NCBI GenBank assembly: GCA_029239675.1 | Contig: JARBUM010000002.1 | Location: forward strand, 62,001 to 126,000 | Length of the DNA stretch: 64,000 bases | Origin: Pelosinus sp. | Lineage (GTDB): Bacteria > Bacillota > Negativicutes > DSM-13327 | Direction of reading: 5' to 3' | Shown: positions 1 through 64,000 of the stretch, piece by piece | Layout of the letters: each line of letters starts with the position of its first letter | Position numbering within the stretch: the first letter of the stretch is position 1 | Position numbers and translations under genes: made by a program | The notes under the pieces: model-generated | Databases searched by the model: none | Seen by the model: the letters and a program-made list of their open reading frames with translations, nothing else | Told to the model about the DNA's origin: nothing

Positions 1-1
1 T

Positions 2-1636
2 TCTGTAAATGATGGGATCATTATCTATGATGTGGAATCCTTAAATATGATTGAAGCCAATCATAAAGCCTGTGAAATTTTTGGTCTCTCCAAAGATAAT
101 CTCCTACTGACAAGACTACAGGATTTTGGCACTGGCGAGACTCCCTATACACAAGAGGAAGCCTTAACTTGGTTTCAAAAGGCCATACAAGGAGAGACCC
201 CTCTCTATGATTGGAAAATTAAAAATTCCCAAGGAGAATACGTTGATCTTGAAGTGAGCCTTAAGTATACTATGCTTGGCGGTAAATGGCGTATGTTAGC
301 TGTAGTTCGTGACATTTCAGAACGTGAATGTGCAAAAGAAAAAATCTACCGATTAGTGAATTTTGATACGTTAACAAAACTTCCTAATAAGACGCTCTTC
401 AATGATAGGCTACATATTGCTATGGCTCATGCCAAAAGAAATAGAGAGCAACTTGCTGTTTTATTCTTAGACCTAGATCGATTTAAAATCATTAACGATT
501 CTTTAGGACATCATGTTGGAGACCTTGTTCTACAAGAAGTCGCTGAAAGATTGCAGCTATGTATTCGAGATGAAGACACTGTATGCCGTATGAGCGCAGA
601 TGAGTTTATTATTCTTTTGACTGATATAGAGAAGTCCTCTAACATTACTAAAATAATCACAAGAATGACTGCTACTCTATCTATGCCTTTTATCGTTGGA
701 GAGAACGAGTTACGCATTACTTCTAGCATTGGTATCAGTATTTATCCGCACAATGGCCATACACCGGAAGTATTAGTCAAACATGCAGAGCTCGCTATGT
801 ATCACGGAAAAGAAAATGGTAGAAACAATTATCAATTTTTCACAGAGTCACTAAACGAAGTTGTTTCAGAACGTTTATCTCTTGAAAACAGTCTTAGACT
901 GGCAATTGAGAGAAATGAATTTGTTTTATATTATCAACCACAAATTGATATAAACACCAGTAAATTAATTGGTGTTGAAGCCTTAATTCGATGGAATCAT
1001 CCTCAAAATGGCTTAATATCTCCAGCCAAGTTTATTCCTGTTGCAGAAGACACAGGACTTATTATACCAATAGGCGAATGGGTACTACGTGAAGTTTGCC
1101 AACAACATTTCACTTGGCTGGATTTTGGCCTGCCTGGAATACAAATCGCTGTGAATGTCTCCGCTATTCAGTTCCAAGAAAAGCAATTCTTCTTTACTCT
1201 ACAAGAAATTTTGAGAAGTTATAATATGAATCCTGCTTACCTAGAACTTGAATTAACGGAAGGTATTTTAATGAGAGATGCCACTACTGCTACAAAAGAA
1301 TTACACTCACTAAAAAGATTGGGTGTAAAATTATCGATTGATGATTTTGGAACTGGATATTCAAGTTTGCAATATCTAAGCCAATTCCCTATTGACAAAC
1401 TTAAAATTGACCAAACTTTTATTAGAGCAATGACCACTCATGCTTCAAGCCTTGCAATTGTAGAATCAATTACCTCTCTTGCAGATAAGCTGCATATTAA
1501 GGTGATCGCTGAAGGCGTTGAAAATAATGAAGAGTTAAAAATTTTACAGAAATGTGGCTGTAACGAAGTGCAGGGGTATTATTTTTCAAAACCCTTACCT
1601 GCTGACAAGTTTATAGAATGGTATTATGCTAGATAG
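2..1636 (+). CDS. PAS-GGDEF-EAL signalling protein, 5' end cut by the window
   Basis: The reading frame is open from base 2 and begins inside a PAS domain (IIIYDVESLNMIEANHKA), so the true start lies before the window. After the PAS (about 100 residues visible) come a GGDEF domain (about 110-275) and an EAL domain (about 285-530). The GGDEF signature is degenerate: SADEF near residue 188 replaces GGDEF. The EAL domain keeps EAL, an ELTE motif, DDFGTGYSS and AEGVE. Known family roles are diguanylate cyclase and c-di-GMP phosphodiesterase. I infer that the phosphodiesterase half is active and the cyclase half is inactive or only regulatory. It converges on a response-regulator gene across a shared terminator. 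Confidence 0.93.
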   Translation, partial: SVNDGIIIYDVESLNMIEANHKACEIFGLSKDNLLLTRLQDFGTGETPYTQEEALTWFQKAIQGETPLYDWKIKNSQGEYVDLEVSLKYTMLGGKWRMLAVVRDISERECAKEKIYRLVNFDTLTKLPNKTLFNDRLHIAMAHAKRNREQLAVLFLDLDRFKIINDSLGHHVGDLVLQEVAERLQLCIRDEDTVCRMSADEFIILLTDIEKSSNITKIITRMTATLSMPFIVGENELRITSSIGISIYPHNGHTPEVLVKHAELAMYHGKENGRNNYQFFTESLNEVVSERLSLENSLRLAIERNEFVLYYQPQIDINTSKLIGVEALIRWNHPQNGLISPAKFIPVAEDTGLIIPIGEWVLREVCQQHFTWLDFGLPGIQIAVNVSAIQFQEKQFFFTLQEILRSYNMNPAYLELELTEGILMRDATTATKELHSLKRLGVKLSIDDFGTGYSSLQYLSQFPIDKLKIDQTFIRAMTTHASSLAIVESITSLADKLHIKVIAEGVENNEELKILQKCGCNEVQGYYFSKPLPADKFIEWYYAR

Positions 1637-1680
1637 CAGGAACATTAAACTGTGCAATGAAAAGCATTATAGCAAAAAGA

Positions 1681-1706
1681 AAACCATAGCAAATTTGCTG
1701 TGGTTT
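1681..1706. terminator. bidirectional intrinsic terminator
   Basis: AAACCATAGCAAATTTGCTGTGGTTT forms a hairpin with T-rich tracts on both sides (TTTCTTTT on plus, TTTTCTTTTT on minus). It lies between two convergent genes and can serve both. Confidence 0.8.
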
Positions 1707-1709
1707 CTT

Positions 1710-2699
1710 TTATGATTGGATATTATAAGTTTGCTCTATTAAAATAACCGTATGTTCCGACTCTTCCACGATAGAAAATATATGATCATAAGTATTAGAT
1801 AGTTCTATCAAAAATGTAAGAAAACTAAGAGCATAATTGCCACTGATATCGATCTTAAGATTGCTCTTTAGAGTTACTTTTTCAGAATTAGCAGTAGCAG
1901 TTATATTACAATCTAATATGTTCATTTGATATTGTTTAGATAACAGCACTAAAAACTCAAATAAAAATAGTGTAAAGTCAGCGTTACCATGACACTTCAC
2001 ATCTTTAATATCCGTTGTAAGCTTACCTGTTGTAGTCAATTCCGGCATAGCTTTGCAGATCCCATCTTTAATCCTTTGAAGATTAAAGACTACTGGGTAA
2101 CTCGGCACTGAATTTAAAAAGGTTAAACATAGCATTTCGCATAAATAAATCACTATTTTCGAACCATGATGTTCTTTCATTTGAGAAAAAGAAAAGGCTA
2201 TAATGGCATTAATTGAGAAAGCATCTTTATCAACACACCCTAACCTCGCCCCCATCATTTTAAATACATTTTTATATGCATCATTAGTGCGTTCCAAAGA
2301 CTTTGCTAACCTTTCCTTCTCCTTTTTCAAATTATAAAAGTTAATTGCTTCTCGTACCGCCCTTAATAAATCACCCATTTCCCAAGGTTTGGTCATATAT
2401 TTATTAATATCACCATCATTTATAGACTCTAACACTTGATTTACTTGCGTAAACCCAGACAAAACAATTTTCTGCATATCAGGATATTTCTCTTTTGCTA
2501 TCCTCAACATGGCAATTCCATCCATTGTAGGCATGTGTAGATCAGTTACAACAACACTTATATTAGTTTTTTCCATTATAGCTAACGCCTCTTGAGCATT
2601 TGTTGTAAAATAAGGAACATAATCTTCATCTACAACAGCCCTTCTAATGGCAACTAAAATGAACGCATCATCATCTACAAACAACACACTATTTTTCAA
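1710..2699 (-). CDS. response regulator with CheY-like receiver and uncharacterised C-terminal half
   Basis: Residues 1-120 are a receiver domain: acidic cluster VDDD near the N-terminus, phosphoacceptor in VVVTDLHMPTMDG, and the conserved Lys in YMTKPW. That last stretch (GDINKYMTKPWE) resembles RpfG-type receivers, but no HD-GYP, DNA-binding or GGDEF output follows. A short helical linker (NLKKEKERLAKSLER) leads to about 180 residues I cannot assign. The start is TTG at 2699, after a GAGGCGA ribosome-binding site. No cognate kinase is adjacent. The facing gene is a c-di-GMP protein, so a role in that network is possible but unproven. Confidence 0.85.
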   Translation of the reverse strand: MKNSVLFVDDDAFILVAIRRAVVDEDYVPYFTTNAQEALAIMEKTNISVVVTDLHMPTMDGIAMLRIAKEKYPDMQKIVLSGFTQVNQVLESINDGDINKYMTKPWEMGDLLRAVREAINFYNLKKEKERLAKSLERTNDAYKNVFKMMGARLGCVDKDAFSINAIIAFSFSQMKEHHGSKIVIYLCEMLCLTFLNSVPSYPVVFNLQRIKDGICKAMPELTTTGKLTTDIKDVKCHGNADFTLFLFEFLVLLSKQYQMNILDCNITATANSEKVTLKSNLKIDISGNYALSFLTFLIELSNTYDHIFSIVEESEHTVILIEQTYNIQS

Positions 2700-2876
2700 A
2701 AAAATCGCCTCACAATTCCTCTTTTATAAATAACATTACAATTGGCAGCTAAAATTTTTGTAAGATAGTTATTATCACGACTTAATCTTGTAACACTACA
2801 TTCAACAGTTAATGTAGAGTCCCCTGCAACTTGCGCAAATTTTCTTATAAATACAATCACTAAATAAGGAGTTTCT

Positions 2877-3707
2877 ATGTATAATCTACTTTCGACAAAC
2901 TTGTTTACTCTTCTAAAAGCCGATAATAAGGTAACACTACTTTTACTTATAACGGTAATGATATTACTTATTATAATTGGTTTTGCCTTAATCCTTCATA
3001 TATTCCAACGTACATTTTTGTATTCCATACTAAAGGATCTCCTTTATTACGTAAAGCAAAAGTGGCCTGGACTGTATATTCTAGTCGGGTTCTTAATTAG
3101 TGGATTGCTGCTAGCAGAATTTGCCGAATTGGCATGGAAAACATTATTCCGCCATCAAATGGTTATTTTTGATCAACTAATCATTGAACTTGTCCGCTAC
3201 TTTGCCAATCATCATCTTGACCTAATCATGCTTCACATTACCACTCTGGGTTCAGCTCCTTTTTATGGTGTATTATCAATACTTATTGTTACAGGCCTTG
3301 CTTATTTCCGCAAATACCTAGAAGCATCCGCCCTAGCAATTTGTCTGCTAGGCGGTGGTTTTCTTAATTATTTATTAAAACACTTATTTGTACGTGCTAG
3401 ACCCGATATGTTCCATATCATTAAAGAAACAGGCTATAGCTTCCCTAGTGGTCATGCCATGGTTTCACTATGCTTTTATGGGATGCTTGCCTATTTGATT
3501 AGCCAAAATATTTCCTCATGGATTTGGCGAGCATTAGTATTTATGCTAACTGCTATTTTCATTGCTGCTATTGGAGTAAGTCGCATTTATTTGGGAGTAC
3601 ATTATCCGACAGATGTCTTAGCAGGATATGCAGCAGGGTCTACCTGGTTATTTTTCTGCCTCTCCTTACTTATGTGGTGGGAACACAAGAATAAGCAAAA
3701 CCAATAG
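2877..3707 (+). CDS. PAP2-family membrane phosphatase
   Basis: A 276-aa membrane protein with the three PAP2 motifs in order: KHLFVRARP (KX6RP type), PSGHAM, and SRIYLGVHYPTD (SRX5HX3D type). The catalytic His residues of motifs 2 and 3 are present. There are about six hydrophobic segments, including an N-terminal pair. The family removes phosphate from lipid phosphates such as phosphatidic acid or undecaprenyl diphosphate. The substrate here cannot be read from the sequence. An AAGGAG site precedes the ATG. Confidence 0.9.
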   Translation: MYNLLSTNLFTLLKADNKVTLLLLITVMILLIIIGFALILHIFQRTFLYSILKDLLYYVKQKWPGLYILVGFLISGLLLAEFAELAWKTLFRHQMVIFDQLIIELVRYFANHHLDLIMLHITTLGSAPFYGVLSILIVTGLAYFRKYLEASALAICLLGGGFLNYLLKHLFVRARPDMFHIIKETGYSFPSGHAMVSLCFYGMLAYLISQNISSWIWRALVFMLTAIFIAAIGVSRIYLGVHYPTDVLAGYAAGSTWLFFCLSLLMWWEHKNKQNQ

Positions 3708-3726
3708 CGTTTAATCAAAATGCCAA

Positions 3727-4026
3727 TTACAAATTCCTGTTATTGATCAGCCATTCGACCTGCTTTTGCAGTTCTACAATTTGTTGTTGGATATCAGGTT
3801 CTTTTCCTAAGGCTAGATTCTTCGAAACTTGCTCTTTTGTCGTGAAATTTTGTGAATCGCTTCCTTGCTCCTGAGAAGCGATGCTTGTCATTATACTTCC
3901 TACTGCAATTATAAAATTGCCAAGGGTATTGAGGTCTGTTGCATTTAATCCTTTAGAAAAAGCCACCGCGAGAATAGTTGCTGCTAAAGCAAGTTCATCA
4001 GAGTTTAAAGATTGGAATAGAGACAT
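3727..4026 (-). CDS. conserved small hypothetical protein
   Basis: A roughly 99-aa protein with a hydrophobic central segment (NTLGNFIIAVGSIMTSIASQ) and a C-terminal helix (QQQIVELQKQVEWLINN) likely to form a coiled coil. The start chosen is ATG at 4026 because AAGGAGG lies 6 bases upstream. A longer TTG start at 4044 would put that site inside the gene. The N-terminal part (NSDELALAATILAVAFSKGL) is helical. I do not recognise a family with a known function. Confidence 0.7.
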   Translation of the reverse strand: MSLFQSLNSDELALAATILAVAFSKGLNATDLNTLGNFIIAVGSIMTSIASQEQGSDSQNFTTKEQVSKNLALGKEPDIQQQIVELQKQVEWLINNRNL

Positions 4027-4499
4027 TTTCACCCTCCTTAGCAATAGGCATACTTGTAATGCATATGTTGTAAGTCAATACAACGGAATAAAAACAACAT
4101 GACTCTAAGAAAATAATACCCTTTGTAATTATGAAATATTTCATAATTTTATAAAGAACATAGCAAAAATACTTTTAATTTATTCCCATATTACGAGAAA
4201 GAACTCTTTATCATAGTCTATTATTAAATATAATAGACAGCATCCTTTTCTAAAAAATCAATCTTATTATTTGTTGGTTCCTAATTTTGAGTAAGTAGAG
4301 TTTACAAAACATCTTTTTTTTACAAATTAAGTAATTTTCAGCAGGAGAACATAAGTGAAATGTGTAATTTATTAACTAAATTAATATTTCGGTCTTTAAT
4401 TATTATGTGATATCTCTCGGTAAAGAATATTTGCATGATTCTGAAATTCGCCCATAATAAGCCAATTTTAGGTAGCTATACTAATTAAGGAGCCCATAT
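4027..4499. other. AT-rich intergenic region between divergent genes
   Basis: About 470 bp separate the small gene from the GGDEF-EAL gene. It must hold both promoters, but I could not pick a -35/-10 pair with confidence on either strand. No ORF with a ribosome-binding site and no strong hairpin is visible. Confidence 0.5.
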
Positions 4500-7136
4500 A
4501 TGAAGAGACGGACCTTACAGCGCCAAATTCAATTATGGACAATTTTGCTTGTTATTGTTCCGAGTCTGCTGATTATGACGATTTACACAATTAGTCAGAT
4601 TTCAATAGCTAAGCAACAAAATCTAGCGTTAATCGACCAACGCGTACATGCTCAGAAACGATTAATTGACTATTGGATGGAAGAACGCATCGAAAACATT
4701 CGTGATCTTAGCCGGACAGAAGCTTTCCGCAACTTAGACGAACCACAAATGGAGCGCGTTCTCTATTTCAAACAACAGCTTGATAATTATTTTGATTCAT
4801 TATCATACATTGATAAAAACGGACTTTTTAAAATGTCCACTCTAAGTTCAGGAATACGGTATCCTTCCGCAATCGGTAAGCCCTATTTTGAAGAAGCTAA
4901 AGAAAGAAGATCATATATTTCCGATGTGGTTATTGGCCGGAACGGCGGCCAGCCCATCATTAACTTTTCTTCGCCTATCTATGATTACAATGGTAATTTT
5001 CAAGGACTAATACTTGGATCGATAAAAACTGTTACCCTAGAAAAACTCTTGCGCGAGAATTGGATTGGTCAAACAGGAGAGATCTTTCTAGTTAACCGAG
5101 AAGGCATTATGCTTACTGATCCACGATATCTTAATGTGCTAATTGACAAAGGCATAGTCAAAGGCACTGCTAAAATGAATTTTAAAATCTCAGAAGATGC
5201 TGTTCGCTTTATCGAACTTGGCGAGTCAGGCACGGCAACGTGGATTGATTATTTAGGCAATAAGGTACTAGGAGCTTACCTAGATGTACCTGAGCGTGGC
5301 TGGACACTTATTGGGAAGATCAATGAAGAAGAAGTTCTCGCTCCTATTTATAAACAATTGGCAATGATGGCTAGTGCTACAGTCATTTTAATTTTATTGA
5401 TTCTACCCTTAGCTAAACTGTTAACCAATCGGATTAAATTACCTATTAACTGGTTAATTCGACAATCTAATCAGGTTGCAGCGGAAAATTATGAAATGGT
5501 TGATCAATATAAGTCTTCGAGAACTATGCCCTATGAACTAGGTATCTTATGTGAAACTTTCGTCAATATGAACCACAAAATTAAAAATACTATCTTTCTG
5601 CTCAAAGAAAATGAAGCCAAGCTAGAAAACAAAATGATAGAAATACAGGAGATTAATGCTACCCTCGAAGAGGAAATGATGGAACGGCAAGCAGCACAAG
5701 CTGCGCTCGTTAATCTAAATGTTGATTTGGAAAACAAAATTAATGAGCGAACGGGCGATTTACAAGATATGAATGCAGCACTAGAAGAAGAAATCATGGA
5801 ACGTAAGGCTGCTCAAGAAGCATTGAACGAAAAGAACCAAGTTATTCGACAAATCGCTTACTCTGATGGTCTCACTGGCTTACCTAACCGCGCACTTCTA
5901 AATGAACGTCTGAAAGCAGAAATGGAAAAAACTCGCCGTGGCGAGTCAGCTGGCGCCGTCCTGTTCATCGATTTAGATGATCTAAAGATGGTAAACGATA
6001 CTTTCGGCCATACATATGGCGATGCGCTAATCACTATGGCAGGAAAACGAATAGTGGAATTCGCTGGTGATGACGTTTTTGTTGGCCGCATTGGTGGAGA
6101 CGAATTTATGGTAATTTTGTCTGGTGAATATGACCGTAAAATTATAGCCCATAGTGCCGATATGATAATTGAAGCTTTCAGCCAGGATATGGAGGCTCTG
6201 GGAATTCGCTTTCATACGTCAGCTAGTGTCGGTATTGCAGTATATCCTGCTGATGGCGATACAACCGAAGAAATTTTCAAGAATGCTGATAATGCCATGT
6301 ATGCAGCCAAGAAGGCTGGCAAAAATTGTTGGCGATTCTACGAGGCAACTATGCAGACAGAGGCCTATGACAAGATTCTGCTAATAAATAGTTTACGCCA
6401 TGCCATCGAGAATAAAGAACTATTATTGCATTATCAGCCGCAGGTGGACATCGATGGTTGCACTATCGGTTTCGAAGCGCTACTTCGCTGGAATAGTCCA
6501 GAACATGGTGCAATATCACCAGGACGTTTTATTCAATTAGCAGAGCAATGCGGGCTCATACAGAAGATTGGAAATTGGGTTCTTAGAGAAGCAAGCCAAT
6601 TTGCACGTAGATTAGTTGATATGGGTTGGGGGCATATTCATGTTGCCGTTAATGTATCTCCGCATCAACTATGCGCAGATGACTTTATCGACAGCATAAG
6701 TGAGGCTCTTTCTAGCACTGGAATTCAACCACACCAGCTCGAAATTGAAATCACCGAAAATGCGTTGATAGAATCCCTTGAAGAAAGTACTCATATACTC
6801 GAAAAAATACGAATGATGGGTGTTCGTCTGTCGCTTGATGATTTTGGCACGGGGTACTCATCTCTAACCTATCTCCAACGTTTGCCAGTAAAGACCCTAA
6901 AAATTGATAAAGCTTTCATAGATATGATCTTGACAGATAAAACACAAAAAGCGATTATTCGAACCATCATAGATATGGCTCACATCATGGAGATGACTGT
7001 AGTCGCTGAAGGCGTAGAAACAGAAAAGCAAATTGAGTATTTAGCAAAATGTCATTGCGACCTTTTACAAGGATACATTATCAGCCCTCCAGTACCTGAA
7101 GATGAAGCGATTAGCTTTCTTTCGTATCGTAAATAA
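4500..7136 (+). CDS. membrane-bound dCache sensor with GGDEF and EAL domains
   Basis: An 878-aa protein. A transmembrane helix at about 13-35 is followed by an extracytoplasmic double-Cache sensor (about 40-285), a second helix (about 285-305), and a cytoplasmic helical linker with two copies of a LEEE-ME-R-AAQ-AL repeat (about 390-450). Then come GGDEF and EAL domains. GGDEF is intact (about 532-536), as are EAL (about 659), EITE, DDFGTGYSS and AEGVE. Both synthesis and hydrolysis of c-di-GMP are therefore possible. The first 430 residues closely match the histidine kinase at 54949-57234. Start is ATG after AAGGAG. Confidence 0.95.
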   Translation: MKRRTLQRQIQLWTILLVIVPSLLIMTIYTISQISIAKQQNLALIDQRVHAQKRLIDYWMEERIENIRDLSRTEAFRNLDEPQMERVLYFKQQLDNYFDSLSYIDKNGLFKMSTLSSGIRYPSAIGKPYFEEAKERRSYISDVVIGRNGGQPIINFSSPIYDYNGNFQGLILGSIKTVTLEKLLRENWIGQTGEIFLVNREGIMLTDPRYLNVLIDKGIVKGTAKMNFKISEDAVRFIELGESGTATWIDYLGNKVLGAYLDVPERGWTLIGKINEEEVLAPIYKQLAMMASATVILILLILPLAKLLTNRIKLPINWLIRQSNQVAAENYEMVDQYKSSRTMPYELGILCETFVNMNHKIKNTIFLLKENEAKLENKMIEIQEINATLEEEMMERQAAQAALVNLNVDLENKINERTGDLQDMNAALEEEIMERKAAQEALNEKNQVIRQIAYSDGLTGLPNRALLNERLKAEMEKTRRGESAGAVLFIDLDDLKMVNDTFGHTYGDALITMAGKRIVEFAGDDVFVGRIGGDEFMVILSGEYDRKIIAHSADMIIEAFSQDMEALGIRFHTSASVGIAVYPADGDTTEEIFKNADNAMYAAKKAGKNCWRFYEATMQTEAYDKILLINSLRHAIENKELLLHYQPQVDIDGCTIGFEALLRWNSPEHGAISPGRFIQLAEQCGLIQKIGNWVLREASQFARRLVDMGWGHIHVAVNVSPHQLCADDFIDSISEALSSTGIQPHQLEIEITENALIESLEESTHILEKIRMMGVRLSLDDFGTGYSSLTYLQRLPVKTLKIDKAFIDMILTDKTQKAIIRTIIDMAHIMEMTVVAEGVETEKQIEYLAKCHCDLLQGYIISPPVPEDEAISFLSYRK

Positions 7137-7137
7137 T

Positions 7138-7190
7138 AAAACTACCCCTCTTGTTTATTTCATAGCTGAAATACAAGAAGGGGTAGTTTT
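7138..7190. terminator. bidirectional intrinsic terminator
   Basis: AAAACTACCCCTCTTGT pairs with ACAAGAAGGGGTAGTTTT (one-base bulge). It is flanked by A- and T-runs and sits between convergent genes. Confidence 0.88.
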
Positions 7191-7221
7191 ATTTTTACAC
7201 TTCAATGTTAGAGATCCTTGA

Positions 7222-8187
7222 TTAATTTACACAATGAGGACACTTACTAGCAACCTTACTGATGTCGACCATTGGAGCATTTACGTAAATTGCAATTGAT
7301 TTTGGTCTCTTTTGGCTCGTTAATAATAGTCCCATGACTACCATTGCCCCACCCCACATTTGGGTTCCAGAAATTACTTCTCCCATTAGAAGAGTGATAA
7401 TAGCCGTATAAACAGGAATCAGATTTACAGTAAGATTAGCAGTGCTTGCACCAACTGTACGAACTGAGAAATTCCACAAAATAAACGCACACACAGAAGC
7501 AAAGATTCCGATATAAAGAATTCCCTTAACCCCCATAGCACTTACTTGATGAATTGCAAGGGGTTGCATGATAAGAAATGGAATCATAATTAATACAGCA
7601 ATGAATGAGGAAAGAGTTATTGCCGTAATAGGTGGCACTGCTTCTGCCTTTTTGCATAAGAAAGCATAGGCCATCCAACATATATCTGCGGCAATCATCA
7701 GTAAGTCCCCTTTATTAAAATTCATTTGAAAGACTTGCATAAGATTCCCACCTGTCAGTAACGTCAACACTCCCATGAAAGAAACACTTAATCCTGCTAT
7801 TTGCATAATAGAAATTTTCTCTTTCCATAAAAGAAGGGAAAAGATCATTGTAATGGCAGGAGTAAGGGAAAATACTAAGGTTCCATTAGTGGGTGAAGTA
7901 AACTGTAATGCGGAATAGGTAAAAACATTAAACAAGATCCCTCCTGATATCCCCATGCAAGTTAAGATAATCCAAGATTCCTTAACGATCTTCTTCATCT
8001 TTTCATAATTCAAATTTTCATATATGACTGCAATAGGAAGCAAAATGCTACAAGCTATCACCCAGCGTAAAAATGTAATCCACAAAGGCGAAAATTCATT
8101 AATCACAATTTTCCCAAAAACAAAATTTCCCGCCCATAATAGGTTGCATAATAAAAGAAATAGAAATGCTTGATATTTCATTTTCAT
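7222..8187 (-). CDS. EamA/DMT-family transporter
   Basis: A roughly 321-aa protein with about ten transmembrane segments arranged as two EamA repeats, typical of drug/metabolite transporters that export amino acids or other metabolites. The N-terminus (LLLCNLLWAGNFVFGK) and second-repeat patterns fit. An unusual hydrophilic tail ends in CPHCVN, a CxxC-type motif that could bind metal or be redox active. Two ATGs (8187 and 8181) follow GGAGG, and the second has better spacing. It is divergent from a LysR gene, which likely regulates it. Confidence 0.9.
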   Translation of the reverse strand: MKMKYQAFLFLLLCNLLWAGNFVFGKIVINEFSPLWITFLRWVIACSILLPIAVIYENLNYEKMKKIVKESWIILTCMGISGGILFNVFTYSALQFTSPTNGTLVFSLTPAITMIFSLLLWKEKISIMQIAGLSVSFMGVLTLLTGGNLMQVFQMNFNKGDLLMIAADICWMAYAFLCKKAEAVPPITAITLSSFIAVLIMIPFLIMQPLAIHQVSAMGVKGILYIGIFASVCAFILWNFSVRTVGASTANLTVNLIPVYTAIITLLMGEVISGTQMWGGAMVVMGLLLTSQKRPKSIAIYVNAPMVDISKVASKCPHCVN

Positions 8188-8302
8188 TTCCCTCCTTCCT
8201 CAAATCTCTTATTGCACTTATTATATGAGAGAAGTTTTAATTGTTCAATTCAATATTCTTTAGTATAATCATTGGTATAAACTATGATTGGATGTGAAAG
8301 CA

Positions 8303-9187
8303 ATGGAGCTTAGACATTTAGAATATTTTATGACTATGCATCAAGAGCTTCATTTTACAAAAGCTGCTGAAAAATTAAATATTTCTCAACCTACTTTAAG
8401 CCAACAAATTCGTATTTTGGAAAGTGAAGTGGGAGCACCCCTATTCGACCGAATTGGCAAAAAAGTTTTCGCCACTAAAGCTGGGGATATCCTTTATCAT
8501 CATTGCCTGCAAATCTTTGGAGAATTAAAGCAAGCTCACACCGCTATTGGAGAGTTAGAAGGCTTACAAAGAGGTACCCTTGCTGTTGGCTGCTCTGGAA
8601 GTCATTTGCTTATCTCTTCCGTTGTAAAATTCCATACCCGTTATCCAGGAATTAAAATATCCATTGTTCAATTATCAACAGAGGAAATAAAAGAAAAATT
8701 ACTAAAAAATGAATTAGATATAGGGATTGCCTTTCTCCCCTTAGATGATCTTCAATTAGAAAGTCTACATCTATATACCGAAGAATTGTGCCTTGCAGTA
8801 CACAAAGACAACCCGCTTGCCAACTACTCAAACATAACTCTAGAGAGACTAAAATCCGTACCCATTGTTTTATTACCTCCTAAATATATCATCAGGCAAT
8901 TTATTGACCAGGCTACAGAAGAACTTGGTTTTATATTTAATCCTATCATTGAAATGATGCCTTTCGAGCATTTGCTGGAAATAGTAGGCCGTAATATTGC
9001 AGTAACCATCCTTCCTCGGTCCTATATTAATAGCTTTGGAAATGATAATATCCGAACCGTCTCCATAGACAAACCTAGCATGAAAAAATCTATGGGCGTT
9101 ATCCATAGGAAAGATATCTTCATCCCTGTAGCTACTGATAAATTTATAGAAGAATTGGTACTAGGCTTCAGAAACTTTCACTTTTAA
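8303..9187 (+). CDS. LysR-family transcriptional regulator
   Basis: The N-terminal winged helix-turn-helix reads MELRHLEYFMTMHQELHFTK, AAEKLNISQPTLSQQI, the classic LysR signature. A periplasmic-binding-protein-like effector domain follows (about 90-290). I chose ATG 8303 because LysR proteins usually begin MELRHLxYF; an in-frame TTG at 8288 is possible. The gene sits between two EamA transporter genes, divergent from one and just upstream of the other. By family habit it would bind the 8188-8302 intergenic region and control the divergent exporter. Confidence 0.92.
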   Translation: MELRHLEYFMTMHQELHFTKAAEKLNISQPTLSQQIRILESEVGAPLFDRIGKKVFATKAGDILYHHCLQIFGELKQAHTAIGELEGLQRGTLAVGCSGSHLLISSVVKFHTRYPGIKISIVQLSTEEIKEKLLKNELDIGIAFLPLDDLQLESLHLYTEELCLAVHKDNPLANYSNITLERLKSVPIVLLPPKYIIRQFIDQATEELGFIFNPIIEMMPFEHLLEIVGRNIAVTILPRSYINSFGNDNIRTVSIDKPSMKKSMGVIHRKDIFIPVATDKFIEELVLGFRNFHF

Positions 9188-9260
9188 AGAATACTATGAG
9201 TTCCCCTTTCCCTTTCCGTTAAGCTGTGATAAGATAAACAAATATTTAAATTTGTAGAGG

Positions 9261-10196
9261 ATGACAATTTTGACAAATGTAACAGATAACCGACGCATAT
9301 TCTTCCTACTCATCCTAGTAGTGTTGTTTTGGGGAATTAATGTAGTCTGTATTAAATATCTCACTCAATTTTTCCCACCTTTGGCACTAGCTCCGATTCG
9401 CTTGTTATTGGCAAGTGGGCTACTACTGCCCCTTGTACTTCGGCAAGAAGGTTATAAGAAATTATCCAGCAGGGAATGGTTTCCCATCATTGGAGTTTCC
9501 ATGTTTTGTATTTTCTTTCATCAAATAACACTGACCATTGGATTGACTGCTACCAGCGGAATGCATGGGGTTCTTATCCTGGGACTAAATCCTTTATTTA
9601 CAACTATTTTTGCTGGCTATCTACTAAAAGAAGAATTTACATGGGTGAAAGGAATTGCTATCCTTTTAGGATTCAGCGGCTTACTATTAGTCGTTTCTGG
9701 CAGTTCACAAGGTGATGCAACCTTGGCTGGTGACGGAATTATGTTTATTGCAGCCATTACCTTTGTTATAGGATCTTTATTTGTTAAAAAAGCTACGATA
9801 TCTGTTTCTCCCTTGATTGTAACAGCTTATAGCCACACGTTAGCCTCCATTGGTTTGCTGACTCTTGGTCTATTTGTAAATCCGGTGTGGATCTATCCTG
9901 GTAGCTTTGATCTCTTACCGATTGCGGTTTTACTATTTTCCAGCTTCTGTAGTACGGCATTAGGAGCCTTATGGTGGAATACAGCAATACAACAAGTCGG
10001 AGCTTCCACAGCATCCCTTTTCCAAAACGGTGCTCCTATCGTTGGCGTGCTTGCTTCCGCTTTATTCTTAGGAGAACAGCTAAGCTGGCATCATTTTGCC
10101 GCTCTCCTACTTGTTCTGTTAGGAGTTAGCTTAGGCACAGGAGTCATTCGTATGCCATCGAGATTACTACTTCTAGGTGATAAGCTTCGCAGCTAG
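9261..10196 (+). CDS. EamA/DMT-family transporter
   Basis: A roughly 311-aa protein with ten hydrophobic segments in two EamA repeats (LFWGINVVCIKYL in the first, VGASTASLFQNGAPIVGVLA in the second). The ATG at 9261 directly abuts a GTAGAGG site with no spacing, so the real start may be TTG 9270 (MTNVTDNRR). It lies 73 bp after the LysR gene and may be co-controlled. It is a different subfamily from the exporter at 7222. The substrate is unknown. Confidence 0.9.
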   Translation: MTILTNVTDNRRIFFLLILVVLFWGINVVCIKYLTQFFPPLALAPIRLLLASGLLLPLVLRQEGYKKLSSREWFPIIGVSMFCIFFHQITLTIGLTATSGMHGVLILGLNPLFTTIFAGYLLKEEFTWVKGIAILLGFSGLLLVVSGSSQGDATLAGDGIMFIAAITFVIGSLFVKKATISVSPLIVTAYSHTLASIGLLTLGLFVNPVWIYPGSFDLLPIAVLLFSSFCSTALGALWWNTAIQQVGASTASLFQNGAPIVGVLASALFLGEQLSWHHFAALLLVLLGVSLGTGVIRMPSRLLLLGDKLRS

Positions 10197-10214
10197 CAAT
10201 AATTTAATACTTAC

Positions 10215-10259
10215 TATAAAAAGAAGGACTTACTGTATGAGTAAGCCCTTCTTTTTATA
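10215..10259 (+). terminator. intrinsic terminator
   Basis: TATAAAAAGAAGGACTTAC pairs with GTAAGCCCTTCTTTTTATA across a short loop, followed by AATTTTTT. It ends the transporter transcript before iorA. Confidence 0.85.
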
Positions 10260-10325
10260 ATTTTTTAGCCATTTTGTTAGCATTCTAATCCTATTAATTA
10301 TATAGTATACACAAGAGGTGATGAA

Positions 10326-12215
10326 ATGAAGAAACTAGGAGATTTTCTGATTTCTCCAAATGGCGGTTATGAGATTGTCATGGGTAATACGGCCATAGTC
10401 CGTGCTATGCTTGAATCTGGCGTTAGAGTTGCCACATCTTACCCCGGCTCACCCACACCAGAAATAGCTACAGCTATTGCGTCTATTCCCAAAGAAAAAA
10501 ATCCCCTATATTTTGAGTTTTCCACTAATGAAAAAGTCGCCACAGAAGTAGCCTTCGGAGCTTCTATCAATGGGCATTTGTCAACTGTCTTTTTCAAAAG
10601 CGTTGGCTTGAACGTCGCCGCAGATACCTTTGTCCAGCTAGGACACATGGAACTAATCGGTGGAATGGTAATCGTTCTTGGTGATGACCCTGGAGCTAAC
10701 TCATCACAAAATGAGCAGGATAATCGTCATTATGCCCGATTAGCTTATATACCCATGCTAGAACCAGCTACACCAACAGAAGTTTATACAATGTTTAAAG
10801 AAGCAGCCAATCTGTCTGTTGAACGGCGTATGCCAGTGATTCTTAGACTGACCACTCATGTCTGCCATGCTAAAGAAAAAGTATTCTTTTCACCATGGAC
10901 ACCTCAGCTCCTTGATAACTCACCACGCTTTAACGTAGACAATGGGCCCTATATACCATTAACTACAAAATTGGTTCTTCCTTTGAAACGGCGTGCTCTA
11001 GAAAAACTAGCTCAATTCTCTTCCTATGCTAATACTTCAACCCTAAATACTATCGTAAATAATAGAAACCCTAATTATGGTGTAATAACAATGGGGGCTG
11101 TATTTCAATCACTACAAGATGTGTTAGAAAAAGCAATGATTAAACCTGATATCGTAAAACTTGGCATTATTCATCCTTTACCGAAAGAACTAATTGCTGA
11201 TTTTCTTCGCCAACACAAGGAAATCAAAGTATTAGAAGAATTAGATGACTTCATTGAGCAACAAGTGAAAGCACTGGCTCAGGAAATGGGCATCACCACT
11301 AAAATTATTGGCAAACAGGAATATGAAGATTGGCTGAATGAATATACTCCCGAAAAAGTGGATGCAATCATGCGAAAAACATGGCCTCATTTGCTGCCTC
11401 CTATCTTTGAAGCAACAACTCCCCCTTTGCAATGGTCATCCCGGCCAGCCCAATTGTGCCCTGGCTGTGGTCATCGCTCTGCATTTCATGCTATCAAGCA
11501 GGCCCTTGGAGTTGATGACATCACCGTCGCCGATATCGGTTGCCATACTCTTGGTATCATGGAGCCCTACAACATGGGGCAAGTACTCTTGTGTATGGGA
11601 CATAGTAGCGGTACAGCTGCTGGCCTGTCACTCTTTAACACCAATCGTAAAGTAGTTGCCTTTCTTGGTGATTCCACCTTCTTTCATGCTGGCCTTCCTG
11701 GGATTATCAACGCAGTTTTTAATCAACATAATTTTACCTTAGTTCTCTTAGATAACGGCACTACGGCGATGACGGGTCATCAAGATCATCCTGGAGCTGG
11801 TCACAATTTCAATGGTGCAACAGAAAAAATCCCCATTCGTCGTGTATTAGAAGGCCTTGGGATTACCAACATTCATGAGGTCGATGCCTATGCGCAGGTT
11901 AAGCTAAAAGAAGCTGTCAAAGAGGCAATCGCAGAAAATGGATTCAATGTGGTAATAGCAAAGCATCCTTGTATGCTAAAGCTCATGCGAGAACGTGATG
12001 CTGCAGGAAGCCCACGTCCTCCCTCTGTAGAAATCACAACAAACTGTAACCAAAATCATACTTGTGTGAGTTCCTTCGCATGCCCTACTTTCCAAAGAAA
12101 TGCTGACGGCAGCATTGTCGTACGTAATGACCTTTGCATTGGCGACGGCTCCTGTAAGCAAACATGCCCGACAAATGCCATCATCCATAAATTAAAGGAT
12201 AAGGGAGGACAATAG
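10326..12215 (+). CDS. iorA: indolepyruvate ferredoxin oxidoreductase, alpha subunit
   Basis: A 629-aa thiamine-diphosphate enzyme of the IorA type. Order: N-terminal pyruvate-ferredoxin-oxidoreductase-like domain (MGNTAIVRAMLESGVRVATSYPG), a central transketolase-like domain, and a C-terminal TPP-binding domain with CPGCGHRSAFHAIK and FLGDSTFFHAG. A ferredoxin-like tail holds cysteines for Fe-S clusters (CIGDGSCKQTCP). The family oxidatively decarboxylates aryl pyruvates from aromatic amino acids to aryl-acetyl-CoA, reducing ferredoxin. ATG 10326 follows GAGGTGA. It is followed 3 bp later by iorB, forming an operon. Confidence 0.96.
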   Translation: MKKLGDFLISPNGGYEIVMGNTAIVRAMLESGVRVATSYPGSPTPEIATAIASIPKEKNPLYFEFSTNEKVATEVAFGASINGHLSTVFFKSVGLNVAADTFVQLGHMELIGGMVIVLGDDPGANSSQNEQDNRHYARLAYIPMLEPATPTEVYTMFKEAANLSVERRMPVILRLTTHVCHAKEKVFFSPWTPQLLDNSPRFNVDNGPYIPLTTKLVLPLKRRALEKLAQFSSYANTSTLNTIVNNRNPNYGVITMGAVFQSLQDVLEKAMIKPDIVKLGIIHPLPKELIADFLRQHKEIKVLEELDDFIEQQVKALAQEMGITTKIIGKQEYEDWLNEYTPEKVDAIMRKTWPHLLPPIFEATTPPLQWSSRPAQLCPGCGHRSAFHAIKQALGVDDITVADIGCHTLGIMEPYNMGQVLLCMGHSSGTAAGLSLFNTNRKVVAFLGDSTFFHAGLPGIINAVFNQHNFTLVLLDNGTTAMTGHQDHPGAGHNFNGATEKIPIRRVLEGLGITNIHEVDAYAQVKLKEAVKEAIAENGFNVVIAKHPCMLKLMRERDAAGSPRPPSVEITTNCNQNHTCVSSFACPTFQRNADGSIVVRNDLCIGDGSCKQTCPTNAIIHKLKDKGGQ

Positions 12216-12218
12216 CTG

Positions 12219-12806
12219 ATGTCTGCGATGAAAATAGATATTTACATTATCGGAGTCGGTGGGCAAGGCATCGGTTTATTAAGCGAAGTCCTACTAAGAG
12301 CCGCTGACTATGCTGGCCTGCCTGTACGGGGTACGTATACCCATGGTCTGGCCCAACGCGGCGGCACTGTGTCCTCCTGTATTCGAATTGGCTCACACGC
12401 CCATTCTTCCCTTATTCAGCCAGGCTGCGGAGATATGGTCATTGCCTTAGAACGAAATGAGGCCTTACGTGGTATGAATTCCCATCTTAGAAATTGTGGA
12501 ACCCTTGTATATTATGATATAGAATTTCAACCCTTACTGGTTAGACTAGGCAAAGAACCGCTTTTAAAACCAGAGGAAATCAGCGCGGAATGTCTCCGTC
12601 GCAGCATCCTGGAATACCGAATAGCACCTACTAAGCTAAGTAATCCCAAAATGCAAAACATTGCTCTTCTTGCTAACATCGTAAAATATAATTGTATTCC
12701 TAATATAAGTCTATCACATTTTGAACATGCCCTTGAGGATCTGTTAGAGGGGAATAGGCTAAAAGACAATCTCTCCTTATTCCACCTACTTTCTACAAGT
12801 AAATAG
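12219..12806 (+). CDS. iorB: indolepyruvate ferredoxin oxidoreductase, beta subunit
   Basis: A 195-aa gamma-type subunit of 2-oxoacid:ferredoxin oxidoreductases. The N-terminal IYIIGVGGQGIGLLSEVLLRA and RGTYTHGLAQRGGTVSS are characteristic of IorB. With IorA it forms the aryl-pyruvate oxidoreductase used in aromatic amino-acid fermentation. GGGAGG precedes the ATG and overlaps the end of iorA. The gene ends at a strong bidirectional terminator. Confidence 0.95.
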   Translation: MSAMKIDIYIIGVGGQGIGLLSEVLLRAADYAGLPVRGTYTHGLAQRGGTVSSCIRIGSHAHSSLIQPGCGDMVIALERNEALRGMNSHLRNCGTLVYYDIEFQPLLVRLGKEPLLKPEEISAECLRRSILEYRIAPTKLSNPKMQNIALLANIVKYNCIPNISLSHFEHALEDLLEGNRLKDNLSLFHLLSTSK

Positions 12807-12823
12807 TAACTATACTACATAAT

Positions 12824-12867
12824 AGAAGTCCTGCCCCTGGTTAATTACCAACTGGGTCAGGACTTCT
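12824..12867. terminator. bidirectional intrinsic terminator
   Basis: AGAAGTCCTG pairs with CAGGACTTCT, with CCC/GGG extending the stem. It lies between the convergent iorB and deoB genes. Confidence 0.85.
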
Positions 12868-12884
12868 TACAACATTTTTATTCT

Positions 12885-14072
12885 CTAGTATTTTAAATCT
12901 TGTAGAAAACTTGTACCGTATTCCGGCATCTTCACTTGGAAGTTCTCTGCAATGGTAGCACCAAGATCCGCAAAAGTTGTTCTTACCGGCAGTTCCCCAC
13001 CTTTGGCAAAGCGAGGAGAATAAGCAAGCAAAGGTACGTATTCTCGTGTATGATCAGTGCCATGATAGGTTGGATCATTTCCATGATCGGCAGTGATAAT
13101 CAACAAATCCTCCATTGTCATCTTCGCAAATACTTCCGGCAGACGAGCATCATATTCCTCCAATGATTTACCATAACCCTTAGGATCACGGCGATGCCCG
13201 AATAATGCGTCAAAATCTACTAAATTCAGGAAGCTAAGTCCCGTAAACTCTTTGTCCAAAATCCCAATCAGCTTATCCATGCCATCCATATTAGAAACGG
13301 TATGGATCGCTTCCGTAACTCCCTCACCAGCATAAATATCAGAAATTTTACCTAGGGCAATCACATCAAAGTTTGCGTCCTTCAACTCATTCATCACAGT
13401 AGAGCCAAACGGTTTTAATGCATAATCATGGCGGTTGGCAGTTCGGGTAAAGTTCCCTGGCTCCCCTACAAACGGACGAGCAATGATCCGCCCCAACTTA
13501 TAAGGCTCCTCGAGGGTAATTTCACGACAAAAAGCGCAAATTTCATAAAGCTCTTTCAAAGGGATTACTTCTTCGTGTGCGGCAATTTGCAACACCGAAT
13601 CAGCGGATGTGTAAACAATAAGTGCTCCTGTTTTCACATGCTCTTCACCCAGTTCTTTAATGATTTCCGTACCGCTTGCAGGCTTATTAGCAATTACTTT
13701 GCGCCCCGTTTTCTCCTCAATGCGCCGAATCAATTCATCTGGAAAACCATGAGGAAATACGCGAAAAGGCTTAGCTGTATAGAGTCCCATGAATTCCCAA
13801 TGTCCAGCCATTGTATCTTTTCCCTTTGACAATTCCTGCATTTTCGTATAATAAGCAAGAGGATGTTCCGTTGCTTCAATGCCTTGAATATTTCTGATAT
13901 TAGAGATACCAAGTTTCCCCATATTTGGCATGTTTAGACCTCCGCATGCCTCAGCAATATGCCCTAAGGTATCTACATTAAAATCATCAAAATTTGCTGC
14001 ATCAGGTGCTTCACCTATTCCAACAGAGTCCATCACTATTAAATGAATTCGTTTAAATTTTGTTTTCACCAT
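12885..14072 (-). CDS. deoB: phosphopentomutase
   Basis: A 395-aa alkaline-phosphatase-superfamily mutase. Metal-binding segments visible: [14 protein letters not shown] at the N-terminus (Asp and catalytic region), [11 protein letters not shown] (phosphorylated Thr region), [13 protein letters not shown], and [20 protein letters not shown] near the C-terminus. It interconverts ribose-1-phosphate or deoxyribose-1-phosphate and the 5-phosphates in nucleoside salvage. Length is normal. AAGGAGG precedes ATG 14072. It stands alone; no nucleoside phosphorylase gene is adjacent. Confidence 0.97.
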
Positions 14073-14302
14073 TATATCCTCCTTATCAATGTGTAAAAAA
14101 CTATTGTAAAGTCGCTAATCCATTATGTGCGAATAAATAGTATCTGTTAATTATGTACCTTCATCAAAATACGCGTCTCTTTATACAAATGATACTGTTT
14201 CATATATTTACCAAGCTTATAAAACCTTCAACACATTATTTCAAAAACCTTCTTTTTTTGACATCGCAGCGCGAATTAATGTAACCATCACACTCTACCT
14301 TA

Positions 14303-15787
14303 TCACTTTTCATCTAACTTCTCATTTTCTTCTTTAACTTTCTGCAGCTTTTCCCGGTGGAGCCCCAACTCCTTTGCGGTTTCAAACTGCATACCACCAA
14401 TCATATTTCTTCTTTCTACCAACCTTTTCTGATACAAACTTTGGCCAGCATAAATCCCAGAGAATAAAATAACCAATATCACTCCTGCTACCAATCCAGC
14501 ACCCTGTCCAGGAACTAAAGGCATGCTGACAATAATCAAAAGAATGCTGATAAAAGCCAACCAAGAAGTTATCGGATATCCGGGAAGCTGACATTTCCCT
14601 TCAGGAGGGCAATCATTTCCTTTTCGCAGCTTATAATGAGTCGCCACAATGACCCCATAGGAAAAAAGTAAAGCAAAACCACCAGAACTCACTAAAAAAA
14701 GATATACTTGCTGAGGCAGCATAAATCCGAGGCCAAGCCCCATAAGCATCGCAATCCCAGAGAAAAGAATTCCACGGTATGGTACATCGCCCTCATCCTT
14801 GATCCATGAGGGAGCGTGACCTTCATCTGCTAAGGATCGAATCATCCGACCTAGCCCAAACATAGCGGCTAACATAGTTGAAAGTATCGCAGTCACCAAT
14901 ATAATCCCAATTGCATTCCCTGCCCAACTCAAATTCCACCTTACCAAGGCTAAGGCCAACGGACTTTCTTCAGCCGTTAAGGCATTCGTTGGTATTAGGG
15001 GCAATAAAACAAGTATAGCCAATATATACAATCCCACTAAACCCATAACCGTATATTGGATGGCTTGTGGAACAACCCTAGAGGGATTGGTCGTTTCTGA
15101 TGCTGCCAAGCCAATAATTTCAAATCCAGCATAAGTAAACATAACAATGAGCATACTTCCAGCAATACCCCACATTCCGGTGGGGAACAATGGTTCAGCC
15201 ACAATTGCTCCTAGCCCTATTGGATTAATTCCTGGCATAAAGCCGCCAATTAGGGCCACACCTAGTAAAATAAATCCGATTATAGCAAATAATTTTATTG
15301 CTGCTAATCCACTCTCTAGCTTACTGAGCTGATCAGCTCCTAACAAATTAAGCAGAGATACCCCGATGATAATGATAGCTCCTAATAGGGGGAGAGAAAC
15401 ATTAGGGATCCATGTACGTAAGATAATAGATACGGCAGTTGCTTCACTGGACATGGCTAAAACCAGTCCACTCCAATACACCCAGCCTACAACAAACCCT
15501 GCTCCAGGGCCATAGGCTTTTTGAGCAAAAGTCCGAAAAGAACCAGGTGCTGGATCAGCTACCGTCATTTCTGACAATGCAAAAAGTATAACATAAACGA
15601 TAGCACCTCCCAATAAATAAGAGATAATAACTCCCGGTCCCGCTGTACGAATCGCTACTGCAGAGCCTAAGAAAAATGACCCTCCAATCACAGTTCCCAG
15701 TGCCATCATGGTTAATTGCCATGACGATAACCCATTTCCTTCTTTTCTCAAATTCAGACCTCCTAATTCGTAGAGAAATTGCTTCAT
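14303..15787 (-). CDS. APC-superfamily amino-acid permease
   Basis: A roughly 494-aa protein with twelve predicted membrane helices. The first contains the substrate-binding glycine motif (MALGTVIGGSFFLGSA). The conserved helix-2/3 region (EMTVADPAPGSFRTFAQKAYG) is of the amino-acid permease type. The C-terminal tail is charged (LHREKLQKVKEENEKLDEK). Start is ATG 15787 because AAGGAG lies just upstream; a longer GTG start at 15805 would include that site. Substrate not assignable. Confidence 0.9.
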   Translation of the reverse strand: MKQFLYELGGLNLRKEGNGLSSWQLTMMALGTVIGGSFFLGSAVAIRTAGPGVIISYLLGGAIVYVILFALSEMTVADPAPGSFRTFAQKAYGPGAGFVVGWVYWSGLVLAMSSEATAVSIILRTWIPNVSLPLLGAIIIIGVSLLNLLGADQLSKLESGLAAIKLFAIIGFILLGVALIGGFMPGINPIGLGAIVAEPLFPTGMWGIAGSMLIVMFTYAGFEIIGLAASETTNPSRVVPQAIQYTVMGLVGLYILAILVLLPLIPTNALTAEESPLALALVRWNLSWAGNAIGIILVTAILSTMLAAMFGLGRMIRSLADEGHAPSWIKDEGDVPYRGILFSGIAMLMGLGLGFMLPQQVYLFLVSSGGFALLFSYGVIVATHYKLRKGNDCPPEGKCQLPGYPITSWLAFISILLIIVSMPLVPGQGAGLVAGVILVILFSGIYAGQSLYQKRLVERRNMIGGMQFETAKELGLHREKLQKVKEENEKLDEK

Positions 15788-15968
15788 TACAAGTATCTCC
15801 TTCACCGATTTAAGTTATGATCTTTACATGTCAAAATAACTGAAATCCAGGTAACTTTTTATTCTTCGAATGATAATTCATAATAAAAATAAAATATAGA
15901 TTTTCAACTTACTTGTGCTTCTTATGATTCATAATCAATATAATAATAGAAAACAAAGGAGGTGCTTT

Positions 15969-16427
15969 ATGGATATTGTCAAGAACATCTTAGAAGGCAG
16001 TCACTTTGCCTATGAATTTATTTATCACAACCAACCTCTACTTACTTTTCAGGAAGGTGCTGATTATTTTAGAATTGACACTGGTCAAACTGCACCTACC
16101 CTAATTATTAAAACCGACAAGGATTTTTTTGCCCTTATTATCTCAGGTAATTCTGGACGTGTTAATTTTGAACAACTATCCTTTATCTTGGGTTGTAAAA
16201 AAGTAACTATGGCCAAAAGAGAAGAAGTAAAAAAAGTAACAGGCTTCGATGCGGGGAACCTTCCCATGATCGGCATACCACTCCCTTATATTTTAGATAG
16301 GCAACTGTTTTGCTACCCTTGTGTATATGGCGGTTCAGGTCAATTAAATCGAACACTAAAAATCACGCCTCTTGCCCTCGAACAACTGAATACTGTTGTA
16401 GCAATTACAACAATATTTAGAGGATAA
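15969..16427 (+). CDS. YbaK/aminoacyl-tRNA deacylase-domain protein
   Basis: A 152-aa protein of the YbaK/ProX/EbsC fold. Pointers are the conserved core Lys region, EVKKVTGFDAGNLPMIGIP (the usual EV..xTG...G...P..L pattern) and YPCVYGGSG near the end. The family hydrolyses mischarged aminoacyl-tRNAs in trans, for example Cys- or Ala-tRNAPro. Start is ATG 15969, which follows AAAGGAGGTG. Single gene, divergent from the permease. Confidence 0.8.
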   Translation: MDIVKNILEGSHFAYEFIYHNQPLLTFQEGADYFRIDTGQTAPTLIIKTDKDFFALIISGNSGRVNFEQLSFILGCKKVTMAKREEVKKVTGFDAGNLPMIGIPLPYILDRQLFCYPCVYGGSGQLNRTLKITPLALEQLNTVVAITTIFRG

Positions 16428-16551
16428 TAATCAAAACCTTGGGTATTAAATCAATCTTCACATGTAATTCTTTCAAAAATGGTTATAATACTGAATAGAC
16501 TTACATGATATAAGCGCATATAACCCAAACTGACAAGGAGGATATTTATAT

Positions 16552-16701
16552 ATGGAAGATCGAAAAAATTCCCTTGTGACCAATGACGTAAATAATCAAG
16601 AAAATCAACCTACCTTCGTCCAGTCCAGTGATACTAAAAAGAAACAAACCACACCCACCCTGAATCCTGACGTAGAATATGTCAATAGAACCTTACCATG
16701 A
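16552..16701 (+). CDS. 49-aa hydrophilic small protein, hypothetical
   Basis: A short ORF behind a perfect AAGGAGG site (ATG 10 bases downstream) encodes 49 residues: MEDRKNSLVTN at the start, a Gln/Asn/Thr-rich middle, and VEYVNRTLP at the end. It has no membrane segment or cysteine. A TATAAT-like element lies about 65 bp upstream and two hairpins lie downstream (16704-16727 and 16751-16801). It resembles small acid- or spore-associated peptides in composition only. No family recognised. Confidence 0.6.
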   Translation: MEDRKNSLVTNDVNNQENQPTFVQSSDTKKKQTTPTLNPDVEYVNRTLP

Positions 16702-16750
16702 GCGTAAATTATAATTGGAATTTACGTTCATGAATTGAGTAATTTAATGC

Positions 16751-16801
16751 AAGTAGAAGAAAGCGGGAAAATCTAAAAGATTTTCCCGCTTTCTTCTACT
16801 T
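16751..16801. terminator. bidirectional terminator with a 24-bp perfect stem
   Basis: A stem of 24 bases begins AAGTAGAAGAAAGCGGG and has a 3-base loop. It closes both the 49-aa gene and the Spo0E-like gene, overlapping the latter's stop codon. Confidence 0.88.
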
Positions 16802-16963
16802 GTCCGCTTTTTGGTTTAATAGTTTTTGATAAGTAACAATTAAATTATCTAGTTGTTGGCTCATTTCGATGACTTTTGCATCTACTAAACATTGTTTTCC
16901 TCCCATCTCATTTAATTGTTGGCGTACTACTTCGATTTTTGCCACTATTTCACCAAGACTCAT
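16796..16963 (-). CDS. Spo0E-family aspartyl-phosphate phosphatase
   Basis: A 55-aa two-helix protein with the Spo0E pattern: an N-terminal helix (IEVVRQQLNEM), a short turn, then VDAKVIEMSQQLDNLIVTYQ, containing the SQxLD signature (SQQLD) whose Asp/Ser are used to dephosphorylate Spo0A-P. Start is ATG 16963 after AAAGGGGGG; a longer version from 16996 would contain that site. A second family member lies at 32306-32467. Family members hold back sporulation initiation. Confidence 0.85.
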   Translation of the reverse strand: MSLGEIVAKIEVVRQQLNEMGGKQCLVDAKVIEMSQQLDNLIVTYQKLLNQKADK

Positions 16964-17158
16964 CTTTATCCCCCCTTTCCATGTTAAATTTATCAAGGAT
17001 TGGAGGAATTTGGTTGTTTTTCGACATAAATTTTATGAAAATTTTTATTTTCTCTACCTTTCGATAGAAGAAATTAGGAGGAAAGCACATTATGATATAA
17101 ATATTGGAATAAATAGGTTAAAAATGTAAGTAAAGAAAATAAGATTGGGGTAATATAC

Positions 17159-17401
17159 ATGGCGATATGGCGAATTAATATGGATTCTAGAGATTTCGAA
17201 CAGTATCGTAAGAAGCTAGTAAATAGAGGCTTTATTCCCACGAACTACTTCTCTGCTAATGGTTTTAACATAAAAAAAATGAGAGAACTTGCTCTAGCCG
17301 GTAAGATGGACGCTATGCAATGTGTTGTCGGAAAGTCTGTTAGGTGGTATTATTACGAGGATCAGGCTGAATTAGCCCGTCTCAGAGGAGAACTCTCTTG
17401 A
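17159..17401 (+). CDS. small protein resembling an excisionase/MerR-type DNA-binding fold
   Basis: An 80-aa basic protein. The arrangement FNIKKMRELALAGKMDAMQ, then VGKSVRWYYYEDQAELARL, resembles the helix-wing layout of excisionase-type helix-turn-helix proteins (recognition helix, G-x-hydrophobic turn, wing, closing helix). This is a fold-level impression only. GGGGTAA precedes the ATG. Strong hairpins follow the gene. No phage or integrase genes are nearby. Confidence 0.6.
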   Translation: MAIWRINMDSRDFEQYRKKLVNRGFIPTNYFSANGFNIKKMRELALAGKMDAMQCVVGKSVRWYYYEDQAELARLRGELS

Positions 17402-17452
17402 GTAATATCACTCATATATATTTAAAAATTAAATACTAAGATGATAAAATAA

Positions 17453-17517
17453 AAGAAGAGAGTGAATTTGTTTGAAAATTCACTCTCTTCTTGATGCCTG
17501 ATGACAGGCTTTTTTTC
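17453..17517 (+). terminator. tandem hairpin terminators
   Basis: First hairpin 17453-17492 (AAGAAGAGAGTGAATTT pairing with AAATTCACTCTCTTCTT). The second, 17497-17517, is GCCTG-ATGA-CAGGC followed by seven T, a textbook plus-strand terminator. The first may also serve the methyltransferase gene on the minus strand. Confidence 0.85.
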
Positions 17518-17593
17518 TATCTATTAGCCTATTCAAGCCCTATCATTAAATTCACTTACACTCTATCAACAGCTCTTATTACTTGTTGAAACA

Positions 17594-18535
17594 CTAAGAC
17601 TTTGTGGCGGTAATGATTTGTCTACCTGCAATATCATGCATCTTAACCTCACAAAATCCTGCTCTTTTCAGCCAATTGGTATACTGCTCCAATGTCCAAG
17701 TGCCGCCTGTTTTGGTATTTGCCAGCATATTCACAGCAAAAAGCTCCGCTCTAGGACTTATTCCCCTAATGAAATCAAGAATAGTTATACGTCCACCACT
17801 CTGTAAAGAATCATGCACTCTCTTAAACAAAAGAGTATTCTCTCCTTCCCCGTAGATGTGGCAAATATTGCCCAGGAAAATCAGGTCAAACTGTTCCCCA
17901 CCAAAAACTCCTTCGGTAAAATCACCCTTCACAAATTTAATTTTCTCCCCAGGTATTAAAGTTGGTTCCATAACGGCACAAACTTCTGGTATATCCTGAA
18001 CCGTAACTTCAGCTCCAGCTAAAGCAAAAGGTCTAGCGTAATTCAAAGGCCCTCCGCCTAAATCCAGAACCTTAGGTTCCTTCGGCAAGCCTGCTAAAGA
18101 AATGTTCACCAACTGATCGGCGATTTCTTTAGCATTTTTCTTCATGGCGCTCATAAAACCCTTTACATCCTGCTGGTCACGTCCATTTTCGGGTGGTTGA
18201 CCAGTCTTTAGAATTTCCGGCAAATGGGTCCATGACTTAATAACATTAAAGGTGTGAATAAGCGAGTAACCAAGATAATTTTCCGTATCTTCATTAAAGA
18301 ATAAATCCTCTGTCTCTGGTGTTAAGCTTAATCTTTCATCCTCCCTGATTACATACCTTAAAGAAATAAGAGCTTCCATTACTGTCCAAAGGGCCCTGCT
18401 ATCCATTGATAAGTCACTGGCCAAATCATCTAGGTTGGTAGGTTTTTTCCGTAAGGCATCGAAGATGCCCGCCTTTAAGGCTGCTCCCGCCACCAGTAAT
18501 TCTTGTGGAGCTATAGGATTCTTTAAACTTGGCAT
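17594..18535 (-). CDS. SAM-dependent O-methyltransferase, dimerisation-domain type
   Basis: A 313-aa protein. An N-terminal winged-helix dimerisation domain (about 10-80, APQELLVAGAALKAGIFDAL) is followed by a Rossmann methyltransferase domain with the SAM motif VLDLGGGPLNYARPFA (about 168-182), acidic motif II, and FDLIFLGNICHIYGEG. This layout is that of the hydroxyneurosporene/acetylserotonin O-methyltransferase family. In class enzymes a His near the last motif is catalytic; here LGNICHIY is the likely spot. Substrate unknown. GGAGGAAAGTAT precedes the ATG. Confidence 0.88.
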   Translation of the reverse strand: MPSLKNPIAPQELLVAGAALKAGIFDALRKKPTNLDDLASDLSMDSRALWTVMEALISLRYVIREDERLSLTPETEDLFFNEDTENYLGYSLIHTFNVIKSWTHLPEILKTGQPPENGRDQQDVKGFMSAMKKNAKEIADQLVNISLAGLPKEPKVLDLGGGPLNYARPFALAGAEVTVQDIPEVCAVMEPTLIPGEKIKFVKGDFTEGVFGGEQFDLIFLGNICHIYGEGENTLLFKRVHDSLQSGGRITILDFIRGISPRAELFAVNMLANTKTGGTWTLEQYTNWLKRAGFCEVKMHDIAGRQIITATKS

Positions 18536-18636
18536 ATACTTTCCTCCTAATGTTCTATAGTATATTTCCCACTAGAAATTGTCTTTAATCCTAATCATAG
18601 CCCTTAAAATTGGTATTCATGCATCTAATATGATCC

Positions 18637-18910
18637 TTATCTCCAACAAAAAATATCCATTGCCGCAGTATTCGTCAGCACAAACTCGTATTCCTCCGTA
18701 ATTTTTAGGAACTAGACTCTATCCTTGTATGTCTTGTACCTCTTTTCCTATATCAGCAATAGTAATTCCACCTTTTATAAGGTCATTATTATCACTATGG
18801 ATTTCAAACCAGAACTTTGTTTCACCGTTTGTTACTAAAAAGAAAAGCGTACCAAAATAATTGGATACGCTTTTCTCTAAACCTTGATATCGGCCTAATA
18901 CAAAATGGTC
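18637..18910 (-). pseudogene. decayed coding remnants downstream of the 119-aa gene
   Basis: After the stop at 18911 the minus strand continues in the same frame with protein-like sequence to a TAG at 18719-18721 (VTNGETKFWFEIHSDNNDL, then IKGGITIADIGKEVQDIQG). No start codon is available, and a terminator hairpin lies in the segment. A second fragment in another frame, ending at 18637, reads ITEEYEFVLTNTAAMDIFCW. Neither is an intact gene. Codon use looks coding, so I read this as remnants of one or two lost genes. Function unknown. Confidence 0.5.
18842..18877 (-). terminator. intrinsic terminator
   Basis: AGAAAAGCGTA(T)CC pairs with GGTACGCTTTTCT, followed by TTTT on the minus strand, about 35 bp after the stop of the upstream gene. 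Confidence 0.85.
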
Positions 18911-19246
18911 CTAGTCGAGGTTTTCTTCTATGATTGTAATATGATTATTAACTGAATACCTTATTAAATGTGAAAATTCCTTTGCCTCAAATTTAAAAAT
19001 AACTGCACCATCTTCAAATTTTTCGGGACACGAATGAACCTTTGAAACAAAATACTCTAAACCATATTGAGAAAAGGTAGTCCACAAAGAACAAGGTAGT
19101 TCTTCTAACTCCCTAAATGTTATTAAGAACCGCTCATTATATTGTCCATCAAAAAGCCTCTTTCTCCATAGACTATCTTGACTAACCTGTAGCACAGCAT
19201 CTTCCAGATGTTTCTCGTGAAGTTTTTCTGCTATAGCGAATTTCAT
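18911..19246 (-). CDS. hypothetical protein
   Basis: About 111 residues, with many charged residues and no signal peptide or membrane segment. Segments visible: ITFRELEELPCSLWTTFSQY, and a C-terminal beta-rich part (EFSHLIRYSVNNHITIIEEN). I chose ATG 19246 because an AAGGAAG/TAGGT site sits upstream; an ATG at 19270 is also possible. No family recognised. Protein-like sequence continues in the same frame past its stop (see the remnant entry). Confidence 0.65.
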   Translation of the reverse strand: MKFAIAEKLHEKHLEDAVLQVSQDSLWRKRLFDGQYNERFLITFRELEELPCSLWTTFSQYGLEYFVSKVHSCPEKFEDGAVIFKFEAKEFSHLIRYSVNNHITIIEENLD

Positions 19247-19463
19247 ATTATTACCTACTTCCTTACCCATTTACACAATTAGAAACCTCGTAAAATGCCT
19301 TTTTGATTTAAAATCAGCACACTCCATTTTCTACTTCCTGGATAGCCCAAAAGTGGTGTAATTTTTATCAATGCAACTAAATGAGTATATCATTTCTTTT
19401 GTCACAAAACAATTGACCAGTCCAGTTTTCGTCTTAAAAAGTTGGCTCTTCGCCACATACGTA

Positions 19464-20138
19464 TTATTCCGAATCACAATCTACTATCAATAAAGGAAGC
19501 TCACCTTCCATTGCCAATATGAGACGGTTCTCAACTTCATACCAATTGATTAATTTTAACCATTCTCTAATATAATCCTCTCGTTTATATTGATAATCAA
19601 GATAATATGCATGTTCCCATACATCGATTACCAAGATAGGAATAGCTCCCCATTGGGTAAGGTTCTGATGTTTCTCTGCTGTAAGAATCTCCAAATGATT
19701 CCAGGCTGGATTCCATACCAGTATCCCCCATCCAGATGCTTCTACTTTAATAGCTGCATTTACAAACTGTTCGAGAAAAGCACCGAAACTGCCAAAGTAT
19801 TTATTGATTTCTTTAATAGTGCATCGGCCCGGTTCACTTTCAAATCCTTCCGGTGCCATAATCGTCCAGTAAATACTATGCAGGATATGACCAGAGCCGT
19901 TAAATGCTAGTTCATTTTCCCAATATTTTATAAATGTAAAATTCTCTTTCCTTCTTGCTTCTACCAAGGCTAATTCAGCCTTATTAAGACCATCAACATA
20001 GGATTTGTGATGATGGTCATGATGATACCGAAGTGTTTGTGAGCTAATAATTGGTTCAAGGGCATCATATGGATAAGGCAATGGCGGCAACTTGTGTTTC
20101 CCTGCTGGAGTATACGCACGTAAATCTTTATTAGACAA
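19464..20138 (-). CDS. superoxide dismutase, Fe/Mn family
   Basis: A 224-aa protein. The four metal ligands are identifiable: His in LRYHHDHHHKSYVDGLN, His in NGSGHILHSIYW, and Asp and His in VIDVWEHAYYLDYQ. The active-site Gln appears to come from the C-terminal half (EKHQNLTQ), as in Mn enzymes, and Gly occupies the Fe-type Gln position in GSGH. It detoxifies superoxide, a sensible function for an anaerobe. Start is TTG 20138 after GGGAGG. The N-terminus has about 14 extra residues before LPPLPYPYDAL. Followed upstream by the DUF3231 gene on the same strand. Confidence 0.93.
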   Translation of the reverse strand: MSNKDLRAYTPAGKHKLPPLPYPYDALEPIISSQTLRYHHDHHHKSYVDGLNKAELALVEARRKENFTFIKYWENELAFNGSGHILHSIYWTIMAPEGFESEPGRCTIKEINKYFGSFGAFLEQFVNAAIKVEASGWGILVWNPAWNHLEILTAEKHQNLTQWGAIPILVIDVWEHAYYLDYQYKREDYIREWLKLINWYEVENRLILAMEGELPLLIVDCDSE

Positions 20139-20251
20139 TTTTTTTCAACCTCCCTAATCACTCTTCTTGTGGCTGTGTCGTATTATATTTCTACAGCAAA
20201 AGGGTGGTGACAAAAATCCTCTACTAATTTTCTTATCTTCTATGCCAACGT

Positions 20252-21241
20252 CTATCTATTTACCGCTTGTGGAGGTTCCTCAAACCAACCTTTTTCGATC
20301 AATAAGTTGGCTCCATCCTCTGCGTAAAGACTGATTTCTGCCATTAATCTAGTATAATCAACTGCCAAATCATAACATTGGCTTGTGGAAATTGCCGCTC
20401 CATAATTGCCTATGCCAACCTGTATTAAGGCCGAAACATGAAATAACATTAATTTCTCGGAAAAGGGAGGTTGCGTTGACGTAGTAATTAAAGGTTCTAT
20501 AGGCAAAGTTCCAGTTAGATCATCTACTGCTAACCTCTTTGCAAATATGTCGATGTGTTTTTTCGCAATTTCTTTGCCCCTTAATAAATAGGATTGAACA
20601 TCAGGTGAAGAAACAGTTTGGCTAAAACCGATTATCATCGCTCTCCCTATAACATTGGTTTGAATATTAGTAAATATATGCATGATTTCTATTGCTGTCA
20701 AGGGACGACTTTCTTTAAACAAATTCCCTAAAAAAGTTTGCTCTTTGGCAAACTCCACATTTTTATTCGGTGGAATATAAGGAGCTCTAGTATAAATCCC
20801 CTTTTCCAACATAAGCCCTACTACTCTTTCGTTAAGTTCTATCGATTCATGCAGCGTCTGTATATAAAATTCTCTAATATCATGACGTGCGGCCATACTT
20901 AATGCTAATCCATAAGCAACTAAACCCACACGGGACATATTATTTAGATAATGCAATGAGAAAATGTCGTCAAATAGTCTTTCTGCATTGGCATCTACGT
21001 CTTCGTTCGTAAATCCCATGGGACTGACAAATTTTTCTCTTTCGTATGTACTTCGTATCCATGCCACATGATTTTGAGATAAAGATAGAGCAAACTCTAG
21101 CACTTGACGAATTTCTTCGTCCTCTGCCTTAGCTAAAAAATATCTCAATACGCACTTTGCTAAACTATCACTTTGATATTGAGCCCACATAATCGCAATT
21201 TCCGAAGATGTTAAACGAATATGACTATTACTATTCGGCAT
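20252..21241 (-). CDS. DUF3231-family protein
   Basis: A 329-aa, mostly helical protein with two similar halves (about 8-165 and 170-325). Each begins with an LTSSEIAIMWAQYQSD- or LTAIEIMHIFTNIQTN-like helix and contains a His/Glu-rich helical bundle. This two-repeat arrangement matches DUF3231, which is common in spore-forming Firmicutes and has a ferritin-like helical look. No enzymatic role is established that I know of. It lies 66 bp downstream of the patatin gene and 113 bp upstream of the superoxide dismutase gene, all on the minus strand. Confidence 0.85.
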   Translation of the reverse strand: MPNSNSHIRLTSSEIAIMWAQYQSDSLAKCVLRYFLAKAEDEEIRQVLEFALSLSQNHVAWIRSTYEREKFVSPMGFTNEDVDANAERLFDDIFSLHYLNNMSRVGLVAYGLALSMAARHDIREFYIQTLHESIELNERVVGLMLEKGIYTRAPYIPPNKNVEFAKEQTFLGNLFKESRPLTAIEIMHIFTNIQTNVIGRAMIIGFSQTVSSPDVQSYLLRGKEIAKKHIDIFAKRLAVDDLTGTLPIEPLITTSTQPPFSEKLMLFHVSALIQVGIGNYGAAISTSQCYDLAVDYTRLMAEISLYAEDGANLLIEKGWFEEPPQAVNR

Positions 21242-21307
21242 GAATCCACCCCCATTTTTTACTTATTATAACCCTATTTAAAATTATTAATATGACGATC
21301 TTCTCGC

Positions 21308-22336
21308 TTACATTGGACGATTATGCACCGCATTCGCTGGATCATCGTACCATTGAAAATAACGTTCTGTACATTCACGTCCAGATTGAATAAGGGCGTC
21401 CTTCTTTTCCTCACTTAAATGAAATTCAGTCGTTTTTACATTCAATGTATTAATATAAATCGTTCTATGCCAATCATCACTGTGCAAGTGCTGATTTTGT
21501 TGGCTCTCCATATAGATATCAGCAAGACTTTTCGAAAACTCTATCAAGTCTTTAATTTCCTTTTTTGTGGGTTCGACTTGTTCGCAAAACATCGCAATCT
21601 CACTACCTGAATCCAAACGAAATCCAAGACTCTCTTTATTAAATACATAGGGGCTTGTGGCTGAATCATTTAGCTTCAATTTGGCATTAAGCTTCTTATA
21701 ATATCCTGGCTGACTAGCGAATCTGTGAACATACTTTTCTCTATCAAATAGTTTAATAGGATAGTTATCCAGAATTCCACCATCAACGTATATATCATTC
21801 TCTCCATCCTTTTTTGCCGCAAAGAGTAACGGTATCGACATCGATATACGGATTGCATCTGCTACACAAATATCAGGAGTATGCTCCACGGAAAATACTT
21901 CAGAAAGCCGCGTAGAAAGGTTCGTGCCAATAAAAAACATCTCTCTAAAGCCAAGTTCACTTCCTGCTTCGGAGATCTCCTTGAAAGTAGCATCAGGGCT
22001 TCCTGCCTTTATCTTAATCAGATTGCCTACCCAATTTCGAAAATAATCCCCTTTATACCAGCCAAATTCTTTGAATAACCTCGTCGTATCGAGTGCTACC
22101 CCCAAAGAGTCATCTAAAAATCTTGTAAAATCTAAATCATATAAAATATTTTCAATTTCTTTTAAACTGAAATTCAAACCGATCAACAAGCCAATGATGG
22201 CGCCTGCAGATGTACCACCAATTCGTTCAATCCTTGGTAGAATCTCTTTCTCCTGCAGTACACCAAGAGCTCCAATATACGCGATCCCCTTTATGCCTCC
22301 CCCTTCAAAAATAAAATTACGGAACGGATAATCCAA
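21308..22336 (-). CDS. patatin-like phospholipase
   Basis: About 342 residues. The oxyanion-hole motif is FEGGGIKGIAYIGALG, the nucleophile Ser is in GGTSAGA (GXSXG), and the catalytic Asp is in YVDGGILDNYP (DGG). These define an intact Ser-Asp dyad lipid acyl hydrolase. Start is TTG 22336 because GGAGG lies 7 bases upstream; the ATG at 22387 would make the Shine-Dalgarno coding. The C-terminal 150 residues have no recognised domain. The natural lipid target is unknown. Confidence 0.9.
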   Translation of the reverse strand: MDYPFRNFIFEGGGIKGIAYIGALGVLQEKEILPRIERIGGTSAGAIIGLLIGLNFSLKEIENILYDLDFTRFLDDSLGVALDTTRLFKEFGWYKGDYFRNWVGNLIKIKAGSPDATFKEISEAGSELGFREMFFIGTNLSTRLSEVFSVEHTPDICVADAIRISMSIPLLFAAKKDGENDIYVDGGILDNYPIKLFDREKYVHRFASQPGYYKKLNAKLKLNDSATSPYVFNKESLGFRLDSGSEIAMFCEQVEPTKKEIKDLIEFSKSLADIYMESQQNQHLHSDDWHRTIYINTLNVKTTEFHLSEEKKDALIQSGRECTERYFQWYDDPANAVHNRPM

Positions 22337-22406
22337 AACAACACCTCCATCTTTCAACATATATAACATATTAAATACATTGCCCATATATACTTACAAG
22401 GACAAT

Positions 22407-22442
22407 AAAAGGATCGAATTTCTTAAGAAATTCGATCCTTTT
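22407..22442 (-). terminator. terminator-like perfect palindrome
   Basis: AAAAGGATCGAATTTCTT pairs with AAGAAATTCGATCCTTTT, 18-base arms with no separate loop. It lies between the serine hydrolase gene and the start of the patatin gene, about 180 bp past the hydrolase stop. Confidence 0.75.
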
Positions 22443-22623
22443 TCAGCAACTTCACCAATATAGATGATTATTTTAGTAACCTTATTCATTACCTGCATGA
22501 ACGTCCGTCACATACTATCGCGATATTCGACTACTGCGACGTTTCACTCTTTCGTCGCTTGCTCGTCAGTATCCCAAAATAGAGATACCGTGTTGAGATT
22601 TCATCCCTTTCCTTCTATACGTG

Positions 22624-23388
22624 TTATTTTCTCCGCAATGCATTATAAAGCTTGGCTGATTCATCGGCAATAAAATTGCTGGAATATGTATGATCCCCAG
22701 TAACTGTAAAAAAGCTAATTAGGATCGGATCATGCCCATCCTGGATTACCCCTACATCGCAAAGTATCTCATCCAGCTCACCCACTTTATGAAAGACAGG
22801 AGTCTGCATGTAGCGCGGGATTTCGTCATTATAAATCGTATTCGCTAACTCATATTTTAGCTGCTCACTTTTACTTTTATTCAGATATTTACCAGTATAG
22901 ATCTTCTCAAATACTCTCCCCATTTCGTAGGGTGTAGTTACACTATGATATTGATATTTCTTAAAAGCATCTTCACTATGAATTTGAGTCTTGCGAAGCT
23001 GGAGGTTCTTGACAACCTTAGTAAGGACACCCCTGTTGTTGGTATCCATCTCATCTAACAATTCCTGAAATGCGTTGTTGTCACTAACCGTCATCATCAG
23101 CTCTATTTGCTGATCATATTGGCTGGCCTTGGCTGAGCCAGCCTGAGGATACAAATACTTATAGGTAGCTAAGGCAACTACTAATTTACTAGTTGAAGCC
23201 GTAGGAAATATGTCATCCTGGTTAAATTCGATCGTCCGACCAGTATTCAAATTTTTGGCAAAGACCCCGACCCGACCATCAAACTTTTTTAAGTCGTTTT
23301 TTATTTCTCGCTCAAGCGGAGAAGCTGCCAGTGCATGGCCAGTAAAGAATGTCAGTAAAGCAAGTAGTATCGTAACCTTTTTTATCAT
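22624..23388 (-). CDS. secreted class-A beta-lactamase-like serine hydrolase
   Basis: About 254 residues with a cleavable signal peptide (KKVTILLALLTFFTGHALA). Penicillin-recognising motifs: STSK (Ser nucleophile and Lys), SDNN, and a KVGE triad in place of KTG. I do not see a convincing Glu166-type residue in an omega loop, so a true beta-lactamase is less likely than a related hydrolase or D,D-peptidase. ATG 23388 follows GGAGGTG; the upstream ATG lacks a site. It acts outside the cytoplasmic membrane. Confidence 0.85.
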   Translation of the reverse strand: MIKKVTILLALLTFFTGHALAASPLEREIKNDLKKFDGRVGVFAKNLNTGRTIEFNQDDIFPTASTSKLVVALATYKYLYPQAGSAKASQYDQQIELMMTVSDNNAFQELLDEMDTNNRGVLTKVVKNLQLRKTQIHSEDAFKKYQYHSVTTPYEMGRVFEKIYTGKYLNKSKSEQLKYELANTIYNDEIPRYMQTPVFHKVGELDEILCDVGVIQDGHDPILISFFTVTGDHTYSSNFIADESAKLYNALRRK

Positions 23389-23568
23389 GTAGCCACCTCC
23401 ATAAAATAATTTTTCTTTGGAAGAATTATTGCATTTTTTAATATGTATCCGATTTCCACCTGTATTAGTATAGACTAAAACTATGACCAATTTATGACAA
23501 CCTTCTTATCCCACTGAACATTTAGATACTTTCATTTGTTATGTATTGCCTATATAGACTTTTCAAAG

Positions 23569-23608
23569 GGAAAGGGAACGAATTCATTGAAAAATTCGTT
23601 CCCTTTCC
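23569..23608. terminator. orphan hairpin, possible terminator
   Basis: GGAAAGGGAACGAATT pairs with AATTCGTTCCCTTTCC around an 8-base loop. There is no strong T-run, and no gene ends next to it. It could close an unseen small RNA. Confidence 0.45.
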
Positions 23609-23795
23609 AGCGATATAGTGCAGATAATATGGGACCGTGAACAAGGACTTAGAGATGATCACCAGGATTCGTATTTCCACATATAAAAAAGAACACGGCA
23701 CTATTAAAGTTGAAATACTGTAATATTTCTTTACCTGGCTTAAATTTTTCAAAGAAAAAATTTTTATGGTTAATACTGTAAATAATAAAACCCAA

Positions 23796-23844
23796 AAAAG
23801 TATGAGCCCTGAAATTGTTCAACCAATTTTAGGGCTCATACTTT
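23796..23844 (-). terminator. intrinsic terminator of the HAD phosphatase gene
   Basis: AAAGTATGAGCCCTGAAATTG pairs with a nearly perfect complement, with T-run TTTTTTGGG on the minus strand, 80 bp after the stop at 23924. Confidence 0.8.
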
Positions 23845-23923
23845 AAGACTTATTCATTCTCGTCATCGTGAAATAGATATTTTTCTTCTCTAATTAAGTA
23901 GGGTAAGCCAATGCATCCTACTA

Positions 23924-24577
23924 TTAGGCAAGCCACCCTTTCTCCTGCAAATACTTCGCAATTTCTCCGAATTTCTCAAAAGGGACAAATTCTTGCTGCT
24001 CTTTCTCAAGCAGTTCCTTTAGATCTCTTTTTGCAAAAGCAATATCGGCTGCTTTGGCTGCTCCTAAGTCTGGTTCGCTATCTCCTGCGAAAAAGACTGT
24101 CTCAAATTCCTTTTTCAGATCTTCTACTACTTTGGCTTTATTAATACCAAAAATCTCAGAAAAATAAGGACTTTCTTCATTTGGAGTAATTTCAATACCC
24201 CCATCTTTGTATACTCCGCTCATAGAAATAACCTTCACACCTTCAATCTGTCGATGGGCAAGTAATCGCTCAATATAATAACTTGTGCCAGCACTTAGAA
24301 TATAAAATTCCCCGCCTGCCTTTTGTACTCTATGAATAAACTCCACCGCATATTCATCCAAAGGTATACGATGAATTTCAGTCAGAATCTCTTCCTCCGT
24401 TTTTCCTATCGACCCCAAAATTTTATTTAGAAACTCTACATTAATCTTTTTCGTTTTTTTCCAATCCTCATAAAACTGCATTCCCCATTCCTGCAGATAG
24501 GTATCAATAATAATATGATAAAAATCTCGATCCGTTAATGTCCCGTCGAAATCCGATACAAATGCAAACTTCTTCAA
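23924..24577 (-). CDS. HAD-superfamily phosphatase, MtnX/phosphoserine-phosphatase-like
   Basis: About 217 residues. HAD motif I is FVSDFDGTLTDRDF, motif II is ILSAGTSYY, and motif III/IV is VVEDLKKEFETVFFAGDSEPDLGAAKAA (the GDSxxD pattern). The nucleophile Asp and general acid Asp (DFDGT) are present. Such enzymes dephosphorylate small metabolites; the substrate is not certain. GGAGGA abuts the ATG at 24583 with no spacing, so I take TTG 24577 (spacing 7) as the start. Stands alone. Confidence 0.88.
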   Translation of the reverse strand: MKKFAFVSDFDGTLTDRDFYHIIIDTYLQEWGMQFYEDWKKTKKINVEFLNKILGSIGKTEEEILTEIHRIPLDEYAVEFIHRVQKAGGEFYILSAGTSYYIERLLAHRQIEGVKVISMSGVYKDGGIEITPNEESPYFSEIFGINKAKVVEDLKKEFETVFFAGDSEPDLGAAKAADIAFAKRDLKELLEKEQQEFVPFEKFGEIAKYLQEKGWLA

Positions 24578-25105
24578 AATCATTCCTCCATATTAGCTTC
24601 GGCTATTGCCCTTTCTTTGCTTACTCTTTAGTGATTGAAGTATACCATGTAAAACGTAACAGCAGTATCTCATATTTCGACACTTTTTTCAAACTTTTCT
24701 TTGTGATGGAATGATGCGCTTTATATCAGGCGAACTGCATTGGATAACTTTATCTGTATCATTACCATATAAGAAGGTCACGTGATAGAAGAGAAAATAA
24801 TTAATTCTGCCCTCAAGTGTAACGGTTCACTACAAGTAGGATTCGTCATAAGCTAATCCTCATGCTTCTAAGATTGACTTTATAACAATTTAATGATTTG
24901 GTTAGAATTACCATAGGAAAAAGAATTGTATTGTCACATTTCTGTCATACTTTTTCCTCATAATAGAAATAAACCCAAAATGAGAGATTACATGAAAATG
25001 TTGGTTCATTTGTGACCTTAGTCTAGAAAGGATGTGATAGAAACGTCCGTTAAGTGAGATTGTTTCTTCCAAGGACTATATAGTATATAAGAGGAGGCTA
25101 CTGAA
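24578..25105. other. long intergenic region before the secreted-protein pair
   Basis: About 530 bp between divergent genes, with no supportable ORF and no strong hairpin. TTGTCA and TCATAAT elements near 24930-24960 are too far apart to be a convincing promoter. Confidence 0.4.
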
Positions 25106-25552
25106 ATGAGAAAAATGTTAATGCTCATTGTAACCTTATCCGTTCTTATGATGATATCTGTTACTGCGAGTGCCGCTCACGGGCATAAGGATCGGGGAAA
25201 TCATCATAACAAGTGGCATCGTACACACTATAGTGATATGGATTCTGAAAGGGGATTACCTTTTGTATGGCATGAACATTATGATTCTATGAGAGGAAAT
25301 CACCATCTTGAGAGGGTCTACGATCGGGAAATGGATTATAGATTCCCTGGATTATATGCTTATAGATGGTCGGGTCATAACGGCTTCTGGCATCATGGAA
25401 ATTACGTCAAAGATGCAGTTTTTTTCTTTGATAAAAATAATGAAATGGTTAGTGTTGGTTATATGGCTAATGGTGTATTTATTCATTTCCGTGAAAACCA
25501 TGAAAGCTATGAAAATCAGGATTCCTTTTTCTTTGCCTGGTTTAATCACTAA
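25106..25552 (+). CDS. secreted histidine-rich hypothetical protein
   Basis: A 148-aa protein with a signal peptide (MLMLIVTLSVLMMISVTASA, cleavage after A-A) and a His-rich mature start (AHGHKDRGNHHNKWHRTH). The C-terminal half alternates aromatic and polar residues (DAVFFFDKNNEMVSVGYM). The His cluster could bind metal. GAGGAGG precedes the ATG. It is co-oriented with the next gene 21 bp downstream, so the two likely form an operon. No known family recognised. Confidence 0.8.
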   Translation: MRKMLMLIVTLSVLMMISVTASAAHGHKDRGNHHNKWHRTHYSDMDSERGLPFVWHEHYDSMRGNHHLERVYDREMDYRFPGLYAYRWSGHNGFWHHGNYVKDAVFFFDKNNEMVSVGYMANGVFIHFRENHESYENQDSFFFAWFNH

Positions 25553-25573
25553 ATAAAGGGAGTAAGAATTAAT

Positions 25574-26131
25574 ATGATGAAGAAATGGTTAATTATAACA
25601 TTAGTAGGTCTATTTATTATGTCCTTCACAGGAAGTGTTTTTGCTTGGTCAGGATCTGCAAATGTAGAAGGTAAACCAGACCAATTTCAAATTAGTAGAG
25701 CAAAGGGATACTATATTTGGCAGGATGAAAAGGGTTTTCATATTTGGACGACAACTCGCGGTGAAGAGCATACTTTTACTGGTGTAATTCGGACAAATGG
25801 AAAGTTTGCTCATGTTAGGGAGCAGAGCTTAGAAAGAGGGGATTCGTTTAAAGTTAACTCAGATGATCAAGGAAGACCTTGGTTTAAATCCTCCGATAAT
25901 AAGAGCAAGCATTTCTCTTTTGGAGGACGCGAAATAGACTATCAAAATGATAAGATTCAGTTCAAATTTGCTACGACTGGTGGGTCTGATGGGATAAATT
26001 TCCAAGTTAAAGATGCTAGTTTTATTGATTTCGACTTGTATATGGATGGTCGCCCTATCCCCCGTAAGGAAATATATATTAGTGACAGTGGTTGGCATCC
26101 ACAATCCCATAAGTTTAGATTGATGAAATAA
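25574..26131 (+). CDS. secreted protein, family shared with 52702-53289
   Basis: A 185-aa protein with a signal peptide (IITLVGLFIMSFTGSVFA). It is homologous to the protein at 52702-53289. Shared blocks are GYxxWQDxxGxH, THxFxGxIRTxGxF, GIxFQ, and a tail FDLxxDGxxI then EIxIxxxGWHP. The repeating beta-rich, aromatic-polar pattern suggests a jelly-roll or beta-sandwich secreted domain. Function unknown. It is probably co-transcribed with the His-rich protein. A bidirectional terminator follows. Confidence 0.85.
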   Translation: MMKKWLIITLVGLFIMSFTGSVFAWSGSANVEGKPDQFQISRAKGYYIWQDEKGFHIWTTTRGEEHTFTGVIRTNGKFAHVREQSLERGDSFKVNSDDQGRPWFKSSDNKSKHFSFGGREIDYQNDKIQFKFATTGGSDGINFQVKDASFIDFDLYMDGRPIPRKEIYISDSGWHPQSHKFRLMK

Positions 26132-26161
26132 TTAGATACAATGGCTAAAGACAATATAATT

Positions 26162-26210
26162 AGGGAAGAAACGACTCATCAGCTCTCAGCCGATGAGTCG
26201 TTTCTTCCCT
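26162..26210. terminator. bidirectional intrinsic terminator
   Basis: AGGGAAGAAACGACTCATC pairs with GATGAGTCGTTTCTTCCCT, 19-bp stem. It lies between the secreted-protein operon and the convergent activase gene. Confidence 0.88.
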
Positions 26211-26250
26211 TACCGCATTTTTTCTTCACTGTAGGTGTTGTAGTGAAGCC

Positions 26251-29200
26251 TTATATATAGTGTATAAAAGTATCAAGCATCTCCTTATTATTGCTGTGAC
26301 TGGATCCATCAAAGGCCAAGTCCAGTACAGGGTGCTTAAGCTCTTCTTTGTCTCTGCCTCTTAAGATTTTTTGTATTGTGGCAGTATTCTCATACATGGA
26401 GCTAACGGTTAATATGCCGTGTACATGCTCTGGGTATCGGAATACTTTGGCAATCCGATACCGCCCTGCCCCTCCAGCGTATAGAGGCAGCCTCTTATCC
26501 GCCTCCTTTAATAACTCATCAATATCGTTATCAAAGGGACTGTATTCTGACAAGGTGTCCGAAACATCTTTCATCACTCTCTGTACTTTTTCCAGCTTTT
26601 CTTTAAATCCTTTACGATTTTTAGGATCTTTCTTAATATGATCGTGCCATATAAAGAACAGTACTTCAGATAAAGGTTGATACATAATTCTATGATTCTT
26701 CTCCAAACTCTTTAGTTGAAAGTTATTTAGATAATCATTAAATATAACACTAAACTCTCCAAGTACGGCGATCTGTTTATCATATGTCTTCTTTTGCAGT
26801 TGGTTATACACATATCTAGATAGCTGCACAATATTCTCTTCATTCAACCTGCCTGTATTGATTAAATCCAATCCCTTCATCAAAACCGTTTCCCTGTCTT
26901 CTTTGTCGGAGGCCATTACCAAATCTGCGACTATCACGCCTAAGGCAAAGTCAAAGCCGTAATCCCTACTTTCCAATAAATCTTCGATATATGGAGAACT
27001 CACTTCCCCCTGATATCCTTCTCCCTTTAATTTTTCGCTAACCAATTTTCCATACTGACCATAAACCTCACTACCTTCCGTTTGTGGCAGCCATAGGGAA
27101 ATCTTCTTGTCTCCGGTATTTTCCAAATGGTAGAAGATATCACCCAACAAGGAAAACATAGATACATATTCTTTTGACTTGGTAAATCGTTTTCCTATTT
27201 CTAACGACCGTTGTGTGGTTTGAGGTAAAATCTCTGCTGCGATCCCCTTCGATTTGAACCATTCACATAAGACTTGGCTATATGGATACAGATTCGGCAG
27301 CAACATTTTTTGTTGGATAATTTCCCCAGTAATCAGCGTGCTAGGCTTCCCTGTTTTCGCTGGCCTTTCTGCTGGGTTGTAGTTATCCAAGCTGCTAACG
27401 AAGGCCTCCAATCGGGTAATGACCCCGACACTTGACGAGTGTTCGTCAACTTCAATATGCAAATATGGTTTCCCCTGCATTTCGGCGTTGAAGTAATGGC
27501 TCAGCACAGTATCTGGACCGCAGCCATGGTTCGTAATATAGATAGGATAAAGATTGGACATATCACGTACAATCTTTGCTCCCGCCAAAATATGCTGCCC
27601 AAAAGGCCAATACATATTAGGATGATCCTCAGATACGTCATAGTCAAACGCAGGAATATTAGCAAGGGTTAGCACCTTATACCCCATTTCTCTTAGTTTT
27701 TGGGGAATCTTCATATTCAGTATCGGATCAGCCACATTATAAGTTCTGGTCATGATAATAAAGGCTTTTTCCTCATCTTGCAGACTCTCTACCAGTTCCC
27801 GGCTCAAGATTTCTACATCCCGACTATACTCGTGCAGCCTAGTCATACCTTTCATAACAGCAAATCCCATCTGCACTTTATTTTTGCCTAATTCTTTCCC
27901 CATATCTAATAAGGTCTTGAGCATATAGGCCTTGCCAAATTTAAAGGAGAGGGCTGGAGATAATAATTTCACACCCTTCTTCTCTAGATCCATTACATGG
28001 GAAACAATTTGCGACGCAGTCTGCATGTACACGCAGGCATAATCCTCCCGGGTTTTTGAGACATCATGCTTCATGGTATACAGGCTTGGCAGAAAAATAT
28101 AATCCACTCCTTGGTTTAATAACGAGGCTACATGCCCATTGATTAGCTTAATAGGATAGCAAGTTTCATCTAGGGAATACTCCTGGCTAAGGGCTACAAT
28201 TTCCTCATCTGTTGCCTTCGACAAAAGTACATTAAAGCCTAATGTTTTAAATACTTCATGGAACATGGGAAACAATTTGTGCAAAAATAGCACTCTGGGA
28301 ATACCGATCGTACGTTTTGTAATATCAATGCCACCAGTATAGCCCTTTAAGAAAAGCTTTTCCATTTCCGCCTGGGCATCTCGGGGGATTGAGGGAGCAG
28401 TTTTTTTGTCATTGCTTTCAATATTTTGCGCTAGCTTTTCCTTCACCAAGAGTGCAGTGCCGATAGCACCTGTCACACTGAAAAAGCTTGGTAAGATAAT
28501 ATCTCGTTTTAACACAGCACGAAATGCATTGATAACCGCCTGGTTATGAGCAATGCCCCCCTGCAAAAACACTTTGTTGCCGATAGCTCGATTGCCCACT
28601 ACACGGTTTAGATAGTTGTTTACAATGGAATAGGCCAGACCGGCGGCAATATCTTTTTTACTTTCATTACCAGCTAGGGCTTTAGCAATGTTTCCTTCAA
28701 TAAAGACGGTGCATCGATCACCTAAATTCAAAGGTTTCTCACTTTGCAACGCCAACTGGGAGAAATCCTCAATGGGTATATCGAGTTTTCTCGCCTGTTC
28801 TTCGATAAAAGATCCGGTTCCAGCAGCACATATTTTGTTCATCTCAAAATCCACAACCATACCATTTTGTATGCTGATATATTTTGAGTCTTGTCCACCT
28901 ATTTCAAAGACAGTATCGATATCCGGATCGGCTTCCACCGCACCTTTTGCTTGTGCAGTAATTTCATCGACAATAACGGCGGCCTCCAGTTCATTACCAA
29001 TGAGATAACGCCCTGAACCAGTTGTCCCTATCCCTTTTATCTTGAGACGGTGCTCAAACTCTTCCTGTAGCGAGTCAATCCCTTCGCTAACGACCTGCCT
29101 AGGGTTCCCTCTTGTGCGCAGGTATCTGTATGCTATAACATTTTTCTCATCATCGATCAATACCAGATTCGTGCTAGTAGAACCAATGTCAATTCCCAAA

Positions 29201-30138
29201 TACCCTTCACAAACGTTAAGCCTATTTATGCAATCATGTTTATGGTTGTTATCATTTTGACCAAACTGGTATAAGGCAGGATAACCATCTTGTTGTGTAT
29301 TATTGTTATCTGAAGAGCCTGTTGCATTTTTCAGTTCTTCAAAGGTCACTACATACTGTTTCTCAGCAGCAAGAAGAGCCGCGCCCAAAGTACTCACCTG
29401 ATCAAAATGCTTCGGTATTAAGATATCGCTATCTTCTAACTGAAACACCTCTTTCAAGGCTTTTATAACGCCTTTGTTATGAACCACACCACCGGTAAGC
29501 ATAACAGGCGGTGTAACTGCACCTTTTTGCACCACATTTGCCTTAAAGTTTCGTACCAAAGCATAAGCCAGACCCAATAATATATCTTCCGTTTTTACAC
29601 CTTCTTGCTGGTGATGGATCATATCTGTTTTTGAAAACACACTGCATCGTCCGGCAATCCGGGGTATCGTTGTCGCTTTCTCCGTATAATCCGAATACTC
29701 GTACAAACTGATCCCCAACCGCGAAACCTGTTCTTCTAAAAAAGAACCTGTTCCAGCAGAACAGCTTGAATTCATGGAAAATTTGATGTGGGCTCTATCT
29801 TGCGCCGAAAGATTCGTAACAAATTTTGCTTTTTGTGCTCCCAATTCAATGATAGTCTGTAAGGAACTATTGCTGGCAAAAGCCCCTTCAATCAAAGCAG
29901 TTACTTCATTAAGAACATATTTTTTCAATTTAGGCATTCGTTCTGCCTGCTCCCCAGTAATACCAAAATAAAACTCCTTGACTTTATATTGATTTTCTAT
30001 CTTTTGCAACATATTACTAAATGCCGCTTCAATATTGCCTCGATGAAACATATATTCGCTACCTATTTCTTGTTCCATGTCATCTACGATAATATATTTG
30101 AATGTGGAATAGCCTATATCTACGCCTAAACGATGCAT
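26251..30138 (-). CDS. CoA-dehydratase activase fusion (two BadF/HgdC-type domains plus DUF2229 and HgdB-like part)
   Basis: A 1295-aa protein. Two BadF/BadG/BcrA/BcrD ATPase domains (about 1-265 and 312-580) each keep the ATP motif (VDIGYSTFK; IDIGSTSTN) and the two Cys that hold the bridging 4Fe-4S cluster in activator dimers (SSCSAGTGSFLEEQ and GRCSVF; KICAAGTGSFIEEQ and DRCTVF). A DUF2229 region (about 620-830) and a C-terminal HgdB-like part (about 840-1290) follow. Known relatives activate 2-hydroxyacyl-CoA dehydratases by ATP-driven electron transfer, or are stand-alone proteins of unclear role. I see no dehydratase subunit gene here. A Fur-like box lies upstream. Confidence 0.9.
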   Translation of the reverse strand: MHRLGVDIGYSTFKYIIVDDMEQEIGSEYMFHRGNIEAAFSNMLQKIENQYKVKEFYFGITGEQAERMPKLKKYVLNEVTALIEGAFASNSSLQTIIELGAQKAKFVTNLSAQDRAHIKFSMNSSCSAGTGSFLEEQVSRLGISLYEYSDYTEKATTIPRIAGRCSVFSKTDMIHHQQEGVKTEDILLGLAYALVRNFKANVVQKGAVTPPVMLTGGVVHNKGVIKALKEVFQLEDSDILIPKHFDQVSTLGAALLAAEKQYVVTFEELKNATGSSDNNNTQQDGYPALYQFGQNDNNHKHDCINRLNVCEGYLGIDIGSTSTNLVLIDDEKNVIAYRYLRTRGNPRQVVSEGIDSLQEEFEHRLKIKGIGTTGSGRYLIGNELEAAVIVDEITAQAKGAVEADPDIDTVFEIGGQDSKYISIQNGMVVDFEMNKICAAGTGSFIEEQARKLDIPIEDFSQLALQSEKPLNLGDRCTVFIEGNIAKALAGNESKKDIAAGLAYSIVNNYLNRVVGNRAIGNKVFLQGGIAHNQAVINAFRAVLKRDIILPSFFSVTGAIGTALLVKEKLAQNIESNDKKTAPSIPRDAQAEMEKLFLKGYTGGIDITKRTIGIPRVLFLHKLFPMFHEVFKTLGFNVLLSKATDEEIVALSQEYSLDETCYPIKLINGHVASLLNQGVDYIFLPSLYTMKHDVSKTREDYACVYMQTASQIVSHVMDLEKKGVKLLSPALSFKFGKAYMLKTLLDMGKELGKNKVQMGFAVMKGMTRLHEYSRDVEILSRELVESLQDEEKAFIIMTRTYNVADPILNMKIPQKLREMGYKVLTLANIPAFDYDVSEDHPNMYWPFGQHILAGAKIVRDMSNLYPIYITNHGCGPDTVLSHYFNAEMQGKPYLHIEVDEHSSSVGVITRLEAFVSSLDNYNPAERPAKTGKPSTLITGEIIQQKMLLPNLYPYSQVLCEWFKSKGIAAEILPQTTQRSLEIGKRFTKSKEYVSMFSLLGDIFYHLENTGDKKISLWLPQTEGSEVYGQYGKLVSEKLKGEGYQGEVSSPYIEDLLESRDYGFDFALGVIVADLVMASDKEDRETVLMKGLDLINTGRLNEENIVQLSRYVYNQLQKKTYDKQIAVLGEFSVIFNDYLNNFQLKSLEKNHRIMYQPLSEVLFFIWHDHIKKDPKNRKGFKEKLEKVQRVMKDVSDTLSEYSPFDNDIDELLKEADKRLPLYAGGAGRYRIAKVFRYPEHVHGILTVSSMYENTATIQKILRGRDKEELKHPVLDLAFDGSSHSNNKEMLDTFIHYI

Positions 30139-30153
30139 TACCTCACCCCTTAA

Positions 30154-30168
30154 TGATTTTGATTATCA
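30154..30168 (-). promoter_or_regulatory. candidate Fur box
   Basis: TGATTTTGATTATCA matches the 7-1-7 Fur consensus TGATAATnATTATCA at 13 of 15 positions. It lies 16-30 bp upstream of the activase start, downstream of a TATAAT at about 30188, where repressor binding would block transcription. Confidence 0.5.
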
Positions 30169-30524
30169 TTTACTATTTGAAGTCATTATACTATAATAAC
30201 TTTAACAGGGCGGTATCCACAGCTACACTTTAAAAGTTTGCATTACCTTTTTCCAAGAGATCTTGGCAGCACCTCTGAATGTATTAAGGCCTTCACTTTC
30301 CAAGGAACAAAATATCTAGAAACCAAAAGGCTTCTCACTTTTGATAAGCGAAATATCGAAATAAAATTTAGAAAGAATAGAAGAACTATTCTTTTAGATA
30401 CAGCAAGAATGACACTTAACTGTGTAGCTAAGTGTCATTTTTCTTCTTTCATGATTACATTCATTTGTCACCTAGATACTCTTCTAACGCTGTACCATTC
30501 GCTACTGTTTCTAGCAATAAAGAA
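30169..30524. other. intergenic region, no gene seen
   Basis: About 355 bp between the activase start and the GNAT gene's 3' end. It holds the activase promoter and the hairpin at 30408-30439. A 96-codon plus-strand ORF lacks a ribosome-binding site and I do not support it. Confidence 0.45.
30408..30439. terminator. hairpin, likely terminator
   Basis: AATGACACTTA pairs with TAAGTGTCATT around a short loop, followed by TTTTCTTC on the plus strand. It lies 86 bp past the GNAT gene stop on the other strand, so the strand it serves is uncertain. Confidence 0.55.
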
Positions 30525-31286
30525 TTAGATATCTTTTATCTTTTCCCACAACTTACTAAATTTTACTTTGGTAAGTATTTCGTGAGTCAAAAATTCACCC
30601 TTATAAAAAGCACTATAGGTTGTAAACACAGCAGGGGATTTCTGAGCCTGTTCCCTGGTTTCCAGCTTAATGCGATGTATGGGGATCTGAAATTCCTCAC
30701 CGATTATATCGAGTTCCTTTTGAACATGGTAATCGACAAAAGGGCACTGATCGGTATACAGCACGGTTAATCCCTGACTATGATTAAAGGTTGATGTCTT
30801 TACGGTATCTCTAAACTTAGGCATTACAGAGTCACCTTGTAGTCCCTTGACTAGCAACTCAAAGTAAGGAGGAGCCGTATCAGCGACTTCAAAACCCTTT
30901 TTCAATAGATAGGCTTTGTCGGAAAGATATGGCCTCTTTTTTGTGCTCGAAACGATGACAATCCCTTTTTTCCCTATCGAATCGAGTAAGCACGAATTCA
31001 ATAGTTCAGTGCCATATCCCTGGTTCTGATAACGTCCAGCCACCCAAAAACAATTGATAAACATATACCCATCCCCCTCAATGGGGCACCAGGCATTTTC
31101 TGCAGGTAAATATTCAATGAACACCTTCCCCCGAACGTCAGCTTTCCTAAAAACCAATCCATCCTGAAACCGATTTTTCAGCCACTCTTTTTTCATTGCT
31201 ACACCTGCAGTGGTTTTTTTATCTGCAATGGCACAGCAAATATGCTCTTGTTCTAAATTTTCCTCAGTTAAAGTCAACAGCTTCAT
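30525..31286 (-). CDS. GNAT acetyltransferase with YoaP-type thioredoxin-like C-terminus
   Basis: A 253-aa protein. The N-terminal GNAT fold has the acetyl-CoA loop GRYQNQGYGTELL (about 83-95; QxxGxG pattern). The C-terminal 110 residues (LTVLYTDQCPFVDYHVQKEL) look like the thioredoxin-like YoaP domain with a single Cys in QCPF. The combination matches the Bacillus YoaP-like family, whose substrate I do not know. GGAGG precedes the ATG. Downstream partners on the same strand are small genes. Confidence 0.85.
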   Translation of the reverse strand: MKLLTLTEENLEQEHICCAIADKKTTAGVAMKKEWLKNRFQDGLVFRKADVRGKVFIEYLPAENAWCPIEGDGYMFINCFWVAGRYQNQGYGTELLNSCLLDSIGKKGIVIVSSTKKRPYLSDKAYLLKKGFEVADTAPPYFELLVKGLQGDSVMPKFRDTVKTSTFNHSQGLTVLYTDQCPFVDYHVQKELDIIGEEFQIPIHRIKLETREQAQKSPAVFTTYSAFYKGEFLTHEILTKVKFSKLWEKIKDI

Positions 31287-31398
31287 TGAGTAACCTCCGT
31301 TAATTAATAGAGATCAAACGTTCCTTGCATGCAGGGGCGTTCCGAAATTATCAAACTTTGCAACCTTCGCTAGCGGAGTGGTCAAGTGAACTAATCTG

Positions 31399-31644
31399 TC
31401 AACTGCCCTGCACCACTTGCAGCAACACTTTTGGCTTGTCCAACTCATACACTTGCGGCTCGATACGTTTTAGTTCTTCTGGTATCCATCCATGTTCTTT
31501 GGCTAGTTCGGCCAGAGCCTCATCTACTGTTGCTGCGACCACAACAGCAATTGCATCCGTATAGAAATCGTGATGTACGTTGGGCTCATTGAGCATACTC
31601 CAACTATGAAATTTCCGGTTATGTCGCCATACAAATACTTTCAT
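31399..31644 (-). CDS. small hypothetical protein
   Basis: An 81-residue protein starting MKVFVWRHNRKFHSWSML. ATG 31644 follows GGAGGTGCAGG; a longer version from 31662 would make this site coding. It contains an Ala/Val-rich middle helix (DAIAVVVAATVDEALAELAK). It lies 23 bp downstream of the LMW-phosphatase-like gene and is probably co-transcribed. Function unknown. Confidence 0.65.
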   Translation of the reverse strand: MKVFVWRHNRKFHSWSMLNEPNVHHDFYTDAIAVVVAATVDEALAELAKEHGWIPEELKRIEPQVYELDKPKVLLQVVQGS

Positions 31645-31667
31645 CCTGCACCTCCAATACAAACCCT

Positions 31668-32012
31668 CTAATCATTGTTTACTATCATTGGTATCTCGAT
31701 ATGTTCTGATACCGTAGAAATAAGAACCTCAATTAGTTCACTATCCATAAATTTATATTCATCCGGTATATTAAGACATATTACTTTTTTGTGTAGGAGA
31801 ATATCACTATAATTCTCTCGGAGGCGCCTTAAATGCTTCTTTTCCATGACAAAAATCAGATCGGCCCAGCCAATATGTCCTCTTGTCACCTTAATTCGAG
31901 CCTTATCCTCAGTCCCCGCCGACCTTACGTCAAAACTATTAACACCATGAAATATTTTCTCGGCAGTTAAGCTTCGCCATTTGTTCCTACTGCAAATAAA
32001 TAGTAGTTTTAT
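31668..32012 (-). CDS. low-molecular-weight protein-tyrosine-phosphatase-like protein (no ATG/GTG/TTG start for the full domain)
   Basis: The frame encodes LLFICSRNKWRSLTAEKIF, the P-loop CX5R (C-SRNKW-R) of small tyrosine phosphatases of the COG4551 type, then SAGTEDKARIKV, RGHIGWADLIFVM and IPDEYKFMDSELIEVL. A GTG at 31889 would begin after the P-loop and remove the catalytic Cys. The only upstream candidates before an in-frame TGA (32019-32021) are ATA 32012 or CTG 32018, with GGATGGTGA before them. Either a non-canonical start is used or the start codon was lost. Confidence 0.7.
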   Translation of the reverse strand: MKLLFICSRNKWRSLTAEKIFHGVNSFDVRSAGTEDKARIKVTRGHIGWADLIFVMEKKHLRRLRENYSDILLHKKVICLNIPDEYKFMDSELIEVLISTVSEHIEIPMIVNND

Positions 32013-32133
32013 TCTCAGTCACCATCCGCTTCTGTTTATTTCTAGCTATTGCCATACTCTTGCTTTTTTAAAAATTCGATTATTAATAATCTCCTTTTAT
32101 TCTAATCATATTTTTATTCTATTTACCATTAAA

Positions 32134-32176
32134 ATACAAACTCCTGCAAGGCTAACTGATTTGCGGGAGTTTGTAT
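32134..32176 (-). terminator. intrinsic terminator
   Basis: ATACAAACTCCTGCAA pairs with TTGCGGGAGTTTGTAT, with TTTT on the minus strand. It lies downstream of the 53-aa Spo0E-like gene. Confidence 0.75.
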
Positions 32177-32305
32177 CATTATATGTCCTTCTCCATTCGA
32201 AATCATTGATCAACTTGATTTTAAGTATATCGCATTCTGCATGATAATGAATATGGGATAAGAAATTGTAATACGATTCGCAATTGAAACCGAGGAAACG
32301 TTCAT

Positions 32306-32467
32306 CTATCCAGCCTTCTGAATAAGGGTTAATTTATAGAATTCAGATATCACTTCATCTAGCTTTTGACTAACCATTAAAACATCTGGATGTGATATTC
32401 CTTTCATGTGTGCCGTTACGTGCATCTTTTGCCGTAAGTACTCTATTTCATACCATAAAGTTTCCAT
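32306..32467 (-). CDS. Spo0E-family aspartyl-phosphate phosphatase (second copy)
   Basis: A 53-aa protein in the classic Spo0E layout: N-terminal helix EYLRQKMHVTAHMKGI, a turn (SHPDV), then LMVSQKLDEVISEFYKL with the SQxLD signature (SQKLD). Start is ATG 32467 behind AAAGGAATTTGTC. It is expected to dephosphorylate Spo0A-P or another response regulator. It is a closer match to the family consensus than the copy at 16796. Confidence 0.85.
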   Translation of the reverse strand: METLWYEIEYLRQKMHVTAHMKGISHPDVLMVSQKLDEVISEFYKLTLIQKAG

Positions 32468-32579
32468 GACAAATTCCTTTCTGTTTTTTCATACATTGAC
32501 CATTATAATTATACAACGATACAAAATCTGTCGAAATAGAGTTCTTAAATAAACTTTTTTTCCAATTATAAACAAAAAA

Positions 32580-32602
32580 GCCGCCACCAGAAGGTAGACG
32601 GC
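32580..32602 (-). terminator. intrinsic terminator of the malic enzyme gene
   Basis: GCCGTCTACCTTCTGGTGGCGGC forms a hairpin, followed by TTTTTTG on the minus strand. Confidence 0.78.
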
Positions 32603-32655
32603 ACGTCAAGTCTTACTATATTTAGATGATTTTTTATTTCTAGAACATCTTTTGT

Positions 32656-33888
32656 CTAAGAAAGTGTAATTCTGGCTGCCGTCTTAGCTCTGACTTCTTC
32701 AGGATCAACGATAGTTCGAGCAACACCTGTTTCGATCGCAGCACGAGCAACAGCTGCCGCCACAGCAGGAGCAACTCGTTTGTCAAAAACGTCAGGAACA
32801 ACATAATCTTCTCGTAGTTCTTCTTCTGTAATTAACTCTGAAATGGCATATACCGCAGCTAGTTTCATTTCTTCATTAATTTGCCGAGCTCTAACATCAA
32901 TAGCTCCACGGAAAATTCCAGGAAAAACACTAACATTATTAACTTGATTAGGAGAATCCGAACGTCCCGTACCAGCTACTTTTGCCCCAGCGGCCTTGGC
33001 ATCATTATAACTAATTTCAGGTTCAGGATTGCATAAGGAAAATACAATAGAATTTGCGTTCATACTCTGAACAATCTCCCTTGTAAAGGCACCGGGTTGT
33101 GAAACACCGATGAGCACATCTGCGCCTTTGGCAATGTCCTCGATACTACCTTGCTCTTTCTTTAAGTTGGTTCTAGGCAATAGCGCCGCTTGAACCCGAT
33201 TCACTCGAGACATCTCCATCCCCTCATACATGGCACCTTTGGAGTTCATCATAACGACATGTCCTACACCAGCATTGAGTAACAGTTGCACTATCGCAGT
33301 ACCAGCTGCGCCAGCACCATTTACTACAGTCTTGACTTTAGACAACTGTTTTTTTACTAATCGCAGTGCACCAATAGTAGCTGCTACAGCAGCAATAGCT
33401 GTACCATGTTGATCATCATGAAAAACAGGTATATCCATTTGCTCTTTGAGAGCATCTTCAATATCGTAACATTTAGGAGAAGAAATATCTTCTAAGTTGA
33501 TTCCTGCAAAATTGGGTTGTAACATTCGAACTGTCTTAATAAACTCATCTGCATCCTTAGTATCAATGGATAAAGGAATCGCATCTACATCACCAAAAGT
33601 TTTATATAACACAGCTTTTCCTTCCATTACTGGTATGGCTGCCTCTGGGCCAATATCACCAAGCCCTAATACCCTTGTTCCATCTGTAATAACTGCCACC
33701 ATATTGCCCCGACAGGTATATTCAAAGGATAAATCTTTCTCATGGTGAATTTCCATACAAGGTTCTGCTACCCCTGGGGTATATGCTAGACTAAGATCAT
33801 AGGCATTTCTTAACGGAGTCTTAGCAATCACACCTAGTTTACCATTATTTTTTCGATGATAATTTAATGCCTCATCACGTAAACTCAT
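32656..33888 (-). CDS. NAD(P)-dependent malic enzyme
   Basis: A 410-aa malic enzyme of the short bacterial type. The N-terminal catalytic domain has SLAYTPGVAEPC (malic signature), VAVITDGTRVLGLGDIGPEA and DDQHGTA (metal/substrate). The NAD-binding domain begins around 185 with VVNGAGAAGTAIVQL. It decarboxylates malate to pyruvate, a link between the C4 and pyruvate pools in fermentation. ATG at 33888 after an AAAAGGAG-type site. Single gene between an inverted repeat (33980-34006) and its terminator. Confidence 0.96.
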   Translation of the reverse strand: MSLRDEALNYHRKNNGKLGVIAKTPLRNAYDLSLAYTPGVAEPCMEIHHEKDLSFEYTCRGNMVAVITDGTRVLGLGDIGPEAAIPVMEGKAVLYKTFGDVDAIPLSIDTKDADEFIKTVRMLQPNFAGINLEDISSPKCYDIEDALKEQMDIPVFHDDQHGTAIAAVAATIGALRLVKKQLSKVKTVVNGAGAAGTAIVQLLLNAGVGHVVMMNSKGAMYEGMEMSRVNRVQAALLPRTNLKKEQGSIEDIAKGADVLIGVSQPGAFTREIVQSMNANSIVFSLCNPEPEISYNDAKAAGAKVAGTGRSDSPNQVNNVSVFPGIFRGAIDVRARQINEEMKLAAVYAISELITEEELREDYVVPDVFDKRVAPAVAAAVARAAIETGVARTIVDPEEVRAKTAARITLS

Positions 33889-33979
33889 ATTTATCTCCTT
33901 TTAACTCAATATAAACTACCAGCGACCTTACCCACATTATATGTTTATTTGGATTTTAAAGATAATACCGAATATTCAT

Positions 33980-34006
33980 CATTCAATAACTTTTAGTTAT
34001 TGAATG
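33980..34006. repeat. inverted repeat upstream of the malic enzyme gene
   Basis: CATTCAATAAC-TTTTA-GTTATTGAATG, perfect 11-bp arms with a 5-base centre. It is 92 bp before the malic enzyme start. A palindromic operator or a small transcript hairpin is possible; there is no T-run. Confidence 0.6.
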
Positions 34007-34101
34007 GATAGTATTTACGCATCCAACTAGTAAAGTAAAAACTACATATACTTTGAGTAGGGGCTCGTTTAGAGTTTTATAGGAAGTTTTTTTTGCAGCA
34101 A

Positions 34102-34139
34102 AAGGCTCAACAAGCAGCAAATACTGCAAGTTGAGCCTT
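34102..34139 (-). terminator. hairpin downstream of the carboxypeptidase gene
   Basis: AAGGCTCAAC pairs with GTTGAGCCTT around an 18-base loop, with TTTT just beyond on the minus strand. Confidence 0.65.
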
Positions 34140-34193
34140 CTATGTATCTACGCTTAGAATTCGATTGTCTAGGAAGAGGGAAATTTCGGTACA

Positions 34194-35021
34194 TCAATAT
34201 GGTTTCCCCTTCTTATCTAATCCAACCTGCTGAAATCCATAATCTAGTAATTTAGTAGCATCATCCCATCGATAGTCACTATTAAGTATGACGGCTATTA
34301 ATTGTACTTCGCCTCGTTTCGCAGAGGCCACTAAGCAGTCACCCGCGTCATTGGTATAGCCTGTTTTTACGCCATTGCTACTAGGATAAGCCTTAAGCAA
34401 TTTATTGGTATTGTTAACATGAATTTTACTTCGATTAAGGAAGTTAACATCATAGTCTCGAGTTGATACTATTTTTACAAACTCCGGGTTTTTCATCCCA
34501 TAAGCAGTAATTAATGCAAGGTCATGGGCGGTTGTGTAATGATTAATTGGGTCAGGTAATCCATGTGGATTTGTAAAATGAGTACTCGTTGTCCCAAGTT
34601 TTTCGGCATTTGCATTCATGAGCTCCACGAAGGAAGGTATCGAGCCAGCTACATTTTCAGCAATAGCTTCTGCGGCATCATTACCCGAGACCAGCATCAT
34701 ACCGTACATTGCATTTCTTAGCGTTAATTGATTACCAGCTTTTAGTTCGAGGCTTGACCCCTCACAAGCAGCATCACTAGAACTCACAGTAACAATATTA
34801 TTAGGATTACCTTTTTCCAGCGCGGTGATCAAAGTCATTATTTTGGTAGTACTAGCTGGATACATAATGCCTTTGCCATTCTTTTCAAATAATACCTGAT
34901 TCCCGCTAACCACCATTAATACAGCCGCTTCGGCTTCTACTTGTGGGGCTGGCGAGGCTGCCAGGACAGCATTTGCCCAGAGAATAACGCTTAAAAATAG
35001 TGGTATGATTCGACGATACAT
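34194..35021 (-). CDS. D-alanyl-D-alanine carboxypeptidase, PBP5/DacF type
   Basis: About 275 residues with a signal peptide (IIPLFLSVILWANAVLAA). Motifs: STTK (nucleophile Ser and Lys), SGN (VSGNDAAEAIA) and KTG (NGVKTGYTNDAG). It trims pentapeptide stems in peptidoglycan outside the membrane. It is shorter than E. coli DacA and lacks the long C-terminal beta domain. Start is ATG 35021 with GGAGG 6 bases upstream; the ATG at 35120 has no site. A TATAAT lies at 35064-35069. Confidence 0.92.
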   Translation of the reverse strand: MYRRIIPLFLSVILWANAVLAASPAPQVEAEAAVLMVVSGNQVLFEKNGKGIMYPASTTKIMTLITALEKGNPNNIVTVSSSDAACEGSSLELKAGNQLTLRNAMYGMMLVSGNDAAEAIAENVAGSIPSFVELMNANAEKLGTTSTHFTNPHGLPDPINHYTTAHDLALITAYGMKNPEFVKIVSTRDYDVNFLNRSKIHVNNTNKLLKAYPSSNGVKTGYTNDAGDCLVASAKRGEVQLIAVILNSDYRWDDATKLLDYGFQQVGLDKKGKPY

Positions 35022-35343
35022 ATGTAACCTCCCGATTTTGTTTGACCACTGACATAGCGTGTCATTATAATATTTTTCTACTATGCAAATATAATTGCTT
35101 ATACATTTGTCCTTACTCAATCTTATTTTAGATATAAAATAAGTTCGTTAAAACCAATCATAATCCTGCCCCAAGATGGCATCGATTCTTTTTTCTTGCA
35201 ATGTATTATACTGGATTTCCTAATCTTACAGGTTCTCAATTACCATTTCCACTCTTTCTTGAGGGCAATATAGAAGCATAAGATCTGATGTACTAACTAT
35301 GACAAAACTAACCTAATAGCAAAATATATGTATCACTAGAAAT
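35022..35343. other. intergenic region before the carboxypeptidase gene
   Basis: About 320 bp. It contains a TATAAT (35064-35069) that may serve the carboxypeptidase gene, and a near-palindrome CTTATTTTAGATATAAAATAAG (35131-35152). No gene is seen. Confidence 0.4.
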
Positions 35344-35390
35344 ACGCACCTCCTGCAAAATTCATACTCGAATTCTTGCAGGAGGTGCGT
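35344..35390 (-). terminator. terminator at the end of the hut cluster
   Basis: ACGCACCTCCTGCAA pairs with TTGCAGGAGGTGCGT, 15-bp perfect stem, 17 bp past the hutH stop. Confidence 0.82.
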
Positions 35391-35406
35391 CGATTCATAT
35401 TCATTT

Positions 35407-36936
35407 TTAATAAATTTTCAATAAACCAACCGTAGCTTCTACGTCTTCAACTAATTTACCTCCAGCAATTAAATCATGAAGGTTTTTGATATCCGGTGCT
35501 GGTATCCGGTCTTCATCCAAATGCGGTATGATATTGCGAATCGTTTGATGCGCTCTAGCAGTACCATCTCCTGGTGTAAGCGGCGCCAGAAAATCGATAC
35601 CTTGTACAGCTGCTAGCATTTCAATGGCTAGCACATTGCAGACGTTATCCAAGATTTCTCTAGCTTGACGAGCAGCAATAGTACCCATACTGACATGATC
35701 TTCCTGGTTAGCTGAAGTTGGAATAGAGTCGGCACTAGCCGGATGCACCAGAACTTTATTCTCCGATACCAATGCAGCTGCAACATATTGCGTAATCATC
35801 AGACCGGAGTCAACCCCCGGAAAAGCTGTTAAAAATGCTGGCAGTTCGCTTAAATGTACATCCAATAGACGATTGGTACGCCGTTCGGAAATATTACCTA
35901 GTTCAGCAATTGCTAACTTAAGATAATCCATAACCAAAGCTATAGGCTGACCATGGAAATTCCCACCAGAAATGGCTTCGCCTGTTTCTGGCATGATAAG
36001 CGGATTGTCCGTCGCCGCATTAATTTCGATAGTCAAAGTTTCCTCCGCACGCCTAAGTGCGTCCTTAGAAGCACCATGTACTTGTGGCACACAGCGCAGC
36101 GAGTAAGCATCCTGTACCTTTTTGCAGTTAATATGGGAAGCAATGATGGCACTATGTGCGGTTAGGCTCAGCATATTTTGGGTAGTCGCCATCTGGCCGA
36201 TATGCGCTCTAACCTGACTGATCCGCGTATCAAAAGCTGATCTGGTACCTTTTAAGGCTTCTACGCTTAATGCTGCTGCAATGTCTGCTGCCTTCATCAG
36301 ATTGACGGTATCATGCCAGACAATGGTGCCAACCGCCGTCATAATTTGCGTACCGTTGATCAACGCCAGCCCTTCCTTGCCACTTAATACAATCGGCTCC
36401 AAGCCGCAAGCTTTTAAGGCTTCAGCACCTGTTATCAACTGACCGTTTAAATACGCTTCACCTTCTCCCAGCATAACCAATACCATATGAGAAAGCGGAG
36501 CTAAATCGCCACTGGCGCCGACTGATCCTTTAGCTGGTATCGCAGGACAGATGCGTTTATTGAGCATGCTTATAAGCATTTCTACCGTTGACAGCCTTAT
36601 CCCCGAATAACCTTTTGCCAGTGAATTGGCTCTAAGCATCATAGCTGAGCGGACAATGTCCTCGGATAAATGTTCGCCTACACCAGTAGCATGGCTTAAA
36701 ATCAAATTACGCTGCAGTTTCGCCCGTTCGTCTTTTGAAATAAAGATAGTACTGAAATCACCAAACCCAGTTGAAATACCATAAACAGGTTTTTCTTCGT
36801 CCATTATTTTATCAACAATTCTTCTACTGGCGATGATCTGCTCACGACCTTGATCACTGAGCTTGACTTCTTCATTGTTGCGCGCTACTTTTATCACATC
36901 TTCTAATGTTAAAGAATTTCCATCTAATACTATCAT
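35407..36936 (-). CDS. hutH: histidine ammonia-lyase
   Basis: A 509-aa enzyme. The Ala-Ser-Gly that forms the MIO cofactor is in SVGASGDLAPLSH (about 143-155). The Tyr active-site region YGISTGFGDF, NGTQIM and the conserved QVHGASKDALRR are present. It eliminates ammonia from L-histidine to give urocanate, the first step of the pathway. GGAGGC precedes ATG 36936. Last gene of the cluster, 36 bp after the permease. Confidence 0.98.
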   Translation of the reverse strand: MIVLDGNSLTLEDVIKVARNNEEVKLSDQGREQIIASRRIVDKIMDEEKPVYGISTGFGDFSTIFISKDERAKLQRNLILSHATGVGEHLSEDIVRSAMMLRANSLAKGYSGIRLSTVEMLISMLNKRICPAIPAKGSVGASGDLAPLSHMVLVMLGEGEAYLNGQLITGAEALKACGLEPIVLSGKEGLALINGTQIMTAVGTIVWHDTVNLMKAADIAAALSVEALKGTRSAFDTRISQVRAHIGQMATTQNMLSLTAHSAIIASHINCKKVQDAYSLRCVPQVHGASKDALRRAEETLTIEINAATDNPLIMPETGEAISGGNFHGQPIALVMDYLKLAIAELGNISERRTNRLLDVHLSELPAFLTAFPGVDSGLMITQYVAAALVSENKVLVHPASADSIPTSANQEDHVSMGTIAARQAREILDNVCNVLAIEMLAAVQGIDFLAPLTPGDGTARAHQTIRNIIPHLDEDRIPAPDIKNLHDLIAGGKLVEDVEATVGLLKIY

Positions 36937-36972
36937 GCTGAACCGCCTCCGTATCTTTAATTTCCTGCTTAT

Positions 36973-38409
36973 CTATTTAGCAATCTCTTCTGCTTTTTGC
37001 TCACGCTTGCTGTGAATTAAAATATAATACAGATAAATACCTGCAATAATTGGCAAGCCTGTATAAAGGACAATCTGCTGCCCTTCAATGAAAGCTAAAC
37101 TGGCGATAATACAAATATTCAAGATAATTGCCACAATTGGTAAGGTGGGATATAAGGGTGTCCGAAAGACCAAATCTTTCAAGTCGCCGCCAATTTCCAG
37201 AAAGTGTTTGCGGAAATTAATCTGGCACCAAGAAATGACAATCCAAATCAAGCAACCAGTTAAACCTACACTGGACATTAACCATATATAGACGGTATCG
37301 GCTGCATATTCACTGGTCAACAGTGATAATGCAGATAATACTAGGGTTAAAAATATTCCATTAATGGGAACGCCTCCCGAATTTAGATGACCCAACCATT
37401 TTGGTGCATGCCCGTCTTTAGACATTGACCACAATAATCGTGAACAAACATAAAGCGCTGAATTACTGGCTGATAACGCAGAAGTCAGTACAACAAAACT
37501 CATGATATCCTTTGCAATTGGAATACCGATACGGCCAAATACATATGCAAAGGGACTTTCTAATACGCCTGCTTCCTTATAAGGAATAGTTGCACCTAGT
37601 ACAATAATTGCCAACACATAAAACACAATGATTCTGAAGACAACACCTTTAATAACCTTAGGCACATTTTTACCGGGATCTTCACATTCACCAGCTGCCA
37701 CTCCCACCAGTTCCGATCCCTGGAAGGAATATACTACTGTAATCATAGTTAAAAATAATGCCCAACCACCATTTGGGAATAATCCAGCTCCTGTATTAAA
37801 ATTAGAAAATCCAATAGCTCCCTCGTTGCCAACAGTACCAAACATCAATCCAGCACCCGCAAGAATAAATGCAATAATAGCGGCAACTTTGATCCCAGCA
37901 AACCAAAACTCAGTTTCACCATAAACCTTTACCGAAATCAAGTTCAGAACAGTTACCAATACGGCAAATAATACACACCAGATCCAAATGGATACACCAG
38001 GAAACCACAGAGCCATAATAATAGCTGAAGCGGTAAAGTTAGCGGCAATACAGACTGCCCAGTTAATCCAATACAACCACCCTACCGTAAATCCCACACC
38101 CGGAGAAATAAATTTCAATGCGTAGCTTTGGAATGACCCTGATACCGGCATTGCCACTGCCAGCTCGCCTAAGCATAGTAAAGCTAAATACATGACCATA
38201 CCGCCGAACAGAAAAGCCAACACAGCACCAACTGGTCCAGCTTCACTTACCACTTGCCCAGCACCCAAAAACAACCCCGTACCAATAGTACCACCAATTG
38301 AAATCATCATCATATGCCGCGATTTCAAACCACGATTAAGACCCTTTTTCTCCGGTACCAATTCTTCCATATTTACTGTCGGTTTCGTCGGATTTGTCAG
38401 TGTTGTCAC
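36973..38409 (-). CDS. amino-acid permease, AAT family, probable histidine transporter
   Basis: A 478-aa protein with about twelve membrane helices. The first conserved motif is MMMISIGGTIGTGLFLGAGQV and the second is GELAVAMPVSGSFQSYALKFISPG, as in the LysP/HutT/ProY branch of the APC superfamily. Placed between fchA and hutH in an uninterrupted operon, it likely imports histidine (inference from context). Start is GTG 38409 with GGAGGG upstream. Distinct from the permease at 14303. Confidence 0.88.
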   Translation of the reverse strand: MTTLTNPTKPTVNMEELVPEKKGLNRGLKSRHMMMISIGGTIGTGLFLGAGQVVSEAGPVGAVLAFLFGGMVMYLALLCLGELAVAMPVSGSFQSYALKFISPGVGFTVGWLYWINWAVCIAANFTASAIIMALWFPGVSIWIWCVLFAVLVTVLNLISVKVYGETEFWFAGIKVAAIIAFILAGAGLMFGTVGNEGAIGFSNFNTGAGLFPNGGWALFLTMITVVYSFQGSELVGVAAGECEDPGKNVPKVIKGVVFRIIVFYVLAIIVLGATIPYKEAGVLESPFAYVFGRIGIPIAKDIMSFVVLTSALSASNSALYVCSRLLWSMSKDGHAPKWLGHLNSGGVPINGIFLTLVLSALSLLTSEYAADTVYIWLMSSVGLTGCLIWIVISWCQINFRKHFLEIGGDLKDLVFRTPLYPTLPIVAIILNICIIASLAFIEGQQIVLYTGLPIIAGIYLYYILIHSKREQKAEEIAK

Positions 38410-38487
38410 AATAATCCCTCCGTACTCTTTTTTCCTTTTATTTGGCTATCTTTTTAATTATCACAATCTCACACAACACTTGCTTAG

Positions 38488-39111
38488 TCATATTTTTTCA
38501 TCTGCAATTTTTACTAGTTGAGCCATCAGCGCTTCCGAACGAGCTATAACTCTCTCAATCTTGCCTGTCATGTCGACAACAAAATCAATGTCTTTAATTG
38601 AACCCAGATTAATTCGTACATTATAGATCGCTGACCACATGGCAGCCTGTGCCATTCTTCCAGCTACCGCTGCATCACTGGCCGCATTAGCGTTGCCGAT
38701 AGAAAGAATTTTCCCCGATAATTCCAATACTTCCAGACAAACTCTGGCAACCTGAAAAGGTAGATTGGATGCAACTTTGAGTGCTTCTTGAATGGTTTCG
38801 CTGCGGACGTTTTTTTCTTCTTCAGTGCTCTTGGCCATCTTATAGGCCTTCATCACCTTATTAAAGGCCTCTGTATCTTCATCAATGTATTTTCCCAAAA
38901 CCGCCAAACACACTTCTAAGTCCAAAGCTAGCTTCCTGCTTTCTTCATGCACAGATTCATATTTTGCACTACTTATTGTCAGGTTTCCTACCATAATCCC
39001 CAGCGCTGCTCCGATGGCACCCACTAAGGCGGCTGCACTGCCACCTCCTGGTGCCGGAGAGTCTGATTTTAGTTCTGCTAAAAATCCCGCGATGCTTTTG
39101 TCAGTTAGCAT
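38488..39111 (-). CDS. fchA: formiminotetrahydrofolate cyclodeaminase
   Basis: A 207-aa protein of the FtcD cyclodeaminase/FchA family: SDSPAPGGGSAAALVGAIGA near residues 16-35 is the signature. It converts 5-formimino-THF to 5,10-methenyl-THF and ammonia. It lies 37 bp downstream of ftcD, so formimino transfer and deamination are carried by two separate proteins here. In mammals they are fused. Confidence 0.95.
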   Translation of the reverse strand: MLTDKSIAGFLAELKSDSPAPGGGSAAALVGAIGAALGIMVGNLTISSAKYESVHEESRKLALDLEVCLAVLGKYIDEDTEAFNKVMKAYKMAKSTEEEKNVRSETIQEALKVASNLPFQVARVCLEVLELSGKILSIGNANAASDAAVAGRMAQAAMWSAIYNVRINLGSIKDIDFVVDMTGKIERVIARSEALMAQLVKIADEKI

Positions 39112-39148
39112 ATTATTAATTCCTCCTAACTTTTTAATAATCCGTCAG

Positions 39149-40039
39149 TTATATATTTTCTTCCATAATCTGTTTACGATTGAACCCTTCTAGACGTAAG
39201 TAATAGTCCGCTGCATCAATCATTGCCTGCATTGGTACCAACCCTACAATTTCACTGCCGATAATATTCACACCATAACGAGCTGCTTCATTTTTTACGG
39301 TTTCAAAAACTCGGTGGAGCGGCGTGCCTTCATAATTAATCATGTTAATGGTTACCTGTGCTACTTTGCGCTCTTCAATCATAATGCCCATAGCTCGGCA
39401 GTATTTGAAACCGCCTTTGGCCTCACGGATGGCATTGGCAATTTTCTTAGCTATTGCAACATCGCTGGTACTTAAATTAATGTTATAAGCAATTAAGCAC
39501 TGTCTGGCTCCCACTACCGTGGCACCAGCTCTCGGATGCATTTTTGCCGGACCATAATCCGGCTTTCTTTCAGGCTCACTAATTGTTATCTTTAAACCTT
39601 CATACTGCCCTTTACGAACGTCCGGCAAATTCTTACGCTCGGACTTTTTAGCAGCGGCTTCATACATATATACCGGGATGTCTAGTTTTTCAGCAATTTC
39701 TTTGCCTAATTCATTGGCAAGTTCCACACACTCTTCAAGGCTGACTCCCCGCACAGGAATAAACGGGATCACATCAGTGGCCCCCATACGTGGATGCTCA
39801 CCATGATGTTGTTCCATGTCAATCAATTCTGCAGCCTTCGCACAAGAGGCAAAGGCTGCCTGTTTAGCCGCTGTCGGCTCACCGACAAATGTTACCACTG
39901 ATCGGTTGTGACTGGCATCCGATTGTACATCTAACAGTTTGACCCCTTCTACTTTTTTCACTTCATTCACGATGGCCTCTATCACTTCAGAACGACGTCC
40001 TTCACTAAAGTTAGGTACACATTCTACTAGTTTGCTCAT
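39149..40039 (-). CDS. ftcD: glutamate formimidoyltransferase
   Basis: A 296-aa protein with the N-terminal formiminotransferase signature VECVPNFSEGRR and the HPRMGATDVIPFIPVRG region containing the catalytic His. Together with FchA it moves the formimino group from N-formimino-L-glutamate to tetrahydrofolate, releasing glutamate. GGAGGTAAT precedes ATG 40039. A repeat-like element separates it from hutI (40143-40190). Confidence 0.96.
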   Translation of the reverse strand: MSKLVECVPNFSEGRRSEVIEAIVNEVKKVEGVKLLDVQSDASHNRSVVTFVGEPTAAKQAAFASCAKAAELIDMEQHHGEHPRMGATDVIPFIPVRGVSLEECVELANELGKEIAEKLDIPVYMYEAAAKKSERKNLPDVRKGQYEGLKITISEPERKPDYGPAKMHPRAGATVVGARQCLIAYNINLSTSDVAIAKKIANAIREAKGGFKYCRAMGIMIEERKVAQVTINMINYEGTPLHRVFETVKNEAARYGVNIIGSEIVGLVPMQAMIDAADYYLRLEGFNRKQIMEENI

Positions 40040-40142
40040 TATCTATTACCTCCAAATTTCCCATTATCGTTTATCCGATGACTAACCCGCTCTAAGACTA
40101 CCATCTTCCCCAAGTGGGAGTTAAGAGCGGCTATGTCCCTGT

Positions 40143-40190
40143 ATAAGTGCGACTAAATTCAGGTAGAGTTAAAACTCCATCTAAGTCAAG
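40143..40190. repeat. copy of a dispersed palindromic element
   Basis: AAGTGCGACTAAATTCAGGT, then AGAGTTAAAACTCCATCT: the AGGTAGAGTT/AACTCCATCT core forms a hairpin. The right end overlaps the hutI stop codon. Related copies are at 52549-52611 and 58770-58826 (see finding). Confidence 0.5.
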
Positions 40191-41455
40191 TCTGCTTTAT
40201 CTACAACCACTTGCCCTTTTTTAATAACTTTATCCACTATATCCATCCCAACATGATAGCTCAGAAATAAATGAGATGGGTATTTCAGCATAATGATATC
40301 AGCCTGCTTGCCCCGTTCTAAACTGCCAATACGATCTGCCCGTCCGACAGCAGCAGCCCCATTCAGCGTCAACGCCGTCAAAATTTCTGCAGGCGATAGT
40401 CTAAGCTGAATTGCCGCCAATGCGATCAGCATAGGAATTGAATGGCTAAAACAGCTTCCTGGATTATAGTCAGTTGCTAGTGCTACTGCTCCGCCACTGT
40501 CAATTATCGTTCTAGCTCTGGCGTATTGTTCCCTTAGACAAAATGCCGTTATTGGTAATACTGTCGCCACTACACCTCGCGCCGCCATGTCAGCAATTCC
40601 CTTATCCGATGCCTGCAGCAAATGATCTGCAGAAACAGCTGCAAGCTCAGCTGCAAGTTCAGCACCGCCAAAGGACACAATCTCATCGGCATGAATTTTA
40701 CTTTTCAGCCCTAGGGCACCTGCGGCCTGCAGGATTTTCCGCGTCTGCTCTACCGAGAATACGCCCTTCTCGCAAAACACATCACAAAACTCTGCGATTC
40801 CTTGCCCTACCACTGCAGGCAGAACTTTTTCTACAATGAATGCGACATAATCATCTTCACGGCCACGATACTCAGGTGGCACAGCGTGTGCCCCCATAAA
40901 AGTTGGCACAACATCAACAGCATGATTATTGTTTAATTCTCCCATAGCCTTTATTTGTCGTAGTTCAGTATCTAAATCTAGGCCATAGCCACTCTTGCCT
41001 TCTACAGTAGTAACTCCCATGGCTAGCATAGCATCTAGCCTTTTTGATGCAGTCTGCACCATTGCATCATACTCCATGGATTGCGTAGCTTCGACGGTAT
41101 TTAAAATACCACCACCACGTTCTAAGATTTCCAAATAAGGTGTACCGCTAAGCCGCCAAAAAAACTCTTCTGGACGATAACCACCAAACACAAAATGTGT
41201 GTGGGAATCTACAAAACCAGGGATTACGCTACAGCCTGAGGCATCAATAATTTCCAAATTTTTCTCATTACCTACTGGTAAATCAGCAGTTGCACCCACC
41301 CACTCAATAATACCATTTTTTACCATTATTGCACCATCTGTGATTTTCTTTAGATGATTCATATCTGCACCTTTTTTTGCTACTGTTCCAGTATTGGTAA
41401 CAATTTCGGCTGCATGCTTGATTAGCAACGATCTATTGCCGCTTCTATTGTGCAA
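40181..41455 (-). CDS. hutI: imidazolonepropionase
   Basis: About 424 residues of the amidohydrolase superfamily. Metal-binding HTH is in VDSHTHFVFGGYRPEE, the later metal His is in KIHADEIVSFGGAEL, and the conserved Asp is in VALATDYNPGSC. It hydrolyses imidazolonepropionate to formiminoglutamate. Start is TTG 41455 because GGGGGAG lies 5 bases upstream; the ATG at 41515 overlaps hutU and has no site. Confidence 0.95.
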   Translation of the reverse strand: MHNRSGNRSLLIKHAAEIVTNTGTVAKKGADMNHLKKITDGAIMVKNGIIEWVGATADLPVGNEKNLEIIDASGCSVIPGFVDSHTHFVFGGYRPEEFFWRLSGTPYLEILERGGGILNTVEATQSMEYDAMVQTASKRLDAMLAMGVTTVEGKSGYGLDLDTELRQIKAMGELNNNHAVDVVPTFMGAHAVPPEYRGREDDYVAFIVEKVLPAVVGQGIAEFCDVFCEKGVFSVEQTRKILQAAGALGLKSKIHADEIVSFGGAELAAELAAVSADHLLQASDKGIADMAARGVVATVLPITAFCLREQYARARTIIDSGGAVALATDYNPGSCFSHSIPMLIALAAIQLRLSPAEILTALTLNGAAAVGRADRIGSLERGKQADIIMLKYPSHLFLSYHVGMDIVDKVIKKGQVVVDKADLT

Positions 41456-41492
41456 AACATCTCCCCCTTTAGCACTTTTGTTCCTGTAAATG

Positions 41493-43520
41493 CTATTTAA
41501 AAACCGTCGATACAACTTTATCTATCAGTTCGTCCGCTGGTATATAAGGAATGGTCACATGTGCCTTACCTGCATAATCGCGGTTAAATTCTATAATAGT
41601 TTCAATTGAATGTTCATTTCTTGCCCATGACCGACGGGCTACACCTCCAATGACATCCCACAGCATGGCCGAATGCAAAATCTCATCCACTCGCTCACTG
41701 CCATCCAAAACCATGCCAAAACCGCCATTGATCGATTTACCGATACCCACACCTCCACCGTTATGCAATGCTACTAGGCTCATCCCCCTGGCAGCATTTC
41801 CGGCAAAACATTGTACTGCCATATCTGCCATCACATTGCTACCATCTTTGATATTCGACGTTTCGCGAAAGGGTGAATCGGTACCGCTGACATCGTGGTG
41901 GTCACGCCCCAACATGACTGGGCCAATCTCACCTTTACGCACCATTTCATTAAACCGCAAAGCAATATCCTTACGTCCCTCTGCATCCTGGTATAAAATG
42001 CGTGCCTGGGTTCCTACAACCAGTTGATTCTTCTCAGCATCGCGGATCCAAATATAATTATCCCGATCTTGGCCACGCCGTTCAGGATTAATGCATTGCA
42101 TTGCCGCTTGGTCAGTCTTTTGTAAATCATCTGGTTTACCGCTCAAGCAAACCCAACGGAACGGTCCATACCCGTAATCAAACAATTGCGGTCCCATAAT
42201 GTCTTCCACATAAGAAGGAAAAATAAAACCATCTTTTTCGTCACGCCCGTTTTTAGCAATTTCTTTAACTCCAGCATCATAGATTGCCTTCATAAATGCA
42301 TTGCCGTAATCAAAAAAATACGTACCTCTTTCTACCAGCTCTTTTATCAGTAGAAAATGGCGCTGTAGACTTTTATTGACCAATTCATGAAATTTGCTGC
42401 GATTATCACTCAAGAGTGCGGTTCGCTCCTCAAAGTTCAGCCCTTGTGGACAATAACCTCCGTCATAGGCCACATGGCAGGAAGTCTGATCAGATAGTAG
42501 GTCAATATGCTTGTGATTGACTACTGCATATTCCAATAAATCCACAATGTTGCCATGATAAGCTATGGATAACGCCTTGCCCGCAGCCTGATATTCCTCC
42601 GCTATCTTAAATATTTCCTCAAGATCATCGCTGCATTTACCAACCCACCCCTGTTCTAGCCGTGTCTGAATGCGCGAGTCGTCTACCTCAGCAATAATGC
42701 CTACTGCACCAGCGATTTCTATCGCCTTTGGTTGTGCGCCACTCATACCGCCCAATCCGGAGGAAACAAACAACTTCCCATGCAAATCATCGTGAGGTGC
42801 AACGCCCAATTTAATCCTGCCTGCAGTCAATAAGGTGTTAAAGGTTCCATGTACAATTCCCTGGGGACCAATGTACATCCAGCCACCTGCCGTCATCTGC
42901 CCATAGTTGGCAACCCCCATCTGCTCGGCTACTTCCCAATCATCCTGATTATCAAACATCCCCACCATCAAGGCATTGGTGATAATTACCCTAGGCGCTT
43001 CAGGTTTTGAAGGGAATAATCCAAGGGGATGGCCCGACTCTACGACTAAGGTTTGATCTTGAGTCATAACTTCCAGATATTTTTTAATCAGCTGATACTG
43101 CATCCAATTTTGGCATACACTGCCAGTTTCCCCATAGGTGACCATTTCATAAGGATACAGTGCGACATCATGATTCAGATTATTATCAATCATAACCTGA
43201 AAGGCCTTGCCTTCAATACAGTTACCTTTATATTCATCCAGCGGTTTGCCGTAAATTTTTTCTGTTGGCATATACCGATAAGCGTAAATTCGTCCATAGG
43301 TTTTTAATTCTTCCATAAATTCGCCAGCCACTTGACTATGAAGTTCTTCTGGAATGTATCGCAGAGCATTTTTCAGTGCCACCTTACTTTGTTCAATAGT
43401 CAACCGAAAACCTCTATCTGGTGCACGGCGTACTCCTTTTTTAAATACGGGTGGCTCTGGTAATACACTGTCCAACTTAATCGTCATGGCACAATTTATC
43501 CCTTTGTTATCAATCATCAT
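41493..43520 (-). CDS. hutU: urocanate hydratase
   Basis: A 675-aa protein of the longer urocanase type (compared with about 555 in Bacillus subtilis). Hallmarks: NAD-binding GLGGMSGAQPKAIEIAGA, CSDDLEEIF region, and the C-terminal GWCARSWARNEHS-like stretch (GGVARRSWARNE). It hydrates urocanate to imidazolonepropionate. AAGGAGATATAACG precedes ATG 43520 (a second ATG follows immediately). It has its own promoter with SARP-type repeats (43619-43653). Confidence 0.97.
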   Translation of the reverse strand: MMIDNKGINCAMTIKLDSVLPEPPVFKKGVRRAPDRGFRLTIEQSKVALKNALRYIPEELHSQVAGEFMEELKTYGRIYAYRYMPTEKIYGKPLDEYKGNCIEGKAFQVMIDNNLNHDVALYPYEMVTYGETGSVCQNWMQYQLIKKYLEVMTQDQTLVVESGHPLGLFPSKPEAPRVIITNALMVGMFDNQDDWEVAEQMGVANYGQMTAGGWMYIGPQGIVHGTFNTLLTAGRIKLGVAPHDDLHGKLFVSSGLGGMSGAQPKAIEIAGAVGIIAEVDDSRIQTRLEQGWVGKCSDDLEEIFKIAEEYQAAGKALSIAYHGNIVDLLEYAVVNHKHIDLLSDQTSCHVAYDGGYCPQGLNFEERTALLSDNRSKFHELVNKSLQRHFLLIKELVERGTYFFDYGNAFMKAIYDAGVKEIAKNGRDEKDGFIFPSYVEDIMGPQLFDYGYGPFRWVCLSGKPDDLQKTDQAAMQCINPERRGQDRDNYIWIRDAEKNQLVVGTQARILYQDAEGRKDIALRFNEMVRKGEIGPVMLGRDHHDVSGTDSPFRETSNIKDGSNVMADMAVQCFAGNAARGMSLVALHNGGGVGIGKSINGGFGMVLDGSERVDEILHSAMLWDVIGGVARRSWARNEHSIETIIEFNRDYAGKAHVTIPYIPADELIDKVVSTVFK

Positions 43521-43618
43521 CGTTATATCTCCTTCTGCAAAGAATTAGATTCAATAAAACAATCTACTAAATTCGCAAGCTAAGTTTTCATATTTTTCCA
43601 ATATTTATTTATATTCTG

Positions 43619-43653
43619 ATTATATTACAGATACTGTCAAAACATCGTCAAAA
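43619..43653 (-). promoter_or_regulatory. hutU promoter with SARP-type direct repeats
   Basis: On the minus strand: TGACGAT (43650-43644), 4 bp, TGACAGT (43639-43633), 8 bp, TATAAT (43624-43619). The repeats recur every 11 bp. No normally placed -35 box exists. The same arrangement is at 46887-46921. A further partial copy (AGACGAT, 43692-43686) lies upstream. Confidence 0.65.
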
Positions 43654-43717
43654 ACCATTCTCTAACTATCAGACGAATGTCCGGCATCGTCTAAATGACA
43701 CACCAGACACTTCATTC

Positions 43718-44728
43718 TCATCTGGCCAGCCCTTTCAGACGACAGAGGGTATCAACTACGGCAAAAATGATTACTTTTGCCAAGCTGGCGGTTGCCCGAT
43801 CATGATCAAACCGGGGTGACACTTCGGCAATATCAAATCCAACCACTTTCTGTGTGCGCAGTACATGTTTTAAATATTTCAGCACTATTTCCGGATGTAG
43901 CCCCAAGGGCTGTGGCGCACTGACACCTGGAGCAAAAGAAGAAGCAAATACATCTGCGCAAATGGTTACGTAAAGATTAGGTACCGACTGCATGAATGAA
44001 TCGAGTTTTTCCATGATATATTCGTCATTTTGCATAGAAATATCACCCGCTAATAAATAATCCGCTCCTAATTGCTGGGACGTTTTAAACAATTCAAGTG
44101 TATTGCTGCTGCGTTGGATGCCCAAGCAAAAATAATGGAACACTTCTTCCCGCTGGCAAGTATCATCGGAGATCTGCCGGAACATCGTCCCAGAATTCCC
44201 TTCACCTGCAAATGGCCGGAGGTCAAAGTGCGCATCAAAATTTAAAATGCCCAAGTCGCATTTGCCATCCTTTTGCCGCAAGAAATCTGCTTGTCCCCGA
44301 AAATGTCCCAAAGTAGTTTCATGCCCGCCACCCATAACAAGAGGAAACAATCCGGCCTGCCGGAGACAAAAAACTGCTTGTTCCAGCGCTGTCTGACTTT
44401 TCATTAGCTCCCCATCTGTGCAGATAATATTTCCGGCATCAAACAAGTGCACCTCCGAAGAAAAAGAGCAAGGTAAGTTAGCAAGTTCGCGTCGTATTCC
44501 CTCCGGTCCTGAAGAAGCGCCCTGGCGTCCTTTATTCCGCCGGATGCCCTCATCACAGCAAAATCCCAGCAAAGCAAAGCCCATTCTACCAGTGAATTTA
44601 GATAATGTCTGCCGTAAATCCAAAGGTTTTATCCATTGGTGCCACCGGAAAGCATCAAAATTTTCACTACTATCAACTCGCCCCTGCCATATATCAAAAT
44701 CCGTTACCTCATATCTATCCTGAAACAT
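43718..44728 (-). CDS. hutG: formimidoylglutamase, arginase-family
   Basis: A 336-aa ureohydrolase. Metal ligands: GGGHETTLGH, NFDAHFDLRPF, and VTICADVFASSFAPGVSAPQP. In the last motif, the usual DxD is CxD (ICAD), a form I believe occurs in part of the HutG group. It hydrolyses formiminoglutamate to glutamate and formamide, an alternative to FtcD/FchA. GGAGGATAAAT precedes the ATG. About 200 bp and a separate promoter follow before hutU. Confidence 0.88.
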   Translation of the reverse strand: MFQDRYEVTDFDIWQGRVDSSENFDAFRWHQWIKPLDLRQTLSKFTGRMGFALLGFCCDEGIRRNKGRQGASSGPEGIRRELANLPCSFSSEVHLFDAGNIICTDGELMKSQTALEQAVFCLRQAGLFPLVMGGGHETTLGHFRGQADFLRQKDGKCDLGILNFDAHFDLRPFAGEGNSGTMFRQISDDTCQREEVFHYFCLGIQRSSNTLELFKTSQQLGADYLLAGDISMQNDEYIMEKLDSFMQSVPNLYVTICADVFASSFAPGVSAPQPLGLHPEIVLKYLKHVLRTQKVVGFDIAEVSPRFDHDRATASLAKVIIFAVVDTLCRLKGLAR

Positions 44729-44810
44729 ATTTATCCTCCTGCTCAGTCTTTGATTGCCTCTTATATAGCAACTTACCTTATCTTCACTTGATCATACAAC
44801 TTACATTTGA

Positions 44811-46478
44811 TTAAAATAATCCAGTAATTTTACCATCATTATCAATATCCATTACTTCTGCTGCTGGTTTCTTGGGAAGTCCCGGCATAGTCATGATATC
44901 TCCAGTAATAACCACTAGAAACCCTGCGCCAGCAGCTATACGTATTTCTCTGACCATCATTGTAAATGCCTCTGGGCGGCCAAACCTTGTTGCATCATCA
45001 GATAGAGAATATTGTGTCTTAGCAATGCAAACTGGTGTTTTATCTAGGCCTATCGCCGTTAACTCCTGAATGGTCTTTTCGGCTGCCTTGCTATAATTGA
45101 CAGCATTAGCACCATAAATTTCTTTGGCAATCACACTAATTTTTGTCTTAACAGGTAACGTTTCATCATACAGAAACTTAGCAGATTTAGTTTCCTTAAA
45201 CATGTCAAGAAGTTGCTCGGCCAACTCTGTACCTCCGGCACCTCCCTCGGCCCATACTTTTGAAATCGTCACCGTAACCCCAAGTGTCTTACACTGCTCC
45301 CTGACAAACGCCAGTTCTTCTTCTGTATCAGTCGGGAAAGCATTAATGGCAACGACTGTAGGTAAATTAAACTTATGCATATTTTCAATATGTTTTTTAA
45401 GATTTTCCATTCCTCGCCCTAATGCCTGCGGATTTACTTTTGTCAGCTCAGTTTTGGCAACTCCTCCGTGTGCCTTAAGTGCCCTTACCGTGGCAACAAG
45501 CACCACCGCATCCGGCATAAATCCGGCAAAGCGGCATTTAATATCAATAAACTTCTCCGCCCCTAGGTCCGCACCAAAACCAGCTTCAGTAATCAACACA
45601 TCTGATAATTTTAACGCAAACTTTGATGCCATCACACTATTGCATCCATGAGCGATATTTGCAAATGGTCCTCCATGCACAAAAGCTGGCGTTTTTTCTA
45701 GTGTTTGTACCAAATTAGGTTTAATGGCATCTTTGAATAGGAGCGTTAATGCACCGCTAACTTTTAAATCATCTGCCCTAATTGGCTGATTGTCATAGGT
45801 ATAGCCCACAATGATCTTGCCAATTCGTTGTTTCATATCATCAAGATCTTTCGCCAAACACAAAATAGCCATTAGTTCTGACGCAACGGTGATGTCAAAA
45901 CCACTTTCTCGTGGTACTCCATTGGTCTTTCCGCCAAGCCCGAGTACAATATGACGTAGTGTCCGGTCATTAAGGTCGATTACCCTCCTCCAAGTCACGC
46001 GACGCGGATCAATCCCAAGCACATTACCTTGCTGAATATGGTTATCAATGATCGCTGACAGTAAGTTATGCGCCGTAGTCACAGCATGAATATCGCCGGT
46101 AAAATGCAAATTAATATCTTCCATAGGCACAATCTGCGCATATCCACCACCGGCGGCACCACCCTTCATGCCAAAACAAGGCCCCAAAGACGGTTCGCGC
46201 AAGGCAATCATTGCTTTCTTCCCTAATCTCCGAAAAGCATCACCTAATCCAACAGTTGTGGTCGTTTTCCCCTCACCAGCCGCCGTCGGATTGATAGCAC
46301 TAACCAGCACCAATTTACCGTTAGGATTCTGTTTAATTTTCTCCCATACCGCTAGCGATATTTTAGCCTTGTATTTCCCATACTGTTCGATATCATCTTC
46401 ACTTAAACCAAGATCAGCCGCGATTTGGATAATTGGCTGCATTTTTGCTTCCTGGGCAATTTCCACATCACTTTTCAT
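44811..46478 (-). CDS. fhs: formate--tetrahydrofolate ligase
   Basis: A 555-aa enzyme. P-loop-like [16 protein letters not shown] (about 64-78) binds [24 protein letters not shown] is the family hallmark. It forms 10-formyl-THF from formate and THF with ATP, and can run in reverse to yield ATP and formate from folate-bound one-carbon units. In this cluster the second direction is the sensible one (inference). Start ATG 46478 follows GAGGTGATTGTA; the upstream GTG at 46487 falls within that site. Confidence 0.97.
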
Positions 46479-46501
46479 TACAATCACCTCATTAAAATAT
46501 T

Positions 46502-46840
46502 CTACGTTCTTACATAATGGGGCATTTCAACTGGGATTACCATGGATAGTTCTATCAAACCGGCATACTCCCCATCCTGATACCATGGTGTTTGATAAAC
46601 CAGCTTCTTTACACCTTTTTTCTCAATTGTATAGCTATTGGCAGTTTTAGTTTCAATAATCTCGGTGATCTTTTTGCAGGCACAGTCAGAATGAATATCT
46701 TTCACATTTTTTCCAATTAAAGTTCTTCCACCATATTTCTCAAAAATTTCCACCGACCTATCATTCATTTCAATGATGTTGCCGATTTTATCCGTAACGG
46801 TAACTGCAAAAGGCAATTCCTTTACCCATCTGCTAGACAT
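46502..46840 (-). CDS. stand-alone PAS-domain protein
   Basis: A 112-aa single PAS fold: [27 protein letters not shown] then [17 protein letters not shown] Cys pair (CAC) sits in the middle; no output domain follows. The gene is first in the fhs-hutG block, 23 bp before fhs, and under the SARP-type promoter. It may sense a redox or metabolite signal and act through protein contact, but nothing in the sequence proves that. AAGGAGG precedes ATG 46840. Confidence 0.85.
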
Positions 46841-46886
46841 ATACTTGATCCTCCTTACTTTTAAAATGAGTTGTTTACTTATCTGA

Positions 46887-46921
46887 ATTTTACAAAAAGA
46901 ACTGTCTAAATATCGTCAAAT
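46887..46921 (-). promoter_or_regulatory. PAS-fhs-hutG promoter with SARP-type direct repeats
   Basis: On the minus strand: TGACGAT (46918-46912), 4 bp, AGACAGT (46907-46901), 8 bp, TAAAAT (46892-46887). The register and spacing are identical to the hutU promoter. The transcript start would be about 40 bp before the PAS gene. Confidence 0.65.
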
Positions 46922-46982
46922 ACTAGGCAATGATTATTCTATCTAGTGTACAAGATAAAACAGGGCAAGCTCTTAATACCAA

Positions 46983-47042
46983 AAATAGACAATAAGACTG
47001 TTGCAAAATTATCTTTCATTTTGCAACAGTCTTATTGTCTAT
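46983..47042 (-). terminator. terminator with a 26-bp perfect stem
   Basis: The arms start AATAGACAATAAGACTGTTG and are fully complementary around an 8-base loop. It ends the SARP-like regulator transcript and isolates it from the hut operon. Confidence 0.85.
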
Positions 47043-47129
47043 TCCGTAGTTTAGCGAACCTATCTGACAACTTTTACGGCTCTTAAGATTCCAACAATTT
47101 AATATCTCATAAAGCCGCCAATTGATAGC

Positions 47130-50100
47130 TTACGCCTTACCCTTTACTGCATATTCGCCTATCATTTCTTCCAGAGATCTAAGTTCAGCCGCCCTGCCCA
47201 TTTTATCGAACACTTTTCGTGCCCGCTTATAATATTCCATCGCGGGCAAAGTCAAATAACCCTCAAATACTTCAGCGACTTCTTTTTCCTGCTCCATCAG
47301 CAGTTTTATTTCTGCTTCAGTACGAAAAATCAGCCCACTTTGATATTGATCATTATATCTTTTTAAAAAATCCTTTGCCTGCTCTAAATATCGCTTTGCT
47401 TCATAAGGGCGGTGTTGTCTGACCGCAATCAATGCCAATACACAATTGAGGGTGCAATATCCGCGCAGACACCAATAACCCTTTTGGTCGCCAAACCCTT
47501 CTGCTACCGACAAGGCATCTGTAAGATATGCACTAGCCTTCACATAATCATTGAGCTGAAAAGCGGTATAACCGGCATTAATATAAAATAAAGCAACGCC
47601 TTCGCTGATATTTTTACGTCCTGCTATTCTGGTAGCCTGCTCATAGTGATACAGAGCCGCTTTATAATCAAAACTGTCCCGCCGCAAATCGCCAATGTAA
47701 TTGTTAGCTGCTGCAATGGTAAAAACATAAAAACTATTGCGGACAGCCAGTCTTTTAAACAAAGTCAGCGATTCGCGGTAATAATTTTCAGCTTGTTGAT
47801 ACTGCCCCTTGAGTGCACAGGCAATCCCCAAAAATCTTAATGCTGTGGCTTTTTTCTCCGAAAGCTCATCATGTCCAGTCAAATGCAATAGCTTTAAGGC
47901 AAATTCCCGTATCAAGTGCGCTTTACGAGTCTGAATTCCGCAATAAATAATTTGTTGATACCCTTTTATCTGATATTCCCTGAGGTTTTTCTTTGAAGCC
48001 AACCGCAGCATCTGGTGCATTAATCTCAAACCCACCAGGTGTTCTCCCCGCCAAATATGATAGCGACCAGCCATTTCCCAATAAGCAACTTTATAAGCAT
48101 CCAATCGCTCATCGGTTGTTGTTCTCGTCAATAATAACTCCAGTAAGTCCTTTATTTTCTCCAGATAAGTAGTAATCTGGCTCCTACTTTCCCTAAAGTC
48201 AAGATATCCCGTTGGATAGTAGCGATTCAATTCCGGAAACATCTCATATTGCGGGCAAAAATATTTTTCAGCCATTTTAATAGTATAATCCAGCATTTTT
48301 ATCTTTTCATCGGCATTTGTGTAATGATATAAAATATGTTCATAGATGTCTTTGCTTTGCATGCCACACTGCAACTGCTGTTCTAAATACAGTGCTGTTC
48401 GCTTATGTAATATCCGTTGCCTGATCGCTGACATTTGACTGTACACATAATCACGGATCTGCAAATTGTAAAACTTATAAACAGAATCACCTGTGTCTGA
48501 ATCAAGTTCTTCCATTAGCAACTGTTTCTGCTGTAGTTCTTCTAGCGCTTCAACTAGCTCAAATTCATTTATTGTTGAAACAGCCAGCAGTACCTCATAA
48601 TTGGTATTATTAAAAAATACTGAAGCAATTTCGAGAATCTTCCTACCATTCTCAGAAACATTGGCTGTACGCTCTTTTAATACGCTATTCAGCCTGATTG
48701 AACCGTGGCTGATATCTTTACCAGCTGCAATCAAATTCAGGCATTCAATCAAAAATAAAGCATTTCCTCCCGTATAATCGTATAATCTAGACTGCATTTC
48801 TTTGCTAATTCCAGGTAAGCGCAAAGCTGACAGTTGCACCACGTCTTGTGCACTGAACCGTCCAATTCCTAAGTATTCCAGCATACTACTGCGTTCAAAG
48901 TCTTCCATTGTTTTGTCAATTTGCTGCAAATATTCCGTATGGCAAGTTGCTATGCAGATAATATTCGTTCCATGTACACGCAATAACTGCCACAACAATA
49001 ACCACCCTTGTTTGTCCATCCAATGAATATCTTCAATTAATAGAATAGTCTTCTTCAGATTAGCGACTTTTCCCAGAACCTCGCACATGATCTCTTCAAC
49101 CATCGTTGTGCTGAATTTATAGGCATCTACCGACATTTCTGTCTGTAAAAGTTTTTCGCTAATTTTCGCCGTTGGAAAGACATAAGCAATAACCTGCTGC
49201 CAAAGCGGCGGCAACTGAATATCGGCTTGCGCTAAAACGGTCATTACCTGTAAAAAAATAGTATTCCATGCTTTATATACATATTCAAATTCAGCCTGAT
49301 AACATTGGGTGCGAAAAACATTACTATTTTCTGTGGAAATAGTTGAGAAAAGCTGTTCAACAATTGCCGATTTACCAACACCTTGATCTCCCTGCAGGAG
49401 TATCAGTTGTCTGCTATGATCCTTTTGATAAAATTCAGTTAACCATAAACGCAATTGCTGTAGTTCTTTTTCTCTTCCGAAGAATCGTTGGTTGCCGAAT
49501 ATCTTGTCCTCAATTATTTTGTTGTTCTTCCGGTCTTTGATCCGTTTATAAATTTCCTGTGTCTTCGCGCTAGGTATCAGACCTAGATCCTGTGCCATCT
49601 TCCGTTCAAGTTCTCTATAAATTTCCATTACTTTATAAGAGTCTTCTTTTTCATAGATTTTCATCAGCACCCGATAAGCACTTTCATTATATTCATCCAG
49701 AGCAATCAAGTGCTTTAGGTATCGCTTTGCAGCTGTATAGTCTTTGTGGTTCATTAGCTTTATGATAAATTTAGTCAAACAGGTTATACTATCTTTCCTA
49801 AACTGTTCACTTTTTTCGGTAACCCACTCATCAAAACTAGTTGCGTCCTTATAATAAAAGCCTTCTAGAAATTCGCCCGTATTTCTTTCTAAAAATTTTG
49901 CAACATCGGATACCGTTAATAACTCCAATTCTGTCGGTACCACTAACTTGGGATTTAATGCAATCTTCGAGCGCGATGAAGTGATCAGCAAATCCACCGA
50001 AAACATCTTTTTTAGCAAATATACCGTATTTCGCAGATTTCTCTTAGCTGCATTATCTCCCATGTCCCCCCAAAAGAGTGCTGCCAAACTCTCACGTGTA

Positions 50101-50222
50101 GCTTCACCGGTAACCAAGAGATAGTATAGTAAGGCTTCCATTTTAGCAAACGGAAACACCACCTTTTGGTCATTCCAATAAACTGCCGGCTTCCCAAATA
50201 ATATCGTCCGTAATTTAGTCAA
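47130..50222 (-). CDS. AfsR/SARP-like transcriptional regulator (winged helix, BTAD, AAA ATPase, TPR)
   Basis: A 1030-aa protein. An OmpR-type winged helix (about 1-95; ESLAALFWGDM, AAKRNLRNTVYLLKK) is followed by a bacterial transcriptional activation domain (about 95-240; TPR-like BTAD helices such as YLKHLIALDEYNESAYRVLM). Then comes an AAA/NB-ARC-like ATPase (about 250-480) with Walker A GDQGVGKSA and Walker B ILLIEDIHWMD. Helical TPR repeats cover about 640-1000. This is the large SARP/AfsR architecture. Start is TTG 50222. It sits upstream of the hut cluster, whose promoters carry SARP-type repeats. Confidence 0.88.
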   Translation of the reverse strand: MTKLRTILFGKPAVYWNDQKVVFPFAKMEALLYYLLVTGEATRESLAALFWGDMGDNAAKRNLRNTVYLLKKMFSVDLLITSSRSKIALNPKLVVPTELELLTVSDVAKFLERNTGEFLEGFYYKDATSFDEWVTEKSEQFRKDSITCLTKFIIKLMNHKDYTAAKRYLKHLIALDEYNESAYRVLMKIYEKEDSYKVMEIYRELERKMAQDLGLIPSAKTQEIYKRIKDRKNNKIIEDKIFGNQRFFGREKELQQLRLWLTEFYQKDHSRQLILLQGDQGVGKSAIVEQLFSTISTENSNVFRTQCYQAEFEYVYKAWNTIFLQVMTVLAQADIQLPPLWQQVIAYVFPTAKISEKLLQTEMSVDAYKFSTTMVEEIMCEVLGKVANLKKTILLIEDIHWMDKQGWLLLWQLLRVHGTNIICIATCHTEYLQQIDKTMEDFERSSMLEYLGIGRFSAQDVVQLSALRLPGISKEMQSRLYDYTGGNALFLIECLNLIAAGKDISHGSIRLNSVLKERTANVSENGRKILEIASVFFNNTNYEVLLAVSTINEFELVEALEELQQKQLLMEELDSDTGDSVYKFYNLQIRDYVYSQMSAIRQRILHKRTALYLEQQLQCGMQSKDIYEHILYHYTNADEKIKMLDYTIKMAEKYFCPQYEMFPELNRYYPTGYLDFRESRSQITTYLEKIKDLLELLLTRTTTDERLDAYKVAYWEMAGRYHIWRGEHLVGLRLMHQMLRLASKKNLREYQIKGYQQIIYCGIQTRKAHLIREFALKLLHLTGHDELSEKKATALRFLGIACALKGQYQQAENYYRESLTLFKRLAVRNSFYVFTIAAANNYIGDLRRDSFDYKAALYHYEQATRIAGRKNISEGVALFYINAGYTAFQLNDYVKASAYLTDALSVAEGFGDQKGYWCLRGYCTLNCVLALIAVRQHRPYEAKRYLEQAKDFLKRYNDQYQSGLIFRTEAEIKLLMEQEKEVAEVFEGYLTLPAMEYYKRARKVFDKMGRAAELRSLEEMIGEYAVKGKA

Positions 50223-50355
50223 ACCCTCATCCCCTCTGGAAAAACTTGTTAGATCCCAGCTATATTATACTGAATCATTTTATGATTGCATACTATTTCC
50301 TGCAAAGCATTTATTAATTTACATTTCTAACAAAATCAAGGATTCTACAATAAAA

Positions 50356-50393
50356 ATCTCCTACAAGAATTCTTATTGAACTCTGCAGGAGAT
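50356..50393 (-). terminator. terminator downstream of rlmN
   Basis: ATCTCCTACAAGA pairs imperfectly with TCTGCAGGAGAT, then TTTTTA on the minus strand, 40 bp after the rlmN stop. Confidence 0.65.
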
Positions 50394-50435
50394 GGATGTT
50401 TCGTAATGATCTGTATTCTTCTAATCGAGATTATT

Positions 50436-51497
50436 TTATATGCTTTCTTTGATTTGTTTGCTTCTTAACTGCCCACAAGCTGCATCAATATCAGTTCCGT
50501 GTTCCAGCCTTTTACTACAATGGATACCGTGTTTCTTCAATATATCATAAAACGTCCGCATGGATTCTTGCTCGCTTCGTTGGTATTGACTATGTTCATC
50601 CACTGGATTATAGGGAATTAAGTTCACATTTACGAGATCTTTTTTATCGCCAATTAATTGAGCAAGCTCAAGAGCATGTTCCCTACGGTCATTTATATCC
50701 TTTAGAAGTATATATTCTAGAGTAATTCTCCGATTAGTTTTTTCCAAATAGTAATCAACAGCCTCCATTACTTTTTCTATTGGAAAGACACGGTTAATTT
50801 TCATGATACGAGTTCGAAGCTCGTTCGTTGGCGCATGTAACGAGATGGCTAGGTTTACTTGTAAATTTGCATCGGTGAATTCAACAATTTTATCTGCAAG
50901 GCCGCTAGTCGATACGGTGATACGTCTTGCAGCAATAGCTAGTCCTTTGTGTTCCTTAATAATCTCTAAGAAATCTACAAGGTTTCTAAAGTTATCAAAA
51001 GGCTCGCCAATTCCCATAACCACAACATGGCTCACGCTTTCCTTGTGCTTCCCCTGATCTAAATACTGCTGGACCTTCATAATTTGTTCCACAATTTCAC
51101 TACATAGTACATCACGTTCTTTGGTTAACAACCCACTTGCACAGAAACTACAACCAATATTACAGCCTACTTGGGTTGTGACACAAGCAGACAAACCAAA
51201 TTTATGTCTCATCAATACCGTTTCAATCAGGTTGCCATCCTGCAGTTGGAACAAAAATTTGATCGTCCCATCCACTGATTCTTGCCTGCTGTGTTCCTTT
51301 AATGTTTCAATAACAAAATGATCTTCCAATAATTGAACACACTCTTTATTAACATCCAGCATTTCGGAGAAGCTCGTAACTCGGTTCCTATAAAGCCGAT
51401 TCCAAACTTGCACTGCTCGAGATTTCTTATGCCCATATTCCAGGAGCCATGCTGTCAAATGATTAAATGTCAATCCATAAATGGATTCTTTCTTCAT
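50436..51497 (-). CDS. rlmN: 23S rRNA/tRNA adenine C2-methyltransferase, RlmN type
   Basis: A 353-aa radical SAM enzyme: [16 protein letters not shown] (about 109-124) holds the CX3CX2C Fe-S motif, [11 protein letters not shown] binds SAM, and [12 protein letters not shown] near the end holds the second catalytic Cys. The LMRHKFG and NLIPYNPV motifs fit RlmN. I considered Cfr (C8-methylating, resistance), but the [19 protein letters not shown] and [12 protein letters not shown] forms are RlmN-like. ATG 51497 follows AGAGGATAGGG. Confidence 0.88.
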
Positions 51498-51635
51498 TCC
51501 CTATCCTCTTTTCAAAACTTAAAATTCAGTCCACTCTACTTAACGCAGTTCAGGTTAACAATCTGTTTATTATTATCCCAAATTTTTTTACTTAAAACAA
51601 GGGGGGCTCTGCAAACAGTTACTTTCATAATTAGA

Positions 51636-52508
51636 TCAGGAATTGAATGAATATCTACATTTGTTGATCCAATCCTTAACAGCTTTTGCCGCCCCATCAA
51701 ATCCAGAGAATAAGGTTGAGGCTGAAACTCCATATAGTTCGCACAAGTCAAGAACTTTTCCAGCATATTTCGTCGGTAATGTTATTTTCCATAAAGGTGT
51801 ATTCGGCGAAGATGCAAACTCATCTTCCAAAGGTTTCTCTGGAAAGGGTTGTTCTCTACCGATTGGCTGCTTTAACACCGTAAACAAACCCGATTGAGCT
51901 GCAAGATTACTACTTGTAGACCCTGGAACTTTTATTATATTTATATTTTTGTATGAACGAATTTCCTCTACATTCAAGGCCCATACTGCAATTTTAGCAG
52001 TATTATCCCCAATATCTCGTTTCGCTAAAGCGGTGGATGCAGCAAAATATGCTGCAACATAAGAGCGTTTCGACCAATCGAGAAGGTGAGTAGGCACACC
52101 ATGGTGCTGAGCTAAGGCCATTAGTTCTATTAATTTTTCATTCGGCCATTCATCAGATGGATTGATATGAGATTTATCTGCTAGATGCACTTGCGGGTCC
52201 AGATTTTCACGAAGTTCAATCGAGTCATTAACAATTTTAAGGCCGAGCAAATCACATTGATTTACAAATTGTGCAAGAATTGCCCGTTCAGAGAAAATCT
52301 GTTCATCTGCTGTTACTTCTTTTTGTCTAGATATTATCCTAGATGGACTATTTTTACGCAGTATTGAAGGTATTAGCTGCCAGTTGGCATCTCTTTGCCC
52401 TCGATAAATAAATTGGCTCGGCTTATCTGCTAGATTATTCTGAGGCGATAGTATATTCCAAAATTCATCCACAGTATTTGGTTCTATAAGATTAAATTTG
52501 TTATACAT
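51636..52508 (-). CDS. FRG-domain protein
   Basis: A 290-aa protein with an FRG domain: FIYRGQRDANWQLIPSILR (about 33-51) carries the F-x-RG signature. Also LMALAQHHGVPTHLLDWS, the second family hallmark (QHxGxPTxLLDW). The domain appears in accessory islands and phage-related loci, but its chemistry is not settled as far as I know. It lies beside a 20-bp inverted repeat just upstream (52549-52611). GGAGGAGT precedes ATG 52508. No partner gene identified. Confidence 0.88.
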   Translation of the reverse strand: MYNKFNLIEPNTVDEFWNILSPQNNLADKPSQFIYRGQRDANWQLIPSILRKNSPSRIISRQKEVTADEQIFSERAILAQFVNQCDLLGLKIVNDSIELRENLDPQVHLADKSHINPSDEWPNEKLIELMALAQHHGVPTHLLDWSKRSYVAAYFAASTALAKRDIGDNTAKIAVWALNVEEIRSYKNINIIKVPGSTSSNLAAQSGLFTVLKQPIGREQPFPEKPLEDEFASSPNTPLWKITLPTKYAGKVLDLCELYGVSASTLFSGFDGAAKAVKDWINKCRYSFNS

Positions 52509-52548
52509 GAACTCCTCCTATAGTGGAACTAAACCGGCGGATAAGTGG

Positions 52549-52611
52549 AACTAAGATTCAGGTAGAGTCTTAAATCCATCTGAATCTTAGTTCCACTTAT
52601 CTTTATTCCTA
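52549..52611. repeat. 20-bp inverted repeat with AGGTAGAG core (dispersed element)
   Basis: GATAAGTGGAACTAAGATTC pairs with GAATCTTAGTTCCACTTATC around AGGTAGAGTCTTAAATCCATCT. It lies 40 bp upstream of the FRG gene, with T-rich sequence after. Related to 40143-40190 and 58770-58826. Confidence 0.7.
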
Positions 52612-52701
52612 TTTATAAATACTATTTTTTGCAGCATTAAGAAAAAATATGATTATTTCATATCCAGGATTACTCTAAGTCTCGTTATGGGTTAAGATTG
52701 A

Positions 52702-53289
52702 TCAGTGATGCTCAGGATGTCCAGGGCGAGGCCCATGTCCCCCATGCCATCCAGAGCGCCAAAAACCACCGTCAATGATATAAACAATATGGCCATCACT
52801 ATATTTTCTATAGTCTTCATCTTGACGAAGAGTAAATCTATTCCTAGTAGGATGCCATCCATCCTTGCCAATAAAAATTTCTTCAGAATTAATAGACTCT
52901 CCATCCAAAGAGAGGTCAAACTTCACATAACTTCCGTAAGAAAGTTGAAAATCAATTCCTTTTTCCTCTTCCGAAGTTATGAAATTATAGGTTATCTTAT
53001 TTTGACTTCTGCTAACATCAGAAGATTTCTGTTCATTGTCCCCCTTATACCTAATATCCTCAAATCTGCCGTCTGTACGAATTGTTCCACTAAAAATATG
53101 AGTCACTCCAGTAGATGTAATACGCAAATGCATTCCTTCTTTATCCTGCCATAAAAAATATCCCATGCTTTTACCGGGCTCAAAAGCGATGGGTCTTTCT
53201 TCGAAATTAGACAAGTACGACGCAAAAGTATAACTGTTAAAACAAAGTGTAATTAATAAGGTAAGAAATAACAGCCTCCATCTTTTCAT
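52702..53289 (-). CDS. secreted protein, family shared with 25574-26131
   Basis: About 195 residues with a signal peptide (LLFLTLLITLCFNSYTFA). It shares GYFLWQDKEGMH, TGVTHIFSGTIRTDGRF and KDGWHPTRNRFTL blocks with the 185-aa protein at 25574, and adds a C-terminal Gly/His/Pro-rich tail (GWHGGHGPRPGHPEHH) that could bind metal. ATG 53289 follows AGGAGG by 6 bases; GTG 53295 is inside the site. Function unknown. Confidence 0.85.
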   Translation of the reverse strand: MKRWRLLFLTLLITLCFNSYTFASYLSNFEERPIAFEPGKSMGYFLWQDKEGMHLRITSTGVTHIFSGTIRTDGRFEDIRYKGDNEQKSSDVSRSQNKITYNFITSEEEKGIDFQLSYGSYVKFDLSLDGESINSEEIFIGKDGWHPTRNRFTLRQDEDYRKYSDGHIVYIIDGGFWRSGWHGGHGPRPGHPEHH

Positions 53290-53427
53290 AGCCACCCTCC
53301 TAATAATCTACGATTTATTTAACAAGTTCAAGAAAGCTTTATCTTTATACTCCAGTATTCTCCGAAATTCTTTGATCCCCTTCTAACCTTCAACCTAACC
53401 AATCATCTATTCTTCCTGTTAATCATG

Positions 53428-53466
53428 AAAAGCCCTGAGTCTGATTGCATCAGTCTCAGAGCTTTT
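53428..53466 (-). terminator. intrinsic terminator
   Basis: AAAAGC(C)CTGAGTCTGA pairs with TCAGTCTCAG(A)GCTTTT, 38 bp past the DUF4405-like gene. Confidence 0.78.
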
Positions 53467-53504
53467 ATACTTAGCAATTTCAAGCAAGTATTAATAAAGT
53501 TGCA

Positions 53505-53786
53505 TTAAGGCTTTTTCTTCACATAGGATACCAGCGGTGTGAAATTATACGCAATATGAGCTACACCTGCGATAATAAAGATGTACCCCATCCATTCATG
53601 AGCTTTCTTGGGATAGAAAGGCATATGGCGAGATGCATTTACATTATTGGAAGCAACAGTATTGCTTTGAATTGTAGCACTCTTCATGTCCGGGCGCTTA
53701 CCCGTACCTCCCATAGCCATTTGCACGCCTGTAACAGACACGATGACGAATGCTAAGGCTAGGATAATGGATGTAATTTTTCTCAT
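53505..53786 (-). CDS. small membrane protein, DUF4405-like
   Basis: About 93 residues. An N-terminal hydrophobic helix (IILALAFVIVSVTGVQMA) resembles a signal anchor. A second (HEWMGYIFIIAGVAHIAYN) carries two His 15 residues apart in the HEWxG...H pattern of DUF4405, where such His residues may bind haem. The loop between contains a Ser/Thr/Asn stretch. ATG 53786 follows GGAGGAG. A good sigma-A promoter is visible upstream. Confidence 0.75.
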   Translation of the reverse strand: MRKITSIILALAFVIVSVTGVQMAMGGTGKRPDMKSATIQSNTVASNNVNASRHMPFYPKKAHEWMGYIFIIAGVAHIAYNFTPLVSYVKKKP

Positions 53787-53810
53787 ATGATACTCCTCCA
53801 TTGTTGAACT

Positions 53811-53838
53811 TTTATAGTAGGATATTATACATTATCAA
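53811..53838 (-). promoter_or_regulatory. sigma-A-type promoter
   Basis: TTGATA (53838-53833), 16-bp spacer, TATAAA (53816-53811) on the minus strand, about 25 bp before the start of the DUF4405-like gene. Confidence 0.55.
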
Positions 53839-54065
53839 TGTCTGCATAATATAATCCGATCCTCTAGTTATTATTCTCTGTAAGCTATATTATAGGATAA
53901 AAATATGGCAAATGTATGACAAACATATTTCTATTCTAAATCCGTTATATTCTCACGTCTCGAGTCCTTATATCAATGGATAATATTGCATTCACTGTTA
54001 AGGTCTTATATAGAGTATAATTTAAGTAACTGCCTAAAATCTATAAAATTAGCAAGGATGAATAC

Positions 54066-54788
54066 ATGAAAAAACAAGTAATAAAGCCTCTTCTTTTTAT
54101 AGTTCTATTACTATTATTACTTAGTCTAACATCAACAATAGTTAGTGCTGCTTACAATACCCAAAGCACTGGTAAGTTATCGGAATATCTGACGAATCAA
54201 TCTCAACAATCTCAGAAGCATCCCCTTCAAGGAAAGGTAATCGTCGTTGATCCCGGTCACGGTGGTAGTGACGCTGGTGCCATCGGACCTAATCATGTTG
54301 CAGAAAAAAATGTTACACTGGCTATCGGCAATGATCTTCAAAAGTTGCTCTCTGACGGAGGGGCAACAGTCATTATGACTCGGACCTCTGACCAAGACGT
54401 TGCAACTGAAGCAGTTTCGGATATTGAAGAGTTGCAGGCACGTGTGGATATTGCAAATCAGGGAAATGCAGACTTATTTATTAGTATTCATACCGATGCA
54501 TTTGCTGAACATGGAACTGGTACAACAACTTATTTTTATCCAGGTAGCAACGATGATCTAGCTCGTGTTGTACAAGATAGTATGGTCAGCCAATTGAATT
54601 TGTATGATAGAGGCTCACAACCCAGCGATTACTATGTTCTCAAACACACAAATATGCCAGCCATATTGACGGAGGCAGCATTCATTTCCAATCCAAATGA
54701 AGAAAGGTTACTTATCAGTCGCGATTTTAATAAAAAAGTTGCCTTCGGAATTTACAATGGGATTAAAAATTATTTCCTTTTACAATAA
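54066..54788 (+). CDS. N-acetylmuramoyl-L-alanine amidase
   Basis: A 240-aa Amidase_3 enzyme with a signal peptide (LLFIVLLLLLLSLTSTIVSA). Zinc ligands: His in VVDPGHGGSDAGAIG, Glu in EKNVTLAIG, His in FISIHTDAF; catalytic Glu in ILTEAAFISNPNEE. It cleaves the MurNAc-L-Ala bond in peptidoglycan. No cell-wall-binding repeats or SH3 domain follow, so it is a compact catalytic form. A bidirectional terminator follows. Confidence 0.95.
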   Translation: MKKQVIKPLLFIVLLLLLLSLTSTIVSAAYNTQSTGKLSEYLTNQSQQSQKHPLQGKVIVVDPGHGGSDAGAIGPNHVAEKNVTLAIGNDLQKLLSDGGATVIMTRTSDQDVATEAVSDIEELQARVDIANQGNADLFISIHTDAFAEHGTGTTTYFYPGSNDDLARVVQDSMVSQLNLYDRGSQPSDYYVLKHTNMPAILTEAAFISNPNEERLLISRDFNKKVAFGIYNGIKNYFLLQ

Positions 54789-54826
54789 TATTTTACGTTA
54801 CTAATAAGAGTTATCTATCTAACATA

Positions 54827-54881
54827 AAAAAAGGTACAAAGCCTTCCTACTACTTAGGTAGTCAGGCTGTACCTTTTTTTT
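54827..54881. terminator. bidirectional intrinsic terminator
   Basis: AAAAAAAGGTACA pairs with TGTACCTTTTTTT around an internal GCCTTCCTACTACT-type stem. It lies between the amidase and the convergent histidine kinase gene. Confidence 0.88.
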
Positions 54882-54948
54882 ATGTAATTGGCTACTCATA
54901 ATCTATATATATGCAATGGCCTGCGCCATGATTCATAGGACAATTGTA

Positions 54949-57234
54949 TCATCGGATAAATTGTATGCTAAACGTTGTACCTTGTCTACCAGTCTCAACG
55001 TTAATCTTAGCCCCATGCCTATCTACAATACGGTAACAAACCGAAAGTCCTAATCCGGTTCCCCCTTCTTTCGTAGTCATAAATGGAGTACCCAGTTTTT
55101 CCATTACTTCATCTGATATCCCTTTTCCTGCATCCTGTACTTCTAACACAATAGTGCCATTCTGCATATAGGTTCGGATTGTAAGCTTACCTTTGATTTC
55201 CATGGCTTCAATGCCATTGCGTACAAGGTTCAAAATAAGCTGCCGTATTTCCTTTTCATCAAAATCATTATCTATTATATTCCCACATTCCGCATTGATT
55301 TCATGCCCTCGGTAAAAGGCATCTGCCTGGAGCAGCGGGAGCAAGGCTAATATAGTCTTGTTTAAATTACCACGCTTGATTTCCACTGCTTTATTTTTGG
55401 CAAGAGATAAAAATTCAGTAATGATTGCATTCGCTCTATCTAATTCATCGATCATTGTGACTATCTGTGTGTACTGATTAACAAATTCGGCCTTTTTCTG
55501 GAACATCTGCAGGTATCCCCGCACAGTAGTCATAGGGTTACGTACTTCATGACCAATTACAGCGGCCATTTCCCCAACGATGTTGAGACGTTCTAGGTGG
55601 GCCATTTTTCTCTCAAGCTGCAATTTTTCAGTAATGTCGCGTGCAATGCATAAAATAGTTTCAACTTGATCATCTTGACTAAATTCAGGTAGAAACCGAA
55701 TGGAGTAATAGCGTTGCTTGTCCCATCCCCCATCCCAGGGTTCAATTTCTATTGCACCACCTGTTCTAAACACCTCGTCGAAATTTTTCACCCACAGAGA
55801 ATATAGTTCTTTTGGCATCCCAGCTTCAGCCCAGGTTCTGTCAATAATCTGATCAACAGATATGCTTGTGAGCGATGTGAATGCTGGATTCACATATATG
55901 AAACGATAATTACGGTCAAACTGACAAATAATATCAGGAGTGTTCTCAACTAATTTCCGATATTGCTGTTCACTCTTTTGTAGCTCATGGGTTCGCTGGT
56001 TCACCTCATTCTCTAGCCCACAGTTTAGTTGTTGAAGAGCTGCCTGCACCTTCTGCCGCACTATGATTTCCTCTTCTAGCTTCACATTGACGTTTTGCAT
56101 TTCTAGAACTTTATCTTCTAGTTTTGCTTCATTTTCTTTGAGTGTACCGACAGTCTTTTCAATTTTAGAACCCATCTTGAGAAAAGATTGACAAAGGTTA
56201 TCTAGTTCTTTCGGTATTTTCTCACTCTTGTCCCGCCCAAACATTTCATAATTTTCGGCTGCAATCAGATTAGACTGGTTACTCAACCAATCAATCGTTT
56301 TTTTTATTTGGTTAGTAAACCGCGTAGCCAAAGGTAACAGCAGAAGTACTAAAATAACGGTTCCACCAGCCATCTTGCCTAACTGAGCATAAATAGACGC
56401 CAGAATTTCATCCTCATTAATACTACCGATTAGCGTCCAACCACGCTCAGGTATATATTGATAAGATCCTAAGACCTTTTTCCCCAAAGAATCATGCCAA
56501 ATCACATTGCCATTTTCACCGCTCTGTATTTTCGATAGAATTTCAGCAGAAAATTTAGCTTTCTTTCTGGGAATTGTCTCCAATTCTTTCTCGACCAGTC
56601 CATTGCTATATCTTGGTTCAGCAATCATCAGCCCATTTCCATTTACAAGAAGTATTTCTCCTGTCTCTCCGATCCAATTCTCTCGCAACAGTGACTCAAT
56701 CGTTGTTGTCCTTACAGATCCAAGTATTATCCCCTGAAAGATCCCATTCTTATCATAAATTGGTGAGGAAAAATTGATAATGGATAAACCACTATTTCGG
56801 CCTATTACAACATCAGAAATATAGTCTTTTCCTTCCATCGCTATTTGAAAATAGGGTTGGCCAATGGCTGACGAGAATTGAATTGCGCCAAGGGTGGATA
56901 TTTTGAAAACCCCATCTCGATTAATGTATGATAATGAATCAAAATCTTTTTTATTTTCCTGCATTAAGTCAAGCGCAATCTCCATCTGCTGTTCATCTAA
57001 TATGCGGAACGTATCCAACCGGCTCAGCGTACGAACATCTTTAGCTCTTTCTTCTACCCAGTAATCGATCAACCGTTTTTGAAAGTCTACTCGTTGGCTG
57101 ATTAGTTCCATTCTTTCCTTTTTCACTTGATTAAATTGGCTAATAGTATAAATCATCATGATTAGCAAGCTGGGGACAACCACAAGGAAAACTGTCCATA
57201 ATTTGAATTGACGCTGTAGAGTTTGAGTTCTCAT
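54949..57234 (-). CDS. dCache-PAS sensor histidine kinase
   Basis: A 761-aa membrane kinase. Helix at about 13-35, extracytoplasmic dCache (about 40-285), second helix, helical linker (about 330-420), PAS (about 430-540), HisKA with IGHEVRNPMTTVRGYLQM (His about 560), and a HATPase with NLVRNGIEAM, DAGKGISDE and GTGLGLSV. The H-box region EMAAVIGHEVRNPMTTVRG resembles sporulation-type orphan kinases (KinA/KinB class). The sensor half is nearly identical in layout to the GGDEF-EAL protein at 4500. It lies 52 bp downstream of the hybrid kinase gene. Confidence 0.95.
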   Translation of the reverse strand: MRTQTLQRQFKLWTVFLVVVPSLLIMMIYTISQFNQVKKERMELISQRVDFQKRLIDYWVEERAKDVRTLSRLDTFRILDEQQMEIALDLMQENKKDFDSLSYINRDGVFKISTLGAIQFSSAIGQPYFQIAMEGKDYISDVVIGRNSGLSIINFSSPIYDKNGIFQGIILGSVRTTTIESLLRENWIGETGEILLVNGNGLMIAEPRYSNGLVEKELETIPRKKAKFSAEILSKIQSGENGNVIWHDSLGKKVLGSYQYIPERGWTLIGSINEDEILASIYAQLGKMAGGTVILVLLLLPLATRFTNQIKKTIDWLSNQSNLIAAENYEMFGRDKSEKIPKELDNLCQSFLKMGSKIEKTVGTLKENEAKLEDKVLEMQNVNVKLEEEIIVRQKVQAALQQLNCGLENEVNQRTHELQKSEQQYRKLVENTPDIICQFDRNYRFIYVNPAFTSLTSISVDQIIDRTWAEAGMPKELYSLWVKNFDEVFRTGGAIEIEPWDGGWDKQRYYSIRFLPEFSQDDQVETILCIARDITEKLQLERKMAHLERLNIVGEMAAVIGHEVRNPMTTVRGYLQMFQKKAEFVNQYTQIVTMIDELDRANAIITEFLSLAKNKAVEIKRGNLNKTILALLPLLQADAFYRGHEINAECGNIIDNDFDEKEIRQLILNLVRNGIEAMEIKGKLTIRTYMQNGTIVLEVQDAGKGISDEVMEKLGTPFMTTKEGGTGLGLSVCYRIVDRHGAKINVETGRQGTTFSIQFIR

Positions 57235-57286
57235 CTATCCTCTCTCCCTGATGTTTCTTATATAGCCCCTCGAACGAAACTTCAGG

Positions 57287-58582
57287 TCAGCTATCATGAT
57301 TACTTGCTTTGATAGGAAGCAGGATTGTAAATGTTGTGCCTGTATCTGACGTACTTTCAAAGAAGATCTTTCCGCCATGCTGATTTACGATAATATCATA
57401 GGATATGCTCAAGCCTAATCCGGTTCCTTCACCAACTGCCTTGGTGGTAAAAAAAGGTTCAAAAATACGACTTTGTATCTCCTCTGGAATGCTTGGACCA
57501 TTATTAGTAACGGAACATCCCACAAATTCCTCATCAGAGAATGTCTTGATGGTGATAAGCCCCCGTTCTTCCAAACGAGCAGATTTGATTGCTTGCGCAG
57601 CGTTAACAAGAATGTTCAGCAATACTTGATTAATTTGACTACCAATTGTTTTGATCATTGGGACTATCTGTAAATCAGTAATTACTTCTGCAACATATTT
57701 AAGCTCGTTTCTGACAACTACCAATGTAGTTTCCAATCCATAATTCAAGTCATATTCTTCATATTGATCCGCTCGATCACTTCGCGAAAAAGTTCGAAGA
57801 GCTTTTACAATCTCACCAACTCGTTTTAAGCCATCTCCCGTTTCACTAAATAATGAATCTACATCTTCCAAAACATAATCAAGTTTCTTTTCTTTCTCTA
57901 ACTGATTTATTTCCAAAATAGCCTTTTGGATTTGTTCATCTTCATTAGGCACTACTTGAATGAAATTTTTATAAGCAGTAATCAAATATATCAACCGTTT
58001 GACATAATCACCAAGCATAGTGAAGTTACTTGTTACAAATCCTAAAGGATTGTTAATTTCATGCGCAACCCCAGCCGCCAGTTGCCCAATACCTGCCATC
58101 TTTTCTCTTTGAATTAATTGGCTTTGCGTCTGCTTTAACTTTTCTAACATCGTTAGTAATTCTTTATTCTTCTCATGCAAAACGCTCTCAGCTTTTTTAC
58201 CATCAATGATTCTTCTAATACGTCGACGAAGTACGCTTGAATGAATTGGTTTTATAATATAATCATCAGCACCACAGCCAAAAGCCTGTTCAACAAAATC
58301 TTCATCCTCTCGTGAGGTAACAAACAATACTGGTGTATTTTTCCCTTGGGGGTACTCCTTTATTTGCTTACATGCTTCAAATCCATCCATAATTGGCATT
58401 TCAACATCCATTAAAATCATTTGAGGGTATACTTCTAAAAATTTTTTGATCCCTTCTTCCCCATTATGCGCCTCGATAACCTCATACCCATTCTTTTCCA
58501 ATGCATCACGAATAATCGTGCGCATAAAACGATCATCATCAACTGTCAAAATAATATCCTTCTTTGCTGTCCTACTGTTCAA
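57287..58582 (-). CDS. receiver-first hybrid histidine kinase
   Basis: About 431 residues. A receiver domain first (DDDRFM, MILMDVEMPIMDG with Asp, YIIKP with Lys), then a coiled-coil linker (about 130-160), a HisKA-like region (GVAHEINNPLGFVTSNFTM, His about 174) and a HATPase (NILVNAAQAI, GTGLGLSISYD). Such RR-HK proteins pass phosphate in both directions in phosphorelays. Start is TTG 58582 (GGGAGG upstream); the ATG at 58639 would contain the site. It is first in an operon with the dCache kinase. Confidence 0.9.
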   Translation of the reverse strand: MNSRTAKKDIILTVDDDRFMRTIIRDALEKNGYEVIEAHNGEEGIKKFLEVYPQMILMDVEMPIMDGFEACKQIKEYPQGKNTPVLFVTSREDEDFVEQAFGCGADDYIIKPIHSSVLRRRIRRIIDGKKAESVLHEKNKELLTMLEKLKQTQSQLIQREKMAGIGQLAAGVAHEINNPLGFVTSNFTMLGDYVKRLIYLITAYKNFIQVVPNEDEQIQKAILEINQLEKEKKLDYVLEDVDSLFSETGDGLKRVGEIVKALRTFSRSDRADQYEEYDLNYGLETTLVVVRNELKYVAEVITDLQIVPMIKTIGSQINQVLLNILVNAAQAIKSARLEERGLITIKTFSDEEFVGCSVTNNGPSIPEEIQSRIFEPFFTTKAVGEGTGLGLSISYDIIVNQHGGKIFFESTSDTGTTFTILLPIKASNHDS

Positions 58583-58904
58583 GGTCTTTTTTCCTCCCTT
58601 AAAGATATTATAAATTGAATGATTATTCCACTGGCACAATAAACGTCCTCAACTTTGAATTAAACAATATTTCCACATTCTACAAAGTTCGAGTCCTTTC
58701 CTGTAATTTTTTACATTATATGAAATTATTTTGTAACATAAAATTTGAAGCCTAAGAACGGCAAATTTCGAAAAACCTAAATTTAGGCAAAGTTAGCCTC
58801 CATCTAAGCCTTAGTCCTCTTTATAAAAATTTCATAAGAATAAAACATATCGAGAGAAAAGAGCCCTAGCTATTCAAACAAATAACTAGAGCTCTTGCTT
58901 TTTA
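58583..58904. other. intergenic region upstream of the kinase operon
   Basis: About 320 bp between the OmpX-like barrel gene's terminator and the kinase start. It holds a copy of the dispersed AGG-AAAG element (58770-58826) and the terminator at 58860-58895. No gene is seen. Confidence 0.4.
58860..58895 (-). terminator. terminator of the outer-membrane-protein gene
   Basis: AGAGCTCTAGTTATT pairs with AATAGCTAGGGCTCT, then TTTTCTC on the minus strand, 9 bp past the stop. Confidence 0.75.
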
Positions 58905-59807
58905 TTATAATTTACAATTTAACCCGAAATAGTATCCCCTTTGTTTATACCTTAAATCAATGCCAGAAAAGTTTGTTGACATCCCATTATTATAATTTAG
59001 GTATTCGTTTCCATTCTTCATTTTTGCATAAGAGTAGTAATATCCTAGTTCTGCCATCATGTTTTTATTAAATGTATATATTAATCCAAGATTTAAATCG
59101 TATCCTAACGTATCTCCTGAATTCTTCCAATCCCATGGGGGAAAATGATTTGCCCAATGTCCATCTGTTTTGGCATTCAGATAAGATACAACCCAGTCAC
59201 TATTAAAAGACATTTTATTATTTATTTTATACTCATTAGTAACGCCAAAATGTACTCCACTAAAGCTTCCATTTAAATAACTGCCGTTATCAGCTTGGGT
59301 CAGATTGCCTGCATTTACACCATTGATTAAATGATACACCACATTATGTATTTGATTTGTAGTATCACGCTTTCCCCAACCCCAGAAAACACTTGTTTTT
59401 TTCTTATCTCCTTTTGAAACTACAGTTCCAAAGTCAATGGCAACCATCTTTTGGTCTCCATTAAAATCCATAGTACCATAGTCAGTAATTGCACTAGAGC
59501 CGATATTCTGCCAATCTGAGTCCGATCCTTTGCCTTTATTACCAAAAGAGGTGGCCCCATATTGCAACTTAATATAGTGCTTATCATTTGGAATATATTT
59601 TAGATGTAGGATGTTCATTTTCTGATTCTGCGGCATATTTACTAGGGACAATAATTGGTTTGTCCCTTGATCATGTAAATAATAATCGAAAGAACCTTTG
59701 ATATTCCATTGCTGTAATGAAATTTCAAATACATCTTGAGGTGCTGCCATTGCCAAAGAAGAAGTTAATAAAAATGTATTAAGCGTTAAAATCAATGTTT
59801 TTTTCAA
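58905..59807 (-). CDS. outer-membrane beta-barrel protein
   Basis: A 300-aa protein with a signal peptide (LTLNTFLLTSSLAMAA) followed by amphipathic beta strands with alternating aromatic residues (HYIKLQYGATSFG, MMAELGYYYSYAKM), ending in KQRGYYFGLNCKL, a plausible barrel C-terminus though without a terminal aromatic residue. A Trp/Tyr-rich make-up suggests a porin or adhesin-like barrel. It fits a diderm Firmicute. Start is TTG 59807, preceded by GGGAGG. A short upstream ORF and a 13-bp inverted repeat precede it. Confidence 0.8.
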   Translation of the reverse strand: MKKTLILTLNTFLLTSSLAMAAPQDVFEISLQQWNIKGSFDYYLHDQGTNQLLSLVNMPQNQKMNILHLKYIPNDKHYIKLQYGATSFGNKGKGSDSDWQNIGSSAITDYGTMDFNGDQKMVAIDFGTVVSKGDKKKTSVFWGWGKRDTTNQIHNVVYHLINGVNAGNLTQADNGSYLNGSFSGVHFGVTNEYKINNKMSFNSDWVVSYLNAKTDGHWANHFPPWDWKNSGDTLGYDLNLGLIYTFNKNMMAELGYYYSYAKMKNGNEYLNYNNGMSTNFSGIDLRYKQRGYYFGLNCKL

Positions 59808-60152
59808 AAATAGAGCCTCCCAGAATAATTTACAACTCCTTGTAACATTTCTTATATCTTTTCAACACCTCCATTGCCGTAAGTATCGATATATTAACGC
59901 TTACTTATGTTCGATTAAAAGTCATTTTTCCCTGTCATCTTGCGGCTACCAATTATTGTATTTTGAATTGTGATGCAATAATTGGTAGTTTTCATATAAT
60001 CATTCCTAAAAATAGACGCATACTTGTAAATACTGGTATATATAAACATTAAAAAATTAATCTTAAATATAAAGGACCTGCAATATTTAAAAAGTTAAAA
60101 TATTGCAGGTCCCTTTGCTCTTAAGAAAATACTTTTATCCTCTATCTCTATT
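59808..60152. other. intergenic region upstream of the outer-membrane-protein gene
   Basis: About 345 bp. It contains a perfect 13-bp inverted repeat CTACCAATTATTG/CAATAATTGGTAG (59946-59988, 17-base loop) and the AMP-ligase terminator (60071-60116). A 14-codon ORF at 59830-59874 is probably not translated. Confidence 0.45.
60071..60116 (-). terminator. terminator of the acyl-CoA ligase gene
   Basis: GGACCTGCAATATTT pairs with AAATATTGCAGGTCC, about 40 bp after the ligase stop. Confidence 0.78.
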
Positions 60153-61817
60153 TTAAGCCGTTTCATCCTTCGCAGCATCCTGCAAACCTAACATTTCTAT
60201 AGCCAGTTCTCGCAGTTTATATTTTTGGATTTTTCCACTGGCCGTAATCGGATAACTTTCTACAAATGTCACGTACCTAGGTATCTTGTAGCGAGCAATC
60301 TTGTCGCGGCAGTAATTCTTAATTTCTTCATCCGTGGTGGTCTGCCCCATTTTCATCTGGATAAAAGCCATGACCTCTTCCCCATATTTCTTGCTAGGTA
60401 CACCCACTATTTGCACATCCTTAATCTTAGGATGAGTGTAAAGAAATTCCTCAATTTCACGTGGGTAGATATTCTCACCACCACGAATGATCATGTCTTT
60501 TAGGCGACCAGTGATCTTACAGTAACCATTTCCATCCATAACTGCCAGATCACCGGTATGCAGCCAGCCGTTCTGGTCAATGGCTGCATTAGTGGCTTCG
60601 GGCATCTTGTAATATCCCTTCATTGTGTTATAGCCTCGAGAACACAGCTCGCCCTGCACACCTCTTAATACTTCTTGGCCAGTATCTGGATCAATAATTC
60701 TCACCTCCACGTTAGGCAAAGCCCGCCCCACAGTAGTCACCCGTAGTTCGAGAGGATCATCTGTCCTTGTCATAGTAATACCTGGTGAGGCTTCCGTCTG
60801 CCCATAGGTTATTGTGATTTCTCGCACGCCCATCTTATCTACCACTTTTTTCATTACCTCAATAGGGCAGGGAGATCCAGCCATGATGCCGGTACGTAGA
60901 GACGAAGTATCATATTTGGTTTTTTCCATCTCTTCCAGCTCCATAATGAACATAGTCGGTACCCCATGCACCGCTGTACATTTTTCTCTTTCAATTGTTT
61001 CAAGCACTTTGGCCGGGCTGAATACTACAACTGGAACCATTGTAGCACCAGATACCACACAAGTCATCGTTCCCAACACACATCCAAAACAATGGAAGAA
61101 GGGAACGGGAATACAAAGCCTATCTGTGGAGGTGAGATTCATACACTCCGCAAGGCTGTAAGCATTGCCAATCAAGTTATTATGAGTAAGCATGACCCCT
61201 TTAGGAAAGCCTGTTGTTCCCGAAGTGTACATGATACTAACAACATCGTCCGAATCTAGAGAATCCTGACGAACTGCCAGCTGCTTTTCTGTCACGTTGT
61301 CTCCCATCTGAATTAGTTCATCCCAAATAAACATGCCAGGATAGTGATCTTCGCCAATTACTATAATATTCTTCAAAAAAGGCAAGCGCTGTGATTTGAG
61401 TTCTCCCGGCTTACAGTCATACAATTCGGGACACAGTTCATAAAGTATACGGATATAATCCGAGCTTTTTGTCCCCTTGACTAAGATAAGGGTAGTAGAG
61501 TCAGACTGTTTTAATAGATATTCCAATTCAAATATCTTATAATTCGTATTTACCGTTGCCAATATCGCCCCCATTTTGGCACTGCCAAACTGGGTAACAA
61601 CCCACTGGGGTACATTCGTAGCCCAAATTGCAATATGTTCTCCATGTTGCACACCTAACTCTATCAAACCTTTGGCCATTTGGTTGCATGCTTGACGAAA
61701 TTCTTTATAAGTATACCGCAAATTGCTATCAGGATATACCAAGGCCTCTGTCTCAGTATTTTCTTTCGCCCTCAAGTCAATTAGTTGACCTATCGTAATC
61801 TTGTCAAAATTTCTCAC
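60153..61817 (-). CDS. AMP-dependent acyl-CoA ligase, probably fatty-acid type
   Basis: About 554 residues of the ANL superfamily. Phosphate-binding YTSGTTGFPKGVMLTHNN, then TYGQTEASPG, then the A8-type GWLHTGDLAVMDGNGY and GRLKDMIIRGGENIYPREIEE, with the C-terminal catalytic Lys in SGKIQKYKLREL. It activates a carboxylic acid as acyl-AMP and forms the CoA thioester. Domain pattern is closest to medium/long-chain acyl-CoA synthetases; substrate unproven. Start is GTG 61817, preceded by GGGAGGG; a TTG start at 61832 lies within that site. Confidence 0.92.
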   Translation of the reverse strand: MRNFDKITIGQLIDLRAKENTETEALVYPDSNLRYTYKEFRQACNQMAKGLIELGVQHGEHIAIWATNVPQWVVTQFGSAKMGAILATVNTNYKIFELEYLLKQSDSTTLILVKGTKSSDYIRILYELCPELYDCKPGELKSQRLPFLKNIIVIGEDHYPGMFIWDELIQMGDNVTEKQLAVRQDSLDSDDVVSIMYTSGTTGFPKGVMLTHNNLIGNAYSLAECMNLTSTDRLCIPVPFFHCFGCVLGTMTCVVSGATMVPVVVFSPAKVLETIEREKCTAVHGVPTMFIMELEEMEKTKYDTSSLRTGIMAGSPCPIEVMKKVVDKMGVREITITYGQTEASPGITMTRTDDPLELRVTTVGRALPNVEVRIIDPDTGQEVLRGVQGELCSRGYNTMKGYYKMPEATNAAIDQNGWLHTGDLAVMDGNGYCKITGRLKDMIIRGGENIYPREIEEFLYTHPKIKDVQIVGVPSKKYGEEVMAFIQMKMGQTTTDEEIKNYCRDKIARYKIPRYVTFVESYPITASGKIQKYKLRELAIEMLGLQDAAKDETA

Positions 61818-62043
61818 TATATTCCCTCCCAAGGATAAAACTAAGACCGCTTACACAATAATAAAACTTCATTCCTACTTCAGAATGAAGTCTCGGCATA
61901 GTATCCAAATTATTTGAGTTATTAATATTCTATTCTAATTATAAGAAAATGTCAGAGTATCCCATTGATACTCTTCTTGGATATACTCACTTGTAACCTG
62001 TGCAATAGTACCAGAAGTATTAATAATAATCCAAATGACCAAA
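61818..62043. other. intergenic region with a weak hairpin
   Basis: A hairpin AACTTCATTC/GAATGAAGT at 61866-61893 lies near the ligase promoter. No gene seen. Beyond it is the outer-membrane-protein remnant. Confidence 0.35.
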
Positions 62044-62061
62044 GAGATGCAATTGCATCTC
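62044..62061 (-). terminator. palindromic terminator
   Basis: GAGATGCAATTGCATCTC, 18-bp perfect palindrome, with a T-tract on both sides. It follows the outer-membrane-protein remnant by 15 bp. Confidence 0.55.
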
Positions 62062-62076
62062 CTTTTTGACAAAAAG

Positions 62077-62205
62077 TTAGAATTTGTAGCTAACACCAAT
62101 TTCTACACGGTTATCATCTCTACCATAATCTAGACTAAATAATCGATCGTTGGCATTGAGGTCAACTTCACGAGTTAACTCAAAGTTTGCACCAACTTGA
62201 AATTC
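62077..62205 (-). pseudogene. C-terminal remnant of an outer-membrane protein
   Basis: In one minus-strand frame I read EFQVGANFELTREVDLNAND then RLFSLDYGRDDNRVEIGVSYKF and a stop. The tail VEIGVSYKF has the alternating pattern and final aromatic residue of outer-membrane barrels. Upstream, the frame loses the pattern and no start or N-terminal domain is found before the next gene. I read this as a truncated paralogue of a large barrel protein (OmpM/SLH porin-like). Confidence 0.6.
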
Positions 62206-62281
62206 TGTGAAATCACAGGAAAAACAAACTTTTTGTAGAAGATAAAACGTGGTAACCTAAAAAATAAGGAGTGCTAAATGT

Positions 62282-62719
62282 ATGAAAAAGTCTGTTCTAT
62301 TTATCGTATTACTTTGCCTATTCACTTTAGTAACTTCTATAGTTAATGCTGGGCCAGCACCCAATCTATCAGCCGTTCAGATTACCCATGTCGGCGCTGA
62401 CAATACTGGTTGGATAACAGCTAGAGAGATTCCTACGACAACCTTATCTGGACAATATCTTTATGTCGCTGTTCGATTTAATGGATATCCTGATCCAAAC
62501 CGTATTTTTCTTTATCAAAATGGCACTATGATTCCGACAAATCAAGTAACCGAACCTTTTGGTAGAGAAGGGATTGGTAATCCTTATACCGGATGGATAT
62601 ACCAATTTAAAATCCCCATTTCCTATGGAAATGGAACCATTGCATTGCAAGCTGACGGTATACAGCATGGCACATATTATAGCACCATATACGGTGTCAA
62701 GGCTGTATATCAGCCTTAG
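62282..62719 (+). CDS. secreted hypothetical protein
   Basis: A 145-aa protein with a signal peptide (LFIVLLCLFTLVTSIVNA), then a beta-rich mature domain (NTGWITAREIP, YLYVAVRFNGYPDPNRIFLY, GWIYQFKIPISYGNGTIALQ). No family recognised. AAGGAG lies 10 bp before the ATG. The gene is divergent from the outer-membrane-protein remnant. Confidence 0.75.
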   Translation: MKKSVLFIVLLCLFTLVTSIVNAGPAPNLSAVQITHVGADNTGWITAREIPTTTLSGQYLYVAVRFNGYPDPNRIFLYQNGTMIPTNQVTEPFGREGIGNPYTGWIYQFKIPISYGNGTIALQADGIQHGTYYSTIYGVKAVYQP

Positions 62720-62917
62720 CTTCCTGTAACCATGAACCAAGCGTGTTTAGGACAAATTAATTCAACCTTGTGATGCCGATTGCTAAACTGTCCTAACTAC
62801 TCCTTTCTACTATTATTTCTTATCTTCAGAGTAAAAAATAGAATTCTAACCTGTAGATTATTAATGACATATATTTTGAACGATACTATTTCATTGGTAC
62901 CTCCTGTATTCAGCTAG

Positions 62918-62926
62918 CATACACTA
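62918..62926 (+). promoter_or_regulatory. candidate mother-cell sporulation -10 element
   Basis: CATACACTA matches sigma-K (CATAnnnTA) and sigma-E (CATACAnT) -10 patterns, 43 bp before the 38-aa gene. An AC pair lies 17 bases upstream. Without a -35 match on the sigma-E side, the assignment is tentative. Confidence 0.4.
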
Positions 62927-62968
62927 TAGTAAGTCATAAGACTAAGCATGAAAAAGGGAGGAATACTT

Positions 62969-63085
62969 ATGGGCTTCGGTTTTGGCGGAAATAATGGACG
63001 TGGTGGCGGCAGCTTTTTTATTATCATCGTGATCATTTTACTATTTTGTTGTTTTAATAATGATGATTTTTCCAGTAGTTGTTAA
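62969..63085 (+). CDS. 38-aa Gly-rich small membrane protein, YjcZ-like
   Basis: A tiny ORF: GFGFGGNNGRGGGSFFII, then a hydrophobic helix (IVIILLFCCFNND) and a Cys-containing tail. The Gly-rich N-terminus plus short single transmembrane helix resembles YjcZ-type sporulation peptides. GGGAGG precedes ATG 62969; an in-frame ATG at 62948 would contain the site. A CATACACTA element upstream hints at sporulation control. A GC-stem terminator follows (63126-63152). Confidence 0.6.
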   Translation: MGFGFGGNNGRGGGSFFIIIVIILLFCCFNNDDFSSSC

Positions 63086-63125
63086 TAATTTTAAAATTCA
63101 TTCGGCAAACTTCATACTCTTTCAG

Positions 63126-63152
63126 CCACGTTATATAAGCGTGGTTTTTTTT
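63126..63152 (+). terminator. intrinsic terminator
   Basis: CCACG-ttatataag-CGTGG, then eight T. It ends the 38-aa gene transcript. Confidence 0.85.
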
Positions 63153-63248
63153 CGTAAGAAATCCTTCACACATTTTTTAAGAATTATTTGACTAACTGCC
63201 CTAAATTCCCGTATACATGCCATCCACGTTATAAATAATTAAAGGCAT

Positions 63249-63272
63249 CAAAAAAGACGTCCCGAAGGACGC
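63249..63272 (-). terminator. UUCG-tetraloop terminator
   Basis: CGTCC-TTCG-GGACG followed by TCTTTTTT on the minus strand, 18 bp past the 103-aa gene. Confidence 0.88.
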
Positions 63273-63289
63273 ATAAATTTTAGAAGCCT

Positions 63290-63601
63290 TTAATTAGATT
63301 TAACATTCATTTCAGAATAATTTTCAAAATGATCAAGAAGACCATCAAGTGCTTTTTCAACATTTGCAAGGTTTACAGTCAAAGGGTTCTTTGTATTACC
63401 TAGATGAAGATCAAACCCAAACATTTGTTTACCATTGATATTATAGATTCTATTATTATCAATGTTAATATTTGATATTACTTTATTTTGAAACAATCTG
63501 TGAGCTATCTCTTTAAATAATTCCATATTTGTGTTTACAGACTCTTTTGTAGCAAGTTCAATAGAGAATATTTTGTAAGTTTCATCACACGCAGTACACA
63601 T
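63290..63601 (-). CDS. hypothetical protein
   Basis: A 103-aa protein with an N-terminal CTACDE Cys pair and no membrane segment. Beta-rich middle (NINIDNNRIYNINGKQMFGFDL) and a helix near the end (LANVEKALDGLLDHF). AAGGAAG precedes the ATG. No family recognised. Confidence 0.65.
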   Translation of the reverse strand: MCTACDETYKIFSIELATKESVNTNMELFKEIAHRLFQNKVISNINIDNNRIYNINGKQMFGFDLHLGNTKNPLTVNLANVEKALDGLLDHFENYSEMNVKSN

Positions 63602-63704
63602 ATTTTTAACACTTCCTTATATTGTTTCATATATACTTCGCCATAATTCGACTTAACCCTTTAAAAACATAAACCCTTATATGCCAACTCATTTCTGTAT
63701 TAAA

Positions 63705-63741
63705 ACAGCACCAGTGTACTAAGTTCTACAACTGGTGCTGT
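63705..63741 (-). terminator. intrinsic terminator of the 61-aa gene
   Basis: ACAGCACCAGT pairs with ACTGGTGCTGT, then TTTT on the minus strand. Confidence 0.8.
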
Positions 63742-63786
63742 TGATACCTTATTTTAGGATAATTCGCCAAGGCATGAAAATGAATC

Positions 63787-63972
63787 TTATGCTAACTCTT
63801 TATAGATATCATCTCTGCCAATCTCATTTAATTTTTCTTTCGCATCCTCCATGGTTACTCCAAGGGATATTTTTTTCATGTCGGCTATCGTTATCAAGAC
63901 ATATTCATTATTGAAATATGCTATTTGTTCACTTTTGTCACCGTTTAACCAAATAATCGTAGCCCCAGCCAT
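63787..63972 (-). CDS. small hypothetical protein
   Basis: A 61-aa protein: AGATIIWLNGDKSEQIAYFN beta stretch, then a helix (LGVTMEDAKEKLNEIG). GAGGAGGCGATAGGT precedes ATG 63972. No family recognised. It is the last gene before the window end, so its upstream context is not visible. Confidence 0.65.
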   Translation of the reverse strand: MAGATIIWLNGDKSEQIAYFNNEYVLITIADMKKISLGVTMEDAKEKLNEIGRDDIYKELA

Positions 63973-64000
63973 ACCTATCGCCTCCTCTTTGTTTTTGAAT

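Follow-up and report, generated by a model that had tools for sequence, protein, structure and literature searches.

Two promoters of the hut gene cluster of Pelosinus sp. carry the same pair of direct repeats, and most probably (we put it at roughly 0.88) a SARP-type activator binds both repeats, replaces the -35 box and turns on both histidine gene blocks, a regulator-operator pair that is common to many Firmicutes. In this explanation, the best one for our observations, binding, activation and signal are what we infer. The window, that is, the whole stretch of DNA that was analysed, comprises 64,000 nt of Pelosinus sp. (assembly GCA_029239675.1, contig JARBUM010000002.1, positions 62,001 to 126,000 of the forward strand). 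The genes concerned are the following:

47130 to 50222, minus strand: 1030-aa SARP-type regulator (Pfam, hhalign to a Streptomyces BTAD protein, PDB matches)
46502 to 46840, minus strand: 112-aa PAS-like protein, leading the fhs-hutG block (PF08448 below cut-off; conserved in the genus)
44811 to 46487, minus strand: fhs, formate-tetrahydrofolate ligase (PF01268)
43718 to 44728, minus strand: hutG, arginase-family hydrolase (PF00491; role by context)
41493 to 43520, minus strand: hutU, urocanase, leading the second operon (PF17391, PF01175, PF17392)
40181 to 41515, minus strand: hutI, amidohydrolase (PF07969, PF01979; role by context)
39149 to 40039, minus strand: ftcd, glutamate formiminotransferase (PF07837, PF02971)
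38488 to 39111, minus strand: fchA-like cyclodeaminase (PF04961)
36973 to 38409, minus strand: amino acid permease (PF00324)
35407 to 36936, minus strand: hutH, histidine ammonia-lyase (open reading frame, named by eye from the sequence)

Repeat pairs at the two hut promoters

Read on the minus strand, the hutU promoter is TGACGAT-gttt-TGACAGT-atctgtaa-TATAAT (43650 to 43619) and the PAS-fhs-hutG promoter is TGACGAT-attt-AGACAGT-tctttttg-TAAAAT (46918 to 46887), with the common form TGACGAT-N4-(T/A)GACAGT-N8-TA(T/A)AAT. Their elements are located as follows:

43644 to 43650, minus strand: upstream heptamer TGACGAT, hutU promoter (from sequence; site kept in 8/8 genus genomes)
43633 to 43639, minus strand: downstream heptamer TGACAGT, hutU promoter (11 bp from the upstream heptamer; conserved in the genus)
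43619 to 43624, minus strand: predicted -10 TATAAT, hutU operon (by sequence; 8 bp past the downstream heptamer)
46912 to 46918, minus strand: upstream heptamer TGACGAT, PAS-fhs-hutG promoter (from sequence; conserved in the genus)
46901 to 46907, minus strand: downstream heptamer AGACAGT, PAS-fhs-hutG promoter (from sequence; conserved in the genus)
46887 to 46892, minus strand: predicted -10 TAAAAT, PAS-fhs-hutG operon (by sequence; 8 bp past the downstream heptamer)

At both promoters the heptamers recur with a period of 11 bp and the downstream heptamer lies 8 bp from the -10, in agreement with the original prediction of heptamer pairs with a 4-bp gap placed 8 bp from a -10. The same prediction held that both promoters lack a normally placed -35 box, and this was confirmed, since the TTGAC copies are found 21 bp (TTGACG) and 10 bp (the second copy, TTGACA or TAGACA) from the -10.

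A scan of the window for the pattern returned eight matches, a total close to the chance expectation (mean 7.38), of which two were exact and situated at the hut promoters and the other six had three mismatches; the predicted absence of the pair before any other gene in the window therefore holds for exact matches. A random scatter of the motif over the genome had been named beforehand as an outcome that would speak against the prediction, and the exact pair proved unscattered, with two matches in 3.88 Mb, both at the hut promoters. The single match with one mismatch was rejected as a further operator because of its position inside a dehydratase-like open reading frame. With up to two mismatches the genome contains 44 matches versus 64 for the reversed control, so that these looser matches represent background, and a larger regulon with the exact motif is unsupported in this genome.

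Domain structure of the regulator

The 1030-aa protein has the domain order of AfsR, with a presumed winged helix (residues ~1-110), a BTAD domain (~124-228), an AAA_16 ATPase (246-418) and TPR repeats (~763-957). No other protein of the genome matches PF03704 (BTAD) at E 0.001; its N-terminal part scored 37.7 bits against a cut-off of 22.1, and PF03704 was found in 20/20 alignment members of the regulator family (E up to 1). The C-terminal part matched the AAA_16 and TPR families of Pfam. When the 20-row profile was compared with one Streptomyces BTAD protein by hhalign, the alignment covered residues 8-226 (probability 97.7, E 1.5e-12, 21% identity), and the N-terminal region thus looks homologous to that of the Streptomyces regulator. 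PF00486, the OmpR-type DNA-binding family, did not appear in the list of families obtained with the N-terminal alignment and was likewise missed in the Streptomyces control. For the window protein the NCBIfam AfsR model was not among the listed matches; two relatives matched it far below the cut-off. The PDB matches of the family profile include AfsR chains, which match via the BTAD part and are outscored there by several TPR and PPR repeat proteins.

Conservation in the genus and the class

Conservation in the hut promoters of relatives had been named beforehand as a test, and both promoters carry the motif in 8/8 genomes of the genus, each of which contains exactly two full sites (16 in total), all at hut promoters, whereas the reversed pattern had zero matches in these genomes. 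In the class sample, 60 of 63 genomes with a hutU match were retained, the other three (G017, G029 and G102) having distant hutU-like proteins only. The regulator was present in 35, including G073 and G081 with a match split over two reading frames, and absent from 24, including G016 and G255 with just 135 and 481 bp of upstream sequence; G126, in which the site is retained and pieces of the regulator lie next to hutU, was counted in neither group. The order-level and family-level sets consisted of the identical 10 genomes.

The 300 bp upstream of hutU contained a strict site in 29/35 class genomes with the regulator and 1/24 without it (Fisher p 7e-10, uncorrected for kinship), and outside the genus in 21/27 regulator-bearing genomes. 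When these 35 stretches were dinucleotide-shuffled 200 times, the mean number of genomes with a site was 0.02 and the maximum 1. When the half-sites alone were scanned at varying gaps, 29/35 genomes had a pair at gap 4, as compared to 0-5 at gaps 1-3 and 5-11. A dyad count made without the motif as input ranked TTTGACG first and placed GACG-N7-GAC within the top 25. In one genome (G162) the strict site precedes hutU and the regulator is encoded more than 570 kb away on the same contig, an arrangement in trans. On the hutU tree, four independent pairs gave 2.4 for the motif going with the regulator, 0 against and 1.6 for no difference, which is not significant; this kin-corrected test is underpowered, having few independent events.

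Across 36 class sites, the distance from the downstream half-site to the -10 was 7 bp in 24, 8 bp in 11 and scored as 10 in one, and a -35 box matching at 5 of 6 positions at 16-18 bp was found in none. The TTGAC copies could themselves be a -35 box separated from the -10 by a long spacer, or an alternative sigma site, making an activator unnecessary; TTGACG and TTGACA do resemble a -35 box. However, the spacers in the window and the missing box at all 36 sites, together with a second half-site that is conserved exactly 11 bp away and the absence of the pair from 76/77 regulator-free hutU upstream regions (23/24 in the class, 53/53 in the phylum sample below), make this reading very improbable. 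The location of the site within the core promoter, where a repressor might block polymerase, would also accommodate a repressor or a purely architectural protein. Yet an activator is expected because of the missing -35 box at all 36 sites, and SARPs are described as activators in the literature (PMC10936776, PMC10972967, PMC7040171, as far as their available text goes), which leaves repression or a purely architectural role with hardly any likelihood.

Regulator and repeat in other Firmicutes

Among 80 named Firmicutes loci, chosen by regulator similarity alone, 55 sites were found at gap 4 and 0-4 at any of the remaining gaps between 0 and 12, and 36 of the 55 gap-4 sites lie within 350 bp upstream of a hut or folate gene. 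In the 62 named loci that have such genes, the strict site was missing before them in 32 and a looser pattern in 20. The fetched locus included hutU, hutI or hutH in 73/105 relatives and in the window; at a threshold of at least 40% identity these genes were missing from the locus of 32/106 regulators, some of which are on short contigs and some beside other genes.

In an even sample of the phylum, the regulator was located within ~9 kb of hutU in 8/9 genomes with a long regulator match. Since the first half-site is less constrained in more distant Firmicutes (GAC-N-N-T), the strict pattern failed there (0/7 regulator-bearing genomes). The looser pattern, which was written only after inspection of the phylum loci, was present in 6/7 genomes with the regulator and 0/53 without. 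This sample left out 13 of 74 hutU genomes (G512 and G587 with fragments, 11 with a short hutU type), and two of its members (G000, G045) were already within the class set; its 43 control loci correspond to 42 genomes (G345 twice), and one had ~330 bp upstream. Carriers of the regulator belong to Negativicutes, Clostridia and some Bacilli and include the gut genera Acidaminococcus, Veillonella and Peptoniphilus. The scope implied by the original prediction was thus borne out and widened from one Firmicute to many, and the similar site with the same regulator type in distant Firmicutes points to a putative family of histidine-catabolism switches.

It is conceivable, though unlikely, that another regulator, one that just travels with hut, binds the repeats and that the BTAD protein controls something else. 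Binding by the BTAD protein is what we infer, one class genome (G130) has the site although neither PF03704 nor the family profile detected a regulator in it at E 0.001, and Sporomusa-like genomes encode paralogues away from hut. However, the presence of the site tracks this regulator family even inside family f23, where G138 and G054, without a match over most of the regulator, also lack the site (G138 carries another BTAD protein). Moreover, the BTAD gene is the single PF03704 match of the window genome, and both the period of 11 bp and the position ahead of the -10 match those of SARPs. Since the repeat precedes non-hut neighbours at 3/5 non-hut paralogue loci (L063-L065; not L066 and L067), it tends to follow the protein.

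Comparison with known regulators

According to the available text of PMC10936776, SARPs follow a rule in which the 3' repeat lies 8 bp from the -10, and AfsR of Streptomyces coelicolor recognizes, within the spacer, two direct repeats of 11 bp, of which the upstream one covers the -35 position; the geometry originally ascribed to SARPs is the one given there. AfsR has the same order of DNA-binding part, BTAD, ATPase (NOD) and TPR as the window regulator, but the half-sites differ (GACG-T in the window, CGTT(T/C)ATCG for AfsR), as do the phylum and the target, which is amino acid catabolism instead of antibiotics. The small SARPs ActII-ORF4 and DnrI are described as sharing direct repeats of heptamers, as a rule 4 bp apart and placed on or close to the -35 region, and a gene usually inside the controlled cluster (PMC10972967, PMC7040171, available text); unlike the window regulator, they have no ATPase/TPR part and serve actinomycete secondary metabolism. 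In the SARP-LALs PimR, SanG and PolR a SARP part is likewise joined to a large ATP-binding part, and the PimR heptamers are 4 bp apart as in the window, whereas the PimR operator is clear of the -35 box and SARP-LALs serve antibiotic clusters (PMC10972967, available text).

HutC, described as a repressor of the same pathway, is another kind of protein with another kind of control. The same is true of HutP, an antiterminator. HisR, a histidine-gene regulator of Gram-positives known from comparative genomics with one Oscillibacter copy beside hutH, differs in being described for histidine metabolism and transport, and the word SARP is absent from the available text of PMC9413887. Among the papers listed by a literature search, none described a SARP-type regulator of histidine catabolism in Firmicutes.

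SARPs are stated to be exclusive to actinobacteria and to control secondary metabolism (PMC10972967, PMC7040171, available text), and the window regulator, from Firmicutes and associated with histidine catabolism, falls outside this definition. We call it SARP-type without counting it among the actinobacterial family, the mismatch being one of distribution and not of mechanism. The BTAD domain, the AfsR domain order, the N-terminal alignment and the co-occurrence with the motif all argue for the originally predicted SARP-type activator in a Firmicute.

Proposed mechanism and significance

The two sites would be the operators of the SARP-type regulator encoded alongside. Two protomers of the 1030-aa protein would occupy the adjacent copies of the 11-bp direct repeat, at the position at which sigma reads the -35, and would retain RNA polymerase on promoters with a good -10 and without a usable -35. 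Activation may be gated by the C-terminal part with its STAND-type ATPase and TPR repeats; gating by such a part is known for MalT and has been proposed for AfsR. The signal would probably come from histidine breakdown, being histidine, urocanate or a formimino compound. With the repeats at both promoters bound by one regulator, PAS-fhs-hutG and hutU-hutI-ftcd-fchA-permease-hutH would be turned on together.

More speculatively, SARP-type activation might have served one-carbon and formimino fermentations in Firmicutes from early on and not be an antibiotic invention. Its ATPase-TPR sensors would then read a formimino compound that occurs in the breakdown of both histidine and purines, and branches of the family would have left hut, taking the repeat operator along, for gene sets of xanthine-dehydrogenase-like, nucleobase-permease, allantoate-hydrolase-like and FolD/FolC/FtcD-like kind, an idea that we regard as doubtful.

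In summary, for histidine fermentation in Negativicutes, Clostridia and some Bacilli these results provide a concrete candidate regulator together with its candidate operator. They would extend the SARP mode of activation beyond the actinomycete antibiotic world, to which it is considered exclusive in the available text of PMC10972967 and PMC7040171. Moreover, since histidine breakdown is a known pathway with few intermediates, the signal to which an AfsR-like ATPase-TPR part responds becomes a testable question in this system.

Promoter architecture at the two hut transcription units

Both hut promoters of the window carry a putative site made up of two heptamer direct repeats (half-sites) upstream of the -10, and the SARP-type regulator is encoded in the same region:

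43650 to 43619, minus strand: hutU promoter, TGACGAT-gttt-TGACAGT-atctgtaa-TATAAT
46502-46840, minus strand: 112-aa PAS-like protein, opening the fhs-hutG operon
46918 to 46887, minus strand: PAS-fhs-hutG promoter, TGACGAT-attt-AGACAGT-tctttttg-TAAAAT
46984-47043: long inverted repeat (by eye), a possible terminator, located between the PAS promoter and the regulator's stop codon
47130..50222, minus strand: 1030-aa SARP-type regulator

Reading both promoters bore out the geometry originally noted, with a 4-bp gap, an 11-bp period and 8 bp from the second repeat to the -10. Since TTGACG and the second repeat lie 21 and 10 bp, respectively, from the -10, neither is usable as a normal -35, and the lack of a normally placed -35, also noted originally, was likewise confirmed. 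The introduction of PMC10936776 describes SARP targets as sharing direct repeats with a spacing of 11 or 22 bp, the 3' one being placed 8 bp from the -10, and in the AfsR complex of that paper two protomers sit side by side on the box, the upstream repeat overlapping the -35. By analogy with this AfsR/SARP geometry, the regulator would most likely stand in for the missing -35 contact at both hut promoters and be gated by its own ATPase-TPR part.

An exact pattern scan found the repeat pair at these two promoters only, as had been claimed for the window, and the motif was not scattered over the 3.88-Mb genome either, where the same two hut promoters accounted for both exact matches. The sole genome match with one mismatch was rejected as a further site because it lies inside a dehydratase-like ORF. 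Matches with up to two mismatches are background (44 in the whole genome versus 64 for the reversed pattern).

The regulator protein

Pfam assigns BTAD, AAA_16 and TPR families to the regulator, whose gene gives the single PF03704 match in the genome, and BTAD was found in all 20 aligned relatives. When a profile of its first 246 residues was compared by hhalign with a 237-aa Streptomyces plasmid BTAD regulator, residues 8-226 were aligned (probability 97.7, E 1.5e-12, 21% identity), a span that also covers the residues N-terminal to BTAD, the place of the winged helix in SARPs. PF00486 was absent from the families listed for the N-terminus, and this model missed the Streptomyces control protein too; an N-terminal winged helix is presumed from homology. 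PDB matches of the regulator profile include the AfsR chains 8k60, 8jke and 8hvr, via the BTAD part, and several TPR and PPR repeat proteins outscore them. For the window protein the NCBIfam AfsR model was not listed, and its matches to two relatives fell far below the cut-off. Separately, a 275-aa frame close to the hut-linked large regulator of one genome (L152, G041:C1:356675-357400) has a profile match confined to the DNA-binding and BTAD regions, like a small SARP.

Conservation within the genus

Regulator orthologues with 79-81% identity occur in all seven other genomes of the genus that were examined, the one in G009 with an in-frame stop. Within the fetched stretches, the gene order 3' of the regulator is PAS, fhs, hutG, hutU, then hutI, ftcd and the rest. 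The regulator and PAS genes are adjacent in the window, G007, G008 and G009, and 3.5 to 4.8 kb apart in G003-G006. In G003 sporulation-like genes, SpoVA-type by eye, occupy this interval (L033 8196-10927), and the gap in G004-G006 is similar in size. In two genomes tblastn found fhs only as a C-terminal remnant between PAS and hutG:

L033 7150-7257 (G003): fhs remnant, 36 residues matched
L034 7118-7198 (G004): fhs remnant, 27 residues matched

The pattern TGACGWT-N4-WGACANT-N7,8-TANAAT gave 16 matches in the eight genus genomes, exactly two per genome and all at the two hut promoters, whereas its reversed form gave none in the same genomes. The motif is kept in both hut promoters throughout these genomes, with two sites in each of 8/8. 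Both sites are also present in Pelosinus fermentans JBW45 (L154), which is not independent of G003. The 112-aa PAS-like protein, for which no NCBIfam model matched at E 0.01, is kept across the genus as well, and a counterpart (49%; L074 4851-5171) adjoins a hut-linked regulator of another family.

Co-occurrence of site and regulator in the class

Of 300 class genomes, 63 had a hutU match; the analysis covered the 60 whose hutU is of the long type. The strict site, [ACT]GACG[AT]T-N4-[ACT]GA[CT]-N9..12-TA...T within 300 bp upstream of hutU, was found in 29/35 genomes with the regulator (21/27 outside the genus) versus 1/24 without, counts that are not independent because of kinship among the genomes. 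Four of the six misses (G059, G085, G103, G195) carry G at position 1 of the first half-site; in G094 a strict site precedes the regulator gene, which is first in its cluster, and in G024 hutG is preceded by a looser one, TGACTAT. With any base allowed at position 1, the contrast is 33/35 versus 1/24. After shuffling of the same 35 upstream stretches, an average of 0.02 genomes had a strict site, and a scan of the half-sites alone over gaps of 1 to 11 bp matched 29/35 genomes at 4 bp, against 0 to 5 at any other gap. In an enumeration of all 4-mer/gap/3-mer dyads TTTGACG ranked first, and GACG-N7-GAC was in the top 25. None of 36 class sites had a 5-of-6 -35 box at 16-18 bp; their second repeat is separated from the -10 by 7 bp in 24 cases and by 8 bp in 11, the remaining site being scored at 10. 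In one family hutU is preceded by two copies of the operator at a distance of 122 bp from each other (L062 3971 and 4093); the -10 of the distal copy is weak.

Mere hitch-hiking of the promoter with a neighbouring regulator would not explain a site that is kept at an unlinked hutU, as in genus g41 of family f25. Here regulator and hutU are on separate contigs in G059, G103, G107, G156 and G195, and share a contig in G162 at a distance of more than 570 kb. All six genomes keep the hutU site, strict in G107, G156 and G162 and with G at position 1 in G059, G103 and G195; the only unlinked regulator locus fetched of the six, in G156 (L078), is by hutH. On the hutU tree the motif went with the regulator in 2.4 of four independent pairs on average, against it in 0, and showed no difference in 1.6, a number of pairs that puts significance out of reach. 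In family f23, neither the site nor a match spanning most of the regulator was found in G054 and G138; G138 has another BTAD protein. An exception is G130, which has the site and no regulator by BTAD or family-profile search. G126, where the site before hutU is present and the regulator is left as fragments beside it, is a natural case of activator loss with the operator kept (fragments at G126:C2:829162-829796, loci L113, L145 and L150; hutU at 830006, operator intact).

Distribution beyond the class

In a phylum sample of 398 evenly drawn genomes, nine had a long match to the regulator (E under 1e-70), which in eight lies within about 9 kb of hutU; the ninth, G598, had no hutU match. Among the seven compared, with the window genome left out, the strict site was absent upstream of hutU (0/7), as it was from 43 loci without the regulator and 10 with short-type hutU. 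A similarly built repeat, its first half-site less constrained, is present in their clusters, as in TTGACTTTCTTTTGACGGTATTTTTGTATAAT. A looser form, [N]GAC..T-N4-[N]GA[CT]...-N7,8-TATAAT-like, was found upstream of hutU in 6/7, a descriptive figure because the form was written after seeing these loci, versus 0/53 controls, which is a fair measure of its specificity. In the seventh genome (G649) it precedes ftcd, the first gene there; in the class it occurs in 33/35 genomes with the regulator versus 1/24 without.

Searching species genomes with the regulator profile, hut genes not being used, confirmed 239 loci, the best 80 of which include Clostridium, Lutispora, Geosporobacter, Thermohalobacter, Peptoniphilus, Acidaminococcus, Vagococcus, Enterococcus, Neobacillus, Veillonella and others. 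Of these best 80, 62 hold at least one of the cluster's hut or folate genes. Across all sources, relatives of at least 800 aa fill 106 rows including the window (99 different), and hutU, hutI or hutH is in the locus of 73/105. The best 80 loci hold 55 strict sites at the 4-bp gap, compared with 0 to 4 for every remaining gap length between 0 and 12; 36 of the 55, in 30/62 loci, are no more than 350 bp upstream of such a hut or folate gene. For the looser form there were 106 sites at gap 4 versus 7 to 20 at other gaps, and 42/62 hut or folate loci versus 0 to 2.

Other candidate targets and implications

Beside related regulators, the repeat precedes non-hut genes too. It lies before an NCS1-type permease gene in the Sporomusa-like loci L063-L065 and was not seen in L066 and L067. 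These five loci form a paralogue clade, sister to the Pelosinus-type regulators and away from hut, in genomes that also have a separate hut-linked regulator. In Dethiosulfatibacter (L198) the repeat is found before genes for a BCCT transporter and for xanthine-dehydrogenase-like subunits. Clostridium akagii (L193) has it ahead of an M20 enzyme resembling allantoate amidohydrolase, in addition to a site before hutU. In Neobacillus (L189) the repeat precedes FolD and FtcD-like genes, whose neighbours are fhs, cyclodeaminase, FolC, a formate channel and a folate ECF component. These candidate targets suggest formimino and purine catabolism as a possible common theme.

SARPs are called exclusive to actinobacteria or actinomycetes in passages of a review (PMC10972967) and a research paper (PMC7040171), the latter also mentioning proteobacterial profile hits, mostly without an HTH or BTAD match. 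Since public records already annotate BTAD proteins outside actinobacteria, for example on Deinococcus and Sinorhizobium plasmids, the domain elsewhere is no news. Our literature search, with most subscription journals and regulon databases outside its scope, listed no paper on a SARP or BTAD regulator of histidine use. Site conservation, regulator co-occurrence and domain content together make the original interpretation, a SARP-type activator of histidine fermentation, well supported by comparison, activation itself being what we infer; the system would amount to SARP-type control of histidine catabolism in Firmicutes.
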